Below are positions 1-40,853 of a stretch of DNA of 40,853 nucleotides, piece after piece (within the stretch, counting starts at the first letter, position 1; each line of letters begins with the position of its first letter). The DNA comes from a virus: positions 1 through 40,853 of the IMG/VR virus record IMGVR_UViG_3300037258_000475. The stretch is one strand, 5' to 3'. The translations under genes and the position numbers were made by a program. The notes beneath the pieces were generated by a model. That model searched no databases. It was given only the letters and a program-made list of their open reading frames with translations, and was not told the DNA's origin.

Positions 1-165
1 CTTGAGCAGGTCAAATCCCTGCCGGCGGCGGCGCAGCTTGTGATCGCCGAACTGTTGGTCGCCAGGATCATATTCGCGCTGCCGGAGCCGGAAAAAAGCG
101 AGACGATCGAGCTTTGCAGGCGGGATATCGCCGGCATCGTCTACGAGATCGGGGCACTCCTGTGA
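1..165 (+). CDS. C-terminal end of an unidentified early phage gene (partial)
   Basis: The reading frame is open from the first base to the TGA at 163-165 and gives the last 54 residues of a protein whose start lies outside the window. The fragment is helical-looking, with hydrophobic runs such as LVIAELLVARIIFALPEPEK, and ends in GIVYEIGALL. The stop overlaps the next gene's GTG, as in the rest of this operon, which supports it as a real early gene rather than chance. In Mu-like phages this place, just before the transposase, holds small regulators or hypothetical proteins. I recognise no family, and too little is present to assign one. Confidence 0.55.
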   Translation, partial: LEQVKSLPAAAQLVIAELLVARIIFALPEPEKSETIELCRRDIAGIVYEIGALL

Positions 166-629
166 CGCGCCGCGCGCTCCCGCGCAGCGATCAGCTTGAC
201 CTGCTGGCATGGCAGCCGGCGGAGACCGTGGCGCGGTTCGAGGACCACCAGGTGCGCGCGGCCAGCATCGCGGGGCGCGTCTGCAAGGCGATCAGCGCGG
301 CGCTGGATGAATGCGGCAAGACGCGCGCCGAGGTGGCCGAGCTGATGACCGCGTTCCTCGGCGCGAAGGTCAGCTTGAACATGCTGAACGCCTACGCCAG
401 CCAGGCGCGGGAGGACCACCAGGTCAGCGTGGTGCGGTTCATTGCACTGATCCACGCGACCGGCGACCGGCGGCTGCTGGAGCTGCTGGCGGATGCGTTC
501 GGCTGGGTGGTGATCGAGCGGCAATACCTGCCGCTGATCGACCTCGCGCGGGTGCGCGAACGCAAGGATGAGCTGGCCCGCACGGCGAAGGCGATCCGTC
601 GTGACGCGAGAAATCGGGGCATCCTGTGA
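162..629 (+). CDS. Conserved pre-transposase protein of Mu-like prophages, function unknown
   Basis: The protein is 155 residues if it starts at GTG 162, which overlaps the preceding TGA. An in-frame ATG at 114 would lie inside the upstream gene and add a basic N-terminus with no conserved look. The stop overlaps the GTG of the transposase gene, so the two are translationally coupled. The middle part (KAISAALDECGKTRAEVAELM, then VSLNMLNAYASQA) resembles a helix-turn-helix with a recognition helix, followed by a helical part with ATGDRRLLELLADAFGW. I recall similar proteins directly before muA in alphaproteobacterial Mu-like prophages, without an experimental function. A DNA-binding accessory or regulatory role is an inference. 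Confidence 0.7.
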   Translation: MTRRALPRSDQLDLLAWQPAETVARFEDHQVRAASIAGRVCKAISAALDECGKTRAEVAELMTAFLGAKVSLNMLNAYASQAREDHQVSVVRFIALIHATGDRRLLELLADAFGWVVIERQYLPLIDLARVRERKDELARTAKAIRRDARNRGIL

Positions 630-2596
630 CGCTGACGCGGGAATGGTTTTCGCCCGCCGAGCTTGCCGCGATGGCGCTGCCGTCGCTGCCGAACACGAAA
701 CAAGGGATCAATCTGCTGGCGGAACGCGGCGACTGGCAGCAGCCGGCCTGGCGCGACGTGCGCTGGCGGGCGCGGTGCGGGCGCGGCGGCGGGGTCGAGT
801 ATCACTACTCGGTCCTGCCGAGCGTCGCCCAGGTGATGCTCACGATGCAGTTCAGCCAGGTCGCCGAGGCGACCGAACGGGCGGTGGCACAGCGGCAACT
901 CACACAGGCCGAGATGTGGCGCTTCTTCGACGGGTTGTCGGCGGGGAAGAAAGCCAAGGCGGCGGAGAAGCTGGAGGCGCTGGACGCGATCGCGGCGCTG
1001 CGGCGTGCCGGCATGGGCAAGGTGATTGCCATGCAGCAGGTGGCGGCGCGGTGCGGGATAAAACTGTCGTCGCTGTATTCGTGGGAACGCTGCGTCGACG
1101 GGATCGAGCGGCATGACTGGCTGGCGTATCTGGCGCCTCGGCATGCCGGCCGCATGGCGACGGTGCAGTGTTCCGACGCGGCGTGGGAGTTCCTGAAGGC
1201 GGATTATCTGCGGCCGGCGCGTCCGCTGTTCGAGGCGTGCTGGCGGCGGCTGGAGGCCGCGGCGAAAGAGCATCGCTGGACGCTGCCGAGCCGGCGGACG
1301 ATGGCGCGGCGGATCGATGCGTTGCCGGCGGAGCTGCGCGTCTATGCCCGGGACGGCGCCGATGCGCTGAAGCGGATGTATCCGGCGCAGCAGCGCGATC
1401 GCGGCGTGTTCCATGCGCTGGAGGCGGTGAACGCCGACGGGCACAAGTGGGATGTGTTCGTGCGCTGGCCCGACGGATTTGTCGGCCGGCCGATGATGTT
1501 GGCGTTCCAGGATCTGTATTCCAGCAAGCTGCTGAGCTGGCGCATCGACCGGAGCGAGAACAAGGGCGCGGTGCGGCTGGCGTTCGGCGACCTGGTGGAG
1601 CAGTTCGGCATCCCGGATCTGTGCTGGCTGGACAACGGCCGCGCGTTCGCCAGCAAGTGGATCACCGGCCGCACGCCGAACCGCTACCGGTTCAAGATCA
1701 GGGATGACGATCCGGACGGCATCATGACGCAGCTCGGCGTCGAGGTGCACTGGACGCAGCCCTATGCCGGGCAGTCGAAGCCGATCGAGCGGGCGTTCCG
1801 GGACTTTGCCGGCGACATCGCGAAGCATCCGAAGTTCGCCGGCGCCTATACCGGCAACAATCCGATGGCGAAGCCGTCCGACTACGGCAGCAGCGCGGTG
1901 CCGCTGGCGGTGTTCCTGGAAGTACTCGAGCAGGAAATCGCCGCGCACAACGCGCGGGCCGGGCGCCGGGCAGCGGTGTGCGCCGGGCGGTCGTTCGATG
2001 AAACGTTTGCGGCGAGCTATGCCGAGGCGCCGATCCGCAAGGCGACGGCGGAACAGCGGCGGCTGTGGCTGCTGGCGGCCGAGGCGATCGGCGTCAGCGG
2101 CGTCGACGGGTCCATCACATTGATGGGCAACCGCTACTGGGGCGCGTTCCTGGAGCAGTTCCGCGGGCAGAAGGTGACCGTGCGGTTCGACCCGCAGCGG
2201 CTGCACGACGATCTGCACGTGTATCGGCTGGATGGCGCCTATCTGGGCGCGGCGAAGTGCATCGAGCGCGTGGGGTTCGCCGACCAGGACGCGGCGCGGG
2301 AGAGCGCCCGCGACCGCAACAGTTTCATCAAGGCGACGAAGGCGGCGTTGGCGGCGGAACGGAAGCTGTCGATCGCCGACGTGGCCGCGCTGATGCCCGA
2401 GCCGGAGACGCCGGCGGGGCCGCCGGCAACACGCGTGGTGCGCCTGGTGCGCGTCGCGGGCGCCGCACAGCCGATGCAAGCCGAGGAGGAAGAGGGATCG
2501 CAGGACGCGGTCTTCGAGGCCCTGTCGCGGATGAACGCCACCCGGCGAGGTGGCGTTCATCTGCGCGTGGTCGATCCAGAAACCACCGACGACTGA
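626..2596 (+). CDS. muA: Mu-type DDE transposase A
   Basis: This 656-residue protein is close to the 663 residues of phage Mu MuA. It starts at GTG 626, overlapping the previous stop. Residues ~5-75 look like the MuA N-terminal winged-helix domain that binds the enhancer, and a helical end-binding region follows. The catalytic core contains NADGHKWDVFVRW, LDNGRAFASKWITG and KPIERAFRDF, which carry the DDE triad at D271, D336 and E388. It also has the MuA-like PNRYRFKIRDDDP and AGAYTGNNPMAKPSDYG segments. The enzyme binds phage ends, nicks them and joins them to target DNA during integration and replicative transposition. The C-terminus, as in MuA, would contact MuB. All three catalytic residues are present. 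Confidence 0.97.
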   Translation: MTLTREWFSPAELAAMALPSLPNTKQGINLLAERGDWQQPAWRDVRWRARCGRGGGVEYHYSVLPSVAQVMLTMQFSQVAEATERAVAQRQLTQAEMWRFFDGLSAGKKAKAAEKLEALDAIAALRRAGMGKVIAMQQVAARCGIKLSSLYSWERCVDGIERHDWLAYLAPRHAGRMATVQCSDAAWEFLKADYLRPARPLFEACWRRLEAAAKEHRWTLPSRRTMARRIDALPAELRVYARDGADALKRMYPAQQRDRGVFHALEAVNADGHKWDVFVRWPDGFVGRPMMLAFQDLYSSKLLSWRIDRSENKGAVRLAFGDLVEQFGIPDLCWLDNGRAFASKWITGRTPNRYRFKIRDDDPDGIMTQLGVEVHWTQPYAGQSKPIERAFRDFAGDIAKHPKFAGAYTGNNPMAKPSDYGSSAVPLAVFLEVLEQEIAAHNARAGRRAAVCAGRSFDETFAASYAEAPIRKATAEQRRLWLLAAEAIGVSGVDGSITLMGNRYWGAFLEQFRGQKVTVRFDPQRLHDDLHVYRLDGAYLGAAKCIERVGFADQDAARESARDRNSFIKATKAALAAERKLSIADVAALMPEPETPAGPPATRVVRLVRVAGAAQPMQAEEEEGSQDAVFEALSRMNATRRGGVHLRVVDPETTDD

Positions 2597-2625
2597 GGGT
2601 CGCCGGCAACACAGGACAGAGCGGA

Positions 2626-3609
2626 ATGGGTAGCACACTGGAATTGGCCGTGGAAGACGGCCCGCAAGAGATGGATGAGGCGGCCGTAAGGGCCGCTTTT
2701 GACGCCGCGACCGCGCAGGACGGCAGGCCGCTGACCAAGATCGCGATCGAGGTGGGCATCCCCTACGGCACGCTGTCGAGCTGGCGGGGCGGCACCTATG
2801 CCGGCGACACGCTGCGGATCGCGAATGCGGCGCAAGCGTGGCTGGTGCAGCGGGTGGCGCGGGCGCGGCAGAAGGCGCTGCTGCCGACCGCCCCGGATTT
2901 CGTAATGACGAAAACCGCGAGCCAGATCTGGGAAGTGCTGGAGTTCGCGCAGTCGGCGCCAACGCTGGGGTTGGTGGTGGCCGCGTCAGGCGTCGGCAAA
3001 ACCTCGGCCTTCAAGGCGTATCGGCAACACCTGGCGAACACGGTGTGGCTGGTGACGATGCAGCCGTGCCACAAAAAGATTGCCGCCTGCCTGCAAGAGA
3101 TCGAGACGGCCCTGAAGATAGCGCGCCATCACGGTGTGGCGGCGAGCAGCCGGGCGATCATCGACCGCATCCGCGGCACCAAGGGCCTCGTGATCATCGA
3201 CGAGGCGCAGCATCTGTCAGCCGAGGCGCTGGATCAGATCCGTTCCCAGGCCGATGTGTCGGAAACCGGCTTCGTGCTGGGCGGCGGCCGAACGCTGGCA
3301 ACCAACATGGGCATGGAAAGCCGGCAAGAGCAGCTCGCGCAGGTGTTCCGCCGCGTGGGCATGCGGTTCAAGCGCGACCGGCCGCTGAGGGCCGATATCG
3401 AGGCGCTGCTGGATGCGTGGCGGATCGAGGCCGCGGACACGCGCCAGGAGCTGATGGGGATCGCGCTGAAGCCCGGCGGTGTCGGGGTGATGACGATGAT
3501 CCTGCGCCTCGCGTTCACCGTGGCGGGCGGAGAGAGCGTCGGGATGCCGACGGTCCAGCACGTGCGGCTGGCGTGGCAGCAGATCGGCGCCACGTCGTTG
3601 GCGGCGTGA
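2626..3609 (+). CDS. muB: MuB-like ATP-dependent target-selection protein
   Basis: The protein has 327 residues from ATG 2626, 29 bases after the transposase stop. The frame is open further upstream, but that part overlaps muA and lacks a MuB-like sequence. Residues ~35-62 (PLTKIAIEVGIPYGTLSSW) form a helix-turn-helix like the N-terminal DNA-binding domain of MuB. An AAA+ ATPase follows, with Walker A SGVGKTS (Lys125) and Walker B LVIIDEAQ (Asp192, Glu193). MuB polymerises on DNA with ATP, delivers target DNA to MuA and gives target immunity. The length is near the 312 residues of Mu MuB, and the position directly after muA agrees. Confidence 0.94.
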   Translation: MGSTLELAVEDGPQEMDEAAVRAAFDAATAQDGRPLTKIAIEVGIPYGTLSSWRGGTYAGDTLRIANAAQAWLVQRVARARQKALLPTAPDFVMTKTASQIWEVLEFAQSAPTLGLVVAASGVGKTSAFKAYRQHLANTVWLVTMQPCHKKIAACLQEIETALKIARHHGVAASSRAIIDRIRGTKGLVIIDEAQHLSAEALDQIRSQADVSETGFVLGGGRTLATNMGMESRQEQLAQVFRRVGMRFKRDRPLRADIEALLDAWRIEAADTRQELMGIALKPGGVGVMTMILRLAFTVAGGESVGMPTVQHVRLAWQQIGATSLAA

Positions 3610-3620
3610 GGGAGGGGGCG

Positions 3621-4397
3621 ATGGCGACATATACATATCGTTTCGACGAAGGCCGCGTCTTCCGGGGGGACATCGAGCAGTCGAAAGCGCAGGGCGAGGA
3701 TGCGATTTGGATGATCGCGGATGCGCATGCCAATCGTTGCGCGCGGACATTGGCAGTCAGCGAGTTGTTCCGGGACCGTTGGTCCAGTGCGGCGGCGCGC
3801 GCGATCGCTGTGGCATGGAGGCACGGCGTGCGCGCCGGGATGGCTTCCTTGCGCCGCAACCGCAAGCTGACGCGTAGCGCGAAGCGCTGGGCACGGGACT
3901 ATCGGGCGCGGCTGTGGTCGATGGGGCCGGAGGCGTTGCGCGATCGCGGGCTGGCGCGGTTCATCTTCGGACACAGCGATTTCGGCACGCCGCCGCGGGA
4001 GCAGGGGGCGGAGTGCAGGGCGCCGGCCTCGACCGAGCGGGAGCTGTGGGAGGCGCTGGATCGGCTGATCATGGAGTGCCACCGGCAGAAGCTGCAGCCG
4101 GCGATGGCGCTCACCGTCGCGCAGCACGTGTGCGGGCGGCTGCGGGCTGCGATGCGGGAAAGCGGATATACGCACGCAAGTCGGACGCATTGCGTTGCGT
4201 GTCGAGGGCGACAATTGGAACGCATACTACGCGCTACCCGGCACGATGGAGGGCGCACTCTGGATCGGTTCGATCGCGAGGGAATTCGTGGTGTCGAACC
4301 CCGAGCGCAAGCGCGCGTTCATAGAAATGATGGTCGATTGCGTTTCCGACATCATCGAGCAAGCCACAGGGACGAGGCCGGCCTTGGGTGCCTATGA
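3621..4397 (+). CDS. Hypothetical early phage protein; C-terminal part doubtful
   Basis: It starts at ATG 3621, eleven bases after muB, with the purine-rich run gggaggggg upstream as a ribosome site. Read to its first in-frame stop it has 258 residues. The first ~180 look like a genuine basic helical protein (RRNRKLTRSAKRWARDYRARLW; ELWEALDRLIMECHRQKL). From about base 4168 on it runs in another frame over the next gene, and the translation becomes Arg/His-rich and low quality. The native protein may therefore have ended near 4170 and lost its stop or suffered a frameshift. No family recognised. Confidence 0.55.
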   Translation: MATYTYRFDEGRVFRGDIEQSKAQGEDAIWMIADAHANRCARTLAVSELFRDRWSSAAARAIAVAWRHGVRAGMASLRRNRKLTRSAKRWARDYRARLWSMGPEALRDRGLARFIFGHSDFGTPPREQGAECRAPASTERELWEALDRLIMECHRQKLQPAMALTVAQHVCGRLRAAMRESGYTHASRTHCVACRGRQLERILRATRHDGGRTLDRFDREGIRGVEPRAQARVHRNDGRLRFRHHRASHRDEAGLGCL

Positions 4398-4443
4398 CGT
4401 AATCGTCGGTCCAGAGCACGAGCGCACCGGGAGGCCGTCATGA
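4195..4443 (+). CDS. Conserved hypothetical protein; start probably upstream
   Basis: Read from TTG 4195 it gives 82 residues beginning (M)RVEGDNWNAYYALPGTMEG and ending GPEHERTGRPS. I recall alphaproteobacterial phage and genomic homologues beginning with a few residues and then IALRVEGD-W-AYYA-PDTM, so the true start is probably further upstream. The frame continues upstream as IRTQVGRIALRVEGD. The best candidate start is the ATA at 4168, preceded by gggaaag, which would be a non-canonical or mutated start. The gene overlaps the doubtful end of the 3621 gene, and its stop overlaps the next ATG (atga). It is richer in A+T than its neighbours. Function unknown. Confidence 0.6.
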   Translation: MRVEGDNWNAYYALPGTMEGALWIGSIAREFVVSNPERKRAFIEMMVDCVSDIIEQATGTRPALGAYDVIVGPEHERTGRPS

Positions 4444-4637
4444 TCCGGGTGTGGATCGGCGGCTTTCTGCTGGGCTGCATCAAGGCGCACAAGGATCGCG
4501 CATGGCGTGCGCAGATGCGGATCATCGATCCCGCGAAGCTGACTGACGCACAGCTTTCCGACTTCGTGCATGGCCGGGCGATCGACTGGAGCACGGTCGA
4601 TCCGGCGGCGATGCGGCCGGTGGGGCACGCGTCGTGA
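4440..4637 (+). CDS. Small hypothetical early protein
   Basis: A 65-residue protein whose ATG overlaps the previous TGA, and whose own TGA overlaps the next GTG (gtga). It begins MIRVWIGGFLLGCIKAHKDR, a short hydrophobic stretch that is weak for a membrane segment, and continues with a polar part containing KLTDAQLSDFVHGRAIDW. No known domain is visible. The tight coupling on both sides is the main evidence that it is translated as part of the early operon. Confidence 0.55.
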   Translation: MIRVWIGGFLLGCIKAHKDRAWRAQMRIIDPAKLTDAQLSDFVHGRAIDWSTVDPAAMRPVGHAS

Positions 4638-4954
4638 GCGGCGCAGTGGACGGCGCGGCGGCGCGGGAGCCATCGATCTCGACGTTGATCCGGCTGTCGG
4701 CGGCGACGTGCGGCACGAGCGAGATCGATGTCGCCTCGGCCCGGCAGGACCGGCCCGCGGTGCGGGCGCGGCATGTGGCGATGTATCTGGCGCGCCACCT
4801 TACGGGCCAGTCGCTGCCGGAGATTGGGCGCCGATTCGGCAATCGGCACTATGCCAGCGTGATCTACGCGGTGCGCTCGATCGAGCGGCGGATCGAGACG
4901 GATACGGCGCTGGCGGCGGACGTGGCGGCGATCCGCCGGGCGGTGGCGGCATGA
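4634..4954 (+). CDS. Stand-alone DnaA domain IV (DNA-binding domain only)
   Basis: The 106-residue protein starts at GTG 4634 and is coupled on both sides. Residues ~13-105 align with the complete C-terminal DNA-binding domain of the replication initiator DnaA: ISTLIRLSAATCGTSEIDV, then RARHVAMYLARHLTGQSLPE, then IGRRFGNRHYASVIYAVRSI. The AAA+ ATPase domain is absent. The DnaA signature, normally F-G-G-R-D-H-T-T-V, here reads FGNRHYASV, so the residues equivalent to E. coli D433, H434 and T435, which contact the DnaA box, are all changed (H72, Y73, A74). It probably binds DNA. Whether it reads DnaA boxes, competes with host DnaA or regulates early genes is open. Confidence 0.9.
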   Translation: MSGAVDGAAAREPSISTLIRLSAATCGTSEIDVASARQDRPAVRARHVAMYLARHLTGQSLPEIGRRFGNRHYASVIYAVRSIERRIETDTALAADVAAIRRAVAA

Positions 4955-5598
4955 GCAGCGCGCTGAAGGGCTGGCTGCCGGGCGATCCGGTGCCGGCCGA
5001 CGAACCGATGATGCAGAACGAGTTGGGGCATTTCGTGCCGGCGGTGCTGGTGCGGCCGGATCACAAGCTGGAGGACCAGCTTGTGCGCGACCTGGCGGCG
5101 CAGGCGCAGGCGCTGCACGACCAGATCGCGCTGTTCAAGGCGTGCGCGTTCAACGACGTGCGCGCGCTGCTGGCACTGCTGGCGGAACGATACAAGGTCA
5201 AGGTCGGCGGCGCGCGCGGCGGCGTGGTGTTCCACAGCTACGACGGGCTGATGCGCGTGACGATCAGCGTCGCGGACCTGATGACGTTCGGGCCGGCGCT
5301 GGTGGCGGCGAAGGCGCTGATCGACGAGTGCATCACCGAATGGAGCGCCGGCGCCAACGCGAACATCCAGGCGATCGTCAACGATGCGTTCAGCGTGGGC
5401 GACGGGGGAAAGCTGCGGGTGGACCGCGTGCTGGCGCTGCGGCGGCTGGAGATCCGCGACGAGCGCTGGCAGCGGGCGATGGAGGCGATCGGCGATGCGC
5501 TGCGGGTGGCGCAGACGCGGGAATACATCCGGGTTTATCGCCGGGCGAACCGCGAGGCGGTGTTCGAGCAGATCGTGCTGGATGCGAGCCGGGTGTGA
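4951..5598 (+). CDS. DUF3164 family phage protein
   Basis: The 215-residue protein starts at ATG 4951 (atga overlap). Family-typical segments are visible: NELGHFVPAVLVRPDHKLED near the N-terminus, the helical LVRDLAAQAQALHDQIALFK, then AERYKVKVGGARGGVVFHSYDG and KALIDECITEWSAGANANIQ, and near the end RRLEIRDERWQRAMEAIGDA. DUF3164 proteins are common in the early regions of Mu-like phages of Proteobacteria, where they lie between muB and gemA. Their function is not established. The full family length appears to be present. Confidence 0.88.
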   Translation: MSSALKGWLPGDPVPADEPMMQNELGHFVPAVLVRPDHKLEDQLVRDLAAQAQALHDQIALFKACAFNDVRALLALLAERYKVKVGGARGGVVFHSYDGLMRVTISVADLMTFGPALVAAKALIDECITEWSAGANANIQAIVNDAFSVGDGGKLRVDRVLALRRLEIRDERWQRAMEAIGDALRVAQTREYIRVYRRANREAVFEQIVLDASRV

Positions 5599-6080
5599 TG
5601 GGCGCGCAGATCCCCGCCATTACCGTCTGGCAGCCGTGGGCCACGTTGATCGCCATCGGGGCCAAACCCTTCGAGTTCCGCGGGTGGGCTGCGCCCGTGC
5701 ATTACCAGGGCAAGCGCATTGCGATCCACGCCGGTGCGCGGCCTGTTCGCATAGCAGAAGTTCGGAATCTGTTGCTTGAGCTCCACAGTTCCTTCTGGCG
5801 TGAAACAGGACTGCTGCGCGAAATAAGCATCAAGTTGCTTGAACGCACATTGTTGAACCCTCGCGGACTTCCGCTTTCATCAGTGATCTGCGTTGCGACG
5901 TTGGGGCAACCCATTCGAGACGCGGAGCTCGCGCGTGAGCTCGGCGTCACGCTGATACTCGATAGTGATCGAGGCGAACACAGCAGTTGGGCGTGGCCTC
6001 TGACCGACATCTCGGCCGTTCGGCCGTACGCGCCTGCCCGAGGAAAGCAGGGCTTCTGGCGCTGGGCGGTGCCGTCATGA
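5598..6080 (+). CDS. ASCH-domain protein (putative RNA-binding or RNA-processing)
   Basis: The 160-residue protein starts at ATG 5598 in a tgatg overlap. It shows the phage/prophage ASCH pattern: ITVWQPWATLIAIGAKPFEF close to the N-terminus, GKRIAIHAGARPV, a strand SVICVATLGQP, and the C-terminal WAWPLTDI followed by ARGKQGFWRW. ASCH domains have a PUA-like beta-barrel and are predicted RNA binders; one characterised branch is an N4-acetylcytidine amidohydrolase. In many relatives the first motif reads ETRxW; here it is EFRGW, so the Glu is kept but the Thr-Arg order is not. The middle part (~5740-5960) is more A+T-rich than its neighbours, which suggests separate acquisition. Confidence 0.8.
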   Translation: MGAQIPAITVWQPWATLIAIGAKPFEFRGWAAPVHYQGKRIAIHAGARPVRIAEVRNLLLELHSSFWRETGLLREISIKLLERTLLNPRGLPLSSVICVATLGQPIRDAELARELGVTLILDSDRGEHSSWAWPLTDISAVRPYAPARGKQGFWRWAVPS

Positions 6081-6280
6081 GCAACGAGCTCTCAGAACGC
6101 GATTTTGCCGGTCTTAAGGAGCTTCTGAGCGACGCTGAGACGTGCGCCAGGCTGTCGTGGTGGGAAGAGGAATTCCTATCCGACATGCGCGGCCGGGTGC
6201 TTGTGCATGGCACGGCGACCCGTGTCTCGGATGCGCAATGGAAGGTGCTGCGGCGGATCGAGGCCAAGGTCCATGTCTGA
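6077..6280 (+). CDS. Small hypothetical early protein
   Basis: A 67-residue acidic helical protein whose ATG overlaps the ASCH gene's stop (atga). It contains ELLSDAETCARLSWWEEEFL and DAQWKVLRRIEAKV. This resembles short phage proteins of the form LS-W-E-FL-S---RL-----LS-KQ--VL--I--K, which occur beside GemA or single-strand-binding genes. No catalytic motif is visible. It overlaps the next gene by eight bases. Confidence 0.65.
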   Translation: MSNELSERDFAGLKELLSDAETCARLSWWEEEFLSDMRGRVLVHGTATRVSDAQWKVLRRIEAKVHV

Positions 6281-6704
6281 GCGCGAAGCGATCCTGCGCG
6301 GGCAGCCGGTGATGGTGACGGTGCGGGAGCTTGCGCCTCCGGGTGCGGCGTTCGATCCGCAGATCCCGGAGGTGCGGCTGGCGGAGCCGGCGCCGGCGTT
6401 GCTGGCTGCGTTCGCCGGGCAGGAACGCCAGAAGCAGTTCACCTTGATGGAGCTGCCGGAGCACGTGCTGGCTGCGCCGCAGACGCCGCGGGTGAAACGG
6501 CGCGGGCATCCGCAGCCGCCAGGCACCGGTCCCGCGGGCGAGACGTGCGGAAGCTGCGCGCACCTGCGGTCGGTCAACGGTGGCAGCAAGAATTTCTCCA
6601 AGTGCTTTCTGGTGAAGCATCAATGGACGCGTGGCGGCGGCAGCGACATTCGCCGGAGGGATGCAGCGTGCCGGCTGTGGCAGGCGAAGGCGGCGCGATC
6701 ATGA
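6273..6704 (+). CDS. Phage protein with C-terminal four-cysteine motif
   Basis: The 143-residue protein starts at ATG 6273, overlapping the previous gene. The first ~85 residues are Pro/Ala-rich with no clear fold. The C-terminal part has C92-x2-C95, C111 and C133 in the setting GETCGSCAHLRSVNG, then WTRGGGSDIRRRDAACRLW. Such a domain recurs in early phage proteins and is likely a small zinc- or iron-binding knuckle; the family function is unknown to me. Its TGA overlaps the ATG of gemA. Confidence 0.72.
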   Translation: MSEREAILRGQPVMVTVRELAPPGAAFDPQIPEVRLAEPAPALLAAFAGQERQKQFTLMELPEHVLAAPQTPRVKRRGHPQPPGTGPAGETCGSCAHLRSVNGGSKNFSKCFLVKHQWTRGGGSDIRRRDAACRLWQAKAARS

Positions 6705-7156
6705 CCGCGCAGCCTGCCGCCGATCGGCGCGCGATGCTGGGGAAGGTGCACCTGGCGCGCAAGCAAATGGGCCTCGACGACGAAACGTATCGCGGGCTGC
6801 TGGAGCGGGTGGTCGGGCAACGGAGCTGCGCGACGTGCTCGGACGGGCAACTGCACCTGGTGCTGGCGGAGTTCGCGCGGCTGGGCTGGACGGCGAAGCC
6901 GGCGCGGACGCGCAGCGATCGGGCGCAGGTGCGGATGATCTACGCGATCTGGGCCGACATCCGGCCGCTGCTGGAGGGCGGCGCCGGCGAGCAGGAGCTG
7001 CGCAGCTTCGTGCGGCGGCAGACGCGCGGGCCGGTGCATCCCGACGGCGTCGACGCGCCGGAATGGCTGGATGGCGCCGACGCGCGCGCGGTGATCGAGG
7101 GGCTGAAGGGCTGGCTGGCGCGGCTGCGCAAGGCACGGGAGGCGGTGCATGCCTGA
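6701..7156 (+). CDS. gemA: GemA-like regulatory protein (DUF1018)
   Basis: The 151-residue protein starts at ATG 6701 (atga overlap). The N-terminal part KVHLARKQMGLDDETYRGLL is the hallmark of the GemA family, followed by the basic segment RSDRAQVRMIYAIWADIRPL and a C-terminal helical region ending GWLARLRKAREAVHA. In phage Mu, GemA is an early protein reported to modulate host gene expression and DNA topology. It lies here, as in Mu, between the replication genes and the middle regulator Mor. Confidence 0.88.
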   Translation: MTAQPAADRRAMLGKVHLARKQMGLDDETYRGLLERVVGQRSCATCSDGQLHLVLAEFARLGWTAKPARTRSDRAQVRMIYAIWADIRPLLEGGAGEQELRSFVRRQTRGPVHPDGVDAPEWLDGADARAVIEGLKGWLARLRKAREAVHA

Positions 7157-7394
7157 GATCCAGCTCGAGTACGGCGATATCGCGTTCATGCGGGAATTGC
7201 CGCGGCTGCTGCCTCGGCATCTGCGCGAGGCTTCACATCCGGCGAAGGTGACGGAGAACAACCGCATCAGGCGGCTGCAATCGCGGGGGCTGATCCGCTG
7301 CACGATCGACGCCGAGCATTCCACTGCCGAATTCGTCATGGGCGAGCTGTCGCTGACCGATGCGGGCCGCGCTGTGCTGGCGGCGGAAAAGTGA
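7149..7394 (+). CDS. Small hypothetical protein, possible winged helix
   Basis: An 81-residue protein starting at ATG 7149 inside the end of gemA. The segments LPRLLPRHLREASHPAK, NNRIRRLQSRGLIRCTI and FVMGELSLTDAGRAVLAAEK follow the pattern helix, helix, recognition helix, beta-wing, helix, as in small winged-helix proteins; the ending T-D-A-G-R is typical of those. DNA binding is an inference. The stop overlaps the ATG of the next gene (tgatg). Confidence 0.6.
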   Translation: MPEIQLEYGDIAFMRELPRLLPRHLREASHPAKVTENNRIRRLQSRGLIRCTIDAEHSTAEFVMGELSLTDAGRAVLAAEK

Positions 7395-7606
7395 TGCGCG
7401 CCGCGCGGAACGTCCCCGATATGATTGCAGAGCGGTTCGCTGTGTCGCCCTCGATCAAGGAACTGAGCGCCGACATCGCGCGGCGCGGCTTCATACTGAC
7501 GCCGAAGGTGCGGCTTTATGCGCGCAGGGATGGCACGCACACCGTGCGCCTGGTGTGGCGGCATCGGGCGCTCGACAGCTCGGTCGTGCTGACCCTCCGA
7601 GTATGA
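7394..7606 (+). CDS. Small hypothetical protein before the Mor-like gene
   Basis: A 70-residue protein. ATG 7394 overlaps the previous TGA; a GTG one codon upstream (7391) is equally possible. It is basic and begins MRAARNVPDMIAERFAVSPS, with ADIARRGFILTPKVRLYARR in the middle and a beta-rich end. No family is recognised. Its stop overlaps the Mor-like ATG, so the two are co-translated. Confidence 0.5.
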   Translation: MRAARNVPDMIAERFAVSPSIKELSADIARRGFILTPKVRLYARRDGTHTVRLVWRHRALDSSVVLTLRV

Positions 7607-8010
7607 TCGACCCGCCGCCCCCGGCCGAGCTGGCGTTCCTGACCGAGGCGATCGGCGCCGAGGCGACGCTGGCGTTGATCGAGGCGCGGGCGGGCACGCG
7701 GGTCTATGTGCCGTGCCGGATCGATCCGGGCTGCCCGCTGGCGAAGATGATCGGCCAGGACGCCGCGCTGGCGCTGGCGGCGCAACATGGCGGCTGCTAC
7801 ATCGCGGTGCCCTCGGCGAAGCGGTGGCGCGCGACGGTCTATCGGGCGCGGTCGATGACGAACGCGCAGATCGCGCTGGCGCTGCGGCTGAACGAGCGCA
7901 CGGTGGAGCGGTATTTCGCCACCGATCTGGGCATCCGCCGTCATCCGACGCAGGTGCCGTCGCGACGTGGCGAGGCCGCAGCAATCCGACAGACCGAAAT
8001 GCCGTTGTGA
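7603..8010 (+). CDS. Mor/C-family middle transcription activator
   Basis: The 135-residue protein is close to the 129 residues of Mu Mor. It starts at ATG 7603 (atga overlap). The N-terminal half has the Mor dimerisation-domain pattern EAIGAEATLALIEARAGTRV followed by PLAKMIGQDAALALAAQHGG. Residues 86-105 (TNAQIALALRLNERTVERYF) form a helix-turn-helix. Mor activates the middle promoter and so leads to expression of the late genes; its place at the end of the early operon and just before the lysis genes agrees. Two extra cysteines (C38, C44) lie in the linker. The TGA stop is the first triplet of a palindromic repeat. Confidence 0.82.
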   Translation: MIDPPPPAELAFLTEAIGAEATLALIEARAGTRVYVPCRIDPGCPLAKMIGQDAALALAAQHGGCYIAVPSAKRWRATVYRARSMTNAQIALALRLNERTVERYFATDLGIRRHPTQVPSRRGEAAAIRQTEMPL

Positions 8011-8031
8011 TGCCGGTGGGCGCCGGCATGA
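8008..8031 (+). repeat. 24-base palindromic repeat, copy 1
   Basis: A perfect hairpin with 7-bp arms atgccgg (8010-8016) and ccggcat (8023-8029) around the loop tgggcg, flanked by tga on both sides. The same 24 bases occur at 17650 and 30314. The first tga is the stop codon of the Mor-like gene. It may work as a weak terminator or mRNA-stabilising element at the early/late border, and it looks like a REP-type repeat. Confidence 0.85.
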
Positions 8032-8069
8032 CTTGGCGCCGCATGCACTCGCACGGTGACGGCTTGTAA

Positions 8070-8097
8070 GCCCGCGTCGCGATCCTCGCACGCGGGC
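8070..8097 (+). terminator. GC-rich hairpin between early and lysis genes
   Basis: The arms gcccgcgt (8070-8077) and acgcgggc (8090-8097) pair perfectly over 8 bp with a 12-base loop. No run of T follows, so it is not a classical intrinsic terminator. It lies in the 106-base gap between the Mor-like gene and the holin-like gene, where Mu carries a regulated late promoter. I cannot recognise promoter boxes in the gap. Confidence 0.4.
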
Positions 8098-8116
8098 GTC
8101 ATGCCGGAGGGGCAAC

Positions 8117-8464
8117 GTGAACGCCACCACACTGAAAACGTGGTTCGGCCAGGTGACGACAGGTATCGGCGCGCTGATCGGTGCGCCTGTCGTGATCGCG
8201 CTGATGACGCATCAGATCACGCTCGACCAGGCGGTGCCGGGCATTGTCGCCGCGGTGATGGGGATGATCTGGCCCGAGAACAAGCAGCTTGCGGGCTCGG
8301 CGCAGACCCTCGCGGCCGATGCCGTGGTGCTGATCCCGCAGCTTCTGAGCGCGTATCACACCGGGCTGCAGCATGGCGCGCAGGCTGTGGCGCAGGCCGC
8401 GCCGACGCCGAACGCGAACACCGCCGCATCGCCGACCGCGGCCGTCGCCAAGACGGCAACCTGA
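8117..8464 (+). CDS. Holin-like small membrane protein
   Basis: The 115-residue protein starts at GTG 8117, preceded by the ribosome site ggagggg (8105-8111). Residues ~15-55 hold two hydrophobic stretches (GIGALIGAPVVIALM and AVPGIVAAVMGMIWPEN) separated by a short polar turn, then a helical part and a low-complexity Ala/Pro/Thr tail. The size, two membrane segments and place at the head of the late genes suit a phage holin or a related lysis membrane protein. No family-specific motif proves it. Confidence 0.6.
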   Translation: MNATTLKTWFGQVTTGIGALIGAPVVIALMTHQITLDQAVPGIVAAVMGMIWPENKQLAGSAQTLAADAVVLIPQLLSAYHTGLQHGAQAVAQAAPTPNANTAASPTAAVAKTAT

Positions 8465-8517
8465 CGATCGCGCGGGGCGATCTCGCTCAATCCCTGATCT
8501 ACAACCGGAGACCACCG

Positions 8518-9156
8518 ATGACCTTCTTCCTGCTGACCTGCTGCCTGATCTTCCTGGCCCTTCTGGTCGTTCGCAGTGTGCAATTCATTCTGCTCCTGGT
8601 GCCCGATGGTCTACGGAAGCCGGTCAGCGGCCTGTCTCGCTGCATTCCCACCGTCGTGACCATCTTCGCCGGCACGCTGCTGCTCGTTGCGTGCGCCACG
8701 CAGTCGCCGGCGCCGTCCAGTGCCTCGGCCAGTACGTCGGCGCCTGTCGCGGCTACACCGACGCCAGTGGCCACACCAGCTCCGGCGGCGACCTTCGCGC
8801 AACTCACCGACGCGGATTTCATTCACTCGCTCGTAATCGCGCAGAACGTCGATCCGCATTGGACGAGTTGCGGCACTTATCTGCACGCGAACTTCGATAC
8901 CCTTGTCGCTGCGCTGAGCGGTCCGGCTTCCGGCGGTATGATCCAGCCGGTCACAGCCTTCGAGCAAGGGCACATCGGCTTGAACAACCTGCTGAGCAAT
9001 GGCACCGGATCGGGCATCTACGCCTTCAACGGCGCGTGCGGCGCATATTCGGCCGACCTCCGAAGCCAGGGCATGACCGCTGCCGCAGCCCTGGCCGCGC
9101 TTCTCGGCAGGATCGGCATCCGTGTCGCGGTGCCGGCGCTGCCGATGGTGCCGTGA
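8518..9156 (+). CDS. Membrane/lipoprotein-like lysis-region protein
   Basis: 212 residues from ATG 8518, with ccggag just upstream. Residues 3-28 are a strong membrane segment and 43-58 a second one ending in the lipobox-like LVAC (Cys59). A Ser/Pro/Ala/Thr linker (~62-92) leads to a C-terminal domain with DADFIHSLVIAQNVD and three cysteines. An in-frame GTG at 8599 (codon 28) would give a shorter product with a classic lipoprotein signal: basic start, hydrophobic core, LVAC. The context between a holin-like protein and a hydrolase suggests a role in lysis, perhaps spanin-like, but I see no Rz/Rz1 similarity. Confidence 0.6.
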   Translation: MTFFLLTCCLIFLALLVVRSVQFILLLVPDGLRKPVSGLSRCIPTVVTIFAGTLLLVACATQSPAPSSASASTSAPVAATPTPVATPAPAATFAQLTDADFIHSLVIAQNVDPHWTSCGTYLHANFDTLVAALSGPASGGMIQPVTAFEQGHIGLNNLLSNGTGSGIYAFNGACGAYSADLRSQGMTAAAALAALLGRIGIRVAVPALPMVP

Positions 9157-9160
9157 CGTG

Positions 9161-9790
9161 ATGCTGTCCGACGTCGGCCTGGCGCTGCTCCAGGCCGACA
9201 GCTACGCCGCGGCGCCGCCGTTGGGCCAGGTGTTCGATGCCGGGCCGGACCGCGCCGTGATCAACCGCTTCCCCGGCTGTGTCGTGGTCACCGTGCGCGG
9301 GACCGCGAACCCGGCCGGATGGTGGTCGGATTTTCAGATCGCACCGAAGATCCCGCGCACCCATCCCACATTGGGCGTCTGCGAAGACGGCTTCCTGACC
9401 GGCGCCGAGGCGCTGTTTCGCGTGGTCAGCCCGCAATTGGGAACCGACCCGCCGACGCCGCTGGTCGTTCAGGGGCATTCCCGCGGCGCTGCGATCGCAC
9501 CGATCCTCGCGATGTTGCTCGGCGCGGCGCGGTGCGTGGCCTGGGAAGCGCCCTGGGGCAACGGCCAGCAGCTCCGCGACATGATCGCGGCGTCCGGCAT
9601 GACCGGGCAACAGTACTGGCATGGAGACGATCCGGTGCCGCTGGTGCCCGCCGAGCCGTGGCTGGTGATGGCGAATTTCGCGATCCGGCATTTCGGGCGT
9701 TGGACGGCAAATCCGTTCGATAGCCACGGCATCGCGGGGATCGTGGCGGACGTGCGGGCCGGCGCGATCGGACCCCCGGAAGCGGCGTGA
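9161..9790 (+). CDS. Alpha/beta-hydrolase, lipase class 3-like
   Basis: 209 residues from ATG 9161; a GTG one codon upstream is possible. The nucleophile elbow GHSRG places Ser107 after the strand PLVVQ. Asp156 or Asp157 (HGDDPVP) and His189 (SHGIAG) are in the right order for a catalytic triad. VVVTVRGTANPAGWWSDFQI resembles the lid and oxyanion region of class 3 lipases. There is no signal peptide. In the lysis module it may cleave membrane lipid or envelope esters during release; this is an inference. No peptidoglycan hydrolase fold is present in this gene. Confidence 0.78.
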   Translation: MLSDVGLALLQADSYAAAPPLGQVFDAGPDRAVINRFPGCVVVTVRGTANPAGWWSDFQIAPKIPRTHPTLGVCEDGFLTGAEALFRVVSPQLGTDPPTPLVVQGHSRGAAIAPILAMLLGAARCVAWEAPWGNGQQLRDMIAASGMTGQQYWHGDDPVPLVPAEPWLVMANFAIRHFGRWTANPFDSHGIAGIVADVRAGAIGPPEAA

Positions 9791-9794
9791 GGGC

Positions 9795-10001
9795 ATGGAC
9801 GATGCGGACCAGGCGCAATCGATCGACGAGCTGGCGCTGGCCGTGGCGCTGCGCGGCGTGAAGGTGCCGATGGGCCGCAACGAAGGGCTGACGTGCCTGG
9901 CGTGCGGCAACGACATCCCGGCGGGACGGCGTCGGGCGATCGAAGGCTGCGAGCTGTGCGTGGACTGCCAGGGACGGCTGGAGCGGGGAATGGGGCGGTG
10001 A
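9795..10001 (+). CDS. DksA/TraR-family C4 zinc-finger protein
   Basis: 68 residues from ATG 9795. The N-terminal half is an acidic helix (DADQAQSIDELALAVALRG). The C-terminal half has the C4 finger C34-x2-C37 with C55-x2-C58 in the setting LTCLACGNDIPAGRRRAIEG, which is typical of short TraR-like phage proteins. Such proteins bind the RNA-polymerase secondary channel and mimic DksA with ppGpp, or are simply phage-encoded homologues of unknown target. An extra cysteine (C52) precedes the second pair. The stop overlaps the next GTG. Confidence 0.85.
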   Translation: MDDADQAQSIDELALAVALRGVKVPMGRNEGLTCLACGNDIPAGRRRAIEGCELCVDCQGRLERGMGR

Positions 10002-10351
10002 TCGACTGGGCAACACTATCTGCTACCTCGATCGCTGTCGTCACCGTTGGCGGCACTGTGGTCGGCGTGGCGACACGCATGATCCGCCATACGCTGCAGG
10101 CGCGGTTCGCAACGATCGCCTCGGTCAATGCGGTGGTGGACAGGCTGGAAACGATCGAGCGCCGCATGGAGCAGATGCCCAACGCCAGCAGCATCGCAGC
10201 GTTCGGGGCGCGACTTGGCGGCGTCGAGCAAAACATCGCCGTGGCGGCGGCGAACATCGCAGGCACCAAGGAAGGGCTGTCACGCGTCGAGCACATGATG
10301 GGGTTGCTGCTGGAGGCCGAGTTGCGGAAAGAGGGGAGCGTCAAGTCATGA
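9998..10351 (+). CDS. DUF2730-like protein with membrane segment and coiled coil
   Basis: 117 residues from GTG 9998 (gtga overlap). A membrane helix near the N-terminus (SIAVVTVGGTVVGVATRMI) is followed by a long amphipathic helix with VVDRLETIERRMEQMP, typical of the DUF2730 proteins found between the lysis and terminase genes of Mu-like phages. Its function is unknown; anchoring or a lysis-accessory role has been assumed from context only. The stop overlaps the next ATG. Confidence 0.78.
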   Translation: MIDWATLSATSIAVVTVGGTVVGVATRMIRHTLQARFATIASVNAVVDRLETIERRMEQMPNASSIAAFGARLGGVEQNIAVAAANIAGTKEGLSRVEHMMGLLLEAELRKEGSVKS

Positions 10352-10650
10352 GCCTGGCGGTCGTGCTGGCGGAAGATCAGCGCCTGGTGATCCTGCGGAC
10401 GCTCTCCGACGTCGCCAATTATCAGTTGAACGAACAGGTGCTGCATAGCGCCCTGAAGGCAATCGGCCACAGCGTCACGCACGATGTGGTGCGCGGCCAT
10501 CTTCAGTGGCTGAAAGATGCCGGGCTGGTGCGGATCGAGACGTTGGCGCTGCCGTCCGGGGAGCTGTGGGTGGCGCATCTGATGGCACGCGGCCAGGACG
10601 TGGCGGGCGGCGCGCATTTCCCCGGCGTGGCGCGACTGCCGGCGGAATAG
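10348..10650 (+). CDS. Mu gp26-like winged-helix protein
   Basis: 100 residues from ATG 10348 (atga overlap). The sequence AEDQRLVILRTLSDVANYQL near the start, then THDVVRGHLQWLKDAGLVRI, has the helix-turn-helix-wing arrangement, and the ending ELWVAHLMARGQDVAGG is typical of the gp26 family located directly before the gp27-like terminase gene. Predicted to bind DNA. Its exact role is unknown. Confidence 0.82.
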   Translation: MSLAVVLAEDQRLVILRTLSDVANYQLNEQVLHSALKAIGHSVTHDVVRGHLQWLKDAGLVRIETLALPSGELWVAHLMARGQDVAGGAHFPGVARLPAE

Positions 10651-10654
10651 GCCG

Positions 10655-11218
10655 ATGGCACGGCCTTCCAGCATCGACAAGTTTCCGCCGGAGATCCGCG
10701 AGGAGATCGGGCGGCTGCGGCTGGAGGGCGTGTCGATCGACGACATCCTGGCGCATCTGCGCGCGATGCAGGGCGGCGCGTTCGTGCCGAGCCGGTCGGC
10801 ACTGGGGCGGCACGTAAAGGGGCTGGAGGCGGTGACCGAGCGCATCCGCAACAGCCGCGCGGTGGCCGAGGCGGTCGTCAAGCAGCTCGGCGATGCGCCG
10901 GAGAGCCATGCGGCGCGGATGAACATCGAGCTGCTGCATACGGCGGTGCTGGAGCTGTTCGCCGGCGCGGCGGACGAGGGCAGCGTGTTCGCGCCGGATG
11001 CGAAGAGCGTGATGTTCCTGGCGAAGGCGATGGCGGACCTGGCGGGAGCGAGCAAGAAGAACGTCGATTTCATTGCGGCGGTGGAGAAGCGCGCGGCGGA
11101 GCGGGCGAAGACCGCGGCCTCGGCGGCGGTGGAGCTGGTGGCGCGCGAGCGGGGGATCAGTGCGGACACGCTGAACGCGATCAAGGCGGGGATTTTTGGG
11201 GTGAGGGCGGCGGCGTGA
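10655..11218 (+). CDS. DUF3486 family, Mu gp27-like small terminase subunit
   Basis: 187 residues from ATG 10655. The N-terminus MARPSSIDKFPPEIREEIGR with a helix-turn-helix region (SIDDILAHL, then PSRSALGRHVKGLE) is characteristic of DUF3486. A helical oligomerisation region with ERAKTAASAAVELVARERGI follows. In Mu, gp27 is thought to act as the small terminase that recognises the left-end pac site for headful packaging. It lies two short genes before the large terminase. Confidence 0.87.
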   Translation: MARPSSIDKFPPEIREEIGRLRLEGVSIDDILAHLRAMQGGAFVPSRSALGRHVKGLEAVTERIRNSRAVAEAVVKQLGDAPESHAARMNIELLHTAVLELFAGAADEGSVFAPDAKSVMFLAKAMADLAGASKKNVDFIAAVEKRAAERAKTAASAAVELVARERGISADTLNAIKAGIFGVRAAA

Positions 11219-11307
11219 AGAGCAGCGATCTCGTCTGGTTGGCGTTCGCGCTGGCGCTGTTCGCGCTGGGGCTGGCTGCGGCGTTCGGCAAGGTGCCCCC
11301 GGCGTGA
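11215..11307 (+). CDS. 30-residue single-span membrane peptide
   Basis: It starts at GTG 11215 overlapping the previous TGA, and its own TGA overlaps the next GTG. A single hydrophobic helix (LVWLAFALALFALGLAAAFG) takes up nearly all of the peptide. The coupling at both ends is the argument for translation. The role is unknown; small membrane peptides are common beside terminase and lysis genes. Confidence 0.5.
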   Translation: MKSSDLVWLAFALALFALGLAAAFGKVPPA

Positions 11308-11786
11308 GCCTGGAGCGCGTCCTGGCGGTCTACGAGGGCTCGGACGGCGACGCCACGAAGGCGCTGTATGCCGAGCTGGAGCAACTCGGGCCGTCAGGGA
11401 TCATCGCAGCCTTTTTGCTGCGCGCACAGAAGAACAGCAGCCGGGCCAAGGTCTATCGCAGGCGCGGCAATCGCGACGCAGCCTATGACCGAAAGGAGTG
11501 GGCGATAGACCAACTTGTGAGGACGCTTAGGTCGCATGCTGGCGCATGCTCGATACGATGGGGATGGGGCGCCGATCCCGAACAGCCCGTGCACAAGGCC
11601 GTTCTGTATGTTGATCTGCCAACCGGCCAGGTCAGCTTCCACACACAGCATCGGGTGACGGCTCAGCGCGGCGATGGACCGGACTATCCGGGCGAGTGGG
11701 ACGGCATCAAGGGGCAGTCGCCGGACAGGGTCATCCGGTTCGCGACGCGGGTGCTGAAGAGCGTCGAGGTGGCCGATGCCGCTTAA
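11304..11786 (+). CDS. Conserved phage hypothetical protein before the terminase
   Basis: 160 residues from GTG 11304 (gtga overlap). It has a helical N-terminus (VLAVYEGSDGDATKALYAEL), a basic middle with SSRAKVYRRRGNRDAAYDRK and a C-terminal beta-rich part with VLYVDLPTGQVSFHTQHR and GPDYPGEWDG. I recall similar proteins in phages and prophages but no known function. The middle is less G+C-rich than the flanks. It overlaps the terminase gene by eleven bases. Confidence 0.65.
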   Translation: MSLERVLAVYEGSDGDATKALYAELEQLGPSGIIAAFLLRAQKNSSRAKVYRRRGNRDAAYDRKEWAIDQLVRTLRSHAGACSIRWGWGADPEQPVHKAVLYVDLPTGQVSFHTQHRVTAQRGDGPDYPGEWDGIKGQSPDRVIRFATRVLKSVEVADAA

Positions 11787-13365
11787 CGCGCTGCCCGACG
11801 TCTTCCTGCCGTCTCAGCAGGAACTGTGGACCTCGATCGACCACAACGCTCTGACCATCGTCGAGAAATCGCGCCGCACCGGCTACACTTGGACCGTCGC
11901 GGCGATCGCCGTTGGCATTGCCGCAGCGGCGCACAGCGCGGGCGGTAAGGACGTCATCTACACCGCCTATGAGAAGACCGTCGGCCGGGAGTTCATCGAT
12001 TACTGCGCCGACTGGGCCAAAGCCTTTGCGGTGGCCGCCGGCGAGATGGAAGAGCAGGTGTTTCCCGACCCGGACAATCCAGACCGAACGATCTGGACCT
12101 TCCGCATCCATTTCGACAGCGGCTTCGACATCGTCGCACTGCCGAGTGTGCCGCGCAGCTTCCGCGGTCGCCAGGGCGTCGCCATCCTGGACGAGGCGGC
12201 CTTCATGACCGACCTGCCCGGCATGCTGACGGCCGCCTATGCCTACCTGATCCACCTCGGCAAGGTCGTTGTGATCAGCACGCACAACGGTGAAGACAAC
12301 CCTTTCAACGCGCTGATCAACGAGGTGCGGGGCGGTAAGCGCGGTGGTGTGGTGCTTCGTTTCACGTTCGATCAAGCCCAGGGTGAGGGTCTTTTCAAGC
12401 GTATCTGCCTGCGCGAGGGCAAGCCGTGGTCGCAGGAGGCGGAGGACGCGTGGCGGGCGGAGATCTTCGGCATCTACCGCGCCAACGCGGACGAGGAACT
12501 GAACGTCATTCCGAACCCGGCGGGGGGCGCCTATCTGACGACGCCGCTGATCGAGGCGCGGATGCGCGCCGGCATCCCGGTGCTGCGGCTGGAACGCACC
12601 GGCGAGTTCACGATGTGGCCGGAACACATGCGCCAAGCGGACATCGCGACGTGGATCCGCGAGAACCTCGATCCGGTGCTGAAGACACTCGACCAGGCAC
12701 TGCCGCACTGTTTCGGGTTCGACTTCGCGCGCAAAGGCGACCTGTCGGTGTTCATACCGGCGGCGCTCGGGCGCGACCTGGTGCGGCGTGTGCCGTTCAC
12801 CCTGGAGATGCACAACGTGCCGTTCGCGCAGCAGCGCCAGGTGCTGTGGCACATCATCAAGTTCGTGCGGCTGTGGCGGGCCGGCAAAATGGACGCGACC
12901 GGCAACGGCGCGCAGATCGCCGAGGAAACGGTTCAGCAGTTCGGCACCTGGATCGAGGCCGTGATGCTGAACGAGCCGTGGTATCGGGCGAACATGCCGC
13001 CCTACAAGGCTGCATTCGAGGAAGCGATGCTGGAGCTGCCTCGGGATGACGGCGTGCTGGACGATCATAGGTCGCTGAAGATCGTGCGCGGGGTTGCCAG
13101 GGTGCCGGAGCGCACGCTGTCCGACGACGGCAAGCAGCGGCACGGCGACGCGGCGATCGCCGGCGTCCTGATGTATGCGGCGAGCCGGGCCGATCCCGAA
13201 TTCTACGGCTACGATGCGGCCAGCACGCGGCGGTCCAACAACGGCGTCACCAGCACCGGCTGGCGCGATCGGCCGGACACGTGGGCCGAGGATCATCCTC
13301 CACCAGGGCGCGGCCTGATGCCGCCGTTGCGCGGCGGCATCATGCCGATGCGAGGCCGGCCGTGA
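11776..13365 (+). CDS. Mu gp28-like large terminase subunit
   Basis: 529 residues from ATG 11776. The ATPase half has a divergent Walker A (EKSRRTGYT, residues 30-38) and Walker B VAILDEAAF (Asp139, Glu140), followed by the coupling motif VVISTHNG. The C-terminal nuclease half begins FGFDFARKGDLSVF, where the first acidic residue of the RNase-H-like active site lies. It cuts phage/host DNA and pumps it into the prohead. Length and motifs match gp28 of Mu-like phages, and portal, MuF and MuG follow in the normal order. Confidence 0.93.
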   Translation: MPLNALPDVFLPSQQELWTSIDHNALTIVEKSRRTGYTWTVAAIAVGIAAAAHSAGGKDVIYTAYEKTVGREFIDYCADWAKAFAVAAGEMEEQVFPDPDNPDRTIWTFRIHFDSGFDIVALPSVPRSFRGRQGVAILDEAAFMTDLPGMLTAAYAYLIHLGKVVVISTHNGEDNPFNALINEVRGGKRGGVVLRFTFDQAQGEGLFKRICLREGKPWSQEAEDAWRAEIFGIYRANADEELNVIPNPAGGAYLTTPLIEARMRAGIPVLRLERTGEFTMWPEHMRQADIATWIRENLDPVLKTLDQALPHCFGFDFARKGDLSVFIPAALGRDLVRRVPFTLEMHNVPFAQQRQVLWHIIKFVRLWRAGKMDATGNGAQIAEETVQQFGTWIEAVMLNEPWYRANMPPYKAAFEEAMLELPRDDGVLDDHRSLKIVRGVARVPERTLSDDGKQRHGDAAIAGVLMYAASRADPEFYGYDAASTRRSNNGVTSTGWRDRPDTWAEDHPPPGRGLMPPLRGGIMPMRGRP

Positions 13366-13661
13366 AGGTCTGGTGGGGCGATACCGACACGGTGGAGGAA
13401 GAAGCGGCGCGGATGACCGGGACGCTGGTGCCGTGGTGCCGCGAGCGGCTGCGGCTGCTGGCGCAGATCGACATGACCGCGAACGATCGCGGGCTGGTGG
13501 AAGGCTTGATGCGGCGTTCCGATGCCGAGCTGACCGCGGAGCGGCGGCACTGGATCCGGCAGCTTCTGTGGCGCTACCGCCGCGTGCTGGCCGGGGATAT
13601 CCGCCCGAGGGTGAACCCGGACGATCCGGTCGTGCGCGCGATGGAGGAAGCCGGTGTCTGA
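13362..13661 (+). CDS. Hypothetical protein between terminase and portal
   Basis: 99 residues from GTG 13362 (gtga overlap). A helical, charged protein with VEEEAARMTGTLVPWCRERL and LTAERRHWIRQLLWRYRRVL. It overlaps the portal start by eight bases. No family recognised. The position suggests a packaging or portal accessory role, which is only context. Confidence 0.6.
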   Translation: MKVWWGDTDTVEEEAARMTGTLVPWCRERLRLLAQIDMTANDRGLVEGLMRRSDAELTAERRHWIRQLLWRYRRVLAGDIRPRVNPDDPVVRAMEEAGV

Positions 13662-15579
13662 AGCGCTGTCGAGCCTGATCGACCAACACGGAAGGCGCAT
13701 CCCGCGGGCGGAGATCGCCGCGCTGCGGGAGGAGATCAGCCCGGTCGGCGCGATCCATGCCCGGCCGCCGTTCGAGGGGCATTTCGCGTTCGGCATGGAC
13801 CCGGCGCGGCTGGGTGCATTCATCCGCGCCGCGGACACCGGCAACACGCTGAACTGGATGATCCTGGCGGAAGAAATCGAAGAACTCTTTCCGCACTATT
13901 ACGCGGTTCTCAGCAAGCGCCGGCGGCAGGTCTCGCAGCTTCCGATCACGGTGAACGACGCGGCGGACAACCCGCAGGCGAAGAAGCACGGCGACCTGGT
14001 GCGGGACTGGCTGAAGACCGACGTGCTGCAACAGTCGCTGTTCGGGATGCTGGACGCGATCGGCAAGGGCTACTCGGTTCACGAGATCATCTGGGAAAGC
14101 ACGCCGAGACGGGTGCGGCCGGCGCAACTGCTGTATCGGCCGCCGCGGTTCTTCGAGCTGAGCTGGGTGGACGGCGCGACGGTCTGGCTGCGCACCGAAA
14201 ACGGCTTCCAGGATCTGATGCCGCACAAGTTCATCGTGCATCGGCACCCGAGCAAGTCGGGGCTGATCGCGCGGAGCGGCCTGACGCGGGCGGTGGCGTT
14301 CCTGTGGCTGTATGCGACCTATACGGCGAAGGACTGGGCGGTGTTCTGCCAGGGCTACGGCATGCCGATCCGCGTCGGCCGGTACGGGCCGGAGGCGTCG
14401 GAGACCGACAAGCATGTGCTGTGGCAGGCGGTGTCCTCGATCGCCGGCGACGTGGCGGCGATCATCCCGAAGTCGATGGAGATCGAGTTCGTCAAAGGCA
14501 ACGAGGGGACCGCCGGGACCGAGCTGTATCTGAAGCGGGCCGACTGGCTGGACCGCCAGGTGTCCAAGCTGGTGCTGGGCAGCACGGCTGGCACCGACGC
14601 GATCGCCGGCGGCCACGCGGTGGGCAAGGAACACCGCGAGGTCGAGCAGGACGTCGAGAATTTCGACGCCGGGCTGCTGGCGTTCACGCTGACGCGCCAG
14701 GTCATCCCCGCCATGGTGGCGTTCACCCATGGCCCGCAGGACGAATATCCGACGTTGACGATCGGGCGCCCCGACCTGGTGCCGTTGCCCGACCTGATCT
14801 CGGCCATCAAGGAATGGGGGCCGATGGGGATGAAGGTGAAGGCGCAGCAGCTTCTTGAGCGGCTGCAGCTTGAGGAACCGGAGGACGGCGACGAGATCGT
14901 GGGCGGCGTGCCGGCGCACATGCTGGAGCGCGTCGACGTGCCCGCGGCGCCGACGACCGGCGACGTGGATATCCCGGACAACGATACGACTGATCGCGAT
15001 GGCCAGCGGCGGCCGCGGGTGAACAAGCCGCCGCCGGGGCCGGTGCGGAACACGTTCCTCGGGCGGTTGATCTCGCTGCATGCGCAGGCCGACCCGGAGA
15101 TCCTGGAGGCGTTGACCGAGCGGCTGGGGCAGGAAGCGGCCGGGGCGCTGGCGGGGCTGACCGACCAGGTGCGGCAGGCATTCGAGCAGGCGACGGATCT
15201 GCGCGACCTGGCGCACCGCGTGCACGCGCTGAAGCTGAAGCCGGCGGCGTTCGCCGAGGCGATGGCGCGCGGCATGGCGCTGGCGCAGCTCGTCGGCCAG
15301 GCGAACCTGGTGGAGGAGCTGGGCACGCATGCTCGGCTGGAGCGCATGGTGGCGCTGACCGCGGCCGAGCGGGACGCGTTGAGCGATGACGACTTCGCGG
15401 TGCCGGCCAAGCGGGAGCTGCCGATCAAGGATCGGAACCATGTCAAGGCGGCCTGGGACCTGGTGGACACCACCAAGGATCTGACCGAGGCGGAGCGGGG
15501 CGAGGCACGGCGGCGGATTTTGGCGCGGGCGAAGGCGCTGGGTATCGATACGAGCGGGTGGGAGGGAGCTGCGACATGA
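13654..15579 (+). CDS. DUF935 portal protein (Mu gp29-like) with C-terminal extension
   Basis: 641 residues from GTG 13654. Portal features are the N-terminal GNTLNWMILAEEIEELFPHY, the GKGYSVHEIIWE segment, and KAQQLLERLQL near residue 405. The DUF935 part spans about 1-420. A helical region (~455-560, with ALAGLTDQVRQAFEQATDL) and a distinct C-terminal domain (~578-641: VPAKRELPIKDRNHVKAAWD, then GEARRRILARAKALGIDTS) follow; the last resembles DUF6582, which I recall as a separate small domain in phage proteins. The portal forms the dodecameric DNA gate at one capsid vertex. Confidence 0.9.
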   Translation: MSEALSSLIDQHGRRIPRAEIAALREEISPVGAIHARPPFEGHFAFGMDPARLGAFIRAADTGNTLNWMILAEEIEELFPHYYAVLSKRRRQVSQLPITVNDAADNPQAKKHGDLVRDWLKTDVLQQSLFGMLDAIGKGYSVHEIIWESTPRRVRPAQLLYRPPRFFELSWVDGATVWLRTENGFQDLMPHKFIVHRHPSKSGLIARSGLTRAVAFLWLYATYTAKDWAVFCQGYGMPIRVGRYGPEASETDKHVLWQAVSSIAGDVAAIIPKSMEIEFVKGNEGTAGTELYLKRADWLDRQVSKLVLGSTAGTDAIAGGHAVGKEHREVEQDVENFDAGLLAFTLTRQVIPAMVAFTHGPQDEYPTLTIGRPDLVPLPDLISAIKEWGPMGMKVKAQQLLERLQLEEPEDGDEIVGGVPAHMLERVDVPAAPTTGDVDIPDNDTTDRDGQRRPRVNKPPPGPVRNTFLGRLISLHAQADPEILEALTERLGQEAAGALAGLTDQVRQAFEQATDLRDLAHRVHALKLKPAAFAEAMARGMALAQLVGQANLVEELGTHARLERMVALTAAERDALSDDDFAVPAKRELPIKDRNHVKAAWDLVDTTKDLTEAERGEARRRILARAKALGIDTSGWEGAAT

Positions 15580-15998
15580 GCGAAATGGACGAACCGCGCG
15601 GGGTGCGGAACTGCAATCCGGGGAACGTGCGCCTCGGGCAGCCGTGGGTTGGCCTGGCGCCGATGCAGACTGATCCGGAATTCGCACAGTTCATCGACGC
15701 CGAGCATGGCATCCGAGCGCTGTGCAAGACGCTGCTGACCTATCAGGACACGCACGGGCTGCGCACGCTGCGCGGGATGATCTACCGCTGGGCGCCGCCG
15801 GAGGACCGCAATGACACCGATGATTATCTGGCCGATGTGTGCGAGCGGACCGGCTTCGGGCCGGACGATGCGATCGACCTGCACAATCCTGTCGGCCTGG
15901 CGCACATGGCCGAGGCGATCATCGCGCACGAGTGCGAGAACTATGTTTATCCGCCAGGCCTGGTTGATGCTGGCGTGAGCATGGCGCTGGCGGTCTGA
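15576..15998 (+). CDS. P5/endolysin-like virion protein
   Basis: 140 residues from ATG 15576 (atga overlap with the portal stop). The N-terminal RGVRNCNPGNVRLGQPW and then FAQFIDAEHGIRALCKTLLT and IYRWAPPEDRNDTDDY match a widespread phage family usually called structural protein P5 or putative endolysin. The usual motif is RNNNPGNI, here RNCNPGNV. Members are thought to degrade peptidoglycan at entry or lysis. No signal peptide is seen. Its place between portal and MuF, away from the lysis genes, suits a virion-associated enzyme, or it may serve as the missing endolysin. Confidence 0.75.
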   Translation: MSEMDEPRGVRNCNPGNVRLGQPWVGLAPMQTDPEFAQFIDAEHGIRALCKTLLTYQDTHGLRTLRGMIYRWAPPEDRNDTDDYLADVCERTGFGPDDAIDLHNPVGLAHMAEAIIAHECENYVYPPGLVDAGVSMALAV

Positions 15999-16035
15999 CT
16001 GGCAGGTTGGGCGGCTGATCCCCGTTGGTTGATGC

Positions 16036-16054
16036 AATGCATAAAAATGCATAA
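16036..16054 (+). repeat. Tandem aatgcataa repeat in A+T-rich patch
   Basis: Two copies of aatgcataa (16036-16044 and 16046-16054) are offset by 10 bp, and each holds the palindrome atgcat. This is the only strongly A+T-rich patch in the 65-base gap before MuF. One helical turn of spacing would suit two protein subunits on one DNA face, or a promoter region. No clear -35/-10 pair is seen. Confidence 0.45.
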
Positions 16055-16063
16055 CGTGCGCTG

Positions 16064-16858
16064 ATGCCGACCGACGCCGAGGCGATCAGCCTGCCCTTCC
16101 AGGAAGCGATCGATTTCTTTCTGCAGAAGGCCCGCGTACCGACGGCGCACTGGGATGACGTTTGGCGCGCCGCACATAGCCACAGCTTCATGATTGCTGG
16201 CGCTACCAGCGACGCGCTGCTGGCGGACTTTCAGGCGGAGATCGCTAAGGCGCTGAAGGAAGGCACCACGCTCGCCGATTTCCGAAAGAGCTTCGATGAA
16301 ATCGTGGAGCGGCACGGATGGTCATACAACGGCACGCCGGGCTGGCGGAGCAGGGTCATCTACGAAACCAACCTCTCGACCGCCTACAGCGCCGGCCGCT
16401 ATGCGCAGATGACCGAGCCGGAGACGCTGCAAGCGTTCCCCTACTGGACATACGTGCACGGCGACAGTCAGCGGCCCAGGCCGCAGCACCTGGCGTGGAA
16501 CGGCATGACGCTGCGCGCCGACGATCCGTTCTGGGCCAGCCATTATCCGCCGAACGGCTGGCGGTGCAGTTGCAGCGTGGCGGTCACCAGCGCGCGCGGC
16601 CTGGCGCGGATGGGCAAGTCGGGGCCGGACAAGGCACCTCCGATCGAGACGCGGCCGTGGCGATCGCGCAGCGGCGTGGTGCACCAGGTGCCGGTCGGGA
16701 TCGATCCGGGGTTCGATTACAACCCCGGCATGGCGTGGAAACAGGGCGGCAAGGATATCCCGGTGCGGGCGCCGGACTGGCGCCCGGTCGGACGGCCGCC
16801 GCCGATCGAGCTGCCGGACGGCAGCCACAAGCCGGCGCCGGAGGGCGATGACGAATGA
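16064..16858 (+). CDS. MuF-like minor head protein (Mu gp30)
   Basis: 264 residues from ATG 16064. The phage head-morphogenesis domain is visible: VIYETNLSTAYSAGRYAQMT, then RPRPQHLAWNGMTLRADDPF and HYPPNGWRCSCSVAVTSARG, the cysteine pair being the usual end of the MuF/SPP1-gp7 module. Mu gpF is about 420 residues, so this is a short version ending in a Pro-rich tail. The protein sits inside the head near the portal and helps assembly or genome ejection. No clear ribosome site precedes the start; the gene follows a small A+T-rich gap. Confidence 0.88.
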   Translation: MPTDAEAISLPFQEAIDFFLQKARVPTAHWDDVWRAAHSHSFMIAGATSDALLADFQAEIAKALKEGTTLADFRKSFDEIVERHGWSYNGTPGWRSRVIYETNLSTAYSAGRYAQMTEPETLQAFPYWTYVHGDSQRPRPQHLAWNGMTLRADDPFWASHYPPNGWRCSCSVAVTSARGLARMGKSGPDKAPPIETRPWRSRSGVVHQVPVGIDPGFDYNPGMAWKQGGKDIPVRAPDWRPVGRPPPIELPDGSHKPAPEGDDE

Positions 16859-17433
16859 CCGGGGCACGCATCGTCTCGGCGCTGGACGACCTGAACGTGC
16901 TGCAAGCATTTGGTCGGCTGCGCGCGGTGACAACGGCCAACGTGGGTATGATGCGCGCGATCGGCGTCGGCCTGGTGATGACGACGCAGCGGCGCATGAG
17001 CCAAGAGGTCGACGCCGAGGGCAATCCGTTCGCGCCGCTGAGCCCGGCCTATGCGGCGATCAAGCGTGGGCCGGGTATCTTGCGCGAGCGCGGGATGCAC
17101 GGCGGGTTGCAGGGGTCCATCACCTTCGCGGCGAGCCTCGGCGAAGTGATCGTGGGCAGCAACAAGATCTACGCGGCGATCGACCAGTTCGGCGGTCGTA
17201 TCGAGCGTGAGCCGTCTGAGCAAACGATCTACCGCAAGGTAGGCAAGGACGGTGAGTTTGCGAAGAACGGCCGCTTCGTCAAAAAGTCCCGGTCCAACTT
17301 CGCGAGCGTCCATTATGTGGGCGCCTACGTGATCAAGATGCCTGCCCGGCCGTATCTGGGCTTCGGGCCGAAGGAGATCGAGGTCACGCTGGACGTGGTC
17401 GAGACGTTCATCGAGGGCGCGCTGAAGGCTTGA
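16855..17433 (+). CDS. Mu gpG-like virion morphogenesis protein
   Basis: 192 residues from ATG 16855 (atga overlap). It has the family pattern GNPFAPLSPAYAAIKRGPGI, the RGMHGGLQGSITFAASLGEV segment, NKIYAAIDQFGG and the C-terminal VIKMPARPYLGFGPKEI. Proteins of this family, gpG in Mu, act in head-tail completion or tail assembly. It ends the first head block, and a long non-coding gap follows. Confidence 0.88.
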   Translation: MTGARIVSALDDLNVLQAFGRLRAVTTANVGMMRAIGVGLVMTTQRRMSQEVDAEGNPFAPLSPAYAAIKRGPGILRERGMHGGLQGSITFAASLGEVIVGSNKIYAAIDQFGGRIEREPSEQTIYRKVGKDGEFAKNGRFVKKSRSNFASVHYVGAYVIKMPARPYLGFGPKEIEVTLDVVETFIEGALKA

Positions 17434-17649
17434 AACCGGGGCGGCCGTGTGCAGCGCCACGCCCCAGGCCGCACGACTTCCCCGCAAAGCGATTTAAGGA
17501 ACGCCTGAGAGCCGTAAGAGGCACCCTGGGCGCCTTCCGAGGAAATTTCCGCATATCGGGTCGCTGAAACGCCGGGCCGCACGGTCGGGCTGGAAATCGC
17601 CCTGGCGCGCGCGTAGCCTGTCGGGGCGATCGACGCGCGCGGGGCGGTC
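17434..17649 (+). other. Non-coding gap before the capsid genes, with palindromes
   Basis: About 216 bases without a convincing gene, the longest gap inside the structural region. It holds a perfect 10-bp palindrome ggaaatttcc (17541-17550) and a stem with arms gcgcgcgt (17607-17614) and acgcgcgc (17633-17640) around an 18-base loop, followed at once by palindrome copy 2. In Mu a late promoter (PI) lies before the protease gene; this gap is the natural candidate here, but I see no clear promoter boxes. Confidence 0.5.
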
Positions 17650-17673
17650 TGATGCCGGTGGGCGCCGGCATGA
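17650..17673 (+). repeat. 24-base palindromic repeat, copy 2
   Basis: Identical over all 24 bases to the copies at 8008 and 30314, with arms atgccgg and ccggcat. Here it lies in a gap, 216 bases after MuG and 32 bases before the probable protease start, rather than at a stop codon. Its internal ATGs are in frame with the protease gene, so a longer annotated N-terminus there would be an artefact of the repeat. Confidence 0.85.
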
Positions 17674-17705
17674 ATGGGCGCCGGGACGGCGGCCAGTCTC
17701 GCGGG

Positions 17706-18740
17706 ATGCTTCGCGCCTCGTTTCATACCACGCTGCCGTTGGATGCGGGGGTGCCCGAATGGGTGCACCTGCTGCCTGCCGGCACGTTCACCAGTATCGA
17801 CGGCCGCGGGCCGTTCCATCTGCGCGACGCGCAGGCGGTGATCCGCGCATCGATGGCCGGCAACGCGAAGCTGGCGATCGACATCAACCACAGCATCGAC
17901 CTGGCGACGCCGCGCGGCGACCCGAGCCCAGCCGTTGGCTGGATCGTCGAGCTGCAGAGCCGTGCCGATGGCGTGTGGGGCAAGGTCGAGTGGACGCCCG
18001 ACGGCACTGAGCTGATGACAAAGCGGTCTTACCGGCATCTCAGCCCGGTGTTCCAACGGGAGCCGGACGGCACCGTCAAGCAGTTGCAGCGCGCCTCGCT
18101 GAACAACAATCCGGGGCTGCCGCAGCTCACCACGCTTCACACCAGACAGGACACCGAGATGGACCTGAAAGCGCTGCGGACAGTCCTCGGGCTGCCCGAG
18201 ACGGCGGACGAGGCCGCGATCCTGGCCGCGATCACCGCCAACGCCACGGCCGTGACGCGGCACACCGCGCACATGACGGCGATCGCCACCGCGGCCGGCC
18301 TGGCGCCGAACCTGGCGGCGGAGGGAATTGTCACCGAGCTGCAGACGCGGCTGGCGGCAGCCGGCAACGCGACGCAGCTCGCGACGCAGGTGCAGGCGCT
18401 CAGCACCGAGCTGGCGACGCTGAAGGCGACGGGCGCGAAGGGCGCCGCGACGGCATTCGTCGATGCGGCGATCAGGGGCGGCAAGCCGATCGTGCCGCTG
18501 CGGGACCGCTACATCGAGATGCACGCGGCCAATCCCGCGGACACCGAAGCGCTGATCAACGGCCTGCCGAACATCAACGGCGGCGGCGTGGTGCTGAACA
18601 CTGGCAATCCCGCCGGCGGTGGCGCCGGCGACGATGAGCCGACGTCAACCGAGAAGGCGGTCAGCGAGAAGATGGGGCTGGACCCGAAGAAGATGGCCGC
18701 CCTGCGCAAGGACCGCGAAGCGAAGGGGAGTGCCGCGTAA
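17706..18740 (+). CDS. Mu gpI-like prohead protease/scaffold
   Basis: 344 residues from ATG 17706. This start is chosen because VPEWVHLLPAGTFTSIDGRG is the conserved N-terminus of the family; upstream in-frame ATGs lie in the palindromic repeat. The protease part continues with KLAIDINHSIDLA, PAVGWIVELQSRADGVWGKV and TKRSYRHLSPVF. The C-terminal ~190 residues are Ala-rich helix (scaffold), ending in EKMGLDPKKMAALRKDRE. The enzyme matures the prohead and is normally cleaved away. An internal ATG at 18159 probably produces the scaffold alone. Confidence 0.9.
   Translation: MLRASFHTTLPLDAGVPEWVHLLPAGTFTSIDGRGPFHLRDAQAVIRASMAGNAKLAIDINHSIDLATPRGDPSPAVGWIVELQSRADGVWGKVEWTPDGTELMTKRSYRHLSPVFQREPDGTVKQLQRASLNNNPGLPQLTTLHTRQDTEMDLKALRTVLGLPETADEAAILAAITANATAVTRHTAHMTAIATAAGLAPNLAAEGIVTELQTRLAAAGNATQLATQVQALSTELATLKATGAKGAATAFVDAAIRGGKPIVPLRDRYIEMHAANPADTEALINGLPNINGGGVVLNTGNPAGGGAGDDEPTSTEKAVSEKMGLDPKKMAALRKDREAKGSAA
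18159..18740 (+). CDS. Nested scaffold protein (Mu gpZ-like) from internal start
   Basis: Same frame as the protease gene, starting at ATG 18159 (MDLKALRTVLGLPETADEAA), 193 residues. In Mu the 3' part of gene I is also translated separately as scaffold Z. The start lies exactly at the junction between the protease domain and the helical scaffold, and the sequence LRTVLGLPETADEAAILAAI is a standard beginning of such scaffolds. The upstream acaccgag is a weak ribosome site. The separate product is inferred. Confidence 0.6.
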   Translation: MDLKALRTVLGLPETADEAAILAAITANATAVTRHTAHMTAIATAAGLAPNLAAEGIVTELQTRLAAAGNATQLATQVQALSTELATLKATGAKGAATAFVDAAIRGGKPIVPLRDRYIEMHAANPADTEALINGLPNINGGGVVLNTGNPAGGGAGDDEPTSTEKAVSEKMGLDPKKMAALRKDREAKGSAA

Positions 18741-19427
18741 ATGGCCCTGACATCAGGCGTTCTCGATCCCGTCCGTCGCGGCACGCCGCCGGCGGCGGGC
18801 GCGTTCGGCTATCCGATCGCCCCCAGCGAGAAGGTCTGGCGCGGGGGTCTGCTGGCGGTGAACAGCTCCGGCCAGGCGCAGCGCATCCAGACGTCGGGGT
18901 CGGTCGCGTTCGCCGGCATGGCCGACAAGGATTACGACAATTCGGCCAGCGCAGCCGCCGGGCCGCCGATCGTCTGCGACCGCGGCACCTATCGCCTGGC
19001 GGTGTCGGGTGCGAGCGCGGCCAACCTCGGCCAGAACGTCTACGCGTCCGACGACAACACGCTGTCGCTGACCAATGCCGAGACCGGCGTCTTCGCCCTG
19101 GGCGGCAGCGACACCGGCACGCGCGTGCCGGTCAGCGTCACCGTGGCGGCCGGTTCCAAGATCGGCGTCTACACTGGCACCGTGCTGACGGGCGCGAGCA
19201 CCTTTAGCTTCACCGATCCGAACGGCGACGCGCTGGCGCAGGGCACGATTGGCAGCGCGTATTCGTCCGGCGGCATCGGCTACACGATCCCCGGCAGCGG
19301 GGGCGTTGCGCCGATCGCCGGCGACACCTTCACCATCACGGTGACGGAAAGCGCCGGCGCGATGCTGGTCGGCACGCTGGCCGGCATCGAGAACGGCAAC
19401 ACCTATGTCCGGCTGATCGGGAGTTAA
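18741..19427 (+). CDS. Capsid decoration/cement-like protein
   Basis: 228 residues from ATG 18741, directly after the protease stop and with aaggggag upstream. Family-like segments are RGTPPAAGAFGYPIAPSEKV, FAGMADKDYDN, and CDRGTYRLAVSGASAANLGQ followed by NVYASDDNTLSL, as in DUF2190-type capsid cement proteins. A further beta-rich, Gly/Thr-rich C-terminal half (~135-228) has no clear parallel and could be an added surface domain. Placed between the protease and the major head protein, as expected. Confidence 0.75.
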   Translation: MALTSGVLDPVRRGTPPAAGAFGYPIAPSEKVWRGGLLAVNSSGQAQRIQTSGSVAFAGMADKDYDNSASAAAGPPIVCDRGTYRLAVSGASAANLGQNVYASDDNTLSLTNAETGVFALGGSDTGTRVPVSVTVAAGSKIGVYTGTVLTGASTFSFTDPNGDALAQGTIGSAYSSGGIGYTIPGSGGVAPIAGDTFTITVTESAGAMLVGTLAGIENGNTYVRLIGS

Positions 19428-19432
19428 CCGCC

Positions 19433-20365
19433 GTGGAAGTCACCTTTCCTGCTCTCGCGAGCATCAACGATGCTGTCCAGCTTTCGTTCAACACGCAGTT
19501 CGGCGCGGCCGAAACGGTGCAGGACAAGTTTTGCTTCCAGGCGACATCGACCGGCGCCGCCGAGGTGTATCCGCGCCTCAACATGCTGCCCGGCCTGCGC
19601 GAGTGGATCGGCGATCGGGAAGTGCACCGGCTGTCGCAGACCACCTTCAGCATCACGAATCGCGAGTTCGAAGAGACCATCTCGATCAAGCGCACCGACA
19701 TCGAGGACGACAAATATGGTCTGTTGTCGCCGGTCGCGCAGCAGCTTGGGTTGAACGCCGCGCGGCTGCCCGACCTGCTCGTGGCGACGCTTCTGAAGGC
19801 CGGCCACGCCACGCTCTGCTACGATGGGCAGAACTTCTTCGACACCGCGCATCCCGACTACACCAACACCGGGAGCGCCACGACCAACAAGAACTATGAC
19901 AGTGGATCATCGCCGCTGTGGTTCATGTTTGACACGCGCCAGGTGATCCGCGCGGTGATTTTCCAGCGGCGCCGGGCGTTCCAGGTGGTGCCGCAGTTCT
20001 CGATGACCGACAGCCAGGTGTTCTTCAACAACGAATTCCGCTGGGGCGTCGACGGGCGCTGCAATGCCGGCTTCGGGCTGTGGCAGGTGGGCTACATGAG
20101 CACGCTGCCGCTGACCATGGAGAACATCCAGGCGGTGATCAGCACGATGGCGAGCTACCGGCGGCCGGACGGGTCGCCGCTGGGCATCAAGCCCAACCTT
20201 CTGGTGACCACCACGGCCAACATCTTCGCGGCGAAGGCGCTGGCGGAAGACCAGTTCGTTCCGAACACACTGTCCAACACCTACGTGACCAGCACCACCG
20301 TCACGCAACTGCCCAACACCGTGCGCGGCATGTTCAAGGCGCAGGAAGACGAGTGGCTGAACTAG
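19433..20365 (+). CDS. Mu T-like major head subunit
   Basis: 310 residues from GTG 19433, with gggag upstream. Hallmarks are AAETVQDKFCFQATSTGAAE, the MLPGLREWIGDREVHRLSQT segment, NREFEETISIKRTDIEDDKY and the A-domain-like part with NLLVTTTANIFAAKALAED. The length matches Mu gpT (~305). It forms the icosahedral capsid shell on the gpZ scaffold. Confidence 0.95.
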   Translation: MEVTFPALASINDAVQLSFNTQFGAAETVQDKFCFQATSTGAAEVYPRLNMLPGLREWIGDREVHRLSQTTFSITNREFEETISIKRTDIEDDKYGLLSPVAQQLGLNAARLPDLLVATLLKAGHATLCYDGQNFFDTAHPDYTNTGSATTNKNYDSGSSPLWFMFDTRQVIRAVIFQRRRAFQVVPQFSMTDSQVFFNNEFRWGVDGRCNAGFGLWQVGYMSTLPLTMENIQAVISTMASYRRPDGSPLGIKPNLLVTTTANIFAAKALAEDQFVPNTLSNTYVTSTTVTQLPNTVRGMFKAQEDEWLN

Positions 20366-20426
20366 CGCTTCGGCGCTGATCCGCTCACCCGGCCGCGTGG
20401 CCGGCGCATACCGAGGAGGGCCAAAA

Positions 20427-20675
20427 GTGCCGAAACTGCACGTTGTCTGTCTGCGTCCCGGCGGGATGAACCGCGGCGGCAAGCGCCACGATCGCCACAC
20501 CGTTCACGAGCTGGGCGATTTCTCGGCGGCGCAGTTGCGCGACATGTTCGCCGAGCCCGAGCTGGCGCTGATCGTGGGCGGCGACGCGTTGACCGAAGCC
20601 CAGGTTGCGAAGGCCGAGGCAGAGGCCGCGGCTGCCGCCGAGAAGGCGAAGGCCGCGGCGAAGGCCGCCGGCTGA
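20427..20675 (+). CDS. Mu gp35-like small protein
   Basis: 82 residues from GTG 20427, chosen because gaggagg (20413-20419) lies at a proper distance; an upstream in-frame start would contain the ribosome site. The N-terminal part (LHVVCLRPGGMNRGGKRHDR, then LGDFSAAQLRDMFAEPELAL) fits the short gp35-like family that follows T in Mu-like phages. The C-terminal third is an Ala/Lys/Glu helix. Function unknown. Confidence 0.72.
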   Translation: MPKLHVVCLRPGGMNRGGKRHDRHTVHELGDFSAAQLRDMFAEPELALIVGGDALTEAQVAKAEAEAAAAAEKAKAAAKAAG

Positions 20676-20681
20676 CGATGC

Positions 20682-21092
20682 ATGCCGGCCTACGCCACCG
20701 TTTCGGATATGATCACCCGCTTCGGCGAGACGGAGATGATCCGTCTGACCACGCCGTCCGGGCAGGCCATGGACGCGGTGGTGATGGCGCCGGCGGAAAC
20801 CGCGCTGGCCGACGCCTCGGCGCTGATCGATACCTATCTGCGCAAGCGCTACCTGGTGCCGCTGGACATCGTGCCGTCCGAGATCAACGTCACGGCGTGC
20901 CACCTGGCGCGCTACGCGCTGGCGCATGGCGAGGACAAGCAGCCGTCCGAGCAGATGAAGGTCGCGCGCGACGAGGCGGTCCGCTGGCTGGGCGACGTCT
21001 CGCGCGGGATCACGCTGCTGGACCTGACCGAGGTCGCCGCGGGGGACAACAGCTACGCCATGGTGCAGACCAGGCGGCCGGTGTTCCGCTGA
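20682..21092 (+). CDS. DUF1320, Mu gp36-like connector protein
   Basis: 136 residues from ATG 20682. The sequence YATVSDMITRFGETEMIRLT, DASALIDTYLRKRYLVPL and the helical VKVARDEAVRW-like part (KVARDEAVRWLGDVSRGITL) are typical of DUF1320. It is likely part of the head-tail connector. The stop overlaps the next ATG (tgatg). Confidence 0.9.
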   Translation: MPAYATVSDMITRFGETEMIRLTTPSGQAMDAVVMAPAETALADASALIDTYLRKRYLVPLDIVPSEINVTACHLARYALAHGEDKQPSEQMKVARDEAVRWLGDVSRGITLLDLTEVAAGDNSYAMVQTRRPVFR

Positions 21093-21694
21093 TGCCGCTT
21101 GTGTCCGATGGCAGCATCATCCGTGACGACGGGCCGCTGGAGCGGGTCGGGCGGTTCGCGCGCGAGCGGCTGGAGATCGCGTTTCCGCCGACGCTGTTTG
21201 GCCATGCGTTCATGCCGTCGCGGCTGACCACCAAGGTGTGGGGCGATCTGCTGCGCCGCACGCCGTTCATCGGGTTGGGCTGGAGCAAGCTGGGACCGAA
21301 GCCGGGAACGCCGATGACCATGTTCGTCGGCGACTGCGCCTGGTCGGCCTATCTGGTGGTGCGCAATCCGGCCGGCCAGGAAGCGCGGTTCTTTGGCGAT
21401 GAGCGGGGGCCCGGGCTGCTGAAGATGACGCGGGCGGCGATCGCAGTGCTGCACGGGGCGAAGATCCCCAATGTCGGCACCTTGCAGGTCACCGACGCGG
21501 GCAACGCCTATCCGGACACCTACGACGACGAGAACATGTCGATGGCGGCGGTGGATTTCTGCTGCAACGTCGGCATCACCGTGCGCAACACGCTGGAAAT
21601 CCGGCCGGAGGATCTGGCGGAGATCGACATCACCTGGTCGTTCGCCGGGCTGCCGGACACGCTGGTGGATAGCAATTCGATGGGGGCGACATGA
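21092..21694 (+). CDS. Mu gp37-like tail-completion protein
   Basis: 200 residues from ATG 21092 (tgatg overlap). It shows PLERVGRFARERLEIAFPPT near the start, then VGDCAWSAYLVVRNPAGQEA and the C-terminal NTLEIRPEDLAEIDITWSFA. This is the pattern of the gp37-type proteins that lie between gp36 and gp38 in Mu-like phages, thought to complete the tail terminus or neck. The stop overlaps the next ATG. Confidence 0.8.
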   Translation: MPLVSDGSIIRDDGPLERVGRFARERLEIAFPPTLFGHAFMPSRLTTKVWGDLLRRTPFIGLGWSKLGPKPGTPMTMFVGDCAWSAYLVVRNPAGQEARFFGDERGPGLLKMTRAAIAVLHGAKIPNVGTLQVTDAGNAYPDTYDDENMSMAAVDFCCNVGITVRNTLEIRPEDLAEIDITWSFAGLPDTLVDSNSMGAT

Positions 21695-21906
21695 CGACGG
21701 TGAAGGTCAAGCCGACCGGCGCCCGGCCGGTGCCGCTGCCTCGGTCGATGCGCAAGCCGGGCCGCATGGTCATTCCGGTGTCCGGCGCGACGGTGGCGCT
21801 GACGCGGTTCATCCAGCGCCGGCTGGACCAGGGCGACCTGGTGATGGTCGACGCGCCGGCCGCCAACACGAACGCCGCGGCGGCGACGCCGGCGAAGGGG
21901 AGCTGA
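21691..21906 (+). CDS. DUF2635, Mu gp38-like small protein
   Basis: 71 residues from ATG 21691 (atga overlap). The N-terminus TVKVKPTGARPVPLPRSMRK with KVKP, the VIPVSGATVALTRFIQRRLD segment and GDLVMVD match DUF2635, which always precedes the sheath gene in Mu-like phages. The tail is Ala/Asn/Thr-rich. Function unknown. Confidence 0.85.
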   Translation: MTTVKVKPTGARPVPLPRSMRKPGRMVIPVSGATVALTRFIQRRLDQGDLVMVDAPAANTNAAAATPAKGS

Positions 21907-21909
21907 TCG

Positions 21910-23454
21910 ATGTCGGGGTCCAGCAACGAGAACGCCACCGACGGCGCCGGCATCCTGCCGTTCAACGAGATCCCCGCCTATCAGTTGCTGCCCGGCGAAT
22001 TCGTCGAGGTGCAGCCGGACTTCAACAATATCGGCGTCCTGCCGTATCCGTCGCGCATCCTGCTGATCGCGCAAAAACTGTCCAGCGGCAGCGGGATCGT
22101 GGCGAAGCCGACGCAAGTCATCCGCGGCAGCGACGGCGCGGCGCTGGGCGGCATCGGGTCGATGGCCGACCAGATGGTGAATGCGCTGTTCAACGCGCAG
22201 CAGAACATCCCGACCGATCTGATCCTGATGGCGGACAACGGCGGCGCGACGAAGGCGACCGGGACCGTCACGATCGGCGGCACATGGACCGCCGGCGGCA
22301 CGTTCCCGCTGGAGGTCGCCGGCGTCTATATCGGCGTCGGCTATACCGGCACCGACACGCCGACGACGCTGGCGGCAGATATCGTCGCGGCGGTCAACGC
22401 GTATGGCCAGCCGCAGGGCGTGGCGCTGCCGGTGACCGCGGCGCAGGGCACCGGCGGGTCGGCCGACGTGGTGACATTCACCGCGCGGCATGGCGGCCTG
22501 TGCGGCAACGACATCAAGCTGGAGGTCGGCGCGCTGGCCGGCGACAGCATGGCGGCGGGAATGACCGCGACGGTCGTGGCGATGTCGGGGGGTGCCACCA
22601 ATCCCGCGATCTCCACGGTGATCAGCGCGATCAACAATCTCTGGTACACCGACATCGTCATGCCTTGGCAGGACGAGACGAACCTGCAGGCGCTGGCGGC
22701 CGAGCTGCTGCGACGCTACGGGGCGATGGTGCGGCTGGATGCCACTGGCTACGCGATCTTCACCGGCAGCTTCGGGACGATCCAAAGCACCAAGGCTTAC
22801 GTCAACGAGAAGAGCCTGGCGCCGGTGGGGATCACCAATCCGGTGACGGTGCCGTGGGCGGCGGCTGCGGCGCTGGGCGGCGTCGCGGCGAGCAAGTTCA
22901 ACGACGATCCGGCGCGGCAGCTTCGCAGCCTGGCGCTGCCGGGCATCATCGGATCGCGCCCGGTCGACCAGTTCGACGACGAAGAGCGCGAGCTGCTGCT
23001 GGAAGGCGGCGTCGGCACGTTCACCGAACTGGTGAACGGCACGATCGTGCTGGAGCGCATCGTCAGCACCAAGCTGACCAACAACGCGGGCGTGGCCGAT
23101 CCGGCGTGGATCGACATCATGGTCAGCAAGGTGATGTCGCGCATCCGCTACGACTGGCGGACCTATTTCGGGCTGGTCTATCCGCGCAACAAGCTGGCGC
23201 CGGACGGCAGCATCGCGGCGCAGAGCGATCCGTCGGTGGTCACGCCGAACCGGGCGAAGGGGAGCTGGAGCGTGCGCTGCCGGCTGTACGAAGAGCAGGG
23301 CTGGCTGACCGACATGACCACCGGGCTGATGCTGGCGCGGCAGGCGACGTTCGTGATCGATCCGAACAACAAGAACCGCCTGCTGGGCACGCAACCGGTG
23401 AACATCATCGGCAACATGATGACGCTGGCCGACATCATCACCTTCAACGCGTGA
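21910..23454 (+). CDS. Mu gpL-like contractile tail sheath protein
   Basis: 514 residues from ATG 21910. The N-terminus ILPFNEIPAYQLLPGEFVEV and the IGVLPYPSRILLIAQKL segment are typical of gpL. An inserted beta-rich region (~110-250: VTIGGTWTAGGTFPLEVAGV) precedes the conserved C-terminus (WIDIMVSKVMSRIRYDWRTY, VRCRLYEEQGWLTDM, MMTLADIITFNA). It polymerises around the tail tube and contracts during injection. Confidence 0.95.
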   Translation: MSGSSNENATDGAGILPFNEIPAYQLLPGEFVEVQPDFNNIGVLPYPSRILLIAQKLSSGSGIVAKPTQVIRGSDGAALGGIGSMADQMVNALFNAQQNIPTDLILMADNGGATKATGTVTIGGTWTAGGTFPLEVAGVYIGVGYTGTDTPTTLAADIVAAVNAYGQPQGVALPVTAAQGTGGSADVVTFTARHGGLCGNDIKLEVGALAGDSMAAGMTATVVAMSGGATNPAISTVISAINNLWYTDIVMPWQDETNLQALAAELLRRYGAMVRLDATGYAIFTGSFGTIQSTKAYVNEKSLAPVGITNPVTVPWAAAAALGGVAASKFNDDPARQLRSLALPGIIGSRPVDQFDDEERELLLEGGVGTFTELVNGTIVLERIVSTKLTNNAGVADPAWIDIMVSKVMSRIRYDWRTYFGLVYPRNKLAPDGSIAAQSDPSVVTPNRAKGSWSVRCRLYEEQGWLTDMTTGLMLARQATFVIDPNNKNRLLGTQPVNIIGNMMTLADIITFNA

Positions 23455-23461
23455 GGCTGAC

Positions 23462-23845
23462 ATGAGCGGAACCACAGGGGGCGCCGGCGGCCAGGTCCTC
23501 GGCATTGCCGAGGTTTTCTGGAACGGGACGTTGGTGCCGGCCGAGCCGGGGCAGAGCTTCAAGCTCGGCGGCCTGCGCAACAAGTCGGTGATCGCCGGCG
23601 CACAGGTGTTTCGCGCGCAGCAAATGATGGTGTCGGAGATCAACGTCACCAGCGTCGTGCAAGCGGGCCAGAACGTGTCGGACCTCTACAGCATCGGCGA
23701 GGGCGAGTTGCAGATCCAGTGTGACACCGGGCAGATCTTCGTCTGGCCGAACGCGTTCCTGGTGGACACGCCCGACATCACCGCCGGCGAGGGCGGCAAG
23801 ATCAAGCTGCAGTGGCACGCCGGGACGCCGCAGGAGACCGCGTAA
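23462..23845 (+). CDS. Mu gpM-like tail tube protein
   Basis: 127 residues from ATG 23462. Motifs include QVLGIAEVFWNGTLVPAEPG, FKLGGLRNKSVIAGAQVF, FRAQQMMVSEINVTSVVQAG and GEGELQIQCDTGQIFVWPNA, as in Mu gpM (~118 residues). It builds the rigid tube inside the sheath. The stop overlaps the next ATG (taatg). Confidence 0.92.
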   Translation: MSGTTGGAGGQVLGIAEVFWNGTLVPAEPGQSFKLGGLRNKSVIAGAQVFRAQQMMVSEINVTSVVQAGQNVSDLYSIGEGELQIQCDTGQIFVWPNAFLVDTPDITAGEGGKIKLQWHAGTPQETA

Positions 23846-24549
23846 TGGCCGGCAACGACACGCCGGCGATCACGATGAACATCGGCGCCCCAGGGGGCGC
23901 CGAGGACGTTCCGGTGCTGCGCGAGGGCGATGCGCTGGATCTGCCGGAAGGCGCGGTGGAGAACCCGGACGGGACGGTGCTGTTGACGCTGTCGTCGCCG
24001 GTCGCGGTGGCGTTGTCTTCGGCTGGCGGCGCCGTCGCGGTGTCGGAGACGATCGAGACGCTGCTGTTCAAGCGTACCACCGGCGCGCAGGCACGGCGCT
24101 TTTTGCGGCTGGGCGGTCGGGCTGGATCGAAGAGCGTGATCGCCGCGTGCGTGGGCATGAACGAGGCAACATTCGCGCGGCTGAACGCGCGCGCCGATGC
24201 GGCGGATGTCACTGCGATGTTTGGCGTGGTCGGCGCGTTGCTCGATCTCGGCGTCGAGCTGCCTGACAAGGCGCGAGAGAGCGCCGATGGCACAATCGTG
24301 CTGCCGCTGCGCCCATCGCCCGAGGGCGCCGAGCTGCCGGAGAGCCTGATGTTCCGCCGGCTGACCGGGGCGCACCTCGATCTGATCGCGAGGGCGAAGG
24401 ACAGCCTGGTGACCGGCGTGCAGCTATCGACCGGCATGAAGCTCGCCGAGGTCGATGCGCTGCTGAACGACTGCGACGGCGCGGATGTGCTGGCGGCGCA
24501 TCGGGTGGTGCTTTTTTTGTCCATGAGTGGCCGTCGAACTGGAAGCTGA
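23845..24549 (+). CDS. Tail assembly chaperone, Mu gp41-like (zero-frame product)
   Basis: 234 residues from ATG 23845. The C-terminal half matches tail-assembly chaperones: PESLMFRRLTGAHLDLIARA and LSTGMKLAEVDALLNDCDGA. The same motif pair occurs earlier in diverged form (IETLLFKRTTGAQARRFLRL, SKSVIAACVGMNEATFARLN), so the protein looks like an internal duplication of the domain, longer than the usual ~100 residues. The zero frame ends 10 codons after a T TTT TTG slippery site, and a -1 shift there would fuse it to the next short frame. It binds the tape measure protein during tail assembly. Confidence 0.85.
   Translation: MAGNDTPAITMNIGAPGGAEDVPVLREGDALDLPEGAVENPDGTVLLTLSSPVAVALSSAGGAVAVSETIETLLFKRTTGAQARRFLRLGGRAGSKSVIAACVGMNEATFARLNARADAADVTAMFGVVGALLDLGVELPDKARESADGTIVLPLRPSPEGAELPESLMFRRLTGAHLDLIARAKDSLVTGVQLSTGMKLAEVDALLNDCDGADVLAAHRVVLFLSMSGRRTGS
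24513..24519 (+). other. Probable -1 programmed ribosomal frameshift site
   Basis: The heptamer T TTT TTG is in the correct phase: the zero-frame codons TTT (24514) and TTG (24517) can slip back one base to TTT and TTT. After the slip the frame reads FVHEWPSNWKLMLAAIGAHF and continues to the TAG at 24669-24671. Recoding at this tail-chaperone junction is conserved in long-tailed phages. A reinitiation route through the tgatg at 24547-24551 is also possible. Confidence 0.8.
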
Positions 24550-24671
24550 TGCTCGCCGCGATCGGCGCCCATTTTCATTTCTCGGCCGCCGAGCTTGAGG
24601 GGCTGACCGCCAGCCGGGCGCTGTTCTGGCTGGATGCGCTGAAAGAGTGGCGCGACGCCATGAAGCCGTAG
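24549..24671 (+). CDS. Tail assembly chaperone C-terminal part, Mu gp42-like (-1 frame)
   Basis: By itself, from ATG 24549 (overlapping the gp41-like stop as tgatg), it encodes 40 residues: LAAIGAHFHFSAAELEGLTA, then SRALFWLDALKEW. The pattern AxxFHxSxxEL and FWxxALxxW is that of the second part of tail-assembly chaperones such as gpE+G/GT products. The frame is open upstream to the slippery site, and the extra residues (HEWPSNWKL) look protein-like, which favours a frameshift fusion as the main product. It ends nine bases before the tape measure start, as expected. Confidence 0.75.
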   Translation: MLAAIGAHFHFSAAELEGLTASRALFWLDALKEWRDAMKP

Positions 24672-24679
24672 GAAGCACG

Positions 24680-26878
24680 ATGGCCAACGCCCAGATGAAG
24701 GCAAGCCTGGTTCTCAACTTCAAGGATGAGCTGGGCGCTGGGCTCACCAAGATGGAGCAGCAGCTCGACAAGCTGAAGAAGCTGGGCGAGCAACTGACGC
24801 TGGGTGAATTGGGCACCGGCGCCGAATCTATCCAGAAGACGATAAGCGCGACGCGGGACCTCGCCGGCGATGTGCGCAGCGTTGGCGCCGCGGCGAAGGG
24901 AGCGACCGCCGAGCTGAGGCAGATGGGCGCGGCCTATTCCCACGTCATGACGCAACGCAGCTTCAGCCGGAACGATGCGAGGATGCTTTGGGGGGCCGGG
25001 GCGCGGCCACCTGGCTATGCCAACCTGATGACGGAGCGCCGGTTCACAGCGAACGATGCGGCGATGGTGTGGGGTGGGCCGCGTGGAGCGCCGGCGCGTG
25101 CGGCCGAGCGCGGCGGCGGGATGGGCGGCATGGCGGGCGGCCTCGCTGCTATCGGAGGGGGATATGCTGCGCTGGCGTCAGTCCGGTCATACGCCAGCTT
25201 CGAGGACCTGGCGCGGACTGCAGCGATCGCGTCCGGTGTGAGCGGCCCTCTCGCGGTTGGCGCCGAGAGCAAGCGGCTCCAAGCCTTGTTCAACCACGAT
25301 GCGCTGGCGACGGCGCAGAGTGGCGTAAGCATCGGAACTGCCTATTCGGAAATGGTCGGTCAGGGTCTCGCGCCATCTCGGGCCGAGGGATTGTTGGGGG
25401 TGCATTCACGCGTCGCGGAGGCTTACGGAATAGATTCCGCCACGTTGACGCCAGCCACCGTGGCACTCAGCAAGAATTTGGGGATCAGCGAAGCCGACAT
25501 GGGCGGCGCGCTCGCGGCCATGGCGACGGCAAACTACAAGGGCCGTTTTAAGATCGCGGATTTTGCACTGCAGTTGCCGAGCATTACCGGTGACATGGTG
25601 ACGTTCGGGATGAAGGGGCGCGGCGCGGCTGATGAAGTTTTTGCGGCGCTCGAAACGGTGATGCAGAGCTCAAGCTCCCCTGGCCAGGGCGCCGCCAATT
25701 TCAAAGATTTCATGGACTATCTGGCATCGCCGCACGCGGCGCGCAGCTTCGACTTGAAGAGCCGCGGAATGCTCTCGGGGCCGACGCGGGCGATATTGGA
25801 CAAGTACCATGTTACTGGCTTCGACATGCCGAAGGTGCTTGAGCAGGCACGTATGAAGGGTGTTGATCCGATTACTGCGGCGCTCGACGCGCTCCAAGCG
25901 AAGATCAAGGATCTTCCACCCGACGTGATTAAGGACGTGCTCGGTGCCTTTTTCACCAACAGCATGTCGCGGGACGCAGCGCAGTCGCTGCTGCTATTCC
26001 GTCAGCAGTACGAGGCCCTGCGGACAGACCTCCATGCCGTCGGTGAGAACACGCTCGATAAGGCGTTGGAGGATCGCCTGGCGGGCGCGGCTGCCCAGAC
26101 AAAACTGCTGGACGAAGAGATGGCGCAGCTCGAACGCCGTCTCGGTGCGGGCCTTATGCCGGTCGTGAGGAAGACGGTCTTTGCGCTGGACGATGTCAAT
26201 AGCGTCATGCAGTGGATGGACGGGAAATTTCCTGGCCTCGGCGACGATGTGGTCTCGACGACTGCTGCGGTATTGGACGGGGCCGCTGCCTTTGGCGCCT
26301 TGGGGTTGGTGGTGCCAAAGCTCGCCAAGGGATTGATGCTCTTTCTGACGCCGATCGGAAGAGTGACGGCCGCGCTGGTGGGTATGGAAACTGGCGCCTT
26401 CGGGGCATCAAGCGTGCTGGGGATTGGACTGCCCGCCTCCCTGGGCGTGGCAACCTCGGCGATGAATACCTTCACCGCTGCGGCCAATCGTAATCCGTTT
26501 GTAAAGGCAGGCTTCCTGCTCGGCAGCATCGGTGAGGACCTTTACAACCGCATGAACCAGAAGGGCCTCGATACCACGAGCATGTCGCCTGAACAGGTGA
26601 CGCGGATGACCGGCATGCTGGGCGCCGGCGACGCCGCCCATCCGTCACCTCGTGCGGGCCAGGAATGGATTGAGCACCATGGGCCGGGGCTTGGCGTGAC
26701 CCCGGAGGGCTGGGCGCCTCCCGTTCCGATCCCGCCGCCGGTCACCGGCAACATCTATGTTTGGGTCGATCCGAACGGCGTGCCGATCATCACGCACCTG
26801 GACAGCACCGGCGGCGTCACCCTGGTGCACCCGGCCGGACCTGGTCCCGATCCGGGCCAGACGCTGGGGCGGCCATGA
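24680..26878 (+). CDS. Tail tape measure protein
   Basis: 732 residues from ATG 24680, with ggaag (24671-24675) upstream. The N-terminus is coiled coil (LTKMEQQLDKLKKLGEQLTL). Hydrophobic Gly/Ala-rich segments (MAGGLAAIGGGYAALASV; ~residue 540 onward, GALGLVVPKLAKGLMLFL) are typical of tape measures. An odd feature is a 15-residue motif present twice near residues 92-130: TQRSFSRNDARMLWG and TERRFTANDAAMVWG. The last 80 residues are Pro-rich. From about 25200 to 26600 the DNA is visibly less G+C-rich than its neighbours. The protein sets tail length and lies in the tube lumen. Confidence 0.9.
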   Translation: MANAQMKASLVLNFKDELGAGLTKMEQQLDKLKKLGEQLTLGELGTGAESIQKTISATRDLAGDVRSVGAAAKGATAELRQMGAAYSHVMTQRSFSRNDARMLWGAGARPPGYANLMTERRFTANDAAMVWGGPRGAPARAAERGGGMGGMAGGLAAIGGGYAALASVRSYASFEDLARTAAIASGVSGPLAVGAESKRLQALFNHDALATAQSGVSIGTAYSEMVGQGLAPSRAEGLLGVHSRVAEAYGIDSATLTPATVALSKNLGISEADMGGALAAMATANYKGRFKIADFALQLPSITGDMVTFGMKGRGAADEVFAALETVMQSSSSPGQGAANFKDFMDYLASPHAARSFDLKSRGMLSGPTRAILDKYHVTGFDMPKVLEQARMKGVDPITAALDALQAKIKDLPPDVIKDVLGAFFTNSMSRDAAQSLLLFRQQYEALRTDLHAVGENTLDKALEDRLAGAAAQTKLLDEEMAQLERRLGAGLMPVVRKTVFALDDVNSVMQWMDGKFPGLGDDVVSTTAAVLDGAAAFGALGLVVPKLAKGLMLFLTPIGRVTAALVGMETGAFGASSVLGIGLPASLGVATSAMNTFTAAANRNPFVKAGFLLGSIGEDLYNRMNQKGLDTTSMSPEQVTRMTGMLGAGDAAHPSPRAGQEWIEHHGPGLGVTPEGWAPPVPIPPPVTGNIYVWVDPNGVPIITHLDSTGGVTLVHPAGPGPDPGQTLGRP

Positions 26879-26907
26879 GCGTTTGCATGCCCATCCGGAT
26901 TTCACTC

Positions 26908-26915
26908 AAAGGAGG
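26908..26915 (+). promoter_or_regulatory. Near-perfect Shine-Dalgarno of the MazG-like gene
   Basis: The aaaggagg lies five bases before ATG 26921. Most genes here have weak sites or start by overlap coupling, so this strong independent site stands out. It supports separate, efficient translation of the small enzyme. Confidence 0.8.
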
Positions 26916-26920
26916 CTTAG

Positions 26921-27163
26921 ATGAGACCTGAATACCAACCTGTCTCCATCGAGCAAAAGCTCGGCTATCTGGTTGAGGAATGCGGTGAGGTCCTGCATGC
27001 GGTAGGTAAAACTCAACGCTGGGGATTGGAGAGTTTCAACCCAGAATTTGGAGCAAGCACAGAAACTAATCGCAAGTGGATTTTGCGAGAATTTACCGAC
27101 CTGGAGCGTGCCTGCGCCATCGTCAGGACGGCGCTCGACGGGTCAATGGGCGGTCGGGGGTGA
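26921..27163 (+). CDS. MazG-like nucleotide pyrophosphohydrolase (moron-like)
   Basis: 80 residues from ATG 26921. The sequence QKLGYLVEECGEVLHAVGKT, then QRWGLESFNP and KWILREFTDLERAC, carries the all-alpha NTP-pyrophosphatase signature E20-x2-E23 and E57-x2-D60, the metal-binding acidic residues. The family hydrolyses (d)NTPs to NMP and pyrophosphate; some members clean nucleotide pools or lower alarmone levels in phage infection. The gene is clearly lower in G+C than the flanks, has its own strong ribosome site, and sits between the tape measure and N genes, where Mu has nothing comparable. It is short but the two motifs are complete. Confidence 0.8.
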   Translation: MRPEYQPVSIEQKLGYLVEECGEVLHAVGKTQRWGLESFNPEFGASTETNRKWILREFTDLERACAIVRTALDGSMGGRG

Positions 27164-27176
27164 AAGCCGAATAACG

Positions 27177-28481
27177 ATGAGCGTCACGATCAACACGCTG
27201 GCGGCGGACATCACGACGCTGTCGCAACAGGGGCTGCTGCACGCGAGCTACGGCGGCGTGGGCTTCTATGTGATCGACGGCAGCGACGAATGCGGCCGTC
27301 GCGTGCTGCGCTTCCTGTTTCCCGGCCAGGACGCCTCGGCGTTCCAGGATCTCGGCCAGATGGACGGCGACATCGAGATCAAGGGCGCGCTGATCGGCGA
27401 CGATTTCGCCGCACAGGCGCAGCGCATGCGCGGGGTGTTCTACACGCCGGGGCCGCAGACGCTGATGCACCCGTGGCTGGGCGAAATCCAGGTGGTGCCC
27501 AAGCCGGGACGGCTGCCGAAGTTCAGCTTCAGCCAGGACAGCATCCGCGTCGCGTCATTCAGCATGACGGTGCTGCGGTGGACGCCGGCACAGCCGCCGG
27601 CGCTGGACACGCTGCAAGCGCTGCTGTTCGCGGTGGAAGACGCACAGACGGCGGTCGACCAGTTCCTCGGCCAGGTGCTGGCGCCGGTGGCGCTGACCGT
27701 GGCGGCGATCGGCGTCGTGCAGGGCTACGTCAACCTGGTGGCAACCGAATGGGCCGTGCTGACATCGAGCGCGGCCGATGCGGCGGTGGCGCCGGCCGCT
27801 GCGGCGCCGCTCGCGGCGATGGGCACCGTGGCGACGGTGACCGTGGATGCAAGCTATGGGGGAAACATCGCCGGGCTGCTGGGCAGCGTGCCGGCGGCGA
27901 TCGCAGGCACGTCGACGCCGATCGTGCCGGCGGCGGTGGCGCCAGGCGGGTCCGTCACGGCGCCGGTCGCCGTCGATCCGCGTGTAACAGCGACCGCGAT
28001 CCTGCAAGCGTTGCCGACGATGCAGCCGGCGGCGGCGGCAGCGGCGCCAGGTCCGGCACTGTCGGTGGCGGCGCAGGCGCTGGCGCTGTCCTATGCGGTG
28101 CAGGCGGCGAGCGACATCGTGTTCACCAGCCAGCAGGAAGCGCGCACCTGGTTCACCCAGCTCGGCACCGCGCTGGACACGGCAGCCACGCTGGCGGCGT
28201 CGCTGGTGCCGGCGCAGGCGACGGCCGCGGGAACGCTATGGCGCGCCCTGGTGGCGTTGCAGGCGGCGCTGGCGGCCGACATGACCGCGACGATCGGGCG
28301 GCTGCCGGCGGTGCAGACGCTGACGCTGGCCGCGCCGGCGTCGCTGTGGCTGATCGCGCAGTATCTGGTGGGCGATACGCCGGGGCTGGTGCTGCCGACC
28401 TATCTCGATCTGCGGGCGCGCAACGACATCATCAACCCGGCGGTGCCGCCGCCGGGGCCGCTTGAAGTGCTGGTGCAGTGA
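27177..28481 (+). CDS. Mu gpN-like DNA circularisation/tail protein
   Basis: 434 residues from ATG 27177. The N-terminal domain has LLHASYGGVGFYVIDGSDEC, RVLRFLFPGQDASAFQDLGQ and FYTPGPQTLMHPWLGEIQVV, matching the DNA circularisation N-terminal family. A long Ala/Pro-rich middle (~190-330) is followed by the conserved C-terminus with LWLIAQYLVGDTPGLVLPTY and DLRARNDIINPAVPPPGPLE. In Mu, gpN is a tail/baseplate component injected or used near the DNA end. The stop overlaps the next GTG. Confidence 0.88.
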   Translation: MSVTINTLAADITTLSQQGLLHASYGGVGFYVIDGSDECGRRVLRFLFPGQDASAFQDLGQMDGDIEIKGALIGDDFAAQAQRMRGVFYTPGPQTLMHPWLGEIQVVPKPGRLPKFSFSQDSIRVASFSMTVLRWTPAQPPALDTLQALLFAVEDAQTAVDQFLGQVLAPVALTVAAIGVVQGYVNLVATEWAVLTSSAADAAVAPAAAAPLAAMGTVATVTVDASYGGNIAGLLGSVPAAIAGTSTPIVPAAVAPGGSVTAPVAVDPRVTATAILQALPTMQPAAAAAAPGPALSVAAQALALSYAVQAASDIVFTSQQEARTWFTQLGTALDTAATLAASLVPAQATAAGTLWRALVALQAALAADMTATIGRLPAVQTLTLAAPASLWLIAQYLVGDTPGLVLPTYLDLRARNDIINPAVPPPGPLEVLVQ

Positions 28482-29752
28482 GCGGGTTTGCCACAGCAGG
28501 GGGCGGCGCACCGCTGCCGTCGCCGCCGCTGCCGCAGCTTACGTTCACCGTCGGCGGCTACAGCTTCACGTCGATCATGCGCTGGTCGATCGAGCGCGAC
28601 CTGAAGGATATCGCCGGGCGTTTCGAGCTGGACGTGATGGACCAGGCGCGGATCCTCGCGTCGTTGCCGGCACAGATCAACAGCGGCCCGGCGCTGCCGT
28701 TCCGGCTGGGCGGCAAGCTGCCCTGCACGCTGGCGATCGACGGCGAGATCGTGCTGATGGGCTACATCGGCCGGCCGCGGGGTTCGTGGACGGCGGAGAC
28801 GCTGACGATGCGCATCGCCGGGCGCGACAAGACCGGCGACCTGGTGGACTGCGCGGCGCTGCCGAACGGGCCGGCCGAGTTCAAGGGCGTGGATCTGCTG
28901 CATGTCGCGCAGACGGTGTGCGCACCGTTCGGCATTACGGTGCGGGCCGATGTCGATATCGGCGCGCCGTTCACCCGGCTGTCGGCGCACCCGCACGACA
29001 CCGCAATGGCTTTCCTGGAGAGCGCGGCGCGGCAGCGCGCGGTGCTGCTGGTGAGCGACGGCGTCGGCGGCCTGGTGCTGACCCGCGGCGGATCGAGCCG
29101 GGCGCCGGCGCCGCTGCGCATGGGCGAGCTGGTGCAACGGGCGGACTTCGAAGAGGACTGGGACCATCGGTTCAGCGACTATTTCGTCAAGGGGCAGACC
29201 GACGCGCAGGGACACCGCGCCGGCGTCGCCGCGCCGCTGACCAGCAGTGTGACGCCGCTGACCAGCACGCCGACGCCGGCGGGCGCGCCAGGCGCGGCCA
29301 GCGCGAAAGAGGCGAGCAGCATCGTGATGACCGGGCACGCGATCGACCCGGAGATGAACCGCTGGCGTCCCACGGTGCGTTTGACGCGCTCTCAGAGCGG
29401 CATGAGCACGACGCAAGCGCAGGCGGAATGGATGCTGCGGGTAGCGAAGGGGCAGAGCACGTCGCTGCGCTATGTCGTGCTGGGCTGCCGCGCGGGGTCG
29501 AACAACGTGCTGTGGCGGCCGAATCAGGTGACGACCGTGTATGACCCGTATGCGGGGATCGACCGCGACATGCTGATCGCCGGCGTGCGGTTCGAGGGCG
29601 GACCGGAAGGGGTGAAGACCTCGCTGCGCGTGGTCGGCGTGACCGCGTACGACCTGATCAACGAGGCGGCGAAGAAGCGATCGCCGACACCGTCGAAGGC
29701 GGCCACGTCAGGTCCGCTGACCACGACCGTTTCGCCGTTGACGGCGCAATAG
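28478..29752 (+). CDS. Mu gpP (gp44)-like baseplate hub protein
   Basis: 424 residues from GTG 28478 (gtga overlap). The segments FTVGGYSFTSIMRWSIERDL, IAGRFELDVMD and DGEIVLMGYIGRPRGSWTAE, then LTMRIAGRDKTGDLVDCAAL are typical of the hub family. A Thr/Pro-rich insert (~244-260, PLTSSVTPLTSTPTP) has a short echo at the extreme C-terminus (PLTTTVSPLTAQ). It forms the central baseplate ring on which the spike sits. Confidence 0.9.
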   Translation: MSGFATAGGGAPLPSPPLPQLTFTVGGYSFTSIMRWSIERDLKDIAGRFELDVMDQARILASLPAQINSGPALPFRLGGKLPCTLAIDGEIVLMGYIGRPRGSWTAETLTMRIAGRDKTGDLVDCAALPNGPAEFKGVDLLHVAQTVCAPFGITVRADVDIGAPFTRLSAHPHDTAMAFLESAARQRAVLLVSDGVGGLVLTRGGSSRAPAPLRMGELVQRADFEEDWDHRFSDYFVKGQTDAQGHRAGVAAPLTSSVTPLTSTPTPAGAPGAASAKEASSIVMTGHAIDPEMNRWRPTVRLTRSQSGMSTTQAQAEWMLRVAKGQSTSLRYVVLGCRAGSNNVLWRPNQVTTVYDPYAGIDRDMLIAGVRFEGGPEGVKTSLRVVGVTAYDLINEAAKKRSPTPSKAATSGPLTTTVSPLTAQ

Positions 29753-29755
29753 CAC

Positions 29756-30316
29756 ATGGAAGAGCTGGCCTATGGACTGCGGGTCACCGTCCACTACGGG
29801 CTGATCAAGTCGATCGACGACAGCGGCCAGGCGCAGACCGCCGTGGTGCAGACGCACGATGGCGTGACGCGCGCCGGCGTCGAGGTGATGCAGCCCTTCG
29901 GTTTCGCCAGCGCGCCGCCCGCCGATGGTGCGATCGGCACCATGCTGTCGGTGGGCGGCGATGCGGCGCAATTCGTGCTGCTGCCGCTGTGCTGCCCTTC
30001 AGTGCGCTTCGGCGACCTGCTGGGCGGCGAGAGCGTGATGTACGCCTATGACGGATCCCGCGTGCACATCCGCCAGGGCGGCACGGTGCAGATCATCGCG
30101 GCGACCGAGGTGTTCATCAATGTCGGGACGGTCAGCGTGACCGTCTCGGCCTCCGGTGTGGCGATCGTCGGCAACGTGACGGTGACCGGGAGCATCAGCG
30201 CGACCGGGGATGTGTCCGACGGCGTCGGCGCGCTGTCGCGGCTGCGCGGGCACTACGATGGGCACACGCACCCGACACCGGACGGCGAGAGCGGCACGAC
30301 GAGCGAGCCGGACTGA
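29756..30316 (+). CDS. Mu gp45-like baseplate spike protein
   Basis: 186 residues from ATG 29756. An OB-like N-terminal domain (SGQAQTAVVQTHDGVTRAGV, EVMQPFGFASAPPADG) is followed by a triple-stranded beta-helix type repeat (VEVFINVGTVSVTV-like: TEVFINVGTVSVTVSASGVA, then GNVTVTGSISATGDVSDG). The C-terminal HYDGHTHP gives the histidine-rich metal-binding tip common in phage spikes. It pierces the outer membrane when the sheath contracts. The stop TGA is the first triplet of palindrome copy 3. Confidence 0.9.
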   Translation: MEELAYGLRVTVHYGLIKSIDDSGQAQTAVVQTHDGVTRAGVEVMQPFGFASAPPADGAIGTMLSVGGDAAQFVLLPLCCPSVRFGDLLGGESVMYAYDGSRVHIRQGGTVQIIAATEVFINVGTVSVTVSASGVAIVGNVTVTGSISATGDVSDGVGALSRLRGHYDGHTHPTPDGESGTTSEPD

Positions 30317-30337
30317 TGCCGGTGGGCGCCGGCATGA
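30314..30337 (+). repeat. 24-base palindromic repeat, copy 3
   Basis: Identical to the copies at 8008 and 17650. As at copy 1, its first tga is the stop codon of the preceding gene, here the gp45-like spike. It occupies part of the 54-base gap before the gp46-like gene, one of the few gaps in the tail operon. Confidence 0.85.
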
Positions 30338-30370
30338 CCCGGCATTTGCGCGCGCGCGACGGTGCGCCGC

Positions 30371-30832
30371 ATGCCCTGGATCGATCAGAAACTGATCTAC
30401 GATCCCCTTCTGCGTCGGTGCACGCTGGCGTTCAACGGCGTCGATCTGCAGATCGATGCGACGCCGGTGACGCCGGTGCTGATCGCGATCGGGTGCGATC
30501 GGCGGGCGCATCCGGACGATGTGTTGCCGGACGTGGTGGCGAACGCCTATGCGCCGGGCCGGTTGAATGCGCGGCGCGGGTGGTGCGGCGATGCACTCGA
30601 TACGTTGGGGCGGCTGGTCGGCAGCCGCATGTGGCTTTACCAGGTCGGCAAGCAGGACGAAGCGACGCGCAGGGGTGCCGAGGGCGCGATCGCCGAAGCG
30701 CTGGGGCCGGTCGCCAAGCAACGCGATTGGCCGATCGCGATCACCGTCACGTGGGTTCGCAAGGGCTTCCTGGGCTGCCTGACGAAGATCGGCAACACCA
30801 CGCTGAACCTGACGCTGCCGGCGGCGTCCTGA
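30371..30832 (+). CDS. Mu gp46-like baseplate wedge protein
   Basis: 153 residues from ATG 30371; a GTG three codons upstream is an alternative. It shows MPWIDQKLIYDPLLRRCTLA, GRLNARRGWCGDALDTLGRL, then GSRMWLYQVGKQDEATRRGA and the C-terminal ITVTWVRKGFLGCLTKIGNT, the pattern of the GP46 family. It is a small wedge component next to gp47. The stop overlaps the next ATG. Confidence 0.9.
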   Translation: MPWIDQKLIYDPLLRRCTLAFNGVDLQIDATPVTPVLIAIGCDRRAHPDDVLPDVVANAYAPGRLNARRGWCGDALDTLGRLVGSRMWLYQVGKQDEATRRGAEGAIAEALGPVAKQRDWPIAITVTWVRKGFLGCLTKIGNTTLNLTLPAAS

Positions 30833-31947
30833 TGCCCTGGCCGATCCCGCTGCCCGCCGACATCGCCGACCGCGCCGCGGCCGTCTACGAGGCGGAATTC
30901 GCGCGCATCTGGGCGCTGCTGAACCCGACTGCACCGGAGCCACCGCAGGTGGATGCGCGGTCGCCGGCTTCGATGCTGGCGGTGCATGCGCGCGTGCTGG
31001 GCATCACCGGGTTCGACCTGTACGGCATGCAGGCGCGGCTGGCGCAGGAGCTGATGCCGACGACGGCGATCGACTGGCTGCCGAAGCACGGGCAGACCTG
31101 GGGCGTGCCGCAGGATCAGCCGGTGCCGGCGGTGGGCAACCTGGTGCTGCCGGGCGGCTCGATCGGCTTCGTCATTCCGGAAGACGCGGCATTCAGCGTC
31201 AACGGCGGCGGCGTCTACGAGGTGGTGAACGCGGTCACGATCGAGGCTGCCGGCACGATCAGCGTGGGCGTATCGGCGGCCGTCGCGGGAACGGCGGGGG
31301 ACCTGGTGGCCGGGGTGACGCTGACCGCGGTCAGCCCGCTGTCGGGGCTGACCTCGCAGTCCGGCACGATCGATGTGAACGGCGTGACCGGCGGCCAGGA
31401 CCTGGAGGCGATCGAGAGCTGGCGGACGCGCATCATCCAGCGCATCCAGCAGCGTGGCGCCGGCGGCGACGGCAACGATTTCATTGCCTGGACGCAGACC
31501 GTGCTGCCGACGGCGATGGTGTATCCGTTCTCGCCCGGCCTTGGACAGATCACCGTGGTGATCGCCATGCCGACCGCGACTGGCTGGCGGGTGCCGACAT
31601 CGACCGAGCTGTCCGAGGCGACGGCGTATCTGAACGATGCGGCGAACCGCAAGCCACTGGGCGCGCCGGTGGTGAACGTGATCGCCGCGACGCTGCAGCC
31701 GGTCAACTTCACGCTGCACATGAACCCCGACACGACGGCGGTGCAGCAGGGCGCGACGGCGGCGCTGCAGCTTTACTTCATGAGTTCCGACATCCAGATC
31801 AACGGCACGCTGGATGTCTCGCGGTCGGACAACGCGATCAGCTTTGCCGCCGGCGCCTTCAGCTTCGACCGGACCGTGCCGAGCGGTGATATCAGTCCCG
31901 GCACGATCAGCTCACTGTTGACGCTCGGCACGGTGACGTTCGTATGA
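30832..31947 (+). CDS. Mu gp47-like baseplate protein (baseplate J family)
   Basis: 371 residues from ATG 30832 (tgatg overlap). Baseplate-J features are GFDLYGMQARLAQELMPTTA, AIDWLPKHGQTWGVP, the VAGTAGDLVAGVTLTAVSPL segment and GVTGGQDLEAIESWRTRIIQ, then GDGNDFIAWTQTVLPTAMVY. It forms the wedge ring that triggers sheath contraction. Length and order agree with Mu. Confidence 0.93.
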   Translation: MPWPIPLPADIADRAAAVYEAEFARIWALLNPTAPEPPQVDARSPASMLAVHARVLGITGFDLYGMQARLAQELMPTTAIDWLPKHGQTWGVPQDQPVPAVGNLVLPGGSIGFVIPEDAAFSVNGGGVYEVVNAVTIEAAGTISVGVSAAVAGTAGDLVAGVTLTAVSPLSGLTSQSGTIDVNGVTGGQDLEAIESWRTRIIQRIQQRGAGGDGNDFIAWTQTVLPTAMVYPFSPGLGQITVVIAMPTATGWRVPTSTELSEATAYLNDAANRKPLGAPVVNVIAATLQPVNFTLHMNPDTTAVQQGATAALQLYFMSSDIQINGTLDVSRSDNAISFAAGAFSFDRTVPSGDISPGTISSLLTLGTVTFV

Positions 31948-32543
31948 GCCGCACCGCCGCCCAGGCGCAGGCCGGCGTGTTGGCGTTGTATCCCGACGGC
32001 TGGGTGTTTTCGCGCGACGGGGATGATTATCCGGCCGCACTCGAGCTGCCGACCGGCGCCGAGTGGTCGTTGGTCGAGCAAACGATGGAGAGCTTCGAAC
32101 AGGAGCTTGATCCGGGGACGGCGCAGCATCTGCTGCCGGATTATCTGGAGGTGTTGGGACCGGATCCGTATGGGCGGGATCTGCTGACGTTTTCGGAGGT
32201 GCAGCAGTCACTGCTGGCACACCAGCGATGGGTCGACGCGCCGACGATCTGCGCCGGCTATTTCATCGACAGCGCAGCGGCCTTGGGCATCACCATCACC
32301 ATCGACGAATTCCCGCGCGTTCCGTGCGGCGTCTTCAAGGCCGGCAACACACTGCGCCCGACGCCGCAGCACTGCGTATTCCGGGTGAACCTGCCGACCA
32401 ACCTGGTGTGGCACGCGAAGAGCGGCAGCTTCAAATGCGGCAACGCGCTGGGCGGCTTCACGCCGTCGCTGCTGGAGAACTTCATCAGGGACAAAGCGCC
32501 TCTCTTCACGCGCCCTGTCTTCTCTTACACCGGACCGAGCTAG
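31944..32543 (+). CDS. Mu gp48-like tail protein (DUF2313)
   Basis: 199 residues from ATG 31944 (atga overlap). The segments LALYPDGWVFSRDGDD, the EQTMESFEQELDPGTAQHLL helix, DYLEVLGPDPYGRDLLTF and CGVFKAGNTLRPTPQHCVFR fit DUF2313, a baseplate protein that connects wedges to the fibres. It ends five bases before the first fibre gene. Confidence 0.87.
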   Translation: MSRTAAQAQAGVLALYPDGWVFSRDGDDYPAALELPTGAEWSLVEQTMESFEQELDPGTAQHLLPDYLEVLGPDPYGRDLLTFSEVQQSLLAHQRWVDAPTICAGYFIDSAAALGITITIDEFPRVPCGVFKAGNTLRPTPQHCVFRVNLPTNLVWHAKSGSFKCGNALGGFTPSLLENFIRDKAPLFTRPVFSYTGPS

Positions 32544-32547
32544 TCAC

Positions 32548-33702
32548 ATGGATCGCACACTAGGCACGGGCTACCAGACGAACAGCGGGAAACGCTTCTT
32601 CCAGGACGAGAACCTTGGCGCCGCCATCCAGGGCAGCGACGTTGACGAGATTTTCCTGAATTCGCTGCAAGAGTGCGTCATCGCGGCGTACGAGCAGCTT
32701 GGGGTCACGCCTGCCAACGCGGCCGAGTTCAGCCCTGATCTTCAGTTGCTCCAGGCGATCCGCGTGATCGGCGCGGGCGCCATCACGAAGATAACGGCGG
32801 CGACCGCGACGCTCACGCTGCTCAATGCCGGGCTGGTGATAATCGACGCCACTGCTAACAATGTCGCCATCACGCTGCCGCTGGTCGCCTCGGCGAATGG
32901 TCAGTCGCTGGATTTCACCTTCCAGCGCATCGACGCCTCGGCCAACGCCGTCACGCTGCTGCCGAGTGGCAGCGACAGATGGCAGCCGGGCACACTGACC
33001 GGTACTTATTCCCCGGCGCCAGGCGAGATCTTCAGGATACGGGGCGACGGGAGCGCCGGGTGGAACGTGCTGCGGCGCGCGCCGGCGGTCTTTGTTCTCA
33101 CCTCCAGCGCAACGCTAACGGTGCCGGTTGGCATCACCGAACTGGAAGTCGAGGTGATCGGCGCCGGCGGCGGTGGGGGCGGCTGCACTGGCGCAACCGT
33201 CAATGTCGGGCTGTGTGGAGCCGGGGGAGGAAGAGCGACCAAGCTCGTGCAGGGGTTGATCCCCGGCACGAACATCACCGTGACTGTCGGCGCAGGGGGA
33301 ACCGGAGGAATTGGAGGGGGAGCTGCGCCGACGGGGGGAGGAACGACTTCTTTTGGCTCGTATGTGTCCGCGACCGGCGGGGGCGGCGGTTCGAACGGAA
33401 CGTCGGGTGGCCCGGGCACGTCGCCCGGCGCGCCAGGGTCAGGCAGCGGTGGCGACACCAATCTCACCGGTCAAAGTGGCGGGACCTATTGGCTGGCCGG
33501 ATCAGCCAACGGCTATGTCAGCCCCGGGGGCGGGGCCGCGCCGGGGATGGGCGGCGCGCAGCCTGTGAACGCTTACGATTCGAACGGCAGCTCGGGGGAC
33601 AATTACGGAAATGGTGGAAACGCCGCAATGACCGCAAGCGGCGCCACGCACAATGGCGGCGCCGGCGCTGGGGGCCTGGTCATCGCGAAGTTTGGCAGAT
33701 GA
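32548..33702 (+). CDS. Tail fibre with glycine-rich C-terminal domain
   Basis: 384 residues from ATG 32548. The N-terminal ~90 residues (GTGYQTNSGKRFFQDENLGA, VDEIFLNSLQECVIAAYEQL) look like a baseplate-attachment domain. A beta-rich middle (ATNNVAI-like; LLPSGSDRWQPGTLTGTYSP) leads to a region from ~205 to the end dominated by glycine, with VIGAGGGGGGCTGATVNVG and the final GGAGAGGLVIAKFGR. Such glycine-rich domains form polyglycine-II-type folds in some phage adhesins. No signal peptide is present. It probably contributes to receptor binding. Confidence 0.8.
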   Translation: MDRTLGTGYQTNSGKRFFQDENLGAAIQGSDVDEIFLNSLQECVIAAYEQLGVTPANAAEFSPDLQLLQAIRVIGAGAITKITAATATLTLLNAGLVIIDATANNVAITLPLVASANGQSLDFTFQRIDASANAVTLLPSGSDRWQPGTLTGTYSPAPGEIFRIRGDGSAGWNVLRRAPAVFVLTSSATLTVPVGITELEVEVIGAGGGGGGCTGATVNVGLCGAGGGRATKLVQGLIPGTNITVTVGAGGTGGIGGGAAPTGGGTTSFGSYVSATGGGGGSNGTSGGPGTSPGAPGSGSGGDTNLTGQSGGTYWLAGSANGYVSPGGGAAPGMGGAQPVNAYDSNGSSGDNYGNGGNAAMTASGATHNGGAGAGGLVIAKFGR

Positions 33703-33776
33703 GCATCTATGCGCACCTGGTCAGCGGGATTGTCGCCGCGTTGTTCACGCCGGCGGCGACGGTGACGATCGCCTGA
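33699..33776 (+). CDS. 25-residue peptide after the fibre gene
   Basis: ATG 33699 overlaps the fibre stop (atga), and its stop overlaps the next ATG (tgatg). The sequence YAHLVSGIVAALFTPAATVT resembles the N-terminus (YAHV-GVV-E-FTPP) of small phage proteins found after fibre genes, but stops early. It is either a minimal functional peptide or a truncated relic kept for translational coupling. Confidence 0.5.
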   Translation: MSIYAHLVSGIVAALFTPAATVTIA

Positions 33777-34084
33777 TGCCCCGCGAGATCCACATCAAGC
33801 AGGGCGCGGCGCTGCGGCTGACGCTGACCTTCTACGAGCAGGACGCGCCGGTCGATCTGTCGACGGTGACGCTGTCGAGCCAGGCGCGGACGGCAGTGGG
33901 CACGCTGGTGGCGACGCTGCCGATCACGGTGACCGGCACGCCGGGGCTGGCGACGGTCGAGATGGACGACACCGGCGACTGGCCGATCGGGCTGCTGCGC
34001 TGCGACGTGCGGATGGTCATCGCGGGCGTGACGTCGCTGTCGGAGACGTTCCCGATCCGCGTCGAACGGAGTGTCACGACATGA
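33776..34084 (+). CDS. Small beta-rich fibre-region protein
   Basis: 102 residues from ATG 33776 (tgatg overlap). It begins PREIHIKQGAALRLTLTFYE with an Ig-like or BppU-N-like beta pattern (DLSTVTLSSQARTAVGTLVA, then MDDTGDWPIGLLRCDVRMVI). Proteins of this type lie beside fibre genes and act as baseplate/fibre adaptors. Function inferred from context. The stop overlaps the next ATG. Confidence 0.6.
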   Translation: MPREIHIKQGAALRLTLTFYEQDAPVDLSTVTLSSQARTAVGTLVATLPITVTGTPGLATVEMDDTGDWPIGLLRCDVRMVIAGVTSLSETFPIRVERSVTT

Positions 34085-34512
34085 AGGTGGTGATCGCGCA
34101 GGTCGACACGCTGCCGCCGGTGCTGCCGGCGGCAACGCAGGCCAACGCCACCGACACGATGGTGCTGAACCAGACCGGGACGATGGCGGCTGCCACGGTG
34201 GCGCAGGTGGCGAACGTGACGGGGTCGATCAACTCTGGCGTGACGGCGAGCGGCACGACACAGGACACCGGCGTGCCGATCACGGCGGCGCTGACGATCT
34301 TCACGAACGTCGCGGCAGATGCGGCGGCGACACTGACGCTGGTGCCCGGCAACCGCGCGGTGGTGGTGAACCGGGGCGCCAACCCGCTGGCCCTGTTCCC
34401 GCCGGACGGTCATCAGATCGAGACGCTGGGCGTGAACGCCGCCGCATCGGTTTCCGCGGGATCCACCACGACGTTTGCTTACGAGGGTGCCGGGCAGTGG
34501 TACGCCTTCTAG
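34081..34512 (+). CDS. Beta-rich fibre-region protein
   Basis: 143 residues from ATG 34081 (atga overlap). Thr/Ala/Val-rich with GNRAVVVNRGANPLALFPPD, GHQIETLGVNAAASVSAGST and the end TTFAYEGAGQWYAF, a pattern seen in head or tail-fibre appendage proteins of phages. No signal peptide. It overlaps the next gene by 16 bases. Confidence 0.65.
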   Translation: MKVVIAQVDTLPPVLPAATQANATDTMVLNQTGTMAAATVAQVANVTGSINSGVTASGTTQDTGVPITAALTIFTNVAADAAATLTLVPGNRAVVVNRGANPLALFPPDGHQIETLGVNAAASVSAGSTTTFAYEGAGQWYAF

Positions 34513-37193
34513 CCATCGCACTGCTGTGGGCGTCGCTGCTGTCCGGCACGCCGGCCTGGGCGGTGTGCAACAGTTTCAGCGCGATACAGGCGCAGAACAA
34601 CCTGGCGGATCTCTGCGATCCGCACCAGGCGCTGCTGAACCTGACGCAGGGCTCGGGCACAATTCCCGGCGGTGTGGGGGCGCTGAACCCGTCGGCGCAC
34701 GCGTTCGTCACCGGCAATGTCGCGGGCGTGCTGCAAACCGCGCAGCCGGCGTTCACCGACCTGGCCGGGGCGGCAACGGCGGCGCAGCTTCCGGCGCCGA
34801 GCGCGAGCACGATCGGCGGGGTGGAAAGCCTGGTGCCCGCCACGCATCTTTTCATGACCGGGATCTCGACGCTGGGCATTCCGAGCGCGGCGCAGGTGGG
34901 CTTCGGCGATCTGTCCGGGCAGGCATCGCTGTCACAGATCCCGACCGTGCCGACAACGCAGATCAGCGGGCTGGGTACGCTTGCCACGCTGGGCGCCGCA
35001 CCGGCGGGGACGCTGACCGGGTCGACGCTGGCGTCCGGCATCACCGCGTCTTCGCTGGCGTCGCTGGCCGGCGGGGCCGTGGGCACCGCGGCCTATGTCA
35101 GCACGGGCACCAGCGGCGGCGTTGTCGGGCTGCTGAACGCCAACAAGACGGATAGCGGGACCAACACGTTCTCGGGCGCGATGACGCTGTCCGGTAGCGG
35201 TACGGCGCTGACCGTGAACGCCAATGCAGCCGTGGGCGGCACGGCGAGCCTGGGCAATGCGAGCGGCAACTACGTGCAGATCGCGGGGTCGGCCGGCAAC
35301 CCATCGATTTCAGTGAAGGGAACGTCAGGCGGGAGCCTGCTGCTGGTGCCCAACGGCACCGGTGCCGTCAACATTCAGAACGGCAACGGCGGCAACATCA
35401 CCCAGTTTCTGAGCAGCTCCAGCGGCACCGCGACCGACACGCTGGACATCTACGCGCAAACGACGACCGCCACGCCGATCAGGATCAGCACCCAGAACGG
35501 CTACGGCATCAACTTCCAGGGCATGCCGATCGAGCAAAGCCGCACCTACACCGTGTCCGGGTCCGAGGCGTCGTTCGAGAACCAAGGTCTCAACCTCAAT
35601 TTCACCGTCAAGGGCGCCACGACGGACACCATCAACAATGGTCCCATCGGGGTGATCACCAACCGGGTGACGTTCGGCGACGGGACGACCGGGGGCGCCT
35701 TCACCTGTGGTTTCTGTGGTGCCCCGTTCAACTTCCGCGGGGTGGTCGCGGCGAACTCCGTCATGCATTTGGGCGGCCTGGTGGCGACCCTGGAGCAGGG
35801 CGGCGCGCCGGGCACGTATCCAGCGTGGGCCGCTGACACGGTCTATAGCGCCACGACGCCCAGCATCGTTGCCAGCGGCGAGTATTACTACGAGGCGGAT
35901 GCCCCCGGTGGGACCTCGGGGACCGCCGGCATCTCGACGTCCTGCATTCCGGGTGCATCGGCGTCGCTCTGCTGGGACGGTGCAGGCCAGACCGGCGTTC
36001 AGTGGAACCCGATCGATATCGTCGCCAACCAGACCTATCTGCTTGGCGTCGCACTGGGCACGAACGCTTCGTATAACGCCGGCGGATCGTTGTCCGGCGG
36101 CCCAATCGGCGTGGTGTTCGGCGGCAACATCATCGCGCACCTTTACAGCGGCGCCACGTTCTACGCCGGGGTTGCCTCCTTCGAAGTGGATACCGAGCTG
36201 GATCCGGGCAGCAGCACTGATAACGCACTTGGGGGGCAATTCGTTCACCAGGGCTCGGTGCAAGGCTCTTATTCGGATGTCGCGCTGAGGATCGGGTCCA
36301 GCGGCGCGCAGTGGCTGGATGGGCTTGCGTTTTCCAATGCGATCGACCCAAACGGCACGGCCATGATTTTTGGCGGCGGCGCGGGGATCGTCGGGCAGGG
36401 TCTGGGCTCTCTTCCGTTCAACGTCGCCGGCGTGCTCGACATGATGGACGTTCAGCCGAGCGCGATCTGCTCCGGCGGCAACGTGGGGAGCGGCGGAGCC
36501 TACGGATACGGCCTGCTGAGCTGTCCGGCCAATTACAGCGGCGGCTATTTCTACCTGCGCACGCGCGCCGGTCCGAGCGGCATCCTGGGCAACGGTGACA
36601 TCTACACCGGCACCGGCGCGTTGCACGCCGTTGCCGGCGGCATCGCGCTGGACACATTCCAGTACGTCATGACGTCGACCACGCTTACGACCAACGGCGA
36701 TGGCGCAAACTGGTCATCCGCGGCGGGCAGTAACTACGCCCACGATGGATACGGCGATGAAGGAACTGTCTCGACTTCCGGCGGCGCGGTCACCTCCGTC
36801 ACGATCACCGTGCATGGAGTTCAGCAATCCGGCCAGCTCCCGCCCGCGGGGAACGTGACCTGGTATCCCGGGTCGGCGCCGGCCTCGCTCACCGGGACCG
36901 GCGAGGGACGCCCCCCCGTGCCGTTCACGGCGCCGGCGGCAAACTACACCTGGGTGCTGGGCACCAGCGTCGGCATCGGCAACACGCACGCGACCGGCAT
37001 CGCGATCGGCAACAGCGGGTCGACCACCACGATCGCCGGCGTGCTGAAAGGCGCCGCGGGCACCTTCACGGCCGACGGCACGACAGCCACCACGATGACG
37101 GCGCTGGGGCCGGCCGGCGCGCACACCACCGTGCAGGAATGGTTCACCGTCACGGATGCGGGCGGCACCGTCCGCTACATCCCGGCCTACTAG
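34497..37193 (+). CDS. Large tail-fibre-like protein with an apparent signal peptide
   Basis: 898 residues if it starts at GTG 34497 inside the previous gene. Residues 1-22 (VVRLLAIALLWASLLSGTPA, then WA) form a typical Sec signal with an A-W-A cleavage site before VCNSF. Then follow fibre motifs (AIQAQNNLADLCDPHQALLN, STIGGVESL) repeated in several SxAxxxGxxDLxGxA-type turns, long Gly/Ser/Thr beta regions, and the C-terminus GTFTADGTTATTMTALGPAG, ending VTDAGGTVRYIPAY as in phage fibres. A later in-frame GTG at 34563 would remove the signal. Cysteines at several places (FTCGFCGAPFNF) could form disulfides after export. Probable adhesin or receptor-binding protein. Confidence 0.75.
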   Translation: MVRLLAIALLWASLLSGTPAWAVCNSFSAIQAQNNLADLCDPHQALLNLTQGSGTIPGGVGALNPSAHAFVTGNVAGVLQTAQPAFTDLAGAATAAQLPAPSASTIGGVESLVPATHLFMTGISTLGIPSAAQVGFGDLSGQASLSQIPTVPTTQISGLGTLATLGAAPAGTLTGSTLASGITASSLASLAGGAVGTAAYVSTGTSGGVVGLLNANKTDSGTNTFSGAMTLSGSGTALTVNANAAVGGTASLGNASGNYVQIAGSAGNPSISVKGTSGGSLLLVPNGTGAVNIQNGNGGNITQFLSSSSGTATDTLDIYAQTTTATPIRISTQNGYGINFQGMPIEQSRTYTVSGSEASFENQGLNLNFTVKGATTDTINNGPIGVITNRVTFGDGTTGGAFTCGFCGAPFNFRGVVAANSVMHLGGLVATLEQGGAPGTYPAWAADTVYSATTPSIVASGEYYYEADAPGGTSGTAGISTSCIPGASASLCWDGAGQTGVQWNPIDIVANQTYLLGVALGTNASYNAGGSLSGGPIGVVFGGNIIAHLYSGATFYAGVASFEVDTELDPGSSTDNALGGQFVHQGSVQGSYSDVALRIGSSGAQWLDGLAFSNAIDPNGTAMIFGGGAGIVGQGLGSLPFNVAGVLDMMDVQPSAICSGGNVGSGGAYGYGLLSCPANYSGGYFYLRTRAGPSGILGNGDIYTGTGALHAVAGGIALDTFQYVMTSTTLTTNGDGANWSSAAGSNYAHDGYGDEGTVSTSGGAVTSVTITVHGVQQSGQLPPAGNVTWYPGSAPASLTGTGEGRPPVPFTAPAANYTWVLGTSVGIGNTHATGIAIGNSGSTTTIAGVLKGAAGTFTADGTTATTMTALGPAGAHTTVQEWFTVTDAGGTVRYIPAY

Positions 37194-37201
37194 GAGAGAT
37201 C

Positions 37202-37606
37202 ATGAAACGCCTGATCGTTGTTGCCGCGGTTTTCGGTGCGCTTGTTGCCCCCTTGGCCGCGCGGGCGCAGTCGCCGTTGACGGTCGAGATGCCCGTGGGG
37301 GAGATGGCGGCGATCCAGCAGTTCCTGCTGCACCCACCGATGAACGATCACATCGATCCGGGCGACGTGATGGCGTTGCTGGAGGTTCTTGACGCCTGCG
37401 CGGCGGTGCAGACGCCGGTCAATGGCGTGACGCGGGACACCGGCGGGTGCCCGGCGGTGAGCGCTGCAATCCGGGCGCGCCACGCTGCCCAGGAGGCGGC
37501 TGTGGCGAAAGCCGTCGCGGCGCAGAAGGCGACGGACGACGAGGCGCAGAAGGCGAAGGACGCCGGGGCGGCTGCCGGGCCGACGGGCACCCCGGCTGCG
37601 CAATAG
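37202..37606 (+). CDS. Small exported Ala-rich protein
   Basis: 134 residues from ATG 37202 with aggagag upstream. The N-terminus MKRLIVVAAVFGALVAPLAA with R-A-Q (ARA|Q) is a textbook Sec signal peptide. The mature part has VEMPVGEMAAIQQFLLHPPM, two cysteines (~69, 83) that could pair, and an Ala/Lys-rich helical tail (AAVAKAVAAQKATDDEAQKA). No family recognised. It lies between two larger proteins with signal peptides and is probably part of the same exported group. Confidence 0.7.
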   Translation: MKRLIVVAAVFGALVAPLAARAQSPLTVEMPVGEMAAIQQFLLHPPMNDHIDPGDVMALLEVLDACAAVQTPVNGVTRDTGGCPAVSAAIRARHAAQEAAVAKAVAAQKATDDEAQKAKDAGAAAGPTGTPAAQ

Positions 37607-37625
37607 ATCTCTGGAGGGCGGCAGC

Positions 37626-38444
37626 ATGACGATGCGTTCCCTATGGCTTGCACTGGCGTTCGTGCTGGGCGCGGCCGTCTCGGCCGAGGCGACGACGTGC
37701 CCGAACGTGGCGACGGTCAACGTCGCGGTCGACGGTTATGGCGGCGAGTGCATCGCCGGCTTCGCGCCGAACGGCAACTATGCCTCGCCGCTGTCGGTCA
37801 CCACCGGGGGCGCCGAGGTGGCGTTGCCGGCCGGCGTGCTGGTCGCGGCGAGCAACCCAGGGTCGAACCCGGAATGGGTGAACCTCGGCACCAGCTCGGG
37901 CGTAACGGCCACGACGGCCGACATCATGATCCCGGCGGGCTGCACCGTTCCGCTTGCCGCCAGCGCCAACACGTATATCGCGGCGATTTCGACCGGGGGC
38001 AGCACCACACTGAACCTGGCGGCCGGATCGGGCTTCTTCGCGCCGTTCTGCGCCGGCGGCAGCGGTGGGGGCGGCGGCGGCAGCGTCACGCAAGGGACGA
38101 ACCCGTGGGTGACGTCTCCGGCCGCGCTCACGCCTGTCACGGCGTCTACGTCGCTTTCTTCCAGCCAGGTGCTGAAATCGTCCGCGGGCACGTTCTTCGG
38201 CGCCCAGGTGAACACGACCACGGCGGCGGTTTTCGTGATGCTGTTCAACGCCACGTCGCTGCCTTCGAACGGGGCCGTCACGCCGATCGGCTGGTGGCAG
38301 GTGCCGGCGAACAGCACGGCCTCGATCGCCGAAGCACCAGCGGCTTCGATGGGCGCGGGCATCACGCTCGGCTGCTCGACCACTGGGCCGTTCACGTTGA
38401 CGGCAACGTCGACCTGCACATTCGCAATGGGGATGGTTCAATGA
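37626..38444 (+). CDS. Exported beta-rich protein, unknown function
   Basis: 272 residues from ATG 37626 with ctggagg upstream. The signal peptide MTMRSLWLALAFVLGAAVSA (EA, cleavage near A-E-A|T) precedes a cysteine-containing domain (TTCPNVATVNVAVDGYGGEC), a domain with GTSSGVTATTADIMIPAGCT, a Gly-rich linker GGSGGGGGGSV near residue 150, and a C-terminal domain (SQVLKSSAGTFFGAQVNTTT) that resembles phage structural Ig-like modules, ending TCTFAMGMVQ. The stop overlaps the next ATG. Possible envelope-displayed phage-derived module. Confidence 0.72.
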   Translation: MTMRSLWLALAFVLGAAVSAEATTCPNVATVNVAVDGYGGECIAGFAPNGNYASPLSVTTGGAEVALPAGVLVAASNPGSNPEWVNLGTSSGVTATTADIMIPAGCTVPLAASANTYIAAISTGGSTTLNLAAGSGFFAPFCAGGSGGGGGGSVTQGTNPWVTSPAALTPVTASTSLSSSQVLKSSAGTFFGAQVNTTTAAVFVMLFNATSLPSNGAVTPIGWWQVPANSTASIAEAPAASMGAGITLGCSTTGPFTLTATSTCTFAMGMVQ

Positions 38445-39535
38445 ACAGGGCGCAGATTCTTCTCGCCGCGACTGCGCTCTGCGCGGCGCAGCTCGGGCTG
38501 GATCGCGCGAACTTCGGTGTGGTTGCTGCCCAGGCCGAGGGCCTGGCGGTGTCATCCCCGCCGCTCGCGGTCGGGACGCTGATCACGGCATCAGCCACGA
38601 TCAGCCTGCCGACAGGCTGGCATGAAGTGGATGGGATGATGGTCGCGGGTGGCGCCGGCGCTGGGTGCGGGATTGTAGAGGCCACTGGCACCGCCTCGGC
38701 CGGCGGTTCTGCCGGGGGCACGAGCTTCGACAAACCGTTTTATTTCACGCCGTCGGATTTCGGGAACGTTGGGTCTATCGTCGTCAACATCGGCACAGCG
38801 GGGGCGGGTTGCACGTCGAGCGGCACCACGGCGGGAAGCACTGGATCTGCGCCCGCGAACGGGAGCGTCACATCCATCATCGTCGGCAGCAATACGCTGC
38901 TTGCCTACGCCGGGGGCGCCGGCGCCAATCCCAGCGGTGCGGCATCGAACACCCAAGGCGGTGGGTCGGCCGGGATGCGGAGTTCTGGCAACGGCAGCAC
39001 TGCCGGTCAAATAGGTGGGGAGAATGGGGGTAACGGTGCCGTTGGCATCTCGCAGAGCGGCGGCTATCCCGGCTCGGGGGTGTCAGGCGCTGGCGGTGTC
39101 AGTGGCGCGGCTGGTTCAAACGGAACCGCGGCGACGCAGGGGCCGGCCGGCGCCCCGGCGGGAGGGGGTATCAACGCCGGCAATACGGCTTTCGCCGGAG
39201 GGGCCGCCGGTACTGGCGAGGGGAACGGGAACAGCGCAGCGGGCGGCACCGTGTGCAGCAACGGCACGACGGCTGGCGTCAACGGGTTGACCGACGTGTT
39301 GGCTGGGATCCCAGGGTCCGCTGGAGGGGCGTGCACGATTGGACCGGGTGGCAATGGTGCGGTGGGAGCGGGCTACGGATATGGCGGTGCCGGGGGCGGT
39401 TCGGCTCAGGTGGGGAATACGGCTGGAAGCGGATCGGCGGGCGGCGGCGGAGCGGTGAGGCTTCACGTGTCCGAGCTGGATGCCAGGTCGCTGGACGAGA
39501 TCATAGGCCTCGATGGGGGCCGCGCGATCGGCTGA
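38441..39535 (+). CDS. Glycine-rich protein with N-terminal signal-like segment
   Basis: 364 residues from ATG 38441 (atga overlap). The N-terminus MNRAQILLAATALCAAQLGL is a hydrophobic signal-like segment, with possible cleavage further on at AQA|E. A beta-domain (ASATISLPTGWHEVDGMMVA, GGAGAG) leads into a glycine-rich region (~85-345) with many GG-A-G-G and NGGNGAVG units and a final GGGGAVRLHVSELDARSLDE. The layout parallels the C-terminal domain of the 32548 fibre, including the starting G-A-G-G and ending G-G-A-V, but this protein carries a signal. Likely an exported or surface adhesin-type protein. Confidence 0.72.
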   Translation: MNRAQILLAATALCAAQLGLDRANFGVVAAQAEGLAVSSPPLAVGTLITASATISLPTGWHEVDGMMVAGGAGAGCGIVEATGTASAGGSAGGTSFDKPFYFTPSDFGNVGSIVVNIGTAGAGCTSSGTTAGSTGSAPANGSVTSIIVGSNTLLAYAGGAGANPSGAASNTQGGGSAGMRSSGNGSTAGQIGGENGGNGAVGISQSGGYPGSGVSGAGGVSGAAGSNGTAATQGPAGAPAGGGINAGNTAFAGGAAGTGEGNGNSAAGGTVCSNGTTAGVNGLTDVLAGIPGSAGGACTIGPGGNGAVGAGYGYGGAGGGSAQVGNTAGSGSAGGGGAVRLHVSELDARSLDEIIGLDGGRAIG

Positions 39536-39595
39536 TCTGCCTGGGTGATCAATCGGAGCTAATGCCAGGGAGACAGAAGGCAAACGACACAGCTT

Positions 39596-39664
39596 CCCCG
39601 CTGCACGCCAGCGGGGGCTGGGCTGTTTCAGCAGCCCGAGCCGTGCGGAGGAACCCGCACACGG
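39596..39664 (+). promoter_or_regulatory. Three tandem hairpins before the methyltransferase
   Basis: Stem 1: ccccgctg (39596-39603) with cagcgggg (39609-39616), perfect 8 bp. Stem 2: gggctg (39620-39625) with cagccc (39632-39637), extended by 3 bp past a bulged G. Stem 3: ccgtgcgg (39641-39648) with ccgc and acgg (39655-39664) and a 2-base bulge. Stem 3 contains the best ribosome-site candidate cggagga and ends just before ATG 39665. It may control translation of the methyltransferase, as the mom leader does in Mu, or end transcription of the fibre genes. Confidence 0.65.
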
Positions 39665-39724
39665 ATGAACCGCCCCGCTTCCCCCGGCCGGAGGCGCGGC
39701 AATTGTGGGTCCCGCTTCGTGAAG

Positions 39725-40537
39725 ATGTCGCTAATCCCAGCCACCGCGGCCGTCTCGGTGGCGCCCTATATCGGGGGCAAACGTCGCTTGGCCGCGCTGA
39801 TCATCGAGCGGCTGGGTGCCATCCCGCACGAGACGTATGTCGAGCCGTTCGTGGGGATGGGCGGTGTGTTCCTGCGCCGACCGTTCAGGGCGCGCGGCGA
39901 GGTGATCAACGATCTCAGTCGCGACGTGGCGACGCTGTTTCGCATTCTCCAGCGTCACTACGTCCCTTTCATGGAGATGCTGCGCTACCAGGTCACCAGC
40001 CGCGTCGAATTCGAACGGTTGAGCGCGGCCGAGCCCGACACGCTCACCGACCTCGAACGGGCAGCGCGGTTCCTTTATCTGCAGCGCACTGCGTTCGGCG
40101 GGAAGGTGGCTGGTCGGAATTTCGGGGTGGCGCCGACGGTGGGGGCGCGCTTCGATGTCACCAAGCTGGCGGCGATCCTGGAGGCGGTGCATGAGCGCCT
40201 CTCCAGCGTGGTCATCGAATGCCTGCCCTACCACCTTCTGCTGCCCCGTTATGACCGGGCTGAGACGCTGTTCTATCTCGACCCGCCTTACTGGGGGAGC
40301 GAAGGCGACTATGGGGCCAGCCTGTTTGGGCGCGAGGACTTCGAGCGTGTGGCCGAGCTGCTGGGTGCCCTGAAGGGACGGTTCCTGATGTCGATCAACG
40401 ATGTGCCGGAGGTGCGCCGGCTTTTCCGTGGGTTCCGGATTGAGCGGGTGTCGACGACCTACTCAATCGCGGGGGCGATGGGCAGCCGGCCTGCTGCCGA
40501 GCTGCTGATCACGAACGGCCGTAAGGGGGGTCTTTGA
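39725..40537 (+). CDS. D12-class adenine-N6 DNA methyltransferase (Dam-like)
   Basis: 270 residues from ATG 39725; an in-frame ATG at 39665 would add 20 residues with no family resemblance, but lies closer to a ribosome-site-like cggagga. The D12 pattern is clear: APYIGGKRRLAALIIERLG (K19 in the SAM-binding start), motif I YVEPFVGMGGVFL (residues 38-50), VINDLSRDVATLFR, and the catalytic DPPY at 186-189. It methylates adenine in short duplex sites. Its place at the right end equals that of mom in Mu, which protects phage DNA from restriction. It may equally act on gene expression. The recognition site cannot be read from sequence. Confidence 0.92.
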   Translation: MSLIPATAAVSVAPYIGGKRRLAALIIERLGAIPHETYVEPFVGMGGVFLRRPFRARGEVINDLSRDVATLFRILQRHYVPFMEMLRYQVTSRVEFERLSAAEPDTLTDLERAARFLYLQRTAFGGKVAGRNFGVAPTVGARFDVTKLAAILEAVHERLSSVVIECLPYHLLLPRYDRAETLFYLDPPYWGSEGDYGASLFGREDFERVAELLGALKGRFLMSINDVPEVRRLFRGFRIERVSTTYSIAGAMGSRPAAELLITNGRKGGL

Positions 40538-40538
40538 T

Positions 40539-40562
40539 GCCTCTCAGGTGGCTCTGAGAGGC
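40539..40562 (+). terminator. Strong hairpin after the methyltransferase
   Basis: Perfect 9-bp arms gcctctcag (40539-40547) and ctgagaggc (40554-40562) with a six-base loop begin one base after the stop codon. No T run follows, so termination would be Rho-assisted or merely mRNA-protecting. It closes the last gene of the phage. Confidence 0.6.
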
Positions 40563-40590
40563 GTCTGGTGGAAGTCCGTGGGTTCCAGTT

Positions 40591-40629
40591 TCAAGTGGCA
40601 AGACTTCCGGAATCAAGTGGCCGCCTACA
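40591..40629 (+). other. Probable phage right end with transposase-site-like repeats
   Basis: The 9-mer tcaagtggc occurs at 40591-40599 and 40613-40621, exactly 22 bp apart, with a weaker match (ggaagt) about 21 bp further left. The sequence then reaches cctaCA at 40628-40629. Mu ends carry 22-bp MuA sites and finish in 5'-TG...CA-3'. Seen from outside, this end would begin TGTAGGCGGCCACTTGATT. The motif also looks like the terminal repeats of IS21-family elements, but no IS21 gene lies in the 90 bases to the left. Confidence 0.6.
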
Positions 40630-40853
40630 GTGAGGGGGCGGGGTTGTGGTGGGGTGCATCGGCGATCCTGGTGTGGCAGGGGTTAGTCAGTAGTTCTACA
40701 CCAGACCATCGCGACGGCGCCACGCAATCCGAAACCGAGGAATCGTCGGTGCGGGTGCGCGGGCGCTCATGTGCCTCGGCGACAATGGGTGGGGTGCCGA
40801 GGCGTTCGCCCGCCCGCGGGCAGGCTGAGAGCAACCGTTGGGCTGGCGCTCGT
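40630..40853 (+). other. Right flank, probably host DNA; no gene recognised
   Basis: 224 bases beyond the inferred phage end. A frame on the minus strand is open from the window edge to a stop at 40625-40627, inside the phage terminus, which could be the end of an interrupted host gene, but its translation has no recognisable domain and is rich in Pro, Arg and His. No tRNA, repeat or promoter is evident. Confidence 0.4.

Follow-up and report, generated by a model that had tools for sequence, protein, structure and literature searches.

A putative Sec-exported second fibre module in the late region of a Mu-like phage contig and its relatives

Gene content of the fibre region

The window, i.e., the whole stretch of 40,853 bases that was analyzed, is a contig of a Mu-like phage. 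The genes gp46-gp47-gp48 (30362-32543) are followed by fibre 1, the remnant of a DUF4376 gene, an LtfC-like gene, gene 34081, a group of four genes and a methylase gene (Table 1). An earlier note on this DNA had described the four as consecutive fibre-region genes with Sec signal peptides, and all four reading frames (34497, 37202, 37626, and 38441) were present where it had placed them. Fibre 1 is an ordinary cytoplasmic tail fibre. In the closest relatives, L006 and L007, it is followed by signal-less, full-length counterparts of the DUF4376 remnant (L006:10123-10653 and L007:12602-13081), which match PF14301, and similar signal-less DUF4376-type genes were found in L030, L018, L026, and L036. 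The LtfC-like product aligned with 78-79% identity to its L006 and L007 counterparts. The Dam-type methylase, which likewise ends the region in L006, L007, and L024, takes the place where Mu carries mom; it is 66% identical to a plasmid methylase of Azospirillum thermophilum, and Azospirillum was the closest match among plasmids.

Table 1 Features of the fibre region of the window
Feature	Coordinates	Strand	Remarks
Fibre 1	32548..33702	+	C-terminal glycine-rich adhesin-type domain PF21722 (3.9e-11); phrog_863/6202 tail fibre; no signal
DUF4376 gene remnant, 25 codons, MSIYAHLVSGIVAALFTPAATVTIA	33699..33776	+	DUF4376 gene full length in relatives
LtfC-like beta-sandwich protein	33776..34084	+	PF23926 (7.6e-4), below cut-off
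Small protein directly 5' of the exported fibre	34081..34512	+	N-terminus weakly like an internal segment of L003_7107
Large fibre, predicted exported, 898 aa, GTG start	34497..37193	+	Predicted signal peptide 34497-34562; 8 Cys after cleavage
Small protein, predicted exported, 134 aa, strong RBS	37202..37606	+	Predicted signal peptide 37202-37267; 2 Cys
Protein, predicted exported, 272 aa	37626..38444	+	Predicted signal peptide 37626-37691; 6 Cys; start shared with L006:11388 and L007:13819
Glycine-rich protein, 364 aa	38441..39535	+	Doubtful signal peptide 38441-38536; 4 Cys past the proposed site
Dam-type adenine methylase	39665..40537	+	PF02086 (1.5e-21); closes the region

Packing within the group is tight, with a 16-nt overlap between 34497 and the preceding stop, gaps of 8 and 19 nt before 37202 and 37626, and a 4-nt overlap of 38441 with its neighbour. 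Across the window and its relatives, signal-bearing genes and their neighbours overlap by 1 to 16 nt or are separated by 19 nt at most, and in the relatives they overlap or abut late tail genes. No promoter or terminator separating the group from the tail genes was found beyond chance, which is a weak test in a high-GC phage. A lysogenic-conversion gene (moron) was considered and ruled against by these overlaps and short gaps together with the failure to find a promoter of its own. Gene starts were inferred; the GTG start of 34497 is supported by L018, where exactly the same 16-nt overlap occurs (9697 versus 9712). The GC-frame gene caller missed 37626, 38441, and several genes of relatives, and of these 37626 is backed by homology.

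Neither Pfam nor PHROGs returned a family for any of the four products, and sequence searches of the PDB gave nothing useful. A muralytic domain, which would be expected of a SAR or exported endolysin, was not matched in the products in Pfam or PHROGs. AlphaFold2 models were of low confidence, with a pLDDT of 33 for residues 341-898 of the 34497 product and of 28 for L007_14265 with L006_12262.

Signal peptides and cysteine content

Signal peptides were scored with a home-made, rule-based scorer (charge of the n-region, an uncharged hydrophobic core of 8 to 14 residues, and the -3/-1 rule; threshold 5.5), which recovered 8 of 10 known Escherichia coli Sec signals. Its matches among 162 annotated background genes (from Burkholderia phage Bm1, Mu, RcapMu, and a Mu-like prophage of Pannonibacter) were limited to short proteins of membrane or lysis type and a single large protein of Bm1, which proved to be a relative. 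In the window, the features of a Sec (SPI) signal, namely, a charged n-region, a core of 8 to 14 residues and an AxA site, were found in 34497 (MVRLLAIALLWASLLSGTPAWA before VCNS, score 7.1), 37202 (MKRLIVVAAVFGALVAPLAARA before QSPL, 7.5), and 37626 (MTMRSLWLALAFVLGAAVSAEA before TTCP, 6.6). They were not found in 38441, where the proposed signal (MNRAQILLAATALC...LDRANFGVVAAQA before EG) scored 4.6, below the threshold, with charged residues separating the core from the site. The claim of four Sec signals was thus upheld for three genes and not for the fourth, in which the signal is weak, atypical and doubtful. A lipoprotein was rejected by eye for 38441 as no lipobox is present.

The sharp change in signal content noted earlier was confirmed, since none of the 48 other called genes of the window scored as a signal, compared to three of the four in the group (Fisher p = 2e-4); no signal was scored either in 32548, 33776, and 34081, the fibre genes that precede the group. 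Upstream of the gp47/gp48 boundary in 17 loci, the scorer picked out a single gene of 202, which is truncated by the end of its contig.

A test independent of the signal scores made use of the tendency of cysteines to occur in pairs in proteins folded within an oxidizing compartment. Cysteines were counted after the predicted cleavage site in complete proteins with a well-supported signal peptide and any cysteine at all. Their number was even in all 19 such proteins, compared to 88 of 231 signal-less proteins from the same phages (Fisher p = 4e-8); the 19 counts are partly non-independent because some of the proteins share domains, and their direction is uniform. The counts were 8, 2, and 6 in the window; 4, 12; 4, 12; 10, 2, 18; 10, 2; 4; 2; 4, 2; and 8, 4 in other phages; and 10 in Bm1. 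One cysteine, C21 of L030_6948, adjoins the proposed cleavage site. The count for 38441, which was left out of the 19, is even too. Even numbers of cysteines after predicted cleavage suggest that the proteins form disulfides and fold outside the cytoplasm.

Conservation in relatives and fibre character

Direct searches of viral contigs with the 37202 and 37626 products returned no homologue (the former was also without a Pfam or PHROG match), so the baseplate protein gp47 provided the only route to relatives. No homologue of 38441 was found, and scans of genome contigs returned no prophage relative. The slot after gp47-gp48-fibre 1-LtfC-like gene bears signal-peptide genes in nine phages, i.e., the window, L006, L007, L018, L026, L024, L030, L032, and L042. 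Gene order is preserved in L006 and L007, with signal genes after the 34081 homologue and then the methylase, and their genes L006:11388 and L007:13819 form a family with 37626 that has a common signal and a CPNVxTxNxAxDGxGxxC start and diverges afterwards. Farther relatives carry other proteins with signals in the slot (L018:9697; L026:13808; L024:13754, ~15988, and 16365; L030:6948 and 10142; L032:10741; and L042:9745); signals recur on non-homologous protein bodies. A sister group (L034-L041) has large signal-less fibres in the same slot. On the gp47 tree the signal trait is clustered, and two or three changes are needed to explain it. Two contigs from phages that are not Mu-like carry homologues as well. 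L002 has three consecutive signal genes (6720, 8231, and 9443) and L003 has two, 2406 and 619; the 619 signal was identified by visual inspection, as the scorer does not allow charged residues at the cleavage site.

A conserved mature N-terminus followed by a variable C-terminus was seen among the window, L006, and L007, among L018, L026, and the window, and in two tandem genes of L002. The latter (6720-8186 and 8231-9442) share the mature N-terminus TRAQLExxINxTIKxNGxGAITG...QLxNLAASMAT behind two different signal peptides. The C-terminal domain of L002_8231 exists in cyanophages as a stand-alone protein encoded directly after the major head protein. In L032 (10741-14443), the signal is on the small protein 10741 only and the next large fibre (11294) is without one; this locus is possibly an intermediate state.

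The fibre-like character attributed to the 34497 product in the earlier note was borne out. Over its last 40 to 67 residues it shares 50-68% identity with fibres of contigs L002-L005, of which L003_7107, L004_6885, and L005_5280 are signal-less and L002_6720 bears a signal, and parts of its shaft are 33-53% identical to the signal-bearing fibres of L026, L018, and L030. Signals are conserved both in the 37626 family (L006 and L007) and among the 34497-type fibres (L018, L026, L030, and L002). A segment of the L026 product is 63% identical to a Klebsiella K64-1 tail fibre, L030_6948 matches the Pam5 tail spike, and L024_13757 has a pectate-lyase-like match (PF12708, 5.6e-5) below the cut-off. 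Strings resembling the motifs of SGNH hydrolases, an enzyme class recognized by GDS, GxND, and DxxH motifs and by its fold, were found, without a Pfam match, in L006_12262, L007_14265, and L024_16365 and are absent from the window protein. Relatives in annotated phages such as Rivra20, Pam5_18, the g10 fibre of a cyanophage, and the cyanophage homologues of the L002_8231 C-terminus consistently lack a signal. Since the exported proteins are related to signal-less fibres and spikes, the signals appear to have been added to, or kept on, otherwise fibre-like bodies. The 34497 product is related in sequence to fibres and spikes, but it bears an export signal that cytoplasmic fibre synthesis lacks; because of the signals in three genes and in the relatives, the exported products were not classified as ordinary cytoplasmic fibres. 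Export of the 34497, 37202, and 37626 products, as presumed in the earlier note, is supported by conserved signals, short hydrophobic cores and even cysteine numbers after predicted cleavage.

Smaller neighbours of the fibre were compared as well. The N-terminus of 34081 (34081-34260) resembled an internal segment of L003 7107-8204 (Smith-Waterman z = 6.3 against shuffles), and hhalign of 34081 against other fibre N-termini was negative; a split fibre made of 34081 and 34497 is possible and is offered as a lead only. In L030, a signal-bearing DUF4376 gene (10142) lies directly after the exported fibre, in addition to the signal-less DUF4376-type gene after fibre 1. In the window, the 37202 product takes the place of this partner, with no detectable homology to DUF4376.

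Burkholderia phage Bm1 is virulent (PMC12003559). Its CDS_0099 (PP183292.1 60058-63063; L027 4819-7824), annotated as hypothetical, encodes 1001 aa with the predicted signal MKKLVSALLLFAASVGVLA followed by Q and 10 cysteines, and is 33% identical to the exported fibre of L026 over 253 residues (2e-26). The ordinary fibres of Bm1 lie in its tail operon; both they and the chaperone are signal-less and far from CDS_0099.

Possible roles of the exported products

Comparison of the sequences makes it probable that the 34497-38441 region is a late, Sec-exported second fibre or spike module whose products mature in the periplasm and function at lysis or afterwards. A second large fibre or spike module would have been moved onto the Sec pathway. 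Its genes would be translated late, together with the tail operon, and the products exported via Sec with cleavage of their signal peptides and folded with disulfides in the periplasm; in L030 the fibre would be accompanied by an exported DUF4376 partner. On lysis, the products would meet virions and cell debris and may act as receptor- or polysaccharide-binding proteins, some of those in relatives probably being spike-type enzymes. The parts of this reading that the sequences directly support are the signals and their conservation, the even cysteines, the slot that the phages have in common, the homology to fibres and the close spacing of the genes.

As the end point of this late module, docking on released virions as distal fibres is tentatively and slightly favoured over a life as free fibres. 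For docking speak the size of the proteins, the slot, which is ordinarily occupied by a virion fibre, judging from the large signal-less fibres of the sister phages L034-L041, and the conserved mature N-termini, which suggest a common docking partner. Fibres and spikes of T4 and P22 can attach to incomplete particles in extracts, so that docking at lysis would be feasible. We know of no tailed phage that attaches fibres after periplasmic export in vivo; proteins in the periplasm have no contact with virions in the cytoplasm until the cell lyses. The restriction of the L032 signal to the small protein, and not to the next large fibre, counts against the exported module as a whole. A broader proposal, that virions of some tailed phages are completed outside the cytoplasm by the attachment, during lysis, of Sec-exported distal fibres or spikes that have been folded and disulfide-linked in the periplasm together with an exported partner, is possible but doubtful. 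The products may instead never enter the virion, accumulating in the periplasm and being released at lysis to mask the receptors of debris and sibling cells or cleave surface polysaccharide so that progeny are not lost. This is somewhat unlikely, given the virion-fibre slot and the shared mature N-termini and because, disulfide formation aside, export would be superfluous for free fibres; it would account for the SGNH-like strings and the below-cut-off pectate-lyase-like match in relatives and for the several unrelated exported proteins per phage, and the position of Bm1 CDS_0099 away from the ordinary fibres that the phage retains fits a free role better than docking.

The earlier note had preferred export by the lysogen, with the prophage displaying the fibres as surface adhesins, receptor masks or decoys. 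The temperate, Mu-like nature of the phage, the signal peptides themselves and the adjoining methylase, in a region where Mu has non-virion genes, agree with such a display, but it now appears improbable. In the relatives, these genes lie directly against late tail genes or overlap with them, and Bm1, which is virulent and has no lysogen, codes for a homologue with a predicted export signal, so that a function confined to lysogens cannot be general. The promoter search, weak as it is, points the same way, and no outer-membrane anchor, lipobox or autotransporter domain was recognized in the Pfam and PHROG searches. Its other suggestion, virion-borne segments that insert into a membrane, is disfavoured and, together with chance hydrophobicity, is less probable still. 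N-termini rich in alanine and leucine are common in high-GC genomes, and the small upstream gene L018:9377 scored 5.9 without looking like a signal. However, apart from the group no gene of the window and hardly any upstream gene of the relatives scored, the cores of about 8 to 14 residues with AxA sites are short compared to the 18 or more residues of anchors, the cysteine counts are even, and signals recur on unrelated bodies.

In the standard view, tailed phages assemble in the cytoplasm up to the point of lysis, and maturation outside the cytoplasm is, to our knowledge, not how their fibres are made. PblA and PblB of phage SM1, compared here by description only, are tail-type proteins that act outside the virion at the cell surface; in contrast to the window products, they are exported without a signal peptide. 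The Mu S/S' and U/U' region (G segment) also sits between baseplate genes and a DNA-modification gene, but the Mu fibres are signal-less, and the window shows no invertase or inverted second fibre. The second fibres of the sister group L034-L041 share the slot and a similar size; they differ in lacking a signal, in starting with a PISGLTxFxPxGRMLxPVxDP-type N-terminus and in having no sequence similarity that we could find to the exported bodies. The podophage-like fibres L003_7107, L004_6885, and L005_5280 and the Pam5 spike have C-terminal or shaft domains in common with the exported fibres but are signal-less, with 0, 1, and 0 cysteines in L003_7107, L004_6885, and Pam5_18, respectively.

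A Sec route for phage proteins is established for the exported endolysin Lys44 of fOg44 and for SAR endolysins, which wait outside the cytoplasm until the holin acts (PMC6116005). The window products resemble these in being sent, as predicted, through Sec and held outside the cytoplasm; they differ in that endolysins are lysis enzymes, whereas the window products are of fibre type with cleavable-type signals and even cysteines. No report of Sec-exported tailed-phage fibres was found in the open-licence full-text literature, and one paper takes the lack of a signal peptide in variable phage proteins as an indication of phage origin (PMC6199706). What is new here is the apparent use of the Sec route for fibres.

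If the interpretation is true, either part of the virion would mature in the periplasm or phages would release free, export-matured proteins active on receptors or polysaccharides, and both readings give predictions that are open to ordinary proteomics. A simple rule, a signal peptide together with an even number of cysteines in the fibre region, may uncover further examples among annotated phage genomes; the one found here in an annotated record is that of Bm1, where it is listed as a hypothetical protein.
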